Shown here: positions 1 through 48,569 of the stretch, piece by piece
How the letters are laid out: each line of letters starts with the position of its first letter
How positions within the stretch are numbered: position 1 is the stretch's first letter
Assembly (NCBI GenBank): GCA_947456185.1
Contig: CANGPW010000014.1
Location: forward strand, 1 to 48,569
Origin: Bacteroidota bacterium
Lineage (GTDB): Bacteria > Bacteroidota > Bacteroidia > UKL13-3
Length of the DNA stretch: 48,569 nucleotides
Reading direction: 5' to 3'
Made by a program: the position numbers and the translations under genes
The notes under the pieces: model-generated
Told to the model about the DNA's origin: nothing
Database searches by the model: none
The model's input: the letters and a program-made list of their open reading frames with translations, nothing else

Positions 1-1016
1 ATTCCATAATTAGGTTTTAAATTAGTAAATAACATGGAACTTTGATTGGCCACATTACCAAATCCACCAAAAATAGTAATTGAAATAGGACCCCAAACTT
101 TTTTTCGTAATTCTGCCTGAAAAGCCATCGCATGATTGTCTCTAAACCTACCATTATAATACCCGCGCATGTATGATTCACTGCCAATGGTAGCCAATTG
201 TTTAAATGGAATATTTCCATTGTTTAAGTTAGCAAAGCCTTGTAATGCCAATACATTTTCATTCCAAAGTTTAAAGTATTTTCGGGCATCAATGCTTAAG
301 TTGTTAAAGTTAAATTCACTACCAAAAACAGCATGATTAAATAGGGTTGTAATATCAATAAAATGTCCTTTGGTGGGATAATAAATTTGGTTTCTGTTAT
401 CAAAGCTAACTACCAAACCTAGGCCTGAAGTAAAGCTACCATTTTTACCAATAACTTCCTTTTTTTCGAACAAAGAATCTCCTTTAAAATTGAATCCATT
501 GGTTAAATTTTGTTCCGATTGCAACCCCAAATAGAGGCCTTTAACTACTTGTTTTGTACAACGCAATTGCAACCTATTTTGCGAAAAATCGTATAAGGCT
601 TTATTTTCGTTTGGGGTTTCATTTCCTATTCCCCAGTAATATTCATTGAACTTTTTAAAAGTATAACTTGCTTTGATATTATACTTGTTGTTTTTGGTAA
701 ATATATCAATATAAGGCCTAATGCTGTATTGGTTCAGTTCAGTGGTTTGCGCATTTAATCTGACTAAAGAAGGTCGTGTATTTGAATCGTTTATATTTCG
801 ATATAAATACACCAAACTAAGTCCAATTTGCCAGCCAGTTTCTGGTGAAACACCCCAAATAGGAACAGCAAAAAATGAATTCTTTTTGGGTTTGGCCGAA
901 TCGCCTTCCATTTTATCATACATTTTACCTACTGTTTTTTCTAACTTCGATTGCCCAAAAGCCAAAGAAGAAATTGCAATAAATGAAATTATAAATAAGA
1001 GATTTTTTAATGTCAT
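1..1016 (-). CDS. Omp85/BamA-TamA-like outer-membrane barrel protein, 3' end cut by window edge
   Basis: The frame is open from an ATG at 1016 to the left edge, about 338 codons, so the C-terminus is missing and the ORF track does not list it. The product starts with a signal peptide (MTLKNLLFIISFIAISSLAFGQ), so it is exported. The rest alternates short hydrophobic and polar stretches in the way of outer-membrane beta strands. Near residue 290 it has YMRGYYNGRFRD, which resembles the (V/I)RG(F/Y) loop motif of Omp85 barrels. No POTRA domain precedes the barrel, so it is more like the short surface-antigen barrels of Bacteroidota than like BamA itself. A promoter-like TAAACTTG with an upstream TTG 21 nt away lies at 1026-1057 on the minus strand. 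Cargo and role are unknown. The family call is inferred from the motif and the strand pattern. Confidence 0.75.
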   Translation of the reverse strand, partial: MTLKNLLFIISFIAISSLAFGQSKLEKTVGKMYDKMEGDSAKPKKNSFFAVPIWGVSPETGWQIGLSLVYLYRNINDSNTRPSLVRLNAQTTELNQYSIRPYIDIFTKNNKYNIKASYTFKKFNEYYWGIGNETPNENKALYDFSQNRLQLRCTKQVVKGLYLGLQSEQNLTNGFNFKGDSLFEKKEVIGKNGSFTSGLGLVVSFDNRNQIYYPTKGHFIDITTLFNHAVFGSEFNFNNLSIDARKYFKLWNENVLALQGFANLNNGNIPFKQLATIGSESYMRGYYNGRFRDNHAMAFQAELRKKVWGPISITIFGGFGNVANQSSMLFTNLKPNYG

Positions 1017-1341
1017 TGTTTGGTGCAAGTTTAAACAATTTTTGATATTGTTTGCAAAGCATTCAGCAGCACTAAATTTCTGATTTATTTTACTAATTGG
1101 ATGAATATTTGTTAAAAGTAAAATAAAAAAATTGCTTTTAATCAATGAAAATATTAGTTGTTTCCATGAATAGCTTTTTAAAAAATTAAACGCTTATCAT
1201 TCCTTAAAACTTTCATTTAGTTATTTAAAGCATTTAGGCTTAATTTGCACCGTTTTGAATTTGTATAAATACTTAAAAAGCAGTTGGTTTTATTCCATTG
1301 CTTTGCAAAATCAATACAATAACTTACAATAAATCTGATTA
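1017..1341. promoter_or_regulatory. Divergent intergenic region with weak promoter candidates
   Basis: This 325-bp AT-rich gap separates the barrel gene (-) from the helicase gene (+). On the minus strand, TAAACTTG at 1033-1026 with TTG at 1057-1055 resembles the Bacteroidota -7/-33 pair with one mismatch. On the plus strand, TTAATTTGC at 1240-1248 resembles a -7 box with one mismatch and would give a leader of roughly 85 nt. The small ORF 721-1083 lies antisense to the barrel gene and is a shadow. No RNA gene or other coding signal was seen. Confidence 0.35.
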
Positions 1342-2688
1342 ATGATCAACTTTGACGAACTAAATATTACCGAACCTTTGCTGAAAGCACTGAACGATTT
1401 AGAATATATTCATCCCACTCCTATTCAAGAAAAAGCGTTCCCAGTTATTATGTCAGGATTGGATGTAATTGGTGTGGCGCAAACTGGAACAGGAAAAACT
1501 TTTGCTTATTTATTGCCTATTATTAGGCAATTAAACTTTATACACGACAAGCATCCACGAGTAATTATATTAGTTCCCACACGTGAATTAGTGGTTCAGG
1601 TGGTTCAAGAAATTGAAAAACTAACCAAGTATATCAATTTACGATTTGGTGGAATTTATGGTGGCTCTAATATCAATCCTCAAAAGCAAATGGTTTTTGA
1701 TGGTTTGGATATTTTAGTTGCTACTCCAGGCCGTTTAATTGACTTGGCGGCCATAGGACATTTAAAATTAAAGTTAGTTCAGCAATTGGTAATTGATGAA
1801 GTAGATGAAATGCTTGACCAAGGTTTTAGAGCGCAGCTTACCACTATTTTAGATTTATTGCCCAAACACCAAAATATTTTATTTTCGGCTACCATGACCG
1901 AAGAAGTGGAGAAACTAATTGGTACATTTTTTACCAATCCTAAAAAAATAGAAATTGCAGCACATGGAACTCCATTGTTACAAATTGGCCAATCGGCTTA
2001 TTCGGTTCCAAATTATAACACCAAACTGAATTTATTAGAACATTTGTTAAATACCGATGAGTCGATTAATAAAGTATTGGTTTTTGTGTCAACCATTAAG
2101 TATGCCGACCGTTTATTTGAGCAAATGGTTACCAAGTTTGTAGATGATGTTTTGGTGATTCATTCTGCAAAATCGCAAAACATTAGGTTTGCCAATTTAA
2201 AGAAATTTCAAGAAGGAAAAGTTCGAATATTAATTGCTACTGATATTGCAGCTCGTGGACTTGACATAGCCGATGTAAGTCATGTTATTAATTTTGATAC
2301 TCCAAATTCGCCCGGTGATTATTTGCACAGGATTGGTAGAACAGGTAGAGCAGGTAAAAATGGTTTGGCCGTTACTTTTGTTAATGAGGTAGAAGAAGAA
2401 TACCAATTTTACATAGAGAACTTAATGAAAATGCCAATTCCAATGGTAGAAATGCCCAAGGAAGTGGTGATATCAACAGTTTTTGCAGCTGAAGAAAAAG
2501 CAGAAGTAGGTTCAAAAAACTATTTAAAAATTAAGAAAAACAAAAAAGCTAAACCTTCATTCCACGAAAAGAAAGCGAAGAATACCAAAGAAAATTTAGG
2601 CGGACCAAGAAAAAGAAATCCCAATAAAACTAAACCTAGAAATAGGGCTGTAGAAAGAAATAGGGCTTTGAAAAGAAAGAATAAGTAA
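1342..2688 (+). CDS. DEAD-box ATP-dependent RNA helicase
   Basis: A 448-residue superfamily 2 RNA helicase that unwinds or remodels RNA in ribosome assembly or mRNA turnover. The motifs appear in order: Q motif (PTPIQ, 25-29), Walker A AQTGTGKT (46-53), PTREL (79-83), TPGR (128-131), motif II, SAT (182-184), and HRIGRTGR near 330. Motif II reads DEVD (152-155) instead of DEAD; the acidic residues that coordinate Mg-ATP are kept. After the helicase core, the last 80 or so residues are very rich in Lys, Arg and Asn, typical of the RNA-binding tails of RhlE/CshA-like bacterial proteins. The gene stands alone, with a 14-bp tandem repeat directly after the stop. The specific RNA target cannot be told. 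Confidence 0.93.
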   Translation: MINFDELNITEPLLKALNDLEYIHPTPIQEKAFPVIMSGLDVIGVAQTGTGKTFAYLLPIIRQLNFIHDKHPRVIILVPTRELVVQVVQEIEKLTKYINLRFGGIYGGSNINPQKQMVFDGLDILVATPGRLIDLAAIGHLKLKLVQQLVIDEVDEMLDQGFRAQLTTILDLLPKHQNILFSATMTEEVEKLIGTFFTNPKKIEIAAHGTPLLQIGQSAYSVPNYNTKLNLLEHLLNTDESINKVLVFVSTIKYADRLFEQMVTKFVDDVLVIHSAKSQNIRFANLKKFQEGKVRILIATDIAARGLDIADVSHVINFDTPNSPGDYLHRIGRTGRAGKNGLAVTFVNEVEEEYQFYIENLMKMPIPMVEMPKEVVISTVFAAEEKAEVGSKNYLKIKKNKKAKPSFHEKKAKNTKENLGGPRKRNPNKTKPRNRAVERNRALKRKNK

Positions 2689-2725
2689 AGTATGAATTAT
2701 AAAGTATGAATTATAAAGTATGAAT
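2687..2725. repeat. Tandem repeat, 14-bp unit, about 2.8 copies
   Basis: The unit AAAGTATGAATTAT occurs twice exactly (2687-2700 and 2701-2714) and then as an 11-bp partial copy. The first copy overlaps the last two bases of the helicase stop codon. The repeat lies between two converging genes and does not code for anything. Confidence 0.9.
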
Positions 2726-2775
2726 GGATAAATTCGAAATGATTCAATCTTTTAATTTTGTAATCTTTCAATCTT

Positions 2776-4284
2776 CTACATTGTTCCTAAAATTTCTTCT
2801 AACACATCTCGGTTATTACTTAAACGAGGTACTTTGTGTTGACCCCCCAATTTTTGTTTTTGTTTCAACCAATTGCTAAAAGTTCCTTTTGGCAAAGCAT
2901 GAATTTTGGGTAATTGCATGGCCATGTCTTTATAGCGTTTGGCTTCGTAATCGCTGTTATTTTCTTTTAAATAATTATCTAAATAAATGGTAAATTCTGT
3001 TAAGTTTTCAGGCAATTGATCAAACTCTATTAACCATTCATGTCCCCCTTTTTGTGTTTCAGAAATATAAATTGGCGCAGCAGTATAATCAACTATATGC
3101 GCATTTAAATTTTTACACGCTTTGGTAATGGCATTGTCTGCATTTTCAATCATTAACTCTTCGCCAAAAGCATTGATAAAATGTTTGGTTCTGCCTGTTA
3201 TTTTAAATCGATAAGGTTTTATAGAAGTAAACTTAATGGTATCGCCAACGATGTATCGCCAAAGACCAGCATTTGTGCTTATTACTATGGCATAGTTTTC
3301 GTTTAATTGTACTTCTGCAATCGACAATGTATTTGGATTTTCTTTTCCATATTCTGTCATTGGCATGAACTCGTAAAACACGCCATAGTCAAGCATGAGA
3401 AGCATGTCGTCACGGTTCAAATCATCTTGAATTCCAAAGAATCCTTCCGATGCATTATAAGTTTCTAAATAATTTACCTGACTTGATTTAATTAACTGTT
3501 TAAATCGTTCTTTATAGGGTATAAAACTAACCCCACCATGAATATAAAGTTCCATGTTTGGCCAAATATCGGTTAAACAGTTTTTACCCGAAATTTGATA
3601 AAGCTTTTCTATTAAAACAATCGTCCAAGTAGGCACTCCCGAAATATTAGTTACATCTTCACTTAATGTAGCTTGGGCCATTTTTTCTACTTTTTCATCC
3701 CAATTACTCATGAGTGCAATGGCCAATTCTGGTGTTCGTAAATAGTGCGCCCAAAAAGGCATATTCTGCATCATTACAGCCGATAAATCGCCATAAAAAC
3801 TTTCCTCATTTAGCTTATTTACATTGTTACTACCGCCTACTACCAAACCTTTACCGTCAAATAAATTGCTTTCTGGTTTCTGAAGTAAATAAAACAATAT
3901 GGCATCTTTTCCGCCTTGAAAATGGCATTCATCAAGGCTTTCGTAGGTAATGGGAATAAATTTACTTTTATCGCTTGTAGTTCCCGATGATTTGGCAAAC
4001 CACCTGGTATCGCTTGGCCAAATTACATTTTGTTTGCCTTGCAATACTTGATCAATATATGGTTTAAAACCATCGTAATTAGTAATTGGAACTTGTTTTT
4101 TAAACTCTTCAAAATTTCTGATTCCACTAAATTTATTGGCTGAGCCAAAAGAAGTTAATTCGGCAATATTTAATAATTTAGTTAGCTGTTCTTCCTGCAC
4201 TGCATGCGGGTTAAGCATCATTCTATCAATAAAAGGAACGCGCTTTTTTAGGTACCAACTTACTAAAGAATTAACAATGGGCAT
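2776..4284 (-). CDS. GH3-family acyl-acid amido synthetase-like protein
   Basis: A 502-residue member of the GH3 family, in the acyl-adenylate-forming superfamily. Plant relatives join amino acids to jasmonate or auxin via an acyl-AMP intermediate; the substrates of bacterial members are mostly unknown. The nucleotide-binding loop SSGTTSDKSKF lies at 99-109, which matches the family's SSGT(T/S) motif. YNASEGFFG near 277 corresponds to the second ATP-binding motif, followed by YIVGDTIKF and GRTKHFINAFGE. Length is close to the usual bacterial GH3 length of about 500. There is no signal peptide, so it is cytoplasmic. It converges with the helicase gene and has no operon partner, so context does not suggest a substrate. 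Confidence 0.88.
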   Translation of the reverse strand: MPIVNSLVSWYLKKRVPFIDRMMLNPHAVQEEQLTKLLNIAELTSFGSANKFSGIRNFEEFKKQVPITNYDGFKPYIDQVLQGKQNVIWPSDTRWFAKSSGTTSDKSKFIPITYESLDECHFQGGKDAILFYLLQKPESNLFDGKGLVVGGSNNVNKLNEESFYGDLSAVMMQNMPFWAHYLRTPELAIALMSNWDEKVEKMAQATLSEDVTNISGVPTWTIVLIEKLYQISGKNCLTDIWPNMELYIHGGVSFIPYKERFKQLIKSSQVNYLETYNASEGFFGIQDDLNRDDMLLMLDYGVFYEFMPMTEYGKENPNTLSIAEVQLNENYAIVISTNAGLWRYIVGDTIKFTSIKPYRFKITGRTKHFINAFGEELMIENADNAITKACKNLNAHIVDYTAAPIYISETQKGGHEWLIEFDQLPENLTEFTIYLDNYLKENNSDYEAKRYKDMAMQLPKIHALPKGTFSNWLKQKQKLGGQHKVPRLSNNRDVLEEILGTM

Positions 4285-4507
4285 GTAGCAATTTTACTTA
4301 AAAAAAACCAAAAACAGCGAAAAAAATATTTACATCTTTTTTGAAGTTTGATGTTTTTTCTTTTAAAAAGAATTTTGAACCACATAGGCACATAGATAAC
4401 ATAGCTTATAAACTGTTTAATTTATTTAATCAACTATCCTTGGAGTTAGCGAAGCACTCTAGGGATTTTAAATAAAAGGTAATATCTCCAACACGGACTA
4501 TCAAAAC

Positions 4508-4521
4508 GAGTCTCGAGACTC
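4508..4521. repeat. Perfect 14-bp palindrome
   Basis: GAGTCTCGAGACTC equals its own reverse complement. It sits alone in the gap between the GH3 and pgm genes, far from both start codons, so it is unlikely to be an operator and more likely part of a dispersed repeat. Confidence 0.6.
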
Positions 4522-4601
4522 TTATCTCATTTTAAATGTGTATTCGCCTAGCAATGGCTCGGCTTCAGACTACGCATAGTGGGGATAAGGAAAGAAGGAA
4601 G

Positions 4602-4737
4602 TTTGGCTAAAGCCCACTAATTTTAGAACTATTTTTTACCCTTGGCTAAAGCCAAAGGGCAATTGATAGGTTATATTGTGCCCTCAGCTTTAGCTGGGGG
4701 TTTATGAAATTGTTGTATTTACCAGGCTTTAGCCAAA
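4602..4737. repeat. REP/BIME-like cluster of four GGCTAAAGCC hairpins
   Basis: Four elements share a TAAA or TTTA loop flanked by pairing arms. Element A is at about 4602-4616 (TTTGGCTAAAGCCC). Element B is at 4639-4660 (CCCTTGGCTAAAGCCAAAGG plus GC). Elements C (4680-4700, CCCTCAGCTTTAGCTGGGGG) and D (4724-4736, AGGCTTTAGCCAA) are in inverted orientation. The order is A B C' D', so the whole block is itself palindromic. B and C differ at paired positions (GGC/GCC against AGC/GCT), which keeps the stem. Confidence 0.7.
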
Positions 4738-4828
4738 TTCTTATCACCAATATAGAGGTAATTAATAATTTTTTTACCCAAAATGAAAGAAATTTTTTAT
4801 TAAATAAATTGGTAAAGGAAATACACAA

Positions 4829-4857
4829 AAAAAGCTGCCTTTTATAGACAGCTTTTT
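4829..4857 (-). terminator. Rho-independent terminator of the phosphohexomutase gene
   Basis: The stem AAAAAGCTG / CAGCTTTTT encloses an 11-nt loop and is followed on the minus strand by a run of T. It lies about 20 bp after the pgm-like stop codon. Confidence 0.85.
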
Positions 4858-4876
4858 GAATTGATGTTTTAAAATA

Positions 4877-6280
4877 TTAAGCTAACAAAACTGCTTTGGT
4901 TGCTTCTAATATTGCTGTTGCTTTTTCGTTGGTGCTCGATTCGCTGTAAACGCGCAATACAGGCTCAGTTCCGCTTGCGCGAACCATTACCCATTCGCCA
5001 TTTCCAAGTAAAAATTTATAGCCATCTAAGTCTTCTGTTTTTTCTATTTTATAGCTACCAAATTGGGCGTATTTTCCTGCTTTGCACTTGGCCAAAACAC
5101 GTTGTTTAATTTCTTCTGTAATGTGCAAATCAATTCTACCCATTGCAAAGCTACCCACTACATCATATACTTCTTGAATTAATTCGTCTAAACTCTTTCC
5201 GGTTTTAGCCATAAATTCCCAAATGGTAAGTCCAATCCAAATGCCATCACGCTCTGGAATAAAACCTTTGATAGCTATTCCGCCACTTTCCTCGCCACCA
5301 ACTAATACGTTTTCGGTAACCATTTTTTCACAAATGTATTTGAATCCAATTTTGGTAATTTCTATTGGTAAACCGTATGCTTTAGCTAATTCAGTAATTT
5401 TAGAAGTGGCACTAAAAGTAGTAATTACTTTACCATTCATTCCTTTGTATTTGTGTAAGTAATGAACCAATAAAAGTATAATGTGATGTGAATCCACAAA
5501 CTCACCTTTTTTGTTGTACAAGCCTATTCTGTCTGCATCGCCATCGGTTACTAATCCACAATCTATTTCTTCACTGATGCGAATTAATTCACTAAACTCT
5601 GTTAAGTTCTTATGGATAGGTTCTGGCGCTTGTCCGTCAAATCCTGGATTATAATCGCAATGTAATAAAGTAATTTCTGGAAATAACCTGCGCATTACAT
5701 TTTGCCCAGCACCATACATGGCATCGTAAGCAAATTCCATTTTACTTTCTTTGATGGTTTTTAAATCAAACTTACTTTCCACTTCATCTACATACATGGT
5801 TTCTAAATCAATGTATGAAATCATGCCTTCGCTTATTAAAGTTTCCATACTTTTTAAAGGTGTATCAAAAGTATTTGGAATGGCATTTTCAACTGCTTCA
5901 ATTACCGCAGGACTGCTTGGTCCGCCATAATGTGCTTTTAGTTTAAATCCGTTATAAGCAGGAGGATTATGGCTAGCAGTAATGATTATACCCAATGCAG
6001 CACCTTGTTTTACTGCACCCAAACTTATCATTGGAGTGCTTACAAATCCTTTGGCCATGATCACTTTTATGCCATTGGCACATAAAACTTTTGCAGTAGT
6101 TTCTGCAAATAGTTCACCTGCAAAACGGCAATCGTGACCCAAAACTACATTTAAATTATTGGCAAAATTTGCTTTTACAAAATCTGCTGTTCCCTGCGCC
6201 ACACGTTTTACATTATCTACTGTAAATTCATCAGCTATAATTCCGCGCCAACCATCAGTTCCAAATTTTATTACGTACAT
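4877..6280 (-). CDS. Phosphoglucomutase/phosphomannomutase family protein
   Basis: A 467-residue alpha-D-phosphohexomutase that moves phosphate between C1 and C6 of hexose phosphates, feeding sugar-nucleotide and storage-polymer synthesis in the cytoplasm. The active-site phosphoserine loop TASHNPPAYNGFK lies near residue 103. The metal loop is DGDADRIG near 245, the sugar-binding loop is GGEESGG near 325, and the phosphate-binding loop RASGTEPVLRVY is near the C-terminus; together these are the four hallmark motifs. The ORF track starts at 6292 with a TTG; the ATG at 6280 gives MYVIKFGTDGWRGI, which fits the family's N-terminus better, so I chose it. Glucose versus mannose preference cannot be told from sequence. 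Confidence 0.92.
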   Translation of the reverse strand: MYVIKFGTDGWRGIIADEFTVDNVKRVAQGTADFVKANFANNLNVVLGHDCRFAGELFAETTAKVLCANGIKVIMAKGFVSTPMISLGAVKQGAALGIIITASHNPPAYNGFKLKAHYGGPSSPAVIEAVENAIPNTFDTPLKSMETLISEGMISYIDLETMYVDEVESKFDLKTIKESKMEFAYDAMYGAGQNVMRRLFPEITLLHCDYNPGFDGQAPEPIHKNLTEFSELIRISEEIDCGLVTDGDADRIGLYNKKGEFVDSHHIILLLVHYLHKYKGMNGKVITTFSATSKITELAKAYGLPIEITKIGFKYICEKMVTENVLVGGEESGGIAIKGFIPERDGIWIGLTIWEFMAKTGKSLDELIQEVYDVVGSFAMGRIDLHITEEIKQRVLAKCKAGKYAQFGSYKIEKTEDLDGYKFLLGNGEWVMVRASGTEPVLRVYSESSTNEKATAILEATKAVLLA

Positions 6281-6412
6281 AGTTTTGTTCAATTATTTTT
6301 AAGCTGCAAAAATGCAAAAAAAACACGAAGGCATACTATACAAGTTCAATTATTTTTAGAAAAATGTCTAGTTTTATAAAAAATATTTTTCTTAAAACTA
6401 ATTCCTTTCACT

Positions 6413-6420
6413 TATGTTTG
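6413..6420 (+). promoter_or_regulatory. -7 promoter element before idi
   Basis: TATGTTTG fits the Bacteroidota -7 consensus TAnnTTTG exactly and ends 11 bp before the idi ATG, implying a leader of only a few nucleotides. No TTG is seen at the usual -33 distance. Confidence 0.5.
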
Positions 6421-6431
6421 GTTTTTTATAA

Positions 6432-6947
6432 ATGGAATTAGAATACGTAATTTTAGTAGATGAAAATGACCAAGAAATTGGTACAATGGAAAAACAAGAA
6501 GCCCATGAAAAAGGTCTATTACACCGTGCTTTTTCAGTTTTTGTTTTCAATGAAAATAAGGAATTATTGTTACAACAACGTGCTTTAACCAAATACCATA
6601 GCGCTGGCCTATGGACAAATACATGTTGTAGTCATCCAAGAGTTGGCGAAACCATTGAAAATGCTGCTCACCGCAGGTTAATGGAAGAAATGGGTTTTGA
6701 TTGTGAGTTAAGCACTAAAACAAGTTTTATTTACAAAGCTGCATTTGAAAATGGTTTAACCGAGCATGAACTTGACCATATTTTAGTTGGAAATTTTAAC
6801 GGTGAAATAAACTTTAATCCAACTGAAGTAAAAAACTTTAAATGGATAGCTTTAGAAGAACTTCAAGTTGATTTACTCCAAAACAATCAAAATTATACTG
6901 CTTGGTTCAAAATTATTTTCGATAATTTTCAGAAAAGTTTACTCTAA
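6432..6947 (+). CDS. idi: Isopentenyl-diphosphate delta-isomerase, type I
   Basis: A 171-residue cytoplasmic Nudix-fold enzyme that interconverts isopentenyl and dimethylallyl diphosphate, balancing the two isoprenoid units for menaquinone, carotenoids and prenylated products. The catalytic cysteine lies in WTNTCCSHPR (Cys66), as in E. coli Idi. A Nudix-type helix follows with RRLMEEMGF (82-90). Length is close to the usual 170-180. The ATG at 6432 lies directly behind a consensus -7 element, so the mRNA is probably near-leaderless. The window also holds ispF and a UbiA prenyltransferase, so isoprenoid genes recur here but not as one operon. Confidence 0.95.
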   Translation: MELEYVILVDENDQEIGTMEKQEAHEKGLLHRAFSVFVFNENKELLLQQRALTKYHSAGLWTNTCCSHPRVGETIENAAHRRLMEEMGFDCELSTKTSFIYKAAFENGLTEHELDHILVGNFNGEINFNPTEVKNFKWIALEELQVDLLQNNQNYTAWFKIIFDNFQKSLL

Positions 6948-7036
6948 TACCCTTTCAGTTTTTTCTCAATACCCTCATAATTAGATCATAATATTTATAA
7001 TCATTTTATGCTCATGTATTTTACTTATTTATATCA

Positions 7037-7077
7037 TTGTTTAGATTGATTCTAAACAATATTGTTGCAGAACAATA
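7037..7077 (+). promoter_or_regulatory. Promoter with two adjacent palindromes before the TonB receptor gene
   Basis: TTGTTTAGA-5 nt-TCTAAACAA (7037-7059) is a perfect 9-bp inverted repeat. It abuts a second one, TATTGTT-GCAG-AACAATA (7060-7077, 7-bp arms). A -33-like TTG (7037-7039) and a -7-like TATTGTTG (7060-7067, one mismatch to TAnnTTTG) are 20 bp apart, so the palindromes cover both promoter boxes. This geometry suits a repressor operator. Confidence 0.6.
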
Positions 7078-7089
7078 AATAATAGCATC

Positions 7090-9273
7090 ATGAGCAGAAA
7101 AAATACCCTGCTAATATTAATTAATACCTTTTGCATACTTAGCTTAAAATCACAAAATGCAGATACCACAAAGTCACTTTTATTAAATGATTTGATTATT
7201 AGAGATCAAAAAAATATTGGTGGCATTGAGCGTATGCCTGAGATAAAAGACAACGTAATATTTGCTGGAAAAAAATCAGAAGTAATTTTATTTGATAAAA
7301 TAGCAGCAGACTTAAGTATCAATAATCCCCGACAAGTATTTAGTAAAGTGCCAGGTTTAAATATTTGGGAAAATGATGGCTCAGGAATTCAAACCAATAT
7401 TTCTACAAGGGGTTTAAGTGCCAATAGATCATGGGAATTTAATGTAAGGCAAAATGGATATGACATTGCATCAGAAGCATTTGGTTATCCAGAATCATAT
7501 TATACTCCCCCAACTGAAGCATTATCGAAAATTGAAATTGTAAGAGGAGCAGCATCGTTACTATACGGAACGCAATTTGGTGGAATATTAAACTATCAAA
7601 TTAAAAAAGGACATTCCACTAAAAAATTAAATGTAGAAGAACAAGTAACTTTTGGAAATTACGGGCTAGCCAATTTTTATTCGGCAATGGGCGGAACCAT
7701 TAAAAAACTAAATTACTATGTGTTTTTACACGACAGACATGCAAATGGTTGGAGGCAAAATAGTAGTTACAATACAAGAACTATGTATGTTTCGGCTAAC
7801 TATCAATTTACTAAAAAATTAAATGTAGCTTTTGAATACACTAATATGGATTATGCAAGCCAGCAACCAGGAGGTTTGACAGATGCACAATTTAATACCA
7901 ATGCCCAACAATCGAATAGGGCAAGGAACTGGATTGGTACACCTTGGAATGTGGCTGCCTTAACAATTAAGTATGACATATCGGAGAAGGTTAATTTAAC
8001 TGTTAAAACTTTTGGAAATAGGAGTGAAAGAAACAGTGTAGGGAATTTAAATTCAATCAATATAGTCGACTCAATTAATCCTTTAACCATGGCATATAAT
8101 TTACGCAGAGTGGATAGGGATTTTTACCAGAACATAGGAACAGAAGCGCGTTTTTCGTATAAATATAAATTATTAAAACAAAACCATACTTTAGCTGCTG
8201 GCCTCAGGGCTTACGTGGGAAATACAAAAAGAAAACAAAAAGGAATTGGTAATTCAGGATCAGATTTTGATTTTACGCTAAGCAATAATCAATATGTTAC
8301 TGATTTAAAATTTAGCACGGTTAACTATGCAGTTTTTGCCGAAAATATTTTTCAAATTACTAGTAAATTTAAAATAATTCCAGGTATTCGTTTTGAAAAT
8401 ATATACAATAAAATGGAAGGAACAATTAATAGTAATATTAGTAATATTTTACCACAAACTAGCAATAGAAATATACTATTAGCAGGAATTGGTTCGGAGT
8501 ACTCAATTAGTAATAAAACCAATATTTATACAAATTTTTCACAAGCATTTCGTCCTGTAACTTTTTCTGAATTTACTCCTTCCAATGCCATAGAAATAAT
8601 TGATCCGAATTTAAAAGATGCTAAAGGATTTAATGCGGATGCAGGATACAGGGGAACGGTTAAAAACTTTCTGAATTTTGATATCGGATTGTTTTATTTA
8701 AACTACGATAATAGAATAGGAACCATTATACAAAATGGAGTAAATTTTAAAACCAATATAGGACAATCTGTAAGCAAAGGAATTGAATCATTTATAGAAA
8801 TAAATCCAATCAAAATATTTACAGATAATTCCAAATTAGGAAGTGTAAGTTTGTTTACTTCAAATTCATTTATAGATGCTAAATATGTAAGCTCGAAAGA
8901 AACAGATCCAACAAAAAGTTACAATGGCAAACAAGTAGAAAATGCCCCAAGATTTATAAATAGAATGGGTTTAACTTACACATTAAAAACATTTTCTACT
9001 ACTTTTCAATACAGTAGTACCAGCGAAATTTATACCGATGCTCTAAATACTGAACTACCTGACCCTAAGTATCAAGTTGGCAAAATAGCTGGCTACAAAG
9101 TAATGGATTTATCGTGTGTTTATGTTTTTATGGAACATTGTAACATAAAAGTTGGGGTAAATAATTTAACCGATGAAGTATATGCTACAAGAAGATCAGG
9201 AGGTTATCCAGGTCCGGGCTTATTACCTGGAAATGGCAGAACATTTTATTTTAGTTTTGGTGTAAACTTTTAA
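7090..9273 (+). CDS. TonB-dependent outer-membrane receptor, FecA-like
   Basis: A 727-residue gated outer-membrane channel driven by TonB-ExbBD. An N-terminal signal peptide (about 1-21, ending LKSQ) is followed by a plug domain (about 60-195) and a 22-strand-type barrel to the terminal aromatic residue (FYFSFGVNF). The plug contains ISTRGLSANRSWEFNVRQNG and IEIVRGAASLLYGTQFGGIL, the usual plug signatures. It resembles the ferric-citrate receptor FecA group rather than SusC because it lacks the carboxypeptidase-like N-terminal domain and no SusD partner follows. No FecIR-type regulators are adjacent. The stacked palindromes at its promoter suggest metal- or ligand-dependent control. The substrate is inferred to be an iron chelate, with moderate certainty only. 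Confidence 0.88.
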   Translation: MSRKNTLLILINTFCILSLKSQNADTTKSLLLNDLIIRDQKNIGGIERMPEIKDNVIFAGKKSEVILFDKIAADLSINNPRQVFSKVPGLNIWENDGSGIQTNISTRGLSANRSWEFNVRQNGYDIASEAFGYPESYYTPPTEALSKIEIVRGAASLLYGTQFGGILNYQIKKGHSTKKLNVEEQVTFGNYGLANFYSAMGGTIKKLNYYVFLHDRHANGWRQNSSYNTRTMYVSANYQFTKKLNVAFEYTNMDYASQQPGGLTDAQFNTNAQQSNRARNWIGTPWNVAALTIKYDISEKVNLTVKTFGNRSERNSVGNLNSINIVDSINPLTMAYNLRRVDRDFYQNIGTEARFSYKYKLLKQNHTLAAGLRAYVGNTKRKQKGIGNSGSDFDFTLSNNQYVTDLKFSTVNYAVFAENIFQITSKFKIIPGIRFENIYNKMEGTINSNISNILPQTSNRNILLAGIGSEYSISNKTNIYTNFSQAFRPVTFSEFTPSNAIEIIDPNLKDAKGFNADAGYRGTVKNFLNFDIGLFYLNYDNRIGTIIQNGVNFKTNIGQSVSKGIESFIEINPIKIFTDNSKLGSVSLFTSNSFIDAKYVSSKETDPTKSYNGKQVENAPRFINRMGLTYTLKTFSTTFQYSSTSEIYTDALNTELPDPKYQVGKIAGYKVMDLSCVYVFMEHCNIKVGVNNLTDEVYATRRSGGYPGPGLLPGNGRTFYFSFGVNF

Positions 9274-9277
9274 TTTT

Positions 9278-10711
9278 TTAATTCAAAGGTTTTCCGCTGT
9301 AAAAGTCCAATACTTTTTTTCTAAAAACCAATTCATATTTAGCTTGTAAATAATCGGTTTGAGATTTGATATAACTGTTTTTTGAAGCCAAATAATCGGT
9401 TAAACTTAAACCACCTAATTCGTATTGTTTTTCGCTAATATCTAATGCTTCATTATTAGCTTCTACCGATTGTAAAGCAGCAGCATGGCGTAATTGGGCA
9501 TTTTTAAAATTTAAATAAGAAGAGTTGATGCTTTTAAACAAATTTTGTTGGGTTTGTTTTTCGCTTAATTTAGCAATTTCCATTTGAATGGTGCTTTTTT
9601 GAATAGAACTATTTACACTCCAACCGTTAAATACTGGAACGCTTAAAGTAAAGCCCAAACTTGTTCCGAAATTTTTATTGAATTGATCGTTAAATGATAC
9701 TGTTTCGTTAGTTGGGTAAATAGTTCTATAAGTATTTACAATTTGATTAGTACCTTCAACTAAACCAATTGGTATAGCTAAGCTAGTTGGAGCACCTGTT
9801 CCTTGAGTGTTCAAAGTGGTATAAAATGAACTCAAACTTCCGTTCAAAGTAATTCTTGGACTTCTTGCACCTATGGCCACGTATCTTTGTAAATCGGCAC
9901 TGCGTTGGCGCTGTTTGGCGGCCAATACCTCAGGACTTTGTTTTTCAAAATCAGTATAAATAGCCAATGGCGATCTGTTTTCATCTTCTACCAAAACTTT
10001 ATTTACCTCTAATTTTACCAGTTTATTAGCAGTATCTGGCATTAAATCTATCATTTGCCAAAGGTCTAAATAGGCACTATATAATAAATTTTGTTGGGTA
10101 ATAAAGTTTAACTCCTCAGTGGCTATTTGTGCTTTTAACTGTAATAATTTACTTTTATTCAATCCCCCTAAATCATATAATTTTTGCTGACGTTCTAACT
10201 GAATTTTTGAAATGTTTACTTGGTTTTTTGCAGCTTCTAAAATTTCATTTTGTTGTAAAACTCGCAGGTAATTATTGGCCACATTTAGTTTTAAATTATT
10301 TCTACTATTTTCCAAATCGTACTTGCTTGCCACATAATCGCTTTCTTTTAAACGTACATTATTTGTTGTTTGAAACCCATTAAAAATAGGCATGCTCGTA
10401 GCCGCTCCAAAGCTATTGGTTCTAAATGCTAAATCTTCTGGTGTATTGGTTCTAGGATTAATGTTAAAACCAGTTTGCCAATTATTTGATGCTTGTCCGT
10501 TTAAACTTGGCAATGCCGAAAGTTTACTTTGGAGTAAATCTATTTTAGCATTTTCCGTTTGTAAATTTTGCTGTTTGGTTTGAATATTATTTTGCAAAGC
10601 AATATTTATACAATCTTCCAAACTATAAAATTTTTGGGCTAATGCGGAGTTACCATAGCTGAATATTGCAAAGCAAACAGCTAAAAACAAATGGATGTAA
10701 TTTTTTAACAT
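9278..10711 (-). CDS. TolC-family outer-membrane efflux protein
   Basis: A 477-residue trimeric outer-membrane channel subunit of the OEP family, which forms the exit duct for efflux pumps or type I secretion. The ORF track starts at 10789, but the ATG at 10711 begins a clean signal peptide (MLKNYIHLFLAVCFAIFSYGNSALAQ), so I prefer it. The mature protein starts YSLEDCINIALQNNIQTK, typical of the family. It has two repeats of long amphipathic helices ending in LGGLNKSKLLQLKAQ and LGGLSLTDYLASKNSY, the latter a hallmark of the second OEP half. The membrane-fusion and inner-membrane pump genes that usually travel with TolC are not in the window. It converges with the TonB receptor gene with only 4 bp between the stop codons. 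Confidence 0.9.
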   Translation of the reverse strand: MLKNYIHLFLAVCFAIFSYGNSALAQKFYSLEDCINIALQNNIQTKQQNLQTENAKIDLLQSKLSALPSLNGQASNNWQTGFNINPRTNTPEDLAFRTNSFGAATSMPIFNGFQTTNNVRLKESDYVASKYDLENSRNNLKLNVANNYLRVLQQNEILEAAKNQVNISKIQLERQQKLYDLGGLNKSKLLQLKAQIATEELNFITQQNLLYSAYLDLWQMIDLMPDTANKLVKLEVNKVLVEDENRSPLAIYTDFEKQSPEVLAAKQRQRSADLQRYVAIGARSPRITLNGSLSSFYTTLNTQGTGAPTSLAIPIGLVEGTNQIVNTYRTIYPTNETVSFNDQFNKNFGTSLGFTLSVPVFNGWSVNSSIQKSTIQMEIAKLSEKQTQQNLFKSINSSYLNFKNAQLRHAAALQSVEANNEALDISEKQYELGGLSLTDYLASKNSYIKSQTDYLQAKYELVFRKKVLDFYSGKPLN

Positions 10712-10751
10712 AAAAGGTTTTAATAAAAAATTTGAAAATAATCTGATTACA

Positions 10752-10779
10752 ACATTATTTTGCGCTTGCAAAATAATGT
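10752..10779. promoter_or_regulatory. Perfect 12-bp inverted repeat in a divergent promoter region
   Basis: ACATTATTTTGC-GCTT-GCAAAATAATGT is an exact inverted repeat. The right arm contains the ATG of the deacetylase gene (10776). Each arm carries TTATTTTGC, a near match to the -7 box, so the site may direct transcription both ways or bind a dimeric regulator. On the plus strand a TTTG at 10731-10734 sits 20 bp upstream in -33 position; on the minus strand no good -33 is seen. Confidence 0.6.
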
Positions 10780-11384
10780 TTAAATACACAATTCCTCATT
10801 TGTTTCATTGGATTTTTCCAAATTATACATGGAAGGTAAAAACTACAAAAAAAGTGGTTTATTTTACTTTCGATGATGGTCCACATCCTGAAATTACTCC
10901 TTGGGTATTGGAACAGTTAGCCATTTATCATGCGAAAGCAACTTTTTTTATGGTTGGTGAAAACATAGTAAAACATCCTGAAGTATTTGAACAAGTAAAG
11001 CAACAAGGCCATAAAGTAGGCAACCATACTTTTAACCACTTAAAAGGTTGGGAAACGAATAATGACAGCTATTTTAAGAATATGGAACGCTGCCAACAAT
11101 TAACAGAAACTAATTTATTTCGTCCACCTTATGGACGCATAAAGTACAGTCAAGCAAAGCAAATTTCCAAAACACATCAAATAATTATGTGGAACCGATT
11201 GAGCAGAGATTATGATATAAATTTAAACATTGAAGAGTGTTTAAAAGCGATGAAATTATTACCTGCAAATGGGTCTATTTTTGTTTTTCACGACAGTGAA
11301 AAAGCATTTAAAAACCTTCAAATAATTTTACCACAATTATTGGAGTATTACCAAAAAGAAGGATATGAATTTTTGAGTATTTAA
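10776..11384 (+). CDS. Polysaccharide deacetylase family protein (NodB homology)
   Basis: A 202-residue carbohydrate esterase family 4 protein. Family members remove N- or O-acetyl groups from peptidoglycan, chitin-like polymers or other glycans with a metal ion. TFDDGP (31-36) gives the catalytic base and metal aspartate, HTFNH (84-88) the two metal histidines, and RPPYGR (about 117-122) the third motif; a late FVFHDSEKA supplies the last catalytic His. There is no clear signal peptide, although residues 1-17 are moderately hydrophobic. The start lies inside a perfect palindrome, so transcription and translation start sites nearly coincide. tadA follows after 39 bp on the same strand. The substrate is unknown. 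Confidence 0.9.
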   Translation: MFKYTIPHLFHWIFPNYTWKVKTTKKVVYFTFDDGPHPEITPWVLEQLAIYHAKATFFMVGENIVKHPEVFEQVKQQGHKVGNHTFNHLKGWETNNDSYFKNMERCQQLTETNLFRPPYGRIKYSQAKQISKTHQIIMWNRLSRDYDINLNIEECLKAMKLLPANGSIFVFHDSEKAFKNLQIILPQLLEYYQKEGYEFLSI

Positions 11385-11423
11385 CTTCAGTTGATAAATA
11401 AAAACCAATCGTATTATTGAAAC

Positions 11424-11867
11424 ATGGAAAATATTTTTTTTACCGATGAGTATTTTATGAAACAAGCCTTAATTGAAGCTCAAAAAGCATTTGATATGGG
11501 TGAGGTGCCTGTTGGTTGTGTGGTGGTAAGTAACAATCAAATTATAGGAAAAGGTCATAATTTAACAGAACAATTAAATGATGTAACTGCTCATGCCGAA
11601 ATGCAAGCTATCACTGCCGCTGCTAATTATTTGGGTGCAAAATACTTGAATGATTGTACTATTTATATTTCATTAGAACCTTGTGTGATGTGTGCTGGCG
11701 CAATATTTTGGGCACAGTTTGAAAGGGTCGTTTTTGCCGCAAATGATGAAAAAAGAGGCTTTGAAAATGCAATGGTAAAACTTCATCCAAAAACAAAAAT
11801 ACATTCAGGAATTTTGGCAAATGAAGCCGCTGAATTAATGAAATTATTTTTTAAAAATTTACGATAA
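11424..11867 (+). CDS. tadA: tRNA-specific adenosine deaminase
   Basis: A 147-residue zinc hydrolase that deaminates adenosine 34 to inosine in the tRNA-Arg(ACG) anticodon, needed to read CGU, CGC and CGA codons. The zinc and proton-shuttle motif HAEMQAI has His57 and Glu59. PCVMC has Cys87 and Cys90, and FAANDEKRGF follows as in TadA proteins rather than cytosine deaminases. Length is near the usual 150. Its last 9 bases overlap the 3' end of the converging isochorismate synthase gene, so the two stop codons share the sequence TTACGATAA. Confidence 0.92.
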   Translation: MENIFFTDEYFMKQALIEAQKAFDMGEVPVGCVVVSNNQIIGKGHNLTEQLNDVTAHAEMQAITAAANYLGAKYLNDCTIYISLEPCVMCAGAIFWAQFERVVFAANDEKRGFENAMVKLHPKTKIHSGILANEAAELMKLFFKNLR

Positions 11868-12917
11868 AAATTTCAAAACAGTTTGTAATTTATATTCAGT
11901 TTCTGTCCATTCACTTTCTGCATTTGATTGTATTGTAATTCCACAGCCAGCATAAGCATTTACATGGTTTTTAAAAATTTCCATGCAGCGAATATTTACA
12001 TAAAGTTGCGTTAAATTATTTGATTTTACACCTACAAATCCAGCATAAAACTTACGGTCTAAATTTTCTTTATTAGCTATAAAATCAATCGCATTTTTAG
12101 ACGGCAATCCAGCCACTGCTGGAGTGGGGTTCAACTCATTTAAAAACGAGTCTGAAATACCATTATTGTTTACTATTTTATAATAGCTCGAAAGATGAAA
12201 AAGATGTCCTGAAATAATACTTTTTGGACCCTCTTTATTAATTAATTCAAGTTGGTGTTTTTGAATTAAATTTTCAATAAATAGTTCAACTTGATGTTGT
12301 TCATCAATTTCTTTTTCGCCCCATGCTATATTATTGTCAAACAGTTTTGTTCCCGCTATTGCAGTAGTTTCTATTTCATTTTTTGATGCTTTTAAAAGTA
12401 GTTCTGGGGTGGCAGCAATCCAGGTTCCAGTAATGCTACTCGAAACCGCATATACAAAAGCATTGGGATAGCTTAAACACAAATTCAAAAAATAAGTATT
12501 GATGTCAATTTCATCATTTATTTTAAATTCTTTACACCTTGCTAAAACTACTTTACTCATTTGTTCAAATTGCTTCATTTCATGAATGGCAGCATCTACT
12601 TTTCGAACAAAATCAGCTTCAGAATCAACCGTGTTTTTATTATTTCTTTGGAATGAAATAACTTCAAATTTATTAATCTCATTTTCTAAAACACAAGCAT
12701 ATGCATTGCTTCCAGCATTAAAAGGAGAAATATAAAAAATATCTTTTTCTGATTCGGAAATTAAATCAATAGGCACAAGTTGGCTATTAATTTTACCTTC
12801 TCTTTTCACTATTTCATTAGTTCCGGGAAGCCTATAAAAAACAATAGCTTTGTTCAATTTATTTGATATTATTTGCGTATTTCTACAACACTCATTGTTA
12901 AACGACTGATGCAACAA
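11859..12917 (-). CDS. menF: Isochorismate synthase (chorismate-binding enzyme)
   Basis: Converts chorismate to isochorismate, the first committed step of menaquinone synthesis. The chorismate-binding fold shows MSKVVLARCKEF (with the Lys that activates water in MenF), ETTAIAGTK, SGHLFHLSSYY, PTPAVAGLPSKNA, and a C-terminal YAGCGITIQSNAESEWTETEYKL. The start is uncertain: the frame has no ATG before the core. The track start at 12917 is a TTG inside the upstream thioesterase gene (49-bp overlap, 352 aa); a TTG at 12854, 15 bp after the thioesterase stop, would give 331 aa. The longer form keeps the helix usually found before the FYRLPG segment. Anthranilate synthase is less likely because no glutaminase partner is present and the neighbour is a menaquinone-type thioesterase. 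Confidence 0.87.
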   Translation of the reverse strand: MLHQSFNNECCRNTQIISNKLNKAIVFYRLPGTNEIVKREGKINSQLVPIDLISESEKDIFYISPFNAGSNAYACVLENEINKFEVISFQRNNKNTVDSEADFVRKVDAAIHEMKQFEQMSKVVLARCKEFKINDEIDINTYFLNLCLSYPNAFVYAVSSSITGTWIAATPELLLKASKNEIETTAIAGTKLFDNNIAWGEKEIDEQHQVELFIENLIQKHQLELINKEGPKSIISGHLFHLSSYYKIVNNNGISDSFLNELNPTPAVAGLPSKNAIDFIANKENLDRKFYAGFVGVKSNNLTQLYVNIRCMEIFKNHVNAYAGCGITIQSNAESEWTETEYKLQTVLKFLS

Positions 12918-13297
12918 AGCTTATCTTCATCGTCTGTAATTTTAATTTCCCAAACTTGAGTTGTTCTGCCAATATGAAGAGGAATTGCTTTACCATAAAC
13001 CCAACCTTTATTTGCCGAACGAACATGATTTGCATTAATGTCTAATCCCAATGCAACATACTTAGTTCGGTCTAAGCATAAATTAGCAGCCATGCTTCCT
13101 ACTGTTTCTGCTAAAGCACAAAAAGCACCTCCATTTACTACCCCAAGTGGTTGAGTCGTTCTATGATCTACAGGCATTTTGGCTAATAAATAATTGGCGT
13201 TTAATTCTATAAATTCAATGCCTAACCATTCGCTCATGGTATTTGCATTGCGCAGCTGTATTGCTTCTAAAGTTATTTCGGATGTTAAATTTAACAT
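12869..13297 (-). CDS. PaaI-family hotdog thioesterase, probably for 1,4-dihydroxy-2-naphthoyl-CoA
   Basis: A 142-residue single-domain hotdog acyl-CoA thioesterase. It has GVVNGGAFCALAETVGSMA, which aligns with the HGG...AES region of YdiI/MenI enzymes that release dihydroxynaphthoate from its CoA ester in menaquinone synthesis. The catalytic Glu (ALAET) is present, but the usual His of the HGG motif is Asn. The track start at 13306 is TTG; the ATG at 13297 (MLNLTSEITLEA) is preferred. It overlaps menF on the same strand, implying translational coupling, which supports the menaquinone role. The role is inferred from context; the family itself is broad. Confidence 0.82.
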   Translation of the reverse strand: MLNLTSEITLEAIQLRNANTMSEWLGIEFIELNANYLLAKMPVDHRTTQPLGVVNGGAFCALAETVGSMAANLCLDRTKYVALGLDINANHVRSANKGWVYGKAIPLHIGRTTQVWEIKITDDEDKLCCISRLTMSVVEIRK

Positions 13298-13437
13298 ATG
13301 GCGCAATTAAACAAAAACAATTTGAAGTGCCAATATTTATATAAACAAATCTTTATCATAACTATACTTATTTAGTAAAATATTTCAAAAAATGTAAATG
13401 GCGTATATATATTCGTAATAATAAAATAAGTAATAAA

Positions 13438-15366
13438 ATGGAATATCCTTATCAAATAAAAAACTTAGATGAGTACAATAAAGCTTATCAAAAAAGCATT
13501 GAAAAACCTGAAGAATTTTGGGGGGAAATAGCTGAGAATTTTACTTGGAAAAAAAAGTGGGATAAGGTTTCAAATTGGAATTTTAATGAGCCAAATATAA
13601 AATGGTTTGAAGGTGGAAAATTAAACATTACAGAAAACTGTATCGACAGACATTTAGATACAATTGGAGAACAAGCAGCCATTATTTGGGAACCAAACGA
13701 CCCTGAAGAAAAAACCAGGATTGTAACTTATAATCGCTTACATAAACGTGTATGTCAAGTTGCACAAATGCTTAAAAATTTAGGCGTTAAAAAAGGTGAC
13801 AGGGTTTGTATTTATATGGGTATGATTCCTGAACTTTCTTATGCAGTTTTGGGTTGTGCTAGAATTGGTGCAATTCATTCCGTTATTTTTGGTGGTTTTT
13901 CTGCTCAAAGCATTGCTGATAGGTTAATAGATGCTCAAGCAGCATTTATAATTACGTGCGATGGCGCTTTTAGAGGTAACAAAGACATTCCTTTAAAAAG
14001 TGTAATTGATGATTCATTGATTGGAAACAAAACTGTAAAAAAAGTAATTGTATATACCCGAACTCGAACTCCTGTAAGTATGCTAAAAGGCCGAGATGTT
14101 TGGTGGGAAGATGAAATGGAACATGCCGAACAACAAGTAGAACAAAATGGTAAAGTTAGTTTCCCCGCTGAAGAAATGGATGCTGAAGATCCCTTATTTA
14201 TTTTATATACTTCGGGTTCTACTGGCAAACCAAAAGGTGTGGTTCATAGCATTGCGGGATACATGATTTGGACCAATTATACTTTTGTAAATACATTCCA
14301 ATATCAACCCAAACAAATCCATTTTTGTACTGCGGATATAGGTTGGATTACCGGACATAGTTATATTTTATATGGTCCTTTAAGTGCTGGCGCAACCAGT
14401 TTAATGTTTGAAGGAATTCCTACTTGGCCCGATGCTGGAAGGTTTTGGGATATAGTAGAAAAACACAAAGTAGATATTTTATATACCGCTCCTACTGCCA
14501 TTAGAAGTTTAATGGCTTTTGGATTAGATTTTGTGAAAAATAAAGACTTAAGTTCATTGAAAGTTTTAGGTTCCGTTGGTGAACCAATAAATGAAGAAGC
14601 TTGGCAATGGTATTATAAAAATATTGGGAAAGAAAATTGCCCAATCGTTGATACTTGGTGGCAAACTGAAACTGGTGGAATCATGATTACAAGTTTGGCC
14701 GGTGTTACTCCTCAAAAACCCGCTCATGCTACATTGCCTATGCCAGGTGTATTGCCTTGCTTGGTTGATGAAAATGGCGTAGAAATTTTAGGAAATTCAG
14801 TCAGTGGAAACTTATGTATAAAGCAGCCTTGGCCTGGAATTATTCGAACTACTTATGGCGACCATGAAAGGTGCAAAACAACTTATTTTAGCACTTATGA
14901 AAATAGGTATTTTACAGGTGATGGATGCTTGCGCGATGAAGATGGAAACTATAGAATTACCGGCCGCGTAGATGATGTTTTAAATGTAAGTGGGCATAGA
15001 ATTGGAACTGCTGAAGTTGAAAATGCTATTAACATGCACAGTGGCGTGGTAGAAAGTGCAGTAGTTGGCTATCCGCACGATATAAAAGGACAAGGAATAT
15101 ATGCTTATGTAATTTTTGAAGGACGACATGAAAACGAAAACCTTTCTAAGCAAGATATTATTCAAACTGTTTCACGGATTATTGGTGCCATTGCAAAACC
15201 CGATAAAATTCAATTTGTAACGGGTTTACCCAAAACAAGAAGTGGTAAAATAATGAGAAGAATTTTAAGAAAAATTGCAGAAGGAGAAACTGAAAACCTT
15301 GGTGATACATCCACCTTATTAGATCCAGGAATTGTGGAGGAAATTAAAAATGGTGCATTGGTATAG
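13438..15366 (+). CDS. acs: Acetyl-CoA synthetase (AMP-forming)
   Basis: A 642-residue cytoplasmic enzyme that makes acetyl-CoA from acetate, ATP and CoA through acetyl-AMP, used for acetate scavenging. The P-loop YTSGSTGKPKGVVHS lies near 257-271. DTWWQTETGG near 412 forms the acetate pocket (Trp for small acyl groups), TGDGCLRDEDGNYRITGR lies near 498, and PKTRSGKIMRRILRK near the C-terminus holds the lysine that is acetylated in well-studied Acs proteins. Length matches the 640-650 typical of true Acs. The ATG at 13438 is in a clean position, 140 bp from the divergent thioesterase gene. A strong terminator follows. Confidence 0.96.
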   Translation: MEYPYQIKNLDEYNKAYQKSIEKPEEFWGEIAENFTWKKKWDKVSNWNFNEPNIKWFEGGKLNITENCIDRHLDTIGEQAAIIWEPNDPEEKTRIVTYNRLHKRVCQVAQMLKNLGVKKGDRVCIYMGMIPELSYAVLGCARIGAIHSVIFGGFSAQSIADRLIDAQAAFIITCDGAFRGNKDIPLKSVIDDSLIGNKTVKKVIVYTRTRTPVSMLKGRDVWWEDEMEHAEQQVEQNGKVSFPAEEMDAEDPLFILYTSGSTGKPKGVVHSIAGYMIWTNYTFVNTFQYQPKQIHFCTADIGWITGHSYILYGPLSAGATSLMFEGIPTWPDAGRFWDIVEKHKVDILYTAPTAIRSLMAFGLDFVKNKDLSSLKVLGSVGEPINEEAWQWYYKNIGKENCPIVDTWWQTETGGIMITSLAGVTPQKPAHATLPMPGVLPCLVDENGVEILGNSVSGNLCIKQPWPGIIRTTYGDHERCKTTYFSTYENRYFTGDGCLRDEDGNYRITGRVDDVLNVSGHRIGTAEVENAINMHSGVVESAVVGYPHDIKGQGIYAYVIFEGRHENENLSKQDIIQTVSRIIGAIAKPDKIQFVTGLPKTRSGKIMRRILRKIAEGETENLGDTSTLLDPGIVEEIKNGALV

Positions 15367-15383
15367 CCTCAGTTTAAAACATT

Positions 15384-15421
15384 AAAAAAGCCAAACTTGA
15401 AATAATGAGTTTGGCTTTTTT
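15384..15421 (+). terminator. Terminator after acs, usable in both directions
   Basis: GCCAAACT / AGTTTGGC stem (15390-15397 and 15408-15415) with A-rich and T-rich flanks. It lies between converging genes and can end transcription of both. Confidence 0.88.
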
Positions 15422-15439
15422 TAAATATTTATTGATCAA

Positions 15440-15967
15440 TTACATTTCTTCAACTGTAAAACCATCTGCTCCTAAAGCGGCAGTAAGTTGGCTAATCATT
15501 AAATCGTTGTTACTAAATTCATCTTTTTTATAATGTGGTTTACCTTCTTTTCCAAAGGTAATTTGTATTGGGTTTTCTGAAGCATCTTCAATTAAATATT
15601 GGCTAGTTTCAAAATTAGTAAGTGGCGTTAATCCATTCTTTTTTCCAAACTCATTTGCTTCTCTAATAATTTGGCTGCACAAACTGTATTCAGCTTCTGC
15701 CAAAGGTTTTCCTGCACCCAAACGGCTATATATTTCACCTAATTTTTTTTCGGTTACACCATAGCCCCAAGCAGTTTGCTTTATACCCAAACAATGTAAA
15801 TCTATTTGGTAACTTCCTATGATATAATTGGTTTTTGGAATGTGTTTTACTATTAATATAGTGGCCTTGCCAATTTCTTGCCAATCAGAATTTAAGTAGC
15901 AAACTTTTACTACTAAACTTTGTCCTCTATCTTTAATATACTTTTCAGGTTTTATATGTTTTGTCAT
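15440..15967 (-). CDS. Conserved hypothetical protein with a VDxxCLGxK-like motif
   Basis: A 175-residue protein with no signal peptide or membrane segment. I recognise the layout GSYQIDLHCLGIKQTAWGYG near 51-70, then a helical ...AEYSLCSQIIREANEFGKKNGLTP and a C-terminal FGKEGKPHY, as resembling an unnamed family of proteins from memory (SYLVDVYCLGVKD-type, ending in FGKDGKP). No function is established for it as far as I know. It ends close to the acs terminator and starts 85 bp downstream of the infB stop, with the infB terminator in between, so it is probably transcribed on its own. Confidence 0.7.
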   Translation of the reverse strand: MTKHIKPEKYIKDRGQSLVVKVCYLNSDWQEIGKATILIVKHIPKTNYIIGSYQIDLHCLGIKQTAWGYGVTEKKLGEIYSRLGAGKPLAEAEYSLCSQIIREANEFGKKNGLTPLTNFETSQYLIEDASENPIQITFGKEGKPHYKKDEFSNNDLMISQLTAALGADGFTVEEM

Positions 15968-16006
15968 GGTCTTGTTTTTTATAAATGGTTTTATTTAAAA
16001 CAAAAA

Positions 16007-16029
16007 CAGCCAAGCTTTTCAGTTGGCTG
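16007..16029 (-). terminator. Terminator of infB
   Basis: CAGCCAA / TTGGCTG stem with a 9-nt loop, followed on the minus strand by TTTTTGTTTT. It lies 24 bp after the infB stop codon. Confidence 0.8.
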
Positions 16030-16052
16030 CTTGATGCTAATTTTTTTATTTA

Positions 16053-19000
16053 TTATTGTTTTGAAGCAATTCTTTTAATTTCTACTTCTTCATAAGCTTC
16101 TACATAATCGCCAACTCTCATGTCGTTAAACTTCTCTATTGTTAAACCACAATCAAATCCATAAGCTACTTCTTTTACATCGTCTTTAAAACGTTTAAGT
16201 GAAGAAAGTTCACCTGTATGCATTACCACACCATCTCGTATTAAGCGTATTTTAGAATTACGGAATACTTTTCCATCGGTAACCATACATCCTGCAACAG
16301 CTCCAACTTTAGTAATTTTAAATACTTCACGAATTTCAATATTACCAGTGATTTTCTCTTCCATTTTAGGAGTGTGCATTCCTTCAATAGCTAATTTTAT
16401 TTCGTTAATAGCATTGTAAATAATTGAGTACATGTGTACATCAATTGCTTCTGCTTCTGCTAATTTACGTGCTTGTGGAGAAGGACGAACTTGGAATCCT
16501 ATAATAATTGCATCAGATGCAGAGGCTAACATTACATCGCTTTCCGATATTTGGCCAACTGCTTTATATATTACACTTACTTGAACTTCTTCAGTCGATA
16601 ATTTAATCAATGAATCACTCAATGCTTCCACCGAGCCATCCACGTCACCTTTAACAATAATTTTTAACTCTTTAAAGTTGCCAATTGCTAACCTACGTCC
16701 AATTTCGTCTAAAGTAATATGTTTATTGGTACGTAATCCTTGCTCGCGTTGTAATTGTTTACGTTTATTCGAAATTTCTCTGGCTTCTTGTTCAGTTTTG
16801 GTAATAATTAATTTATCACCGGCTTGTGGAGCTCCATCAAAACCTAATACTACTGCAGGAGTTGAGGGACCAGCAAAAAGCATTTTTTTACCACGTTCAT
16901 CAAACATAGCTTTTACTTTTCCAGAATTTGTTCCGGCTATAATTGGATCTCCAACTCTTAAAGTTCCGTTTTGAACCATTAAAGTAGCTACAATTCCACG
17001 TCCTTTATCAAGCGATGCTTCAATGATAGAACCAACTGCTCTACGGTTTGGATTTGCTTTTAAGTCTAAAATTTCAGCTTCTAATAATACTTTGTCAAGT
17101 AATAAATCAATGTTTAAACCTTTTTTAGCCGAAATTTCTTGGGTTTGGTATTTACCCCCCCATTCTTCTACTAATATATTCATTTGAGCTAACTGCTCAC
17201 GAATACGTTCTACGTTAGCTCCATCTTTATCTATTTTATTAAATGCAAAAACAATTGGCACACCAGCAGCTTGCGCATGGCTGATTGCTTCTTTTGTTTG
17301 AGGCATTACACTATCATCGGCAGCAATTACAATAATTACTATATCTGTTATTTTTGCACCACGGGCACGCATTGCAGTAAAAGCTTCGTGACCAGGAGTA
17401 TCTAAAAACGCAATTTTTTTGCCGTTATCAAGAGTTACTTCATAAGCACCAACGTGCTGAGTAATTCCACCTGCTTCACCAGCAATTACGTTTGCCTTAC
17501 GAATATAATCTAATAAGGAAGTTTTACCATGATCTACGTGACCCATTACAGTTACAATAGGCGCACGAGAAACTAAATCTGCAGGATCATCTTTGTCTTC
17601 TTCGACCGCTTCTTGTACTTCCGCACTTACAAAGTCCACTTCAAAACCAAATTCTTCAGCAACAATACTAATAGTTTCAGCATCCAAACGTTGGTTTATT
17701 GAAACCATCATTCCTAAACTCATACAAGTAGAAATAATTTGAGTAATGGTAACTTCCATCATTTTAGAAAGCTCATTAGCAGTTACAAATTCTGTAACTT
17801 TTAATACTTTGTTTGCATTTTCTAGTTCAATCGCTGCTTCTTCTCTTTCACTTCTGGCATCATCACGTTTTTGTTTGCGTATTTTAGAACGTACTGCGCC
17901 AATATTAGGATTTTTACTTCCTGGATTTAAACGTGCTAATGTTGCTTTTAATTTATCTTGTACTTCTTTATCAGTAATTTCTTTCTTTTCACCTGGCTTA
18001 TAGGCTGGATTACTTCCAAATTTATTACCTCCAGCTGTGTTTTTATTAAAAGGCGGACGACTACCACCACCTGCAGGATTGTTTCCTTGATAGGGTGTGC
18101 GTGTTCCGTTTGGATTGTTTCCTTGGTAAGGTGTTCTTGGCGTTCCCACTCCACCAGCGGGATTGTTCCCTTGGTATGGTGTGCGCGGTCCATTTGGATT
18201 ATTTCCTTGATAAGGTGTACGTGGCCCATTTGAGTTATTTCCTTGATATGGAGTTCTTGGAGTTCCAGCTGCATTATTACCTTGATAAGGTGGTCTTGCT
18301 GTTCCATCTGCTGGCTTAACGTATTTGCTTAGTTTATCATTTGTAGTATCACTACCACCAATATAATTATTGCGCTTACGTTTTTTCTTATTGTTTGCAT
18401 CACTTGATGCAACTGGCTTGCTAGTTGATTTTGGAGAATCTACAGGTAAAACAATTTTACCCATTACTTTTAACCCTATTAGTTTTTCATAATTAGGTTC
18501 TGTCATTTGCAGAGCAATAACCTCAATTTCTTCTTTAACTATTGGCTCAGAAGCAGTAATTTTCAATTCTGTAATTTCTGGTTCAGCTATTTTTTTAGCT
18601 GTTTTAGCCGTTGCTTTTTTAACTACTTCTAATATTTCAGTTTCTGTTTTAACTTTTTTAGCAGCCGTTTTTTTTGCTACAGGTTTTTCTAATTCTTTCT
18701 TTTCTTTAACCCTTTTGTCAGGTCTAGTTTTTGAATTGATAGAATCCAAGTCTATTTTCCCTAAAATTGTTAATTTAGGAGATTCATTATCAGCGTCATT
18801 TGAAGTAGATTCAATATTTTTTTCATCTATTTCTTCAACTTTTGATGCTTTTCCTCCTTTAACTTTTTCAGGTTTTGGATCAGTTTTAGTTGTTGCTACA
18901 ACAACTATTTCTTTTAATACTTCTTTTACAGGAGCTGGAGTAATTACAATTGGCTCAACAGTTTTTTCAATAGGTTTTACTGGTTTTGATTCAATTGGTT

Positions 19001-19334
19001 TTTCGTATCTGTTTGTTAAACCAGTTTTTACAACTATGTCATCCACATAATCGTCATCGTTTGAAACAACAACATTTTTTGGTTTAACTTGGTCAATAGT
19101 AATGTCTTTAGGTTTAACTTTATTATGGTTAAACAGTTTTGACTCTTCTTTGTTCTTTTTGTCGCTTTGAAAATCGCTGAGTAATACGGAATATTGCTCA
19201 TCTGAAAGCTTAGTAGTAGGCTTAGCCTCAACGCTATATCCTTTTTTGGCCAAATGCTCCACAAGTGTTTGCATTCCTACATTCAGCTCTTTTACTACTG
19301 CGTTTAATCGTTTTGGTCCTGTGCTTTCGCTCAT
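16053..19334 (-). CDS. infB: Translation initiation factor IF-2
   Basis: A 1093-residue GTPase that delivers initiator tRNA to the 30S subunit and joins the 70S ribosome. The G domain has [18 protein letters not shown] near 594, DTPGHEAF, and FNKIDKDGA. It is followed by domain II, a C-terminal KH-like linker and the fMet-tRNA-binding domain ([19 protein letters not shown]). The N-terminal region, more than 500 residues, is much longer than in E. coli IF-2. It holds Lys/Glu/Thr/Pro-rich low-complexity sequence and about seven copies of an RTPYQGNN repeat. The gene stands apart from rimP and nusA, with which infB is often linked; a class III aminotransferase gene lies upstream after a 271-bp gap. 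Confidence 0.97.
18045..18300 (-). repeat. Coding tandem repeats in infB (RTPYQGNN units)
   Basis: About seven units of (R)(T/P)PYQGNN separated by PNG, SNG, AAGTP or PAGG spacers are encoded in tandem. Spacers vary in length, and codon choice differs between units, so the array looks old and shaped by slippage or unequal exchange rather than by a recent duplication. It lies in the disordered N-terminal region of IF-2. Confidence 0.85.
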
Positions 19335-19605
19335 TAAAATTGTATCGAATTCTTTATAAATTGTGGGCGAATATCGGTTTTTTAAATGAAATACATTGTA
19401 TTCTGTAAAAAGTATTTAAAATTTATAGTTTTTTTATCTCCATTTAGGTCTAAATAACTCTTTTTTATTCATTATCATTTTTACAAATATTGCAATTTAA
19501 AAACTAAACTCATTGATTTTATTGAGGTGTTCAATGTGTTTAATTAATTTTTAGTGCTTTTTAAAAATCTTTTTTTTATGTAAAAATATGATAAAAGCCA
19601 ATCAA

Positions 19606-20790
19606 TTATATTTTTTCTAAATTTTTTAAAATAATAGCAATTCCTTTTTCAAGTTCTTCGTTTTTAATAATAAACGGAGGTACTAATCGGATACAATTAT
19701 CTGCATATAAGAACCAATCTATTATTAAACCATCGGACATACACAATTGACAAAGCTTGAGTGTTTCATCAAAATTTGATAATTGCGCAGCAAGCATCAA
19801 TCCTTTTCCTCTGATTTCTTTTATTTTAGGGTGTTTCAGTTGCTCTCTTATTAATGCCTCTTTTGCAGGAATCTTAATAATCAAATCCAGTCTTTCTAAT
19901 TCATTTAAACCAGCCAAAGCACCAGCTGCTATTACTGCATGTCCGCCAAAAGTGGTAATATGTCCTAAAATTGGGTTGTCGGTAAAAACATGCATTAATT
20001 TTTTTGAAGTAACAAAAGCGCCAATTGGCATTCCAGCACCTAGTGCTTTTCCAAGCAATAACACATCTGGAATAATTCCCCAATGTTCAAAAGCAAACAT
20101 TTTTCCTGTTTTTCCAATTCCCGCTTGAATTTCATCAAATATTAAAAGTGCGCAAAATTCATTACATTTTGCTTGTAAAGCAATTAAAAATTCAACCGTT
20201 GGAACTATATATCCCGCTTCGCCCTGAATGGTTTCAATGATTACACAAGCAGTATCTTTATCAATTATATTTAACGATTCAATATTGTTGAATTCAATAA
20301 AATGAACATTGGGTAATAATGGCCGAAAAGGTTGTGTATAATATTCATTGCTATTTAAACTCAAAGCCGCATGCGTACTGCCATGGTAAGCATTTTTACA
20401 GGCAATAATTTTAGACTTTTTAGTTACTCGTTTGGCTAATTTCAAAGCGCCATCTGTTGCTTCAGCACCAGAATTTACAAAGTAAACGCAATCTAAATTT
20501 GAAGGCAAGTAGCTTGTTAATTTTGCAGCTAAAAGTGCTGTTGGTTCTTGAACAAATTCACCATAAACCATTAAATGCATGTAATTATCTACTTGATTTT
20601 TTATTGCATCTTTTACTGCTTGATTCCCATGACCTAAACTACTCACTGATATGCCCGAAATAAAATCCAAATATTTTTTCCCATCAGGTGCCGTAAGATA
20701 AACACCATCTGCACTAGCTATTTCAAGCATTAATGGAAAATTGGTGGTTTGCGCTTGATGAGCTAAAAATAATTGTCGGTTAGTTAACAT
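19606..20790 (-). CDS. Class III (acetylornithine-type) aminotransferase
   Basis: A 394-residue PLP enzyme of the ornithine/acetylornithine/4-aminobutyrate group. Fold landmarks are FVNSGAEATDGALKLAKR (104-121, phosphate-binding loop), AYHGSTHAALSL, IIETIQGEAGY, IFDEIQAGIGKTG with the PLP-pyridine Asp219, and the Schiff-base Lys248 in LLGKALGAGMPIGAF. The neighbouring genes are not arginine or lysine biosynthetic, so the amino donor cannot be fixed; ArgD, omega-amino acid or lysine transaminase are all possible. A -7-like TTAATTTGC lies just before the ATG, suggesting a very short leader. Confidence 0.88.
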   Translation of the reverse strand: MLTNRQLFLAHQAQTTNFPLMLEIASADGVYLTAPDGKKYLDFISGISVSSLGHGNQAVKDAIKNQVDNYMHLMVYGEFVQEPTALLAAKLTSYLPSNLDCVYFVNSGAEATDGALKLAKRVTKKSKIIACKNAYHGSTHAALSLNSNEYYTQPFRPLLPNVHFIEFNNIESLNIIDKDTACVIIETIQGEAGYIVPTVEFLIALQAKCNEFCALLIFDEIQAGIGKTGKMFAFEHWGIIPDVLLLGKALGAGMPIGAFVTSKKLMHVFTDNPILGHITTFGGHAVIAAGALAGLNELERLDLIIKIPAKEALIREQLKHPKIKEIRGKGLMLAAQLSNFDETLKLCQLCMSDGLIIDWFLYADNCIRLVPPFIIKNEELEKGIAIILKNLEKI

Positions 20791-20907
20791 GGGCGCAAAT
20801 TAATTGAAACATTTGGAATTGTTTTAATTTTGTAAATCATTAAATATCTTTGATAAATTTCATCATATTAGTTGATTTGGAGCTTATACCGACTTATTTA
20901 TTATTGC

Positions 20908-20915
20908 TAAATTTG
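20908..20915 (+). promoter_or_regulatory. -7 promoter element before the universal stress gene
   Basis: TAAATTTG matches TAnnTTTG exactly and lies 20 bp before the ATG at 20936. A TTTG at 20876-20879 is somewhat far (28 bp) for a -33 box. Confidence 0.5.
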
Positions 20916-20935
20916 AACAGTAAAATAAATAAATT

Positions 20936-21763
20936 ATGATATCCAAAATTCTAATTCCAACCGATTTTTCTGAAGTTGCAAATAATGCGTTGCAATATGC
21001 CATTCAATTAGCAAAAAAAACCAAAGCGGAAATTCATGTTTTATATGTAAAAAACATTCCAATCATGGATAATTCGTTTCCAAATACTGTATACCAATCA
21101 TACATTATGGAAGTGGAAGAATTTACTAAAAAAAGTTTTAAGGATTTAACAGACAAGTATTTAAAAAATGCTGAGTTGAAGTTTGATACTCATACAGCAT
21201 TTGGATTTATTCAAGATGAAATTCAAGATTTTTCTGATAAAAACAATATTGATTTAATCGTTTTAGGAACCACGGGCGCAAGCGGAATGCAAGAAATATT
21301 GATTGGTAGCAATGCTGCTTCTGTAGCTGCAAATTCAGCAATTCCTGTTTTAATTATTCCTCCTACTTCTCGTTTCGAAGAAATAATTCACATGGTTTAT
21401 GCCACCGATTATAATGAACCAGAATTTCCCGCAGTTTCTCGTTTATCATATTTTGCCAATTTATATGATGCAGATGTGAGCGTTTTACATGTTAAATCTG
21501 ATTATGATGAATTTTTTGATGCTGAACACAATTTTTTTATTAGAAACAAAGATGCAGATGAATTTAAAAAATGGAAAATAATTAAACTTCCCAAAGGCGA
21601 AAGTGTCATTGAAAATATCAATACTTTTATTACCAATAATCATTCAAACATGATTGTAATGGCCAAACATAACCGTAATTTTTTCGATAGATTATTCCAT
21701 AGAAGTTTAAGTAAAAAAATGGCCTATCATACTAAAATTCCATTATTGATTTTAAATAAATAA
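20936..21763 (+). CDS. Universal stress protein with two UspA domains
   Basis: A 275-residue cytoplasmic protein made of two tandem Usp folds (about 1-145 and 150-275). The first starts KILIPTDFSEVANNALQYAIQLAK and ends GTTGASGMQEILIGSNAASVAANSAIPVLIIPP, which has the G-2x-G-9x-G(S/A) nucleotide-binding signature. The second half is more diverged (MVMAKHNRNFFDRLFHRSLSKKMAYHTKIPLLIL), with the glycine motif largely lost, so probably only the first domain binds ATP. Such proteins support survival under starvation or oxidative stress. It stands alone behind its own promoter, with a weak terminator afterwards. Confidence 0.92.
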   Translation: MISKILIPTDFSEVANNALQYAIQLAKKTKAEIHVLYVKNIPIMDNSFPNTVYQSYIMEVEEFTKKSFKDLTDKYLKNAELKFDTHTAFGFIQDEIQDFSDKNNIDLIVLGTTGASGMQEILIGSNAASVAANSAIPVLIIPPTSRFEEIIHMVYATDYNEPEFPAVSRLSYFANLYDADVSVLHVKSDYDEFFDAEHNFFIRNKDADEFKKWKIIKLPKGESVIENINTFITNNHSNMIVMAKHNRNFFDRLFHRSLSKKMAYHTKIPLLILNK

Positions 21764-21777
21764 ACATTATATAACTT

Positions 21778-21822
21778 AAAAAAGAGTCATACAACTTAAA
21801 TAGAATGGCTTTTTTTTTTTTT
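21778..21822 (+). terminator. Probable terminator after the universal stress gene
   Basis: AAAAAGAGTCAT can pair with ATGGCTTTTTTT through one G-U and one weak pair, followed by a run of twelve T. The stem is imperfect, but the T run is long. Confidence 0.5.
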
Positions 21823-21880
21823 AATATTTTTTTGGGTTTATAGGCTAAAAAACAGCATATTTGCCTACTTTAAATATATA

Positions 21881-23707
21881 ATGAAAGGCTACTTCACATT
21901 TATAAAATTTACTTTTAAATATAAATACTATGCATTAATGAACATTGTTTGCAATGTGCTATCAAGTATTTTCGGACTGTTTTCTATTGCATTGGTAATT
22001 CCATTGCTCGATGTACTTTTTAGTACAACACAAAGTAATACAACTAAACATGTTCGTACCAATTTTGATTTTAACCATATTGTAGCTTGGGGCAAAGAAA
22101 ACGTTTGGTATTACAAAGAAGTGTATGGTGCCGAAACTGTACTTTTATTCATTTGTGGTTTTGTGGTTATCATGATTGCACTAAAAAATGTATTTCGTTA
22201 TTTGGCTTTGTTTTACATGGTTCCACTTAGAAATTTTATTATTAGTGATTATAGAATTGCTGCATATAATAGAATATTAGTCTTACCACTTTCTTATTTT
22301 AGTAAAGAGAAAAAAGGCGATTTATTAAGTCGTATGACCAGCGATTTGCATCAAATAGAAGTGGCTATTATGAGTTCGTTGGAAGCATTTACCAAAGAAC
22401 CTATTACCATCATAATCTCTTTAGTAATGCTTATTTGGGTAAATCCAATGCTTACCTTAATTGTTTTTAGCGCACTTCCAGTAAGTGCTTTATTTGCAGC
22501 ATTGATTGGAAGACTATTAAAAAAACAATCGGCAAGAAGTCAATCAAAGTTAGGCGATATAGTGGCTTTAATAGAGGAAACATTAATGGGTGTTAGAGTA
22601 ATTAAAGCATTTAATGCGCAAGATTTTTTGTTGAAACGGTTTATGGTTAAAAATAAACTTTTTACCGATTTAAATATAAAAGCGAATAGAACAAGCGATG
22701 GCTCATCGCCAATTAGTGAAACGATAAGTATTGCTGTTTTTGCTACCATTTTATGGATTGGTGGGAAAATGGTTTTATCAAATGAAGATGGAATGACGGC
22801 TTCCGTTTTTATTGGTTATTTAACCGTTTTTTCTCAATTAATGTCGCCTGCCAAAGCGTTTAGTTCTGCCTATAATTCTATGAACAAGGGTTTGGCTTCC
22901 ATAGACAGGGTAAATGAAATAATTGATAGCCAAGAAATAATTACTGAAAAACCAAATGCTCATTCAATTTTGAAATTTCAAGATACCATTGAATTTAAAA
23001 ACGTAAGTTTTAAATACGATGAAGAGCATGTAATTAAACAATTAAATTTAACCGTCAAAAAAGGTCAAACTGTTGCATTGATTGGACCTTCGGGAAGTGG
23101 AAAATCAACTTTAACAGATTTGATTCCTCGTTTTTATGATCCTACTGAAGGACAAATTTTAATAGATGGAGTTGATATAAGAGATTATAAAATTTTAGAG
23201 CTTCGTGGGTTAATGGGAATTGTTACCCAAGAAAGTATTTTATTTAACGATACCATTGCAAATAATATAAGTTTTGCAAAGCAAAATATTAGTAAAACTC
23301 AAATAGAAGAAGCCGCTAAAATAGCCAATGCACATAGTTTTATTATAGAAAACGAAAATGGTTATGAAACAAATATTGGCGATAGAGGAAACAAATTAAG
23401 TGGTGGTCAAAAACAAAGATTAAGCATTGCAAGAGCAGTAAATACCAATCCTGATATATTAATATTAGATGAAGCTACTTCAGCATTAGACACAGCTAGC
23501 GAGCGATTAGTACAAGAAGCATTAAATAATATTATGGTAAATAGAACAACCATTATTGTAGCACATCGATTAAGTACTATTATTAATGCTGACTTGATTG
23601 TAGTGCTTGAAAAAGGAAGAATAGTACAGCAAGGTACGCATAACGATTTGATTCAGCAAAATGGCACATACAAACAGCTCATTCAAATGCAACAAATACC
23701 TGATTAA
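21881..23707 (+). CDS. ABC exporter, fused membrane and ATPase domains (MsbA-like)
   Basis: A 608-residue half-transporter that dimerises to export a lipid or other hydrophobic substrate across the inner membrane. Six membrane spans occupy roughly residues 15-330. The ATPase domain has Walker A GPSGSGKSTL near 403, the Q-loop in GIVTQESILF, the signature LSGGQKQRLSIARA, Walker B ILILDEATSALD, and the switch His in VAHRLST. The layout matches MsbA/lipid-flippase members of Bacteroidota. A glycosyltransferase gene starts 2 bp after its stop, implying one mRNA and a role in glycolipid or surface-polysaccharide assembly. The substrate is inferred, not shown. Confidence 0.93.
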   Translation: MKGYFTFIKFTFKYKYYALMNIVCNVLSSIFGLFSIALVIPLLDVLFSTTQSNTTKHVRTNFDFNHIVAWGKENVWYYKEVYGAETVLLFICGFVVIMIALKNVFRYLALFYMVPLRNFIISDYRIAAYNRILVLPLSYFSKEKKGDLLSRMTSDLHQIEVAIMSSLEAFTKEPITIIISLVMLIWVNPMLTLIVFSALPVSALFAALIGRLLKKQSARSQSKLGDIVALIEETLMGVRVIKAFNAQDFLLKRFMVKNKLFTDLNIKANRTSDGSSPISETISIAVFATILWIGGKMVLSNEDGMTASVFIGYLTVFSQLMSPAKAFSSAYNSMNKGLASIDRVNEIIDSQEIITEKPNAHSILKFQDTIEFKNVSFKYDEEHVIKQLNLTVKKGQTVALIGPSGSGKSTLTDLIPRFYDPTEGQILIDGVDIRDYKILELRGLMGIVTQESILFNDTIANNISFAKQNISKTQIEEAAKIANAHSFIIENENGYETNIGDRGNKLSGGQKQRLSIARAVNTNPDILILDEATSALDTASERLVQEALNNIMVNRTTIIVAHRLSTIINADLIVVLEKGRIVQQGTHNDLIQQNGTYKQLIQMQQIPD

Positions 23708-23709
23708 AT

Positions 23710-24579
23710 ATGAAAGTAGCAGGTTTTACTTTTATTAAAAATGCCATCATTTACGATTATCCAATAGTAGAAGCTATTAATTCTATATTGCCAATTTGTG
23801 ATGAAGTTTATGTTGCCCTTGGCAAATCTGATGATGAAACTGAAGCATTAATTAAAGCCATTAATCCAGAAAAAATAAAAATTTTAAAAACCCTTTGGGA
23901 CGAAAATTTAAAACAAGGTGGTCAGGTTTTAGCGGTGGAAACCAATAAAGCTTTTCAAGCCATTCCAAACTATTACGATTGGTGTTTTTATATTCAAGGC
24001 GATGAAGCTGTTCACGAAAAATATTTGCCAATAATTAATCAAGCCATGCTCCATTTTAAATCCAATAAAAAGGTAGATGGCTTACTTTTTAAATACCTAC
24101 ATTTTTATGGTTCATATGATTATATAGGCAACTCGAGTGGTTGGTATAATAATGAAATAAGAATTATAAAAAACAATAAAAGCATTTATTCCTATAAAGA
24201 TGCGCAAGGTTTTAGGAAAAATAACAATAAAAAACTTAACGTAAAACCTATAGAAGCATACATCTATCATTACGGTTGGGTTAAGAATCCAAAGGCAATG
24301 CAAAGAAAGCAAGAGGATTTAAATAAACTTTGGCACGATGAGGAATGGATAGATAAAAACATATTGAAAGCAGAAGAATTTGATTACTCACAAATAGATT
24401 CTTTAATGAAATTTACAAGCTCACATCCCAAAGTAATGTTACAGCGAATAGCCAATAAAAACTGGCAGTTTGAATTTGATTTGAAGCATAATAAAACCAA
24501 AATAAAAGATCAACTAAAACAATTAGCTTTTAAATTATTTGGATGGGAAATAGGTTATAAAAATTATAAAAAAGTTTAA
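23710..24579 (+). CDS. Glycosyltransferase family 2-like protein
   Basis: A 289-residue cytoplasmic protein with the GT-A type N-terminus: VAGFTFIKNAIIYDYPIVEAI, then VYVALGKSDDETEALI, and an acidic YIQGDEAVHEKY near 94-105 in the position of the DxD metal/nucleotide motif. These are features of the SpsA-like fold. It lacks the membrane segments of processive GT2 enzymes. It follows the ABC exporter gene with a 2-bp gap, which suggests that the two act on the same glycoconjugate, perhaps lipopolysaccharide core or a capsule. Donor and acceptor sugars cannot be told. Confidence 0.8.
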   Translation: MKVAGFTFIKNAIIYDYPIVEAINSILPICDEVYVALGKSDDETEALIKAINPEKIKILKTLWDENLKQGGQVLAVETNKAFQAIPNYYDWCFYIQGDEAVHEKYLPIINQAMLHFKSNKKVDGLLFKYLHFYGSYDYIGNSSGWYNNEIRIIKNNKSIYSYKDAQGFRKNNNKKLNVKPIEAYIYHYGWVKNPKAMQRKQEDLNKLWHDEEWIDKNILKAEEFDYSQIDSLMKFTSSHPKVMLQRIANKNWQFEFDLKHNKTKIKDQLKQLAFKLFGWEIGYKNYKKV

Positions 24580-24622
24580 TTTTACAATTAAATAAAAATA
24601 CATTTTACTAAAAAAAATACAT

Positions 24623-24652
24623 AAAAAAAGAGAACTTCGGTTCTCTTTTTTT
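24623..24652. terminator. Strong bidirectional terminator with a UUCG loop
   Basis: AAAAAAAGAGAAC-TTCG-GTTCTCTTTTTTT has a perfect stem closed by the very stable C(UUCG)G tetraloop. It sits between converging genes (glycosyltransferase + and pnp -) and can serve both. Confidence 0.93.
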
Positions 24653-24665
24653 GTTAGTTATAAAA

Positions 24666-26822
24666 TTATGCTGTTGGCTCTTGTGGAGCTTCTGGCTTAG
24701 GAGTTGGTTCAGGTTTTGGCAATAAAGCCTTGTGGCTTAATCTGTATTTTCCTGTTTTTTTATCCACTTCTATTAGTTTTACTTTTATCGTTTGACCTTG
24801 TTCTAAAACACCGTCCATTTTATCAATGCGGTTCCAGCTAATTTCACTAATGTGTAATAAGCCATCTTTCCCAGGTAAAAATTCAACAAATGCACCAAAG
24901 TCCATAATGTTTTTTACTTTTCCTTCGTATTCATCGCCTACAACAGGAACAGCAACTATGCCTTTAATCATTTGCATTGCTCTGCGCAAACTATCTGCAT
25001 TACTAGAAGCTATTTCTACCACACCATTCTTTTCATTTTCAGAAATAGAAACAGTGGCTCCAGTTTCTTTTTGAATACCTTGAATAATTTTTCCACCAGG
25101 TCCAATTACAGCACCTATAAATTCTTTATCAATCAATAAAGTTTCAATGCGTGGTGAGTGTGGTTTTAAATCAGCAGCAGCAGCCGAAATGGTTTTGCTC
25201 ATTTCGTTTCTAATATGTTCTCTACCTGCTTTTGCTTGGTTTAAAGCTTCTTCTACCATTTCCCAACGCAAACCATTTATTTTAATATCCATTTGGCAAG
25301 CAGTAATACCTTTTGCAGTACCAATTACTTTAAAATCCATATCGCCTAAATGATCTTCATCGCCTAAAATATCAGATAAAATTGCATATTTTCCAGTTGA
25401 ATCATCGCTTACTAAACCCATTGCAATTCCGCTAACGGCACCAGTAATTTTTATACCAGCATCCATTAAAGCCAAAGAACCAGCACAAACTGTAGCCATA
25501 CTTGAAGAACCGTTTGATTCTAAAATATCTGATACAATTCTAATGGTATAAGGACATTCTTCTAAAGGTGGTAATACGCGTTTTAAACCACGTAATGCCA
25601 AGTTTCCATGTCCAATTTCACGTCTTCCCGGACCACGATTTGGTCTAGTTTCTCCTGTTGAAAATGAAGGAAAATTATAATGTAACATCAATTTTGAATA
25701 ACCAGCTAACATTGGACTATCCAATAATTGTTCGTCCAATTTTGAACCTAAAGTAACCGAAGTTAACGATTGAGTTTCGCCACGGGTAAATAAAGCCGAA
25801 CCATGAGCAGCAGGTAAGTAACCTACTTCTGACCAAATTGGTCTAATTTCATCTAAATTTCTACCATCTAAACGTTGTCTATCGTTCATAATCATGGCAC
25901 GAACAGCATCGTACTCAACATCATGAAAATATTTGTTGGTTAAAAATTTATCTAAAACAGTTCCTTCTTCTTGCAAAGCTTTAAACTCTTCTCTTACTGC
26001 TTTAAAGCCAGCGCTTCTTTCGTTTTTACCTGCTTTTGATTTTGCAATAGCAAATATTTTATCGTAAGAAAACTCGCGAATAGCAGCTGCTAATTCTGGA
26101 TTGCTACGTTCGTGGTTATATTCACGAACTGGTTTTTTGCCCCCTAACATTTCACATAATTCCCACTGTGCTTTAATTTGTAATTTAATAGCTTCGTGAG
26201 CTACTTTTAAAGCTTCTAACATGTCTATTTCGCTTACCTCTTGGCACTCGCCTTCTACCATGTTCAAATCTTTTTCAGTACCAGCTACTATCAAATCCAT
26301 GTCAGCACGTTCTAACTCGTCTTTATAAGGATTTACTACAAATTTTCCATCTATACGAGCTACACGAACTTCAGAAATTGGACCATTAAATGGTACATCA
26401 CTTACTAAAATTGCAGCTGATGCTGCTAAACCTACTAATGCATCTGGCAATATATTTTGATCGCTAGATATTAAAGTTAAAGCTACTTGCGTATCTGCGT
26501 GGTAATCGCTAGGGAATAAAGGGCGTAAAGCTCTATCTACTATTCTACTAATTAGTATTTCATAATCAGATAAACGAGCTTCTCTGCGGTGAAAACTACC
26601 AGGAATGCGACCTACAGCCGCAAATTTTTCTTGATAATCTACAGTTAGTGGCATAAAATCCACATCTTCTTTTGCTTCTTTGGCAGATACTACAGTTGCC
26701 ATAATCATGGTATCACCCATTTTTACTACTACTGCACCATCGGCTTGGCGAGCCAAACGGCCTGTTTCAATACTGATGGTTTTACCACCAATTTCAAATG
26801 TTTTAATTGTTGCTTGTGACAT
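24666..26822 (-). CDS. pnp: Polyribonucleotide nucleotidyltransferase (PNPase)
   Basis: A 718-residue trimeric 3'-5' phosphorolytic exoribonuclease central to mRNA and small-RNA turnover. It has two RNase PH domains (the second with FTRGETQSL near 346 and the phosphate-binding [21 protein letters not shown] region near 440), an all-helical linker, a KH domain ([21 protein letters not shown] near 580) and an S1 domain ([33 protein letters not shown] near 640). A short Pro-rich tail ([14 protein letters not shown]) ends the protein. The gene follows rpsO as in many bacteria, but a terminator intervenes. Its leader holds a candidate pseudoknot that may set its expression. Confidence 0.97.
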
Positions 26823-26839
26823 ATTTTTATTTTTTCAGC

Positions 26840-26896
26840 CCCATCTCTTTTTATTTGTTTAGTTATAAATTCCTTTGCTAAGATGGGATTAGCAAA
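26840..26896 (-). promoter_or_regulatory. Candidate pseudoknot in the pnp 5' leader
   Basis: In the pnp mRNA the arms TTTGCTAA and TTAGCAAA (26896-26889 and 26881-26874) form an 8-bp hairpin whose 7-nt loop is TCCCATC. The sequence AGATGGG (26846-26840) lies downstream, about 18 nt before the start codon, and can pair with CCCATCT of the loop. Together these give an H-type pseudoknot close to the ribosome-binding region. The pairing is exact in this sequence; its function is inferred. Confidence 0.5.
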
Positions 26897-26932
26897 AGCC
26901 TCTTTTGTTGTTTTTTGTATAAAGTTTAAAAA

Positions 26933-26973
26933 CACAAAAAGCAGTAACTAATTGTAAGTTCCTGCTTTTTGTG
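26933..26973 (-). terminator. Terminator of rpsO
   Basis: CACAAAAAGCAG / CTGCTTTTTGTG stem with a smaller inner ACT/AGT pairing, lying about 60 bp after the rpsO stop. It separates rpsO from pnp, although some read-through into pnp is likely. Confidence 0.82.
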
Positions 26974-27032
26974 AATTTTAATTAGCTGTTATTTTATAGT
27001 TATTTATAAAATAACATGCCAATCCGTTCATA

Positions 27033-27308
27033 TTATTTACGGATTTCAAGTTCTTTTATAATTGCTCTGTAGCGAAAAACGTCTTTACGCATCAAGTAAT
27101 TTAGTAATGAACGTCTTTTACCTACCAATTTAACAAGACTTAACTCTGCAGAAAAATCTTTTTTGTTAATTTTTAAATGGCCAGTAATGTGATTGATCCT
27201 CTCAGTGAAAAGAGCAATCTGACTTTCAGCAGAACCAGTGTCTGTAGTAGACTTGGCTGTACCGAACTTTTCGAAAATGGCTTTTTTAGCCTCGGTTGTC
27301 AAATGCAT
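27033..27308 (-). CDS. rpsO: 30S ribosomal protein S15
   Basis: A 91-residue primary 16S rRNA-binding protein of the small-subunit platform. The conserved core RINHITGHLKINKKDFSAELSLVKLVGKRRSLLNYL carries the His/Asp residues that contact the central-domain rRNA. Length is close to the usual 89. It is driven by the best-matched promoter in the window (TTG-19 bp-TACTTTTG) and is followed by its own terminator, then pnp. Confidence 0.97.
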   Translation of the reverse strand: MHLTTEAKKAIFEKFGTAKSTTDTGSAESQIALFTERINHITGHLKINKKDFSAELSLVKLVGKRRSLLNYLMRKDVFRYRAIIKELEIRK

Positions 27309-27337
27309 GATCTATTTTTTTTAATTATTTAAGGCTG

Positions 27338-27367
27338 CAAAAGTAAATTTATTTTGGAAGTAAACAA
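27338..27367 (-). promoter_or_regulatory. rpsO promoter
   Basis: On the minus strand TTG (27367-27365) is followed after 19 bp by TACTTTTG (27345-27338), an exact TAnnTTTG box. The expected start of transcription is about 20 nt before the rpsO ATG. Confidence 0.72.
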
Positions 27368-27551
27368 GTAATACACAAAAATTTACTGTGATTTTTATCT
27401 GCAATAGCTATATTATGGTTTAAATACTATCAATAATAACAGCAAATAAATTTCATTTTATCAATTGTTACCATTTATTTCAACATACCATTTTCACTTT
27501 AAACATAAGTTAAGAGAAGATTATTTATTGAATTAATATTTTAAAACAATA

Positions 27552-28340
27552 TTAATTCATTTCATAACTAGTTTCCGCTAGCATATGGGCTAAAATTGGC
27601 TCGCATTTTTCTTTACAACAAGCATAAAAACTTCCGTGTTTCCAAAGCTCCGATTTTGGCGATAATCCCCACCAGAACTCTGCAAGCGCAAGTGGCTTCA
27701 TGTGGTTTTTAAATGCATATTGCAATAGTTTTGGTGCAGCACATTCACCTGCTCCAGCTGGAGGATTTTTAAAAGAAGCATTTTTAAAAAGCGATAAAAT
27801 ATTTTGTGTTCTTCCTCCTTCATTTACAAAATGATAGTTTTCAAAAATTTGCAGTTGCAAGGAAATAGAATTCATTTTTCGCAATGCTTTTAATTGAATT
27901 ATTTGTTGTTCAAAAGCAAAGGGTTTTCCTTCTTTTAGCATCTTAATTTCCTGATTAATTCTTGAAAGTTCAATCATTCCATTATTCAAAAAACTATTAT
28001 TGGTAAGTAAATCAAAAATGGGCGGAACAAACTTTGCATGGTGATTTCCACCTGCTAACTTGCCCGAAAATGCTGCTAAATATCCAATTTCATTTTGTTG
28101 ATTTTTAACCACCAAAACCCCAAACATTTTACCAATAACTGTTCCTTTCTTTTCATTTTCCAAACCAAAATTATGATTCCATTCTTGCTGATTTTCCAAA
28201 TGATTTTGTAATTGACTAGCCGCTATTTTACAAAGTAAATGAGGTTCGTTTCCTTGCATTAAGATCAATTTACTTGGAACAAAATTTTCAGAAATTGATT
28301 CATTAAAAGAGGTAAAAAATGGATCTAAATTTAATTTCAT
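27552..28340 (-). CDS. Stand-alone N-terminal domain of RluA-type pseudouridine synthase, catalytic domain absent
   Basis: A 262-residue protein that matches, by my recall of the family, the roughly 280-residue region preceding the catalytic domain in long (about 550 aa) RluA-family synthases of Bacteroidota and some Gammaproteobacteria. Recognisable parts are GKMFGVLVVKN, GYLAAFSGKLAGGNHHAKFVPPIFDLL, the PPAGAGECAAPKLLQYAF motif, FWWGLSPKSELWKHGSFYACCKEKCEPILAHML, and a Cys pair (CCKEKC). In the long proteins the pseudouridine synthase fold with its catalytic Asp follows this HML segment; here the ORF stops eight residues later and the 243 bp up to rpsO hold no continuation. It may work with a separately encoded synthase or have another job. 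No signal peptide. Confidence 0.72.
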   Translation of the reverse strand: MKLNLDPFFTSFNESISENFVPSKLILMQGNEPHLLCKIAASQLQNHLENQQEWNHNFGLENEKKGTVIGKMFGVLVVKNQQNEIGYLAAFSGKLAGGNHHAKFVPPIFDLLTNNSFLNNGMIELSRINQEIKMLKEGKPFAFEQQIIQLKALRKMNSISLQLQIFENYHFVNEGGRTQNILSLFKNASFKNPPAGAGECAAPKLLQYAFKNHMKPLALAEFWWGLSPKSELWKHGSFYACCKEKCEPILAHMLAETSYEMN

Positions 28341-28374
28341 GTTGTTTCATCAATAAGTTTAAAAAAACAATAAA

Positions 28375-28405
28375 AAAGCCCATTTCATTGAATGAAACGG
28401 GCTTT
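28375..28405 (-). terminator. Terminator of the thioredoxin-like gene
   Basis: AAAGCCC-TTTCATT-...-ATGAAA-GGGCTTT forms a long stem with small internal mismatch; A-rich and T-rich flanks make it usable on both strands. It lies 33 bp after the thioredoxin-like stop. Confidence 0.82.
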
Positions 28406-28437
28406 GAATTTTTTTGTTTCGAATGCTTATTTAGCTT

Positions 28438-28929
28438 TTATTTATTTTTTTTACCTTTTATGCCACCTGCAAGTGCCTTTTGAATATCAACTAAAATTAC
28501 GCTCATATCAGATTCGTTTTTATACCCAACTTCTATTTTTGTATTGTGTGAGGTTGGATTAATAAAAACGGTGGTTGGATATCCGCTAATACTGTTATTA
28601 CTTATGGCACCGGCCAAACCTGGACCATCGTAAGTTTTACCATTATAAGTATAAGTAATGCCTGTAACTTCTGGATTAAACTTAACCGAAACATAGTTTT
28701 TATTTAATTCAGTAGCAATGCTTGGTTTGGCATAAGTGTCTTTATCCATGCGCTTACACCATCCACACCATTCGGTATAAACATCTACTAACATGATTTT
28801 ATTTTTCTTTTTGGCCAATGAATAACCTTCGTTAAAGTTCATCCATTTAACTTCATCATTGCTTGGTTTAAAAGAGTAAATACATAAAATGGTAATGAAT
28901 ACACTTAGTAAGATTGCAATTTTTTTCAT
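28438..28929 (-). CDS. Exported thioredoxin-like protein with a CGWC active site
   Basis: A 163-residue thioredoxin-fold protein. The N-terminal hydrophobic segment (IAILLSVFITILCIYSF, 4-20) is a signal peptide or membrane anchor, placing the domain in the periplasm. The active site is WCGWC with Cys55 and Cys58, and the cis-proline is in GYPTTVFI. Between them is an insertion, FNPEVTGITYTYNGKTYDGPGLA, typical of the thioredoxin_7/DUF255-like group that reduces or isomerises disulfides in exported proteins. The C-terminus is Lys/Gly-rich. A consensus -7 box precedes it and a terminator follows, so it is probably a single-gene unit. Confidence 0.88.
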   Translation of the reverse strand: MKKIAILLSVFITILCIYSFKPSNDEVKWMNFNEGYSLAKKKNKIMLVDVYTEWCGWCKRMDKDTYAKPSIATELNKNYVSVKFNPEVTGITYTYNGKTYDGPGLAGAISNNSISGYPTTVFINPTSHNTKIEVGYKNESDMSVILVDIQKALAGGIKGKKNK

Positions 28930-28952
28930 TCTTTATTTTTTATATTAGATTC

Positions 28953-28960
28953 CAAAAGTA
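28953..28960 (-). promoter_or_regulatory. -7 promoter element of the thioredoxin-like gene
   Basis: TACTTTTG on the minus strand is an exact TAnnTTTG match ending 23 bp before the ATG at 28929. No -33 TTG is visible. Confidence 0.5.
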
Positions 28961-29043
28961 CGAAATCTAAAACTAAATTTTTTCTAAAATAATTTTTTGT
29001 TTTTGTGTTCCTAGCAATGACATTAAAATAAATGACGATTTGC

Positions 29044-30303
29044 TTACGCTTTAGCAGCTTCTCCCATGGTTACAAATGCTGATTCTTTATAAACTCCAGC
29101 ATCTAATTTTTCTTTGATGATTGAAAATGCTGCAATGGTTTCTTCTACATCAGAAATGGAATGAACAGCTGTTGGTATTAAACGTAAAATAATCATTCCT
29201 TTTGGCACCACTGGATAAACCACTATAGAACAAAAAATATTAAATGTTTCTCTTAATTCATGTGTAATGGCGGTAGCTTCAGGAATGGTTCCATTAAGCA
29301 CCACAGGTGTAACGGGAGTTGTGGTTACACCAATATTAAATCCTTTAGCTTTTAAGCCACTTTGCAAAGCATTAACTATATTCCATAAATTGTTTTTGTG
29401 CTCTGGATGGTCGCGTAATAAAGAAAGACGTTTTAAAGCGCCAATTACCATTGGCATTGGTAAACTTTTAGCAAAAATTTGAGAGCGCATGTTATAGCGC
29501 ATATGTTTTATTACTGTGTTATCACCGGCTATAAAACCACCAATTCCGGCCATACTTTTAGCAAAAGTACCAAAGTAAATATCAATCGCATGCATGATGT
29601 CTTGCTCCTCACCTACACCTGCTCCCGTTTTACCCATGGTTCCAAAACCGTGCGCATCGTCTACAAACAAACGGAAACTATATTTTTTCTTCAACTCCGC
29701 AATTGCTTTAATATTGCCTTGCGCACCCGTCATTCCAAAAACTCCTTCGGTAATTACTAAAATAGAACCACCCGTTTCAGCTACCATTTTTTCGGCACGC
29801 TTTAACTGAGTTTCTAAGCTTTCCATGTTATTATGGGTAAATACAAAACGTTTGCCCATGTGTAAACGAACTCCATCTATAATGCAAGCATGGCTTTCGG
29901 CATCATACACAATTACATCATGTCTGTCTACTAAACAATCAATGGCCGAAACCATTCCTTGATAACCAAAATTTAATAAAATAGCATCGGGTTTACCAAC
30001 AAAAGCAGCTAATTCACGTTCTAATTGTTCATGGTTAGTACTGTTTCCACTCATCATTCGAGCACCCATTGGGTAGCCCAAACCATATTGTGCAGTGGCT
30101 TCAGCATCTATTTTCCTAACTTCAGGATGATTTGCTAAACCTAAATAATTGTTCAAACTCCAATTTAGTTTTTCTTTTCCTCTAAACATCATTCTTGGTC
30201 CAATTTCACCTTCTAGTTTTGGAAACATATAATATCCATAACTATCATCTCCATGTTGGCCTAAAGGACCTGGTTTGCTTTTAAGTTTTTCAAATAAATC
30301 CAT
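29044..30303 (-). CDS. Alpha-oxoamine synthase family enzyme, serine-palmitoyltransferase-like
   Basis: A 419-residue PLP enzyme that condenses an amino acid with an acyl thioester and releases CO2. Key residues are His138 in ESHACIIDG (stacks on PLP), Asp215 and His218 in FVDDAHGFGTMGKTG, and the Schiff-base Lys249 in FGTFAKSMAGIGGF. The extended N-terminus (PGPLGQHGDDSYGYYMFPKLEG) and the RGKEKLNWSLNNYLGLANHPEV segment are closer to serine palmitoyltransferase-type than to biotin or threonine-pathway enzymes, and the window has a separate kbl. Members of this group make sphingoid bases or, with cysteate, the sulfonolipid base capnine in Bacteroidota. Which product applies here is inference. 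A consensus -7 box lies 25 bp before the ATG. Confidence 0.82.
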   Translation of the reverse strand: MDLFEKLKSKPGPLGQHGDDSYGYYMFPKLEGEIGPRMMFRGKEKLNWSLNNYLGLANHPEVRKIDAEATAQYGLGYPMGARMMSGNSTNHEQLERELAAFVGKPDAILLNFGYQGMVSAIDCLVDRHDVIVYDAESHACIIDGVRLHMGKRFVFTHNNMESLETQLKRAEKMVAETGGSILVITEGVFGMTGAQGNIKAIAELKKKYSFRLFVDDAHGFGTMGKTGAGVGEEQDIMHAIDIYFGTFAKSMAGIGGFIAGDNTVIKHMRYNMRSQIFAKSLPMPMVIGALKRLSLLRDHPEHKNNLWNIVNALQSGLKAKGFNIGVTTTPVTPVVLNGTIPEATAITHELRETFNIFCSIVVYPVVPKGMIILRLIPTAVHSISDVEETIAAFSIIKEKLDAGVYKESAFVTMGEAAKA

Positions 30304-30328
30304 GTTGTTTAAATATTTTATTTTTTAG

Positions 30329-30336
30329 CAAATGTA
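30329..30336 (-). promoter_or_regulatory. -7 promoter element of the alpha-oxoamine synthase gene
   Basis: TACATTTG on the minus strand matches TAnnTTTG exactly and predicts a leader of about 20 nt. Confidence 0.5.
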
Positions 30337-30522
30337 AGGGTTATCGTTTAAAAATAAATAGCTGATAAATGATAGGCTTTTTGGATTTTGTTTTATTTGA
30401 AAGGTTGATTAATTGATTAGTGCAGGAGCAATAACGAAATAAATAGAGATAGGCATTAGCTAACTCAAAAAAATTGTAATCCTATAATGCAGGAAATACT
30501 TATTCGGATCATTTGCGAGAAA

Positions 30523-30555
30523 TAGTAGAAACAATGGCATGCCTTGTCTCTACTA
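30523..30555. repeat. Imperfect hairpin of the GTAGAGAC...GTCTCTAC type overlapping a stop codon
   Basis: TAGTAGAAACAATGGCATG and CATGCCTTGTCTCTACTA are near-complementary (one bulge, one mismatch) around a central GGCATGCC. The right arm ends in the TAG stop of the 1142-residue protein gene (30553-30555, minus). It can act as a weak terminator but lacks a clean T run; it looks like a dispersed palindromic repeat. Confidence 0.6.
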
Positions 30556-33500
30556 AAAATCTAATCCTAATGCAAAATAATAAATTGGCTTTTTTGTAAC
30601 TTCAGCATCTTGAATTCCCCATGCGGTATCAAAGCGAACAAAATAGCCTAATAATACTGTTCTTAATCCGCCTCCAAAACCTGCCACCAAAGGATCGCGA
30701 ACATTGGTTACTTTTGCTAAAACTGGTGTTACATTGATAGTTTTTTGGTTAAAAGTATTGTCATCGCTATACGGATTATTTCCAATCCAAGCAGAACCCA
30801 TGTCAAAGAATGGAACTACTTGAAAGTTATTTAAAAACGAACTTCTAAGGGGACGATTGAAAGCATATTGGAAAATTGGAATGCGAATTTCTGTATTCAG
30901 TAATGCAAAATTATTTCCATTTCTAATGTTTTGTTCAAAGCCACGCATGTTTGCCGCCAAAGCTTGAAACACATAATTTTCAGTGGTAGATGTGCTTGAT
31001 TCGTTGTTAAACCTTGGGGCAATCCAGTTTTCTACTCCACCCAAATAATATACCACTTTAGCCGGCCCAAACGATGTATTTGCTGTTAAACGCGTACACC
31101 AAATAATTTGTCTATGAATTTTTTCATAATGTCTTGCATCCACGCCAACTGCATTAAGTTGCGTATTCCAATCATCGAAATTAGCATAGCGTTCATAAAA
31201 AAACTTTAAACGCGTTCCGTTCCAAAGGTTCATTCCACGCGGATGTGTGTTATCAAAAACAAATTCTAATTTAGCTCCTAACCAATTGGTCACTCTATCG
31301 GGAACCTCCATCACTGCGGAACTCGAACCTTTTAAAATATCTCTATCTGTTCTACCAAAAATATTTAATCTAAAACTGCTAGTTGGTGAAATTGGATATT
31401 TTAAAATATACCTTAACTCGTGGCTATAACTTTTTACAGCATTATCGTTTTCGGCTACTCCTCCACTTCTGCTTTGCCGATAAAAAACAAATTTGTGATC
31501 AGCTCGTTTTTTTAATGTTTCAAAGGAAGCAAAATAATCAAATCCTGTTAAATCAAAACTTACCCTTACACCTCCAGTAAATCTGTAATCTTCCATCAAA
31601 TCAATCATACCTAATTTAAACATTCCGTTTAAACCAGGATTAAACATTTGTGCATTAGCACTTCCTATTGGCTGATAATAGGTATTGATGATGGAGTTGT
31701 CAATTTGAGTAACTACTTGATCTGCAAAAAAAGTAACATCATAAAACTTTGGCGTACTAATTTTCAATCCTTTTTTCAAACTTTCATTTGCCGTTCCTTT
31801 TGGAATAATTAAGTAAGCTGGGCGCTTGTATTCATCGGGTGTAAACTCACTCATAAAAAAGAATTGTGTAGTATCTTGCGCTATTCTTTCTTCAGTTTCT
31901 ATCGGTTTTATATTAATTGCTTCACCGTTATATGGTTCATTTATTTGCTCCGCAAAACTTCTAAAACATTTTACGCCACTTTCATATTGTTTATTGGTAA
32001 CTCCGCTTTTAAGCCTATACATATTTGGATAGCTTTCTATTGGTTTGCTAGCTTCTTCAATGCTGCGTTCCTGCGGACTTAATTTTATAAAATACTTGTT
32101 GTTAAACAACATTAAGTCGTAAGTAGTTTTGGCCTGAGCTGATACATCGTGCGCTAAAATTCCTCTTTGGTAATTAGTAAGCGGATAAGTGGTCACCAAA
32201 TCTTTATTATAAATAATAGTGTCTATTTTTTCTACTGTGCTATCCAGCACAATGTTTTTGCCCCGGTAAGAAAATGATGTTCCACTCCAAGTTAGTTTAT
32301 CGGTATAAAGCAGCGTATCCATTGGCTTTTCGGTGTATTCAAAATACTTTATATACAAAGCTGTAAAATCATATTCTTCGTCTAACTTGGCCGCATAACG
32401 ATTTTTGGTTCCGTTATAATCACTGATATATGCATAATAATTTCGCTTATATTCTATCGGATTTGTTTCGTTGATATAAGGCGTTTTGGTTAATCGTTTG
32501 AGCATTCTTGTCTTTGGCGATTCGTCAATATCATATAAATAAACATCGTAGTTATTGTCATCGGCTAATTTCGGATTTACACCCATACTTAATGAGTCCG
32601 TTGGACGATTTGAACTGAAAATTATTTTGCTAGAAGCATCGGTATATCTTGGACTGGCATCATCGTAAATATCATTGGTAATTTGTCTTTCTTTTCTACT
32701 TGGAATATCATAGGTAAATATATCTGATTGGCCTTTCCTGATGGCGCTAACCGCCAATGTTCGGCCATTATCGCTGTAATCAAAACCCGTGATTTTATCA
32801 AACTTAAAAAACTGTTTAACTTCTTTGGTTTTATTGGTTAAATCCAATGTTTTTAGCAACAATTTTCCTTTCTTTTCATAAACCATGGCTACTTTATCTC
32901 CACCTTGTTGCCAAGCAATAATTGGAAAACTATAATCGTATTCTAGCTGATAATATTTCAATCCGCCTTTCAGAATTTTCTTTAATTTATTGGTTTTGGT
33001 ATTCAATAACCAAACTTTATACTTACCATTTTTATTGCTTGTAAAACTTACATAATTCCCTTTGCTCGAAACCTTCATTTGGGGTTGAATGTATTGGGCA
33101 ACTCTGCGTTTTATTTTCAGGTCAACCAAAGGCATATTTCGTCCTACATCTTCTCGGTTATACATTTTTTGATAATATTCAAACCAATCTTTTTGAATTT
33201 GTTTAAACGTTTTATCATTACACACATAACTCAACGCACTTTCGTAATTTCGGGTAACACGAACTGCATAAATTACTTGCTTAATAACTTCTTCTGGGCG
33301 TTCATTATTATCTATAATATATTTCCAAATACTGTGGCCAGCAAACACCGCATCTTTCTGGTTTAACCGATTAAATTTCTTGAACTTTTTAGTTAAAATT
33401 CCATCCTTCATTCTGTTATCCATATCAGCATCCCAATCCTTGCTAATATAAGCAGTTAAGCCATGTAGGAACCATTCTGGCAAGTTCAATAAAGCAGCAT

Positions 33501-33981
33501 TTTGAATGCGTTCTTGCAAACTTCCACCGTATAAAATTTCGTTGATTAAAACCATGGCAATTCCTTCATTTAATTGCCTTGCAAAATCAGCATGATCACC
33601 ATTAAAATAAACGTATATTTTATTGCTATTTACCTGTGTATATCCACCAGTATTTTGCGCCAAATCTTCCAACCCAAAATTACTTTGTTTTAAATCCGAC
33701 AAAGTATTGAAACAAATAATTTCTACTCGTCCGCTTAGCGGATGTTCTAATTTTTCTTCTAAAACTGAAAGTTTTTCGTTTACATATTTTAAACTAAAAG
33801 TAGCCAATTCACGGCCACCACTGTAGTAGTAAGCATCAAAGTTTTCAATGCGCAAATAGTTCCAATCAAACGGCCCGTATTGAACCCTGTTTTGACCAAA
33901 AGTTGTATTTATTCCTTGGCTAAATAACGAATTATTTAAACCAAAAAATAACATAATTAAAAGGTATTTTATTGAACGCAT
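30553..33981 (-). CDS. Outer-membrane fusion protein: degenerate peptidase, TolB-like propeller and barrel
   Basis: A 1142-residue exported protein. Signal peptide (1-21, ending LFSQ), then a peptidase MA-like domain (about 25-280). At the place of HExxH it reads NEGIA (138-142), and the later P-W-EGLA motif reads PEWFLHGLTAY (168-178), so both zinc histidines and the glutamate ligand appear lost. Next come WD40-like/TolB-type blades (KIIFSSNRPTDSLS, YDIPSRKERQIT; about 290-560), a linker, and a C-terminal barrel related to surface-antigen/Omp85 proteins that ends YYFALGLDF with the terminal aromatic. It is probably anchored in the outer membrane with the propeller in the periplasm. The role is unknown. 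A good promoter lies just upstream. Confidence 0.85.
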   Translation of the reverse strand: MRSIKYLLIMLFFGLNNSLFSQGINTTFGQNRVQYGPFDWNYLRIENFDAYYYSGGRELATFSLKYVNEKLSVLEEKLEHPLSGRVEIICFNTLSDLKQSNFGLEDLAQNTGGYTQVNSNKIYVYFNGDHADFARQLNEGIAMVLINEILYGGSLQERIQNAALLNLPEWFLHGLTAYISKDWDADMDNRMKDGILTKKFKKFNRLNQKDAVFAGHSIWKYIIDNNERPEEVIKQVIYAVRVTRNYESALSYVCNDKTFKQIQKDWFEYYQKMYNREDVGRNMPLVDLKIKRRVAQYIQPQMKVSSKGNYVSFTSNKNGKYKVWLLNTKTNKLKKILKGGLKYYQLEYDYSFPIIAWQQGGDKVAMVYEKKGKLLLKTLDLTNKTKEVKQFFKFDKITGFDYSDNGRTLAVSAIRKGQSDIFTYDIPSRKERQITNDIYDDASPRYTDASSKIIFSSNRPTDSLSMGVNPKLADDNNYDVYLYDIDESPKTRMLKRLTKTPYINETNPIEYKRNYYAYISDYNGTKNRYAAKLDEEYDFTALYIKYFEYTEKPMDTLLYTDKLTWSGTSFSYRGKNIVLDSTVEKIDTIIYNKDLVTTYPLTNYQRGILAHDVSAQAKTTYDLMLFNNKYFIKLSPQERSIEEASKPIESYPNMYRLKSGVTNKQYESGVKCFRSFAEQINEPYNGEAINIKPIETEERIAQDTTQFFFMSEFTPDEYKRPAYLIIPKGTANESLKKGLKISTPKFYDVTFFADQVVTQIDNSIINTYYQPIGSANAQMFNPGLNGMFKLGMIDLMEDYRFTGGVRVSFDLTGFDYFASFETLKKRADHKFVFYRQSRSGGVAENDNAVKSYSHELRYILKYPISPTSSFRLNIFGRTDRDILKGSSSAVMEVPDRVTNWLGAKLEFVFDNTHPRGMNLWNGTRLKFFYERYANFDDWNTQLNAVGVDARHYEKIHRQIIWCTRLTANTSFGPAKVVYYLGGVENWIAPRFNNESSTSTTENYVFQALAANMRGFEQNIRNGNNFALLNTEIRIPIFQYAFNRPLRSSFLNNFQVVPFFDMGSAWIGNNPYSDDNTFNQKTINVTPVLAKVTNVRDPLVAGFGGGLRTVLLGYFVRFDTAWGIQDAEVTKKPIYYFALGLDF

Positions 33982-34000
33982 GCAGCTTTTTTACAAACAC

Positions 34001-34029
34001 CAAAATTAAACGCAATTTTATAAATACAA
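34001..34029 (-). promoter_or_regulatory. Promoter of the fusion outer-membrane protein gene
   Basis: On the minus strand TTG (34029-34027) and TAATTTTG (34008-34001) are 18 bp apart and match the Bacteroidota consensus; the ATG follows 20 bp after the -7 box. Confidence 0.65.
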
Positions 34030-34170
34030 AGTAATATTATTAGAAAGTTTGGTTGCAAGGAAATTTTGGATGTTGAATTTTGGATGATTTCCAATTATTA
34101 CTTTGAATACTTTAATGTTATTTTAAATTGTTATGATTGCAAATAATAAACTTAAAACTACCACTCAAAA

Positions 34171-34704
34171 ATGAAACTAATATTCCTTACAATCTTATCT
34201 TTTTTTCTTTTTGCTCTAAAAGTAAAGTGTCAACATTTAATTATAAAAACCAATAACGATTCCGTTAAAGTAGAAATAATAGAAGAAAAAAGGAAAGCAT
34301 ATTTGTGTTTAAGACTAGAAAAACCAAAAATATATATAAACATTAAAAAAGCTGATATCAAAAATATCATATCTATAGATAAAGATACGGCTAAAAATAT
34401 TCAATTGACAGCAACTAAAAATGAATCAGAAGAAATATATTCAAATCGAGAAAATGCAGGCGATTATTTAAAAAGTGCTGGTAATAATTTCTTTATGGCG
34501 GAGGGTTTTAGTTTAATTGGAGCAGCACTTTTAGCAGTAAATTTAGGAAGAATAAAGCAAGACCAATCATTAACAATTGGCTCCCTAGGACTTCAAATGG
34601 TGGGTATTATTTTAAATTTTACCGCTGCAAATAGATTAGCAAATGCCGGAAGAATTTTAAAACAAGAACAACTACAATTTATAAAGAAAGAAAAAGCTAA
34701 GTAA
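34171..34704 (+). CDS. Hypothetical exported or membrane protein
   Basis: A 177-residue protein I do not recognise. It begins with a signal peptide (MKLIFLTILSFFLFALKVKCQ). A Lys/Ile-rich region (about 25-85) includes IIKTNNDSVKVEIIEEKR and YINIKKADIKNIISI, the layout of small Bacteroidota proteins that open with a T-x-DG/ND-S beta motif. Two hydrophobic segments follow (AEGFSLIGAALLAVNLG near 110-126 and LTIGSLGLQMVGIILNF near 132-148), then a basic C-terminal tail. It is probably anchored in the inner membrane. It sits between the divergent fusion-protein gene and the response-regulator gene with gaps of 160 bp or more, so no operon partner is evident. Confidence 0.7.
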   Translation: MKLIFLTILSFFLFALKVKCQHLIIKTNNDSVKVEIIEEKRKAYLCLRLEKPKIYINIKKADIKNIISIDKDTAKNIQLTATKNESEEIYSNRENAGDYLKSAGNNFFMAEGFSLIGAALLAVNLGRIKQDQSLTIGSLGLQMVGIILNFTAANRLANAGRILKQEQLQFIKKEKAK

Positions 34705-34866
34705 AATTTAATTCACAATATTATAAATAGCTGTGTCAATTAAATTCATCATTACTTCCCCAACCAATGAAAATTATTTCCATTTGCTAAATAAATCAAC
34801 CAAATATCAACACCCTTTTTAGTGTCTAATAAAATGCTCACATTGCACCCAATTAATTGAAACAAA

Positions 34867-36234
34867 ATGAGCAAAATTTTAATTATTGACGATGAAAAAG
34901 CCATTCGCAATACCCTTCGCGAAATATTAGAATATGAAAGCTACCAAGTAGATGAAGCGGCTAATGGTGAAGAGGGTTTAGAGAAACTTGAAGTTGGTGA
35001 ATATGCTGCCGTTTTATGCGATATAAAAATGCCAAAAATGGATGGCATTGAAGTATTAACACGTGCACAAGAAATAGATGATGACATTCCTTTTATTATG
35101 ATTTCGGGAAATGGAACCATTGAAACTGCGGTAGAAGCAACCAAAAAAGGTGCATATGATTTTATTTCAAAACCACCTGATTTGAATCGTCTACTGATTA
35201 CGCTTCGCAATGCAATTGACAAAAAATCGTTAACGGTTGAAACAAAAGTTTTACGCAGAAAAGTTACCAAAACCCGTGAAATGATTGGCGATAGCCCAGC
35301 TATTCAAAACATTATGAGCACCATTGAAAAAGTGGCTCCTACCGATGCAAGGGTTTTAGTTACTGGCGAAAATGGAACTGGAAAAGAATTAGTAGCACTT
35401 TGGTTACACGAAAAAAGTAACAGAAATAATAATCAATTGGTAGAAGTTAATTGCGCAGCCATACCAACAGATTTAATAGAATCAGAATTATTTGGACATG
35501 AAAAAGGTGCATTTACTTCGGCCATCAAACAACGCATAGGAAAATTTGAACAAGCCAATGGCGGAACTTTATTTTTAGACGAAATTGGCGATATGAGTTT
35601 AGCCGCTCAAGCCAAAGTTTTACGTGCTTTGCAAGAAGGAAAAATTACCCGAGTGGGTGGCGACAAAGACATTGAAGTGGATGTGCGAGTAGTAGCTGCA
35701 ACCAATAAAAATTTATTGCAAGAAATAGAAAAAGGTAATTTTAGAATGGATTTATACCACCGTTTAAGTGTGATTTTAATTCATGTGCCTTCGTTAAATG
35801 ATAGAAAAGATGACATTCCAATTTTGGCCGAAAAGTTTATAAAAGAAGTATGTGAAGACAATAATTTTCCTAGAAAAATGTTTTTACCACAAGCCTTAGA
35901 TGAACTTAAAAAATTGGATTATTATGGAAATATTCGTGAGCTGCGCAATGTGGTAGAACGCTTGGTAATATTAGGCCAGCAACGCATTACAGTGGAAGAT
36001 GTGAAGAAATTTGCAAGTCCATTAAGTGCGCGCGAAGAAGAGAAAAACATTTATGAAAGATTTAGCGCTTTGCAAGATTTTAAAGAATATGTAGAACGCA
36101 TTTTTATAGAAGAAAAACTTAAGAAAAACGGTTGGAATGTGGCAAAAACTGCTTTGGAAATTGATATTCAAAGAAGTCATTTGTACAACAAAATTGAAAA
36201 ATATACGCTAAAACGTGGCGAGTATATTGATTAA
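34867..36234 (+). CDS. Sigma-54-type response regulator (NtrC family)
   Basis: A 455-residue transcription activator. Receiver domain 1-120 with phospho-acceptor Asp52 (CDIKMPKMDG). AAA+ domain about 140-370 with Walker A GENGTGKE (167-174), Walker B LFLDEIGDM and arginine-finger region. Fis-type HTH at the end (NVAKTALEIDIQRSHLYNKIEKY). The sigma-54 contact loop reads GAFTSA (214-219) instead of GAFTGA. No sensor kinase is adjacent, so the partner is encoded elsewhere. A clear terminator follows. The upstream 160 bp hold no palindrome that I could call its own binding site. Confidence 0.93.
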   Translation: MSKILIIDDEKAIRNTLREILEYESYQVDEAANGEEGLEKLEVGEYAAVLCDIKMPKMDGIEVLTRAQEIDDDIPFIMISGNGTIETAVEATKKGAYDFISKPPDLNRLLITLRNAIDKKSLTVETKVLRRKVTKTREMIGDSPAIQNIMSTIEKVAPTDARVLVTGENGTGKELVALWLHEKSNRNNNQLVEVNCAAIPTDLIESELFGHEKGAFTSAIKQRIGKFEQANGGTLFLDEIGDMSLAAQAKVLRALQEGKITRVGGDKDIEVDVRVVAATNKNLLQEIEKGNFRMDLYHRLSVILIHVPSLNDRKDDIPILAEKFIKEVCEDNNFPRKMFLPQALDELKKLDYYGNIRELRNVVERLVILGQQRITVEDVKKFASPLSAREEEKNIYERFSALQDFKEYVERIFIEEKLKKNGWNVAKTALEIDIQRSHLYNKIEKYTLKRGEYID

Positions 36235-36341
36235 TAAAAAACCAACTGAACTTTAATTATAGTTGATAAAACAATATTTGTTCAACTCCCAAATACGCCA
36301 CAATTAACGAGCCCAATGTGGGGGCATTTTATATATATATT

Positions 36342-36375
36342 AAAATCCTTGCTTGAAAAATAGCAAGGATTTTTT
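36342..36375 (+). terminator. Terminator after the response regulator gene
   Basis: AAAATCCTTGCT / AGCAAGGATTTTTT stem with a 9-nt loop and T run, about 110 bp after the stop codon. Confidence 0.88.
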
Positions 36376-36464
36376 GTTTAAACGCTTTTCAATTAAGTGA
36401 TAAAAATTAAACATGAAATTGTATAGCTATTTTCTGTTTTATTTGCACAAAATATAAAAGAATT

Positions 36465-37655
36465 ATGTACAAAACATTGCAACCAATTTTACAAGCTGAA
36501 CTTAAGGAAATAGAAGAAGCAGGATTATACAAACGCGAAAGAATTATTACTAGCCCACAAGCAGCAGAAATTACTGTTAGTAGTGGGGCAAAAGTTTTAA
36601 ATTTTTGTGCCAATAATTACTTGGGTTTATCTAGCCATCCAGTGGTTTTACAAGCTGCAAAAGATGCAATAGATACACATGGTTTTGGATTAAGTAGCGT
36701 ACGATTTATCTGCGGTACGCAAGATATTCATAAAACTTTAGAAGCAAAAATATCAGCGTTTTTAGGAACGGAGGATACCATTTTATATGCAGCTGCTTTT
36801 GATGCAAATGGTGGAGTTTTTGAACCTTTGTTCAATGAAAAAGATGCAATTATTAGCGATTCTTTAAATCATGCAAGTATCATTGATGGTGTTCGTTTGT
36901 GCAAAGCGGAACGTTTCAGGTATGAAAACAATAACATGGCCGATTTAGAAGCTACGTTACTAGAAGCAAAACATTGCAGAAACAGAATTATAGTTACCGA
37001 CAGTGTTTTTAGTATGGATGGAACCATTGCGCAGCTAGATAAAATAGTGGAACTAGCCGATAAATATGAAGCATTAATTATGATTGACGAATGTCATTCA
37101 AGCGGATTTATGGGAAAAACTGGAAGAGGAACGCATGAACATTGTGGTGTGTTAGGAAAAATAGATATTATAACTGGAACTTTAGGAAAAGCGTTAGGTG
37201 GAGCTAGTGGAGGATTTACCAGCGGAAGAAAAGAAATTATTGACATGCTTCGCCAACGTTCTCGACCGTATTTGTTTAGCAATACTTTAGCACCAAGTAT
37301 AGTTGGAGCAAGTATTGCAGTGCTTGATATGCTTACCAAAACTACTGCCTTGCGCGATAAATTATGGGAAAATGCAAAGTATTTTAGAACGCAAATAGAA
37401 GCTGCTGGTTTTGATGTAAAGCCTGGTGAACATGCCATTATTCCTATTATGCTTTATGATGCAAAATTATCACAAGATTTTGCTGCAAAATTATTAGAGG
37501 AAGGAATTTATGTAATAGGTTTTTATTTTCCAGTGGTTCCAAAAGGCCAAGCAAGAATCAGGGTTCAAATGTCGGCAGGACATGATAAAGAACATTTAGA
37601 CAAAGCCATTGCAGCATTTACCAAAGTAGGTAAAGAGTTGGGCGTAATAAAATAG
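36465..37655 (+). CDS. kbl: Glycine C-acetyltransferase (2-amino-3-ketobutyrate CoA ligase)
   Basis: A 396-residue PLP enzyme that splits 2-amino-3-oxobutyrate with CoA into glycine and acetyl-CoA, the second step of threonine breakdown. It has His136 in [12 protein letters not shown], Asp208 and His211 in [17 protein letters not shown], and Lys242 in [33 protein letters not shown] follows, which is characteristic of Kbl rather than BioF. Length matches Kbl (about 398). Threonine dehydrogenase, its usual partner, is not in the window. A near-consensus -7 (TTTATTTGC) lies upstream. Confidence 0.93.
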
Positions 37656-37686
37656 TTTATTTAATTATAAAATTTTTCATTTTACA

Positions 37687-37752
37687 CGTCATTGCGAACG
37701 CAGTGAAGCAATCTCACAAAGAAAAGAGATTGCTTCGTTCCTCGCAATGACG
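37687..37752. repeat. 66-bp inverted-repeat element with CGTCATTGCGA ends
   Basis: The arms CGTCATTGCGA...GAAGCAATCTC (37687-37715) and GAGATTGCTTCG...TCGCAATGACG (37726-37752) face each other around a 10-nt centre, with a few mismatches in the middle of the arms. It lies just after kbl and could also act as a transcript-stabilising hairpin. A shorter related sequence (GTTCCTAGCAATGACA) lies at 29007-29022. Confidence 0.85.
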
Positions 37753-37795
37753 TTTTTAAATAAACTACTAATAATTAGATAAAAGCAAAATATCC

Positions 37796-37905
37796 AGTCA
37801 TTCCGGAGGAATCTTCCTTGTTAACTTATACCATTGAATTTTACAATAGGTTTTTATTAGGCTCAAAAATATTTTTAGTCAAAGAAGTTTCCCTCGGAAT
37901 GACTC
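37796..37905. repeat. 110-bp element with 25-bp imperfect terminal inverted repeats (MITE-like)
   Basis: AGTCATTCCGGAGGAATCTT (and five more bases) at the left end matches the reverse complement of the right end, ending CTCGGAATGACT, at 21 of 25 positions. The AT-rich interior of about 60 bp has no ORF. The structure fits a small non-autonomous element or a dispersed hairpin repeat. Confidence 0.7.
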
Positions 37906-37951
37906 AACGCAATCTTTTTTTAAGACATACTGTCATTGGATTGATTTTTGT

Positions 37952-37959
37952 TAAGTTTG
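37952..37959 (+). promoter_or_regulatory. -7 promoter element before the 164-aa gene
   Basis: TAAGTTTG is an exact TAnnTTTG match followed by C and lies 18 bp before the ATG at 37978. Confidence 0.5.
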
Positions 37960-37977
37960 CATAAATATATTTTTTGA

Positions 37978-38472
37978 ATGATTAGTCAATTTAACCAAAT
38001 GCCCCCAAACGCCAAAGTTTGGATTTATGCAAGCGATAAAATTATTTCCCCTTCACAATTAGCAATTATAAATCAAAAAGCAATTCCTTTTATTCAAAAT
38101 TGGACCGCTCATCAAAATCATTTACAAGCAGAATTTGCGGTTTTATATAACTGCTTTTTAGTATTTATGGTGAATGAAAGTGTACATGAAATTAGCGGTT
38201 GTGGAATAGATAAATTAACACATTTAATTAGAGAAATAGATTCGGAAACTAATTTGAATTTATTGAATAGAATGGGCGTTCAATTGCTTGAAAACAATGA
38301 AGTAACATGTTTAACTAAAAGTGAATTTTTAGATAAATTAGCTGCTCAAAATTTAGATAATTCAAAGACCTTTAACAATCAAGTTACTACAAAAAAACAG
38401 TTTGAAATGGATTGGATAATTCCTTTAGAAAATGCTTGGTATTACCCTAAAATAAAATTACAATCATTTTAA
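37978..38472 (+). CDS. Conserved Bacteroidota protein of unknown function
   Basis: A 164-residue cytoplasmic protein. The layout (ISQFNQMPPNAKVWIYASDKIIS at the start, FIQNWTAHQNHLQAEFAVLYNCFLVF, CGIDKLTHLIREID, FNNQVTTKKQFEMDW, and an aromatic C-terminus) matches, from memory, a Bacteroidota family often mislabelled as an ABC transporter ATPase. It has no Walker A, signature or Walker B motif, so that label does not hold. It is followed by ftsH after 80 bp on the same strand; co-transcription is possible. Confidence 0.72.
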   Translation: MISQFNQMPPNAKVWIYASDKIISPSQLAIINQKAIPFIQNWTAHQNHLQAEFAVLYNCFLVFMVNESVHEISGCGIDKLTHLIREIDSETNLNLLNRMGVQLLENNEVTCLTKSEFLDKLAAQNLDNSKTFNNQVTTKKQFEMDWIIPLENAWYYPKIKLQSF

Positions 38473-38552
38473 AATACATTTTGCTAGCTCAAAACTATTT
38501 GTAGTTTTGAAAAAAGATATCACAATAAATTTAATATAAAAAAGAAATATAA

Positions 38553-40649
38553 ATGGCCAATATAAATTCAGATGATTTAAAACCACAAGACAACAATAAA
38601 CCAAATTCACGTAAGCCTAATTTGCCAAAATTCAATTTTTATTGGATTTATGGAATTATTGCAATAGTTATGATTGGCCTATACTTTATGCCTCGTGATT
38701 TTTCTAAAAAAACTACTTGGAGTGATGTTAGAAACAACATGGTTTTAACGCATGATGTAGATAAAATAATTGTTGTAAATAAAGAAAAAGCAGAAGTATA
38801 TATCAAAAAAGCTTCGCTTAATAATAGTAAATATAAAGACGTTAAAAGTCAAGGAAGTTTTAGTGAAGTTGGCCCTCAGTATTATTTTGAAATAGGTGAT
38901 GTAACTACTTTTGAGAAAAACATGGACGAAGCTCAAAAAGAATTTTTACAAAACGAAAAAATTCCTGTTGAATATGCTAATACCAGAGAAACTTCTAACT
39001 TTTTGGTAAACTGGTTGCCTATATTATTGTTAATTGGTTTTACATTCTTCATGATTCGCAGAATGAGCGGGGGCGCTGGTGGAGGGGGTTCTCAAATATT
39101 TAATATTGGTAAAAGTAGAGCACAGTTATTCGACAAAGAGAGTAATGTAAATATTACTTTTAAAGACGTGGCAGGTTTAGATGAAGCCAAAGAAGAAGTA
39201 ATGGAAATTGTAGACTTCCTTAAAAATCCAAAAAAATATACCGTTTTGGGTGGAAAAATTCCTAAAGGAGCGTTATTGATTGGATCACCAGGAACAGGAA
39301 AAACTTTGTTGGCAAAAGCTGTTGCCGGTGAAGCAGGAGTTCCTTTCTTTTCTCTTTCAGGTTCCGATTTTGTTGAAATGTTTGTAGGCGTTGGGGCTAG
39401 TAGAGTAAGAGATTTATTTAAACAAGCAAAAGAAAAAGCACCTTGTATTATTTTTATAGATGAAATAGATGCAGTCGGTCGTGCTCGTGGTAAAAACGCC
39501 ATGCAGGGTTCTAACGATGAACGTGAAAATACCTTAAACCAATTACTAACCGAAATGGATGGTTTTGGAACAAATATTGGAATCATCATTTTAGCTGCTA
39601 CCAATCGTCCAGATATTTTAGATTCTGCATTACTACGCCCGGGTAGATTTGACAGACAAATTTCTATTGACAAACCAGATTTAAAAGGAAGGGCCGCTAT
39701 TTTTAGGGTTCATTTAAAACCATTGAAACTAGCAAGTGACATAGATGAAACAAAGTTAGCTACACAAACTGCTGGATTTGCAGGGGCTGAAATTATGAAT
39801 GTTTGTAACGAAGCTGCTTTAATTGCTGCACGCAGAAATAAAGAAGTAGTTGACGTTTCAGATTTTCAAGCTGCTATTGATAGAGTGATTGGAGGTTTAG
39901 AAAAGAAAAATAAAGTAATTTCTGACCAAGAAAAACAAATAGTAGCTTATCACGAAGCCGGACATGCAATTGCCGGATGGTTTTTAGAACATGTAGATCC
40001 ATTAGTAAAAGTAAGTATTGTTCCGCGTGGAGTTGCTGCATTAGGATATGCGCAATATTTACCTAAAGACCAATATTTATACACTACCGAACAAATGGTA
40101 AATATGATGTGTATGACTTTAGGTGGACGTGTGGCGGAAGACATTATATTTAACAGAATTAGTACAGGCGCACAAAACGATTTAGAAAGAATTACCAAAA
40201 TGGCCTACGCAATGGTTACTATTTATGGTATGAATGAAAAAGTTGGGAATTTAAGTTTTAATGATCCTAATAACGAGTATGGTTTTACAAAACCTTATAG
40301 CGATAAAACTGCTGAATTAATTGACCAAGAGGTTAGAACTTTAGTAGATATGTGTTACCAAAAAACCAAAGTTTTATTGACGGAAAAAAAAGAATTATTA
40401 GAGATTTTAGCTCAAGAATTATTGAAAAAAGAAATTATTTTCCAAGCCGATTTAGAAGTAATTTTAGGAAAACGTCCTTATGAATACCATAACCATGAAA
40501 TAGATGCCATGGATGCAGAAAAAGTAAGAATAGACACTGAAAAAGTAGAGGCCCAAGAAGAAGCAGATAAAAAAACTGCTGAAAATAACACTACAGAAAC
40601 TGAAATAATAGACCCAGAAACAAAAGAAAATAATATAAATACAGTTTAG
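38553..40649 (+). CDS. ftsH: ATP-dependent zinc metalloprotease FtsH
   Basis: A 698-residue membrane-bound AAA+ protease that degrades misassembled membrane proteins and short-lived regulators. After a 28-residue cytoplasmic tail come TM1 (about 29-46), a periplasmic domain, TM2 (about 151-170) and a Gly-rich linker. Walker A is GSPGTGKT (244-251), Walker B IIFIDEIDAVGRARG, the second region of homology NRPDILDSALLRPGRFDRQI, and the zinc site HEAGH (467-471). The acidic C-terminal tail rich in Glu, Thr and Asn is longer than in E. coli. The gene is followed by a strong terminator. Confidence 0.97.
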   Translation: MANINSDDLKPQDNNKPNSRKPNLPKFNFYWIYGIIAIVMIGLYFMPRDFSKKTTWSDVRNNMVLTHDVDKIIVVNKEKAEVYIKKASLNNSKYKDVKSQGSFSEVGPQYYFEIGDVTTFEKNMDEAQKEFLQNEKIPVEYANTRETSNFLVNWLPILLLIGFTFFMIRRMSGGAGGGGSQIFNIGKSRAQLFDKESNVNITFKDVAGLDEAKEEVMEIVDFLKNPKKYTVLGGKIPKGALLIGSPGTGKTLLAKAVAGEAGVPFFSLSGSDFVEMFVGVGASRVRDLFKQAKEKAPCIIFIDEIDAVGRARGKNAMQGSNDERENTLNQLLTEMDGFGTNIGIIILAATNRPDILDSALLRPGRFDRQISIDKPDLKGRAAIFRVHLKPLKLASDIDETKLATQTAGFAGAEIMNVCNEAALIAARRNKEVVDVSDFQAAIDRVIGGLEKKNKVISDQEKQIVAYHEAGHAIAGWFLEHVDPLVKVSIVPRGVAALGYAQYLPKDQYLYTTEQMVNMMCMTLGGRVAEDIIFNRISTGAQNDLERITKMAYAMVTIYGMNEKVGNLSFNDPNNEYGFTKPYSDKTAELIDQEVRTLVDMCYQKTKVLLTEKKELLEILAQELLKKEIIFQADLEVILGKRPYEYHNHEIDAMDAEKVRIDTEKVEAQEEADKKTAENNTTETEIIDPETKENNINTV

Positions 40650-40670
40650 TTTTATAAATTAATATCATTA

Positions 40671-40712
40671 AAAACACCTTGTTTGCATTGTCAATTCAAG
40701 GTGTTTTTTTTT
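40671..40712 (+). terminator. Terminator after ftsH
   Basis: ACACCTTG / CAAGGTGT stem, with a 15-nt loop, followed by nine or more T. Confidence 0.9.
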
Positions 40713-40838
40713 GTAAAAAACAGGAAAAATGTTTTGAATTTGTTGTAAAAAGTTATATTGCACGCTCATACATAAGCTAATTACTATTTGAATTAAAACT
40801 TTTACTACAAAAAACAATTAATATTTACTTTAAAAATC

Positions 40839-42173
40839 ATGCAAAAACATTTTTGCAATAAAACTGTAGTAATGAACAAAACAACCATGTTAAATTTTAA
40901 AAAATTTAGTTTATACATATTAGCTAGTCAATTGTGCACATTGGCTTTTAGCCAGAAAACCATCACAACAAAAGATTTACAAAACGGACAAAACTCCATC
41001 AGTACAGCAGTGCCATTTTTGGGAATTTCGCCCGATGCCAGAGCTGCTGCCCTAGGTGATGCTGGTGTTGCTATGCCCGATGACATAAACGCCATGCACT
41101 GGAATTTAGCCAAAGCTCCTTTTAATACTAAAAATGGTGCAGTTGCAATTTCATATACACCTTGGTTAAGAAACCTAGTTCCAGACATTTCGTTGTCTTA
41201 TTTAACTGCTTATTATCAATTAGACAAACGTTCGGCAGTTGCTGGTTCCTTGCGTTATTTTTCTTTAGGGCAAATTCAATTTACCGATAATTATGGTGCA
41301 AGTACCGGAAATTTTACTCCCAATGAATTTGCTTTAGATTTAGGTTATGCAACAAAATTAAATGAGAATTTTAGTTTAGGGGTGGCATTCAGGTATATTT
41401 ATTCCAACTTGGCAGGAGGTTTTAATCAGAGTCAAACACCTATAGATGCCGGTATTTCATATGCTGGTGATATTAGTGCTTATTACAGAAATAATACTAC
41501 TTACCGCGATAAAGCAACCAGAAAAAAATACAATATTAATTATGGGTTTGGTGCGGTAATTTCAAATATTGGTTCAAAATTAACATATACATCTGCTCAA
41601 AATGAAAACTTTATTCCAATTAATTTTCGTTTGGGTGGCTATGCCAATATTGATTTAGATGAATACAATAGCATTGCAATTATGGTAGATGCTAATAAAT
41701 TATTGGTGCCAACAAATCCATATTATTTAAGAAATAGAAGCAATACAGCCGATTCGTTAGACAGAAACAATAAACCAATTATTCCTGTAGGAAGTGGAAT
41801 GGATCCTAATGTGCCAGTTGTACAAGGAATGATTCAATCGTTTTACGATGCTCCAGGAGGATTTACTGAGGAAATGGCTGAAATAAATATTTCAACGGGA
41901 TTAGAATATTGGTATAACAAACAATTTGCATTGCGTGGTGGGTATTTTCATGAACCACCTAACAAAGGAAATCGTCAATATGCAACATTTGGCGTTGGTT
42001 TACGTTATAATGTTTTTGGATTAGACGTGGCTTATTTATGGCCAATTGCTCAGCGCCATCCCCTAGAAAACACTTTGCGTTTTACATTAACTTTCGATTT
42101 TGATGCATTTGTAGAACAAAAAGAGGAGAATGCAAAGAAAAAACCAAAAGCTGAAGACGTTCCATTGGATTAA
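40839..42173 (+). CDS. porV: Type IX secretion system outer-membrane protein PorV (LptO)
   Basis: A 444-residue (from the first ATG) outer-membrane barrel that carries T9SS cargo from the Sov channel to the attachment complex. The signal peptide is best read from the third in-frame ATG, MLNFKKFSLYILASQLCTLAFSQ (40887); the ATG at 40872 is also possible and the first one adds 11 to 16 residues before it. PorV-typical features are PFLGISPDARAAALGDAGVAM right after the leader, IHW-like NAMHWNLAKAPF, SYTPWLRNLVPDISLSYL, and the NFRLGGYANIDLDEYN strand. Length is in the PorV range. ispF follows after 17 bp. The presence of porV agrees with the T9SS-tagged protein at 45881. Confidence 0.93.
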   Translation: MQKHFCNKTVVMNKTTMLNFKKFSLYILASQLCTLAFSQKTITTKDLQNGQNSISTAVPFLGISPDARAAALGDAGVAMPDDINAMHWNLAKAPFNTKNGAVAISYTPWLRNLVPDISLSYLTAYYQLDKRSAVAGSLRYFSLGQIQFTDNYGASTGNFTPNEFALDLGYATKLNENFSLGVAFRYIYSNLAGGFNQSQTPIDAGISYAGDISAYYRNNTTYRDKATRKKYNINYGFGAVISNIGSKLTYTSAQNENFIPINFRLGGYANIDLDEYNSIAIMVDANKLLVPTNPYYLRNRSNTADSLDRNNKPIIPVGSGMDPNVPVVQGMIQSFYDAPGGFTEEMAEINISTGLEYWYNKQFALRGGYFHEPPNKGNRQYATFGVGLRYNVFGLDVAYLWPIAQRHPLENTLRFTLTFDFDAFVEQKEENAKKKPKAEDVPLD

Positions 42174-42190
42174 CAAACAAATTTTTTAGT

Positions 42191-42664
42191 ATGAGAATAG
42201 GTTTTGGCTTTGATGTACATCAATTACAAGAAGGTAGAGATTTTTGGTTAGGGGGAATTCATATTCCTGCTCAAAAAGGAATACTTGGACATAGCGATGC
42301 CGATGTACTTTTACATGCCATTTGCGATGCCATTTTAGGTTCGCTTGCTTTAGGCGATATTGGCAAACATTTTCCTGATACTGACCAAAATTTTAAAGGA
42401 ATTGATAGCAAAATATTACTCACAAAAGTAATGGAGTTAATCACAGAAAAAGGGTATAAAATTGGAAATATTGATACTACTGTTGTTTGCCAACAACCTA
42501 AAATAATGCCTTATGCTTTGCAAATGCAATCATGTATTGCTAACATTTGTAATATTGAAATTAATGATGTAAGCATCAAAGCAACTACGAATGAAACCAT
42601 GGGTTTTATTGGCCGCGAAGAAGGAATAGTTGCTTATGCTATTGTTTTACTTTTGAAAAAATAA
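42191..42664 (+). CDS. ispF: 2-C-methyl-D-erythritol 2,4-cyclodiphosphate synthase
   Basis: A 157-residue trimeric zinc enzyme of the MEP isoprenoid pathway. FGFDVHQL holds the zinc Asp and His. GHSDADVLLHAICDAILGSLALGDIGKHFPDTD and TTNETMGFIGREEGI are the two conserved blocks. Length is typical. With idi and a UbiA prenyltransferase in the same window, it shows that the organism makes its own isoprenoids by the MEP route. It lies between porV and a pterin dehydratase gene with gaps of 17 and 11 bp, suggesting a three-gene transcript. Confidence 0.96.
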   Translation: MRIGFGFDVHQLQEGRDFWLGGIHIPAQKGILGHSDADVLLHAICDAILGSLALGDIGKHFPDTDQNFKGIDSKILLTKVMELITEKGYKIGNIDTTVVCQQPKIMPYALQMQSCIANICNIEINDVSIKATTNETMGFIGREEGIVAYAIVLLLKK

Positions 42665-42675
42665 ATTTACAAAAA

Positions 42676-42909
42676 ATGATAAATTGGAAAGAAGAAAACC
42701 ATAAATTGAGTAAAACATTTTCTTTCAAAACTTTTGGCGAGGCAATGGCATGGATGGTTAAAGCTTCTTTTGAAATTGAGATAATAAACCATCACCCAGA
42801 ATGGACTAATGTTTATAATAAAGTACATGTTAGTTTAACTACACATGATGCAGGAAATACAATAACAGAAAAAGACAAACAATTAGCAGAAATATTAGAT
42901 TTAATATAG
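42676..42909 (+). CDS. 4a-hydroxytetrahydrobiopterin dehydratase (pterin-4a-carbinolamine dehydratase)
   Basis: A 77-residue protein, shorter than the usual 95-105 because it lacks most of the N-terminal helix. The core SFKTFGEAMAWMVKASFEIEIINHHPEWTNVYNKVHVSLTTHDAG carries the catalytic His pair and HPEW...NKV motif that recycle oxidised pterin cofactor. No phenylalanine hydroxylase gene is nearby, so a role in molybdopterin or a moonlighting role cannot be excluded. It is 11 bp downstream of ispF. Confidence 0.9.
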   Translation: MINWKEENHKLSKTFSFKTFGEAMAWMVKASFEIEIINHHPEWTNVYNKVHVSLTTHDAGNTITEKDKQLAEILDLI

Positions 42910-42931
42910 TACGGTTTATGCTTTTATTGAG

Positions 42932-43642
42932 CTACAGTTCTACTAATTTAAAACCACTTCCATGTATATTTTCAACTGCAAGACTATCATCTTCTTTTAA
43001 TAATTTTCTTACTTTATTAATATATACATCTAAATTTCGGGCAGTATAAAAATCGTTTCTTCCCCAAACATGTAAAAGCATATTTGCCCTTGGCAATAAA
43101 GCATTTTTATTTACTATCATCAATTTTAGGAGCACCGTTTCTGTATTACTTATTTTTTTAGGTGTACCATTAACTGTTATTGAATTATTTACCGTGTCAA
43201 TGACTGTTTTTCCAATGTTAATAATTTCATCTTTTGCGGCTAAATCAGTATCGGGCTTAGAGGTACTGCGTTTTAAAACTGCTTTTATGCGAGCCAGTAA
43301 TTCAGGGGTACTAAATGGTTTAGTTATATATTCATCAGCGCCAATTTCAAATCCTAATAGCTTATCAACTTCAGAATTATTGGCTGTTAAAAAAATAATA
43401 GGTATATGTTGGTCTTTAATTCTTACATGTTTTGCTAATTCAAAACCGCTCATTTTAGGCATGTTTACATCAAAAATACAAAGGTCAAATCGCTCATTAA
43501 TAAAGGAGCTTAAACCTTCTTCACCATCTTTACAGTGCCTAACCGAATACTCTTCTAAGCGTAAGGTTTCTTTCATTAAAAACCCTAAACTTGTTTCGTC
43601 TTCTACTAAAAGTATATGAATTGATTGTGGTTTTATCATCAT
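42932..43642 (-). CDS. OmpR-family response regulator, orphan
   Basis: A 236-residue two-component regulator. Receiver domain 1-125 with acidic pocket (LLVEDE), phospho-acceptor Asp58 (IFDVNMPKMSG), and switch residues in IIFLTAN and EYITKPFS. C-terminal winged-helix DNA-binding domain (about 140-236) with NTETVLLKLMIVNKN and YINKVRKLLKEDDSLAVENIHGSGFKL. No histidine kinase is in the window. It is divergent to the prenyltransferase-polyketide synthase pair, with 142 bp between, so it may regulate that pair, though this is only a positional hint. Either of the two leading Met codons may be the start. Confidence 0.93.
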   Translation of the reverse strand: MMIKPQSIHILLVEDETSLGFLMKETLRLEEYSVRHCKDGEEGLSSFINERFDLCIFDVNMPKMSGFELAKHVRIKDQHIPIIFLTANNSEVDKLLGFEIGADEYITKPFSTPELLARIKAVLKRSTSKPDTDLAAKDEIINIGKTVIDTVNNSITVNGTPKKISNTETVLLKLMIVNKNALLPRANMLLHVWGRNDFYTARNLDVYINKVRKLLKEDDSLAVENIHGSGFKLVEL

Positions 43643-43784
43643 TTTATTTTTTTACGAATGTATCAATACTTAAAAATTTCTTGATGTCCATTTTAAAGAT
43701 TTAAGTTATTTTTATGATAAAATGTTAAAAAACGTAATTTGGTATATAATAAATAATAATTTTTAAAACCATTACAAAACTATA

Positions 43785-44681
43785 TTGTATTTATGCAAAG
43801 TGATACAATATTTTGACAAAAACACCATAAAACTCTTAAGAATTCCTTTTAGTTTTTTTCTAATGCCTGTATTTCTTTTTGCATCGGCATCATTAAACAA
43901 CTTACATATAGTAAATACTATTATTGCTTTTGTTGCATTACATGTTTTTATTTATCCTGCAAGTAATGGTTATAATAGTTATATGGACAAAGATACAGAT
44001 AGTATTGGCGGACTTGAAAAACCTCCTTTACCTACTATAAATTTGTTTTATGTTAGTTTAGTTTTCGATGTCATTGGATTGGTGCTTTGTGGTTTTGTAA
44101 GCTTTGGTTTTGCAGCACTTATAATTTTATATGTATTAGCTTCAAGAGCATATAGTTTTAAAGGAATCCGATTAAAAAAATATCCGATTATTAGTTGGAT
44201 TACCGTTAGCTTTTTTCAAGGAAGTTATTTGTTTTTAGTACTTTTCTTTAACTTAAGCAATAATTTAAAACTAGAACAATTTCCTACTGTTTTGTTCTTT
44301 GTACCTTCCTTATTAATTGGCGCTACTTATCCGCTTTCTCAAGTATACCAACATCAGCAGGATAAAGCTTCGGGCGATAAAACTTTAAGCATTTTGTTAG
44401 GTTATAAAGGTACTTTTATTTTTAGTGCATCACTATTTATTATTGCTACCATTTTGTTTTTTATTCAAACAGCAATACTCACACCAAATATTTTACATTT
44501 TTATTGGTTTCAAGCATTTTTATTTCCCGTTGTAATTTACTTTTTGTGGTGGGCTTTTCAGGTATTTCAAAACAATAAACAGGCAAATTTTAAAAATACC
44601 ATGCGAATGAATATAATATCATCATTGATGTTAACAAGCTATTTTGCTTTAGAAATTATAATTAAACATTGGAATAAATGA
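43785..44681 (+). CDS. UbiA-family prenyltransferase
   Basis: A 298-residue integral membrane enzyme with eight or nine spans that attaches a prenyl chain to an aromatic acceptor. The first Mg-diphosphate motif is N64-xxx-D68-xxx-D72 in NSYMDKDTD; the second is DKASGDKT (193-200). The frame has no ATG at its 5' end: the track start is a TTG at 43785, a GTG lies at 43800, and the first ATG (43863) would delete half of the first span. I keep the TTG with GTG as an alternative. Its stop overlaps the ATG of the type III PKS gene (ATGA), indicating translational coupling and a shared pathway. MenA or UbiA proper is less likely because of this partner. Confidence 0.88.
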   Translation: MYLCKVIQYFDKNTIKLLRIPFSFFLMPVFLFASASLNNLHIVNTIIAFVALHVFIYPASNGYNSYMDKDTDSIGGLEKPPLPTINLFYVSLVFDVIGLVLCGFVSFGFAALIILYVLASRAYSFKGIRLKKYPIISWITVSFFQGSYLFLVLFFNLSNNLKLEQFPTVLFFVPSLLIGATYPLSQVYQHQQDKASGDKTLSILLGYKGTFIFSASLFIIATILFFIQTAILTPNILHFYWFQAFLFPVVIYFLWWAFQVFQNNKQANFKNTMRMNIISSLMLTSYFALEIIIKHWNK

Positions 44682-45757
44682 GCTTTATAAATAAAATAGG
44701 AATTGCTGATGCTCCTTTTAAAATGAATCAATTAGATGTGTCTCATTTTATGCAAAACTTTTATGAAATTTCTGATAATGAAAAACGTAAAATTGGATTA
44801 ATGTATGATCGTTCAGGAATTCAAACTCGTTACAGCGCCATACCAGATTATCATTTAAATTTTAAACAAAAACAACTTTTGCCTTCCAATTTAAATGACG
44901 TTTTCCCTGGCATAAATAAGCGAATGGAATTGTTTTTTAAAGTGGCTCCGCCAATGTGTTTACAAGCTATACATAACTGTATAAACGATGAAAATGAATT
45001 GCAAAGCATTACCCACTTAATAACCGTTAGTTGTACTGGAATGGCTGCTCCTGGGTTAGATTTAATAGTAATGGAGCAGTTAAATTTGCCTAATAATACA
45101 CACAGAACTTCTGTAAATTTTATGGGTTGTTATGCGGTTTTTCATGCGTTAAAAATGGCTGATGCTTTTTGCAAAGCAAATCCTAAAAATAAAGTGCTAA
45201 TTGTATCGGTAGAACTTTGTACGCTACATTTTCAAAATACTTTTTCAATGGAAAATTTGGCTGCGAATTTACTATTTGCCGATGGTGCAGCCGCTTGTAT
45301 AGTTAGCAATGAAAATACATTTGAAAATGCCATTGAATTAAATTCTTTTTTCAGCCAAGTGCTTTTTAATGGTAAAAACGACATGGCGTGGCATATTTCC
45401 GATTCAGGTTTTCTAATGACTTTAAGTGCTTTTATTCCCCAATTAATTGAAAGTGGAATTGGAAATTTATTGGAAGGAATTTTGCTTGACACAAAACTTA
45501 ATAAAGCAGCTATTCAAAACTGGGCCATTCATCCTGGAGGACGAAAAATAGTTGAAACCATTCAAAAAGAATTGAATCTCACCAATGAAAATGTGGCGAC
45601 TTCGTTTAATATATTAAAAAATTATGGGAACATGAGTTCAGCCACCATACTTTTTGTGTTGCATAAAATGCAAACCGAAAAAAGAAAAGGGAATGTTTTT
45701 GCTTGTGGTTTTGGGCCTGGATTAACTTTAGAAACTTTTATTGGAAGTTTTAATTAA
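44678..45757 (+). CDS. Type III polyketide synthase (chalcone synthase superfamily)
   Basis: A 359-residue homodimeric enzyme that extends an acyl-CoA starter with malonyl-CoA and cyclises the product. The Cys-His-Asn triad is complete: Cys119 in ITVSCTGMAAPG, His285 in NWAIHPGGRK, and Asn318 in NYGNMSSATI. The C-terminal GFGPGLTLE loop is typical. Length is close to bacterial members such as alkylresorcinol or pyrone synthases. It is translationally coupled to the UbiA prenyltransferase gene, so its product is a likely prenyl acceptor, or vice versa. No methyltransferase or monooxygenase gene, which often accompanies such synthases in Bacteroidota, follows; the next gene is an unrelated exported protein. 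Confidence 0.95.
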   Translation: MSFINKIGIADAPFKMNQLDVSHFMQNFYEISDNEKRKIGLMYDRSGIQTRYSAIPDYHLNFKQKQLLPSNLNDVFPGINKRMELFFKVAPPMCLQAIHNCINDENELQSITHLITVSCTGMAAPGLDLIVMEQLNLPNNTHRTSVNFMGCYAVFHALKMADAFCKANPKNKVLIVSVELCTLHFQNTFSMENLAANLLFADGAAACIVSNENTFENAIELNSFFSQVLFNGKNDMAWHISDSGFLMTLSAFIPQLIESGIGNLLEGILLDTKLNKAAIQNWAIHPGGRKIVETIQKELNLTNENVATSFNILKNYGNMSSATILFVLHKMQTEKRKGNVFACGFGPGLTLETFIGSFN

Positions 45758-45880
45758 TTTATTCTATTTTAGACTCTTTAATAATTGACTTCAGACATTC
45801 AATTTTTTTAAACTTTGTGTTTTTTGTTTTTTGTTTAAATAAAATTTCATTTATTTGCTTTACACAAAAAACGAAAAAGA

Positions 45881-47401
45881 ATGAAAAAGAACTTACTAAA
45901 TTTATTTACGCTATTAGCTTTTAGTGCTATTTGCTTCAATGCATCTGCTCAAAAACGCTATGTTGATGAAATTTTTGCTAATGTAGTGAAAACAGGAAAT
46001 ATTGAGTACGATAGTAATCGTGCCATCAATATTTTTCCGCCTAACACTCCTCCTATTATTACTGTTAAATTGCGTTGCGATATTTACCAACCAGAAGGTG
46101 ATACTGCTACCAAAAGACCTTTAATTATTTTAGCTTCTACTGGAAGTTATTTACCTGCTATCATTAATCAACAACCTACTGGAAACAAAGATGATAGCTC
46201 AATTGTAGAATTAGCTAACCGTTTAACAAAACGTGGCTATGTAGTGATGGCGGTAAATTACCGTTTAGGTTGGAATCCATCTACAACTATTCAGGCTCAA
46301 GCAACGGAGCAATTAATTAAAGCAACTTACCGCGCCATTCAAGATGTGCGCAATGCCATTCGTTTCATGAGAGTAAATGCTGAAACTTATAAAATTGATA
46401 CTTCTAAAATTGTAGTTGGTGGTCAAGGTACTGGTGGTTATGTAGCTTTAGGATTAGCTGCAGTTGACAAAAGAAGTGAAATTGAAGCTAAGGTAAAATT
46501 CCAAAGAGGAGATTTTACTCCGATGGTTAGTGTAGATACATTAGGCGATTGGAATGGAATTGGGGGAGCATCTTTCTTTAATTATGGTGGCGATGCCAAT
46601 GTATCAGGAAACGCTCACATGGTATTTAACTATGGTGGCGCTATGGGCGATTCAAGCTGGATGGATGCTAGTACTTTACCTATTGTTGGTATGCATTGCC
46701 CTACTGATTATTTTGCTCCTTTTAAAACTGGAAACGTAATTGTTCCTACTACTGGTGTTACGGTAATTAACAGTGCTTCAGGTGCAGGTGCGGTTATTCC
46801 TTATGCAAATAGCTTAGGAATAAATGATAAAATTAATGCTTACAATTATAACGATGCTATTTCTACAAGAGCATTAGCCATTTCTAATGGTATCAAAAAC
46901 TTATATCCATTTATTTCAAGTTTCCCTGCTGAAGGTTCTCCTTGGGAATGGTGGGATAGACCAACTATTCAAGCCAATAATACTTATGGTTTGGGAACTG
47001 GTAGAAATGCTGATTCATTAGCTATGAAAACTAATCCGTATATGAGTGCTGCACGTGCAAAAGCTTATATTGATACCATAGCTCAATTTATTAGCCCGCG
47101 TATTGCGGTTCAGTTTGGTTTCCTTTCAAATGTAAGTGTTACTGAAGTAAACATGAGCAATTACTTAGGATTATTCCCTAACCCAGCAAAAGAAAACGTA
47201 ACAATTAGCATGGATAAGAATCAAGCTACAATCAGTGAAATCAATTTATTTGATATTACTGGTAAGGTTTTGGTTTCAAACTCTGGTATTTCAACTCATG
47301 AGTTTATTTTAAACACTGAAAACTTGACTAAAGGTATTTATTTGGTGAATGTAAAATTAGCAAATGGTGCAAGTGCAACTAAGCGTTTAGCTGTTCAATA
47401 A
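45881..47401 (+). CDS. T9SS-exported alpha/beta-hydrolase-fold protein lacking the nucleophile serine
   Basis: A 506-residue secreted protein. Signal peptide 1-24 (ending ASAQ), alpha/beta hydrolase domain about 60-390, and a C-terminal T9SS type A sorting domain from about 430 (LGLFPNPAKENVTI, INLFDITGKVL, LTKGIYLVNVKLANG, KRLAVQ). In the hydrolase domain VVMAVNYRLGW precedes an RNAIRFMR helix, and the nucleophile elbow reads GQGTG (181-185) where carboxylesterases have GxSxG, so the serine is replaced by Gly183. NYGGAMGDSSWMD and IVGMHCPTDYFAPF follow, as in the family. It is either inactive as an esterase or uses another residue; it may bind ligand or carbohydrate. PorV, encoded upstream, is part of its export route. 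Confidence 0.88.
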   Translation: MKKNLLNLFTLLAFSAICFNASAQKRYVDEIFANVVKTGNIEYDSNRAINIFPPNTPPIITVKLRCDIYQPEGDTATKRPLIILASTGSYLPAIINQQPTGNKDDSSIVELANRLTKRGYVVMAVNYRLGWNPSTTIQAQATEQLIKATYRAIQDVRNAIRFMRVNAETYKIDTSKIVVGGQGTGGYVALGLAAVDKRSEIEAKVKFQRGDFTPMVSVDTLGDWNGIGGASFFNYGGDANVSGNAHMVFNYGGAMGDSSWMDASTLPIVGMHCPTDYFAPFKTGNVIVPTTGVTVINSASGAGAVIPYANSLGINDKINAYNYNDAISTRALAISNGIKNLYPFISSFPAEGSPWEWWDRPTIQANNTYGLGTGRNADSLAMKTNPYMSAARAKAYIDTIAQFISPRIAVQFGFLSNVSVTEVNMSNYLGLFPNPAKENVTISMDKNQATISEINLFDITGKVLVSNSGISTHEFILNTENLTKGIYLVNVKLANGASATKRLAVQ

Positions 47402-47416
47402 ACAATTATTCAAATA

Positions 47417-47460
47417 AAAAACAGCCTGTAAAAACTGAGTTTTTACGGGCTGTTTTTTTT
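47417..47460 (+). terminator. Terminator after the T9SS-exported protein gene
   Basis: AAAACAGCC-GTAAAAA / TTTTTAC-GGCTGTTTT stem with one internal mismatch and a run of eight T. Confidence 0.92.
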
Positions 47461-47485
47461 GATATAAATCGTAAAACACATAAAG

Positions 47486-47518
47486 TTTGGATTTTAGCTA
47501 TAAAATCACTTACTTTTG
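47486..47518 (+). promoter_or_regulatory. Promoter of the edge-truncated flavoprotein gene
   Basis: TTTG (47486-47489) and TACTTTTG (47511-47518) are 21 bp apart and match the Bacteroidota -33/-7 consensus exactly. The TTG start lies 36 bp further on. Confidence 0.72.
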
Positions 47519-47554
47519 CATCCACACTAATACTTATTTAAATCTATACCTAAA

Positions 47555-48569
47555 TTGAAAATTGTTGTAATTGGAGGAGGAGCAGCTGGGTTTTTTGCAG
47601 CCATAAGTGCAGCAAAAGCTAATGCTGATGCTGAAGTTATTATTTTAGAAAAAACAGCTAAACTTTTACAAAAAGTAAAAATTTCAGGTGGTGGAAGATG
47701 CAATGTAACGCATGCATGCTTCGATTTAAAACAATTGTCTCTTTCCTATCCAAGAGGTGATAAGCACTTAAAAAGTGCATTTAGCCGTTTTTCAACTGCT
47801 GACACCATGGAATGGTTTGAAAGTAGAAAAGTTAAACTAAAAACGGAACCTGACGGAAGAGTTTTTCCAGTTTCAGATGATAGTCAAACAATTATTGACT
47901 GTTTAATGAAAGAAGTAAAAAAACTTAAAATTCAAGTTTTAATTAGCAAAGAAGTAAGAAGAATAGAAACTAGGGACACCAGCTTTAAGCTATATATTAC
48001 TGATGGTGAAAACATAGAATGTAATAAAGTTATAGTTACAACAGGTGGCGCTCCAAAAGAAGAACAGTTTAATTGGCTTAAAACTTTAGGGCACGAAATT
48101 GTTGAACCAGTTCCTTCGTTGTTTACCTTTAATTTACCTAATAATCCTTTAACAGATCTTTCTGGAGTAGCAGTTAGTCCAGCAAAAGTAAAAATTCCTG
48201 AATTAAAATTAGAAACTAACGGACCTCTATTAATAACACATTGGGGTTTCAGTGGCCCTTCTGTTTTACGCTTATCAAGTTTTGGGGCTCGTTTAATAGC
48301 TGAAAAAAACTATCATTTCGAAATTCAAATAAGCTGGCTAAACGATAAAAAAGAAGATTCGTGCAGAAATGAATTAATGAATATAAAAGCAGCAAACCCA
48401 AACAGACAAGTAAATAATTTATTTCCATTTAAATTACCTTCGAGGTTATTGGATTATTTATTTGATAAAAGTGAAATAAACTCAAAACTTAATTGGGCAG
48501 AAATTAGCAAAGAGCAGGTAAATAAATTAGTTCAATCGTTGCTTTACGATACCTACCAAATTGAAGGCA
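47555..48569 (+). CDS. FAD-dependent oxidoreductase of the HI0933/BaiN-like family, 3' end cut by window edge
   Basis: The frame is open to the right edge (338 codons seen; the family is usually about 400), so it is absent from the ORF track. The start is a TTG at 47555 giving (M)KIVVIGGGAAGFFAAISAAK, a Rossmann FAD-binding GxGxxG motif. This is followed by ISGGGRCNVTHA, the hallmark of the HI0933 flavoprotein family, and by VTTGGAPK, LPNNPLTDLSGV and LLITHWGFSGPSVLRLSS, all in family order. Members are flavin reductases of uncertain substrate. No ATG is available upstream in frame before the promoter, so TTG is a firm choice. Confidence 0.9.
   Translation, partial: MKIVVIGGGAAGFFAAISAAKANADAEVIILEKTAKLLQKVKISGGGRCNVTHACFDLKQLSLSYPRGDKHLKSAFSRFSTADTMEWFESRKVKLKTEPDGRVFPVSDDSQTIIDCLMKEVKKLKIQVLISKEVRRIETRDTSFKLYITDGENIECNKVIVTTGGAPKEEQFNWLKTLGHEIVEPVPSLFTFNLPNNPLTDLSGVAVSPAKVKIPELKLETNGPLLITHWGFSGPSVLRLSSFGARLIAEKNYHFEIQISWLNDKKEDSCRNELMNIKAANPNRQVNNLFPFKLPSRLLDYLFDKSEINSKLNWAEISKEQVNKLVQSLLYDTYQIEG

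Follow-up and report, generated by a model that had tools for sequence, protein, structure and literature searches.

The window analysed here is a stretch of 48,569 nucleotides, contig CANGPW010000014.1 of assembly GCA_947456185.1, from a bacterium of the Bacteroidota lineage UKL13-3. Two adjoining genes in it encode a membrane prenyltransferase of the UbiA superfamily and a type III polyketide synthase (PKS), and the features of the locus are:

42,932–43,642, minus strand: OmpR-family response regulator, divergent neighbour of ubiA (PF00072 and PF00486)
43,800–44,681, plus strand: UbiA-superfamily membrane prenyltransferase of a clade linked to type III PKSs (PF01040, tree, AF2 fold, start comparison, dN/dS)
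44,678–44,681, plus strand: ATGA start/stop overlap of the UbiA and PKS genes (the same ATGA, or TTGA, in relatives)
44,678–45,757, plus strand: type III PKS of 359 aa with Cys151, His285 and Asn318 (PF00195/PF02797, PDB relatives, fold, dN/dS)
45,881–47,401, plus strand: secreted (T9SS-sorted) alpha/beta-hydrolase (BD-FAE and Por_Secre_tail)

The reading frames of the pair lie on the same strand, at the coordinates given by the first-pass annotation of the sequence, with a 4-bp ATGA overlap that would couple their translation. Either ATGA or TTGA joins the two genes in close relatives and also in several distant ones. Only the beginning of ubiA has to be corrected; its frame and end stand, but nothing corresponds to the proposed TTG start at 43,785 in G333 and G334 when start codons are compared across the genus, whereas the GTG at 43,800 is kept in 7 of 7 genus members. 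The start is therefore probably this GTG, which gives a protein of 293 aa. Comparisons with relatives gave dN/dS values of 0.16–0.20 for the UbiA and 0.09–0.14 for the PKS, and both are for that reason to be regarded as real genes under selection.

The PKS matches PF00195 with 80.9 bits and PF02797 with 82.9 bits (cut-off 27), and its relatives in the PDB are Steely1 and PKS18. Its AlphaFold model has the expected fold (pLDDT 85.9), with Ectocarpus PKS-I, PKS18 and a PKS of M. marinum as the best fold matches. His285 and Asn318 of the catalytic triad had been recognised correctly from the start, but the Cys119 named with them sits in VSCTG and is a different conserved cysteine. The nucleophile is Cys151, found in NFMGC (NFMGCYAV), and Cys151, His285 and Asn318 are invariant across 10 homologues. 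Cys181 aligns with Cys205 of PKS18, a residue which we take to line the long acyl tunnel of that enzyme, and the match is consistent with a long acyl starter for the PKS of the window.

The UbiA protein scores 70 bits against PF01040 (cut-off 34.2) and its AlphaFold (AF2) model has the expected fold, with a pLDDT of 88.6. DGGGP synthase, the UbiA of A. fulgidus and UBIAD1 are the best fold matches of the model in the PDB, and a phmmer search of the PDB with the sequence gave no match. The letters of the window fit the NxxxDxxxD motif that had been proposed for it, but the last Asp of that pattern is not conserved in the alignment of the clade; the first Asp-rich motif reads NSYMDKD in the window and N-S-x-x-D-x-D clade-wide. 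The proposed DxxxxD (DKASGD) has to be given up as a conserved motif, its second Asp often being Val in the clade. The second metal-binding motif is YP(L/M/I)(T/S)Q(V/I)YQHxxDxxxG in nearly all clade members, and its YQHxxDxxxG part aligns with NNIRDIDSDxxAG of MenA and with IKDMEDLxGD of DGGGPS-like proteins. One Asp is kept in this second motif, and a Gln stands at the position of an Asp in MenA and the DGGGPS-like proteins.

The linkage of the two genes is conserved near and far, as the first-pass proposal of a prenylated polyketide locus implied. The window's order consists of one family of 64 genomes, and with PKS genes counted at 380 bits or more, 31 of the 64 have one. The UbiA gene directly adjoins the PKS gene in all 31, which excludes that the two are chance neighbours. 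A wider survey drew 297 Bacteroidota genomes, and among the best 20 PKS loci after the window's own, a UbiA of the clade lies within 6 kb of the PKS at 15, many of these also with a methyltransferase (MT) and a flavoenzyme. Three Chitinophagaceae loci (L009, L010, L013) contain the complete run UbiA-PKS-methyltransferase-flavoenzyme, and two more (L011, L012) have this order but run off the end of the contig. The first-pass annotation was right to expect a methyltransferase and a flavin oxidase in related Bacteroidota clusters. Relatives of the UbiA were not found on the plasmids searched. Many distant PKS relatives in other Bacteroidota families (L072–L110) are followed by a divergent methyltransferase (40–80 bits) and have no UbiA nearby.

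As these two tailoring genes do not lie beside the pair, it had first been described as a minimal locus with perhaps a simpler product, or with tailoring genes elsewhere. It is the second alternative that describes the genome. Searches with profiles that were built without the two genes in question located them on other contigs:

Contig C49, 4,489–5,196: class I SAM methyltransferase (profile search, 255 bits)
Contig C6, 23,438–24,565: geranylgeranyl-reductase/hydroxylase-like flavoenzyme (profile search, 476 bits)

All four proteins, the type III PKS, the MT, the flavoenzyme and the UbiA, are encoded in the window's genome, spread over contigs C14, C49 and C6; a single contiguous cluster is absent there and present in relatives. 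The 31 PKS genomes can be divided by layout into nine with a contiguous cluster, 14 with the UbiA-PKS pair at one site and the MT-flavoenzyme pair at another (2+2), seven, making up the window's sub-clade, with the pair and the two other genes at three sites (2+1+1), and one with the pair only. The last one, G310, is 81% complete, and neither MT nor flavoenzyme was detected in it. An assembly artefact as the cause of the splits is ruled out by the sister genome G334, where the three pieces lie on one contig of 608 kb, at 331, 453 and 522 kb and 70–200 kb from one another, and by G309, where the split pieces lie within large contigs. In the genomes with a completeness of 90% or more, all 26 that contain the PKS also have MT and flavoenzyme, against 0 of the 20 without it; the unlinked layouts alone give 18 of 18 against 0 of 20, in both cases uncorrected for ancestry. 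With both tailoring genes in the genome, and with such a co-occurrence in near-complete relatives, neither the minimal locus nor the simpler product is upheld. The dN/dS values of all four pathway genes fall within 0.08–0.20, and all four are under purifying selection.

The relocated MT and flavoenzyme genes have flanks that are conserved within the genus. The flavoenzyme gene on C6 (near position 7433 of L051, G000) starts a few bases from the stop codon of a gene for a large secreted protein of the gliding/T9SS type; a dapB-like gene follows it, and these neighbours are kept across the genus.

The surroundings of the pair say something about how the pathway was broken up. The response regulator lies divergently next to ubiA in 27 genomes of the family, and in 25 genomes, which include contiguous as well as 2+2 and 2+1+1 layouts, the UbiA-PKS pair adjoins this same regulator, which indicates that the pair occupies the ancestral site. 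The regulator is also found in genomes that lack the cluster; it is therefore to be seen as a marker of the ancestral site, and a role as dedicated regulator is not supported. With the four proteins concatenated, a tree made with a quick method places all 2+1+1 genomes in one clade (support 100), whose sister group consists of the 13 genomes of genus g142 with the 2+2 layout (98); the contiguous layouts fall outside both. A further 2+2 split, separate from this one, is that of G353. The simplest history is that the MT-flavoenzyme half was lost from the ancestral site first and that MT and flavoenzyme would then have separated from each other, from four genes together to 2+2 and to 2+1+1. Two members of the window's own genus, G332 (L203) and G340 (L205), have contiguous clusters that are close to that of G346, which belongs to another genus, and that lie away from the regulator, which suggests horizontal replacement.

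Downstream of the pair, the alpha/beta-hydrolase follows in the genus at the place where relatives have MT and flavoenzyme. Six relatives from the genus have it next to the pair as well, with 64–99% identity, and we do not consider it part of the pathway. A few genes upstream of ubiA, at 42,191–42,664, there is by eye an ispF-like gene, of the MEP isoprenoid pathway; it is found near ubiA only in the closest relatives and its position is probably a coincidence.

Some genomes have kept the UbiA without the PKS. Six genomes of genus g153 have a UbiA gene beside the regulator and no PKS, and motif 1 (NxxxDxD) is lost in five of these six solo proteins (L236–L240, from G354, G349, G357, G351 and G355), the sixth being too divergent for the motif to be judged. 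Judging from these sequences, the prenyltransferase site appears to decay once the PKS is gone. As the solo UbiAs of g153 form one clade (96), the motif may have been lost only once. Two further solo UbiAs, L206 in G305 and L208 at one locus of G297, also lie beside the regulator with no PKS nearby and have motifs that look intact, so the protein may have another role as well.

The gene set, its linkage and co-occurrence, the family memberships and the selection are directly established for this pathway, and we infer the starter, the type of ring, the prenyl donor and the order of the steps. The pair is in our opinion probably the residual core of a four-gene pathway of UbiA, type III PKS, MT and flavoenzyme, of which the last two genes have moved, and its product would be a prenylated, methylated and oxidised lipid of the alkylresorcinol type, similar to those of the agq cluster. 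The PKS would use a long-chain fatty acyl starter and malonyl-CoA to form a ring of the alkylresorcinol (or alkylpyrone) type, the methyltransferase would methylate this ring, and the flavoenzyme would oxidise it or else reduce the prenyl chain. The membrane-bound UbiA would prenylate the ring, so that the end product would be a phenolic or quinone lipid with a prenyl group. A long-chain alkylresorcinol-type ring that is methylated, oxidised and prenylated is what we propose because of known systems that combine MT, oxidoreductase and type III PKS, because of agq and because of the alignment of Cys181 with Cys205. Judged by its similarity to agq, the prenylated polyketide lipid of the first-pass annotation is the interpretation to be preferred, with a product deduced from genes.

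The flavoenzyme may reduce the prenyl chain instead of oxidising the ring, since its best model is that of the geranylgeranyl reductase family, although at 99–109 bits it stays under the cut-off of 158.8, and since the agq product is dihydrogeranylated. This could be taken further, with a UbiA that prenylates an acceptor unrelated to the PKS, for instance glycerol phosphate or a sugar phosphate, and a polyketide that is a separate product or is joined later. A second motif unlike that of the other UbiA enzymes in the genome, and the existence of solo UbiA loci, would also fit with this, but the adjacency of UbiA and PKS in every one of the 31 genomes and the loss of the catalytic motif in a lineage without PKS argue against it, and we regard such an acceptor as unlikely. 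That the pair alone is a minimal pathway, where the UbiA prenylates an alkylresorcinol or pyrone made by the PKS and the distant MT and flavoenzyme serve others, could be read from the window's genus, where no more than these two genes have remained side by side, and from the incomplete G310. The strict co-occurrence of all four genes, which holds for unlinked layouts too, and the purifying selection that still acts on the relocated genes make this explanation rather improbable.

The genome of the window has five UbiA-superfamily genes. Besides the UbiA of the pair these are a heme O synthase (CyoE, L001, over the cut-off of TIGR01473), a MenA (L002, over the cut-off of TIGR00751), a DGGGPS-like protein (L003) and a fifth gene, L005. 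Against NCBIfam models the UbiA of the window reaches at most 42 bits, far below every cut-off, and for the DGGGPS-type models 28–42 bits, where the cut-offs are 269–296. A tree of 86 UbiA proteins, made with a quick method and having some long branches, puts the PKS-linked proteins, their solo derivatives and two further members in one clade with an SH-aLRT of 100, apart from the CyoE, MenA and DGGGPS-like groups. Clustering with MenA or with heme O synthases, which had been named as what would speak against the proposal, was accordingly not seen. Four identities were considered and rejected: MenA (only 19–23 bits for the PRK06080 models, and a position outside the MenA clade, the genome's MenA being L002), heme O synthase (no match to TIGR01473 and a position outside the CyoE clade, L001 being the CyoE), EboC/Ubi-297 (no match to NF035940, and near neighbours that are not ebo genes) and a DGGGPS-like enzyme (scores far under the NCBIfam cut-offs and a separate clade). 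It is very improbable that the UbiA serves primary metabolism (menaquinone, heme O or an archaeal-type lipid) and owes its place next to the PKS to an accident of history, as its weak best NCBIfam matches of DGGGPS type and the DGGGPS structures among its top fold matches might suggest, against a separate MenA, CyoE and DGGGPS-like protein in the same genome, a distinct clade and an adjacency to PKS genes that extends across families.

A more far-reaching idea, which we put forward tentatively and as a possibility below even chances, is that the PKS-linked UbiAs are a separate subfamily, with a second motif rebuilt by the exchange of Asp for Gln and dedicated to polyketide phenols, and that the family amounts to a natural experiment: a pathway of four genes was dismantled step by step while UbiA and PKS were kept together, possibly because a lipophilic intermediate passes between them at the membrane.

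From the pathway one would expect Bacteroidota to make prenylated phenolic lipids of a class that is uncharacterised; in the literature searched we found no characterised product for type III PKSs of this kind from the phylum. Genome mining that is based on clusters would report a pathway broken up in this way as a locus of two genes. The series of splits, from four genes to 2+2 and 2+1+1 with an unbroken co-occurrence, identifies the missing tailoring enzymes, and it makes it possible to test why UbiA and PKS alone remain adjacent.

The UbiA-PKS pair is real, conserved and functionally coherent, and is a variant of a pathway type that is already known. No characterised Bacteroidota cluster with UbiA and type III PKS was found in the literature searched, and papers beyond it could exist. 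Ubi-297/EboC of marine Flavobacteria (PMC9235831) is, like the UbiA of the window, a Bacteroidota member of the superfamily whose natural substrate is unassigned; it belongs to an ebo cluster and does not lie by a type III PKS, and the UbiA of the window fails the EboC model. In Planctomycetota, operons of MT, flavin oxidoreductase and type III PKS are responsible for alkylresorcinol lipids, and in cyanobacteria such operons make the hierridins (PMC10896814). The planctomycetal operon and the cyanobacterial hidABC combine, as here, a PKS with an MT and a flavin oxidoreductase and produce long-chain alkylresorcinols, but as described they have no UbiA and the order is MT-oxidoreductase-PKS (PMC10896814). 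Plasmids of Psychrobacter (L250) and Deinococcus radiodurans (L251) encode type III PKSs with about 39% identity that have an MT and an FAD oxidoreductase as neighbours, in the order PKS-MT-FAD. Unlike the window, the part of these plasmids that was examined has no gene annotated as UbiA. The agq cluster of Actinoplanes missouriensis is reported to make alkyl-O-dihydrogeranyl-methoxyhydroquinones (Awakawa et al. 2011, as cited in PMC3227686 and PMC10896814); the alkylresorcinols of AgqA are described as prenylated and hydroxylated in that pathway (PMC10896814), and AgqD (printed AqgD) as a UbiA-like O-prenyltransferase (PMC3227686). By gene content and these published statements, agq resembles the system of the window in its type III PKS (AgqA), its UbiA-like O-prenyltransferase (AgqD) and its methylated product, and differs in that it belongs to another phylum, whereas the genes of the window's genome are distributed over three sites, with those for UbiA and PKS overlapping.
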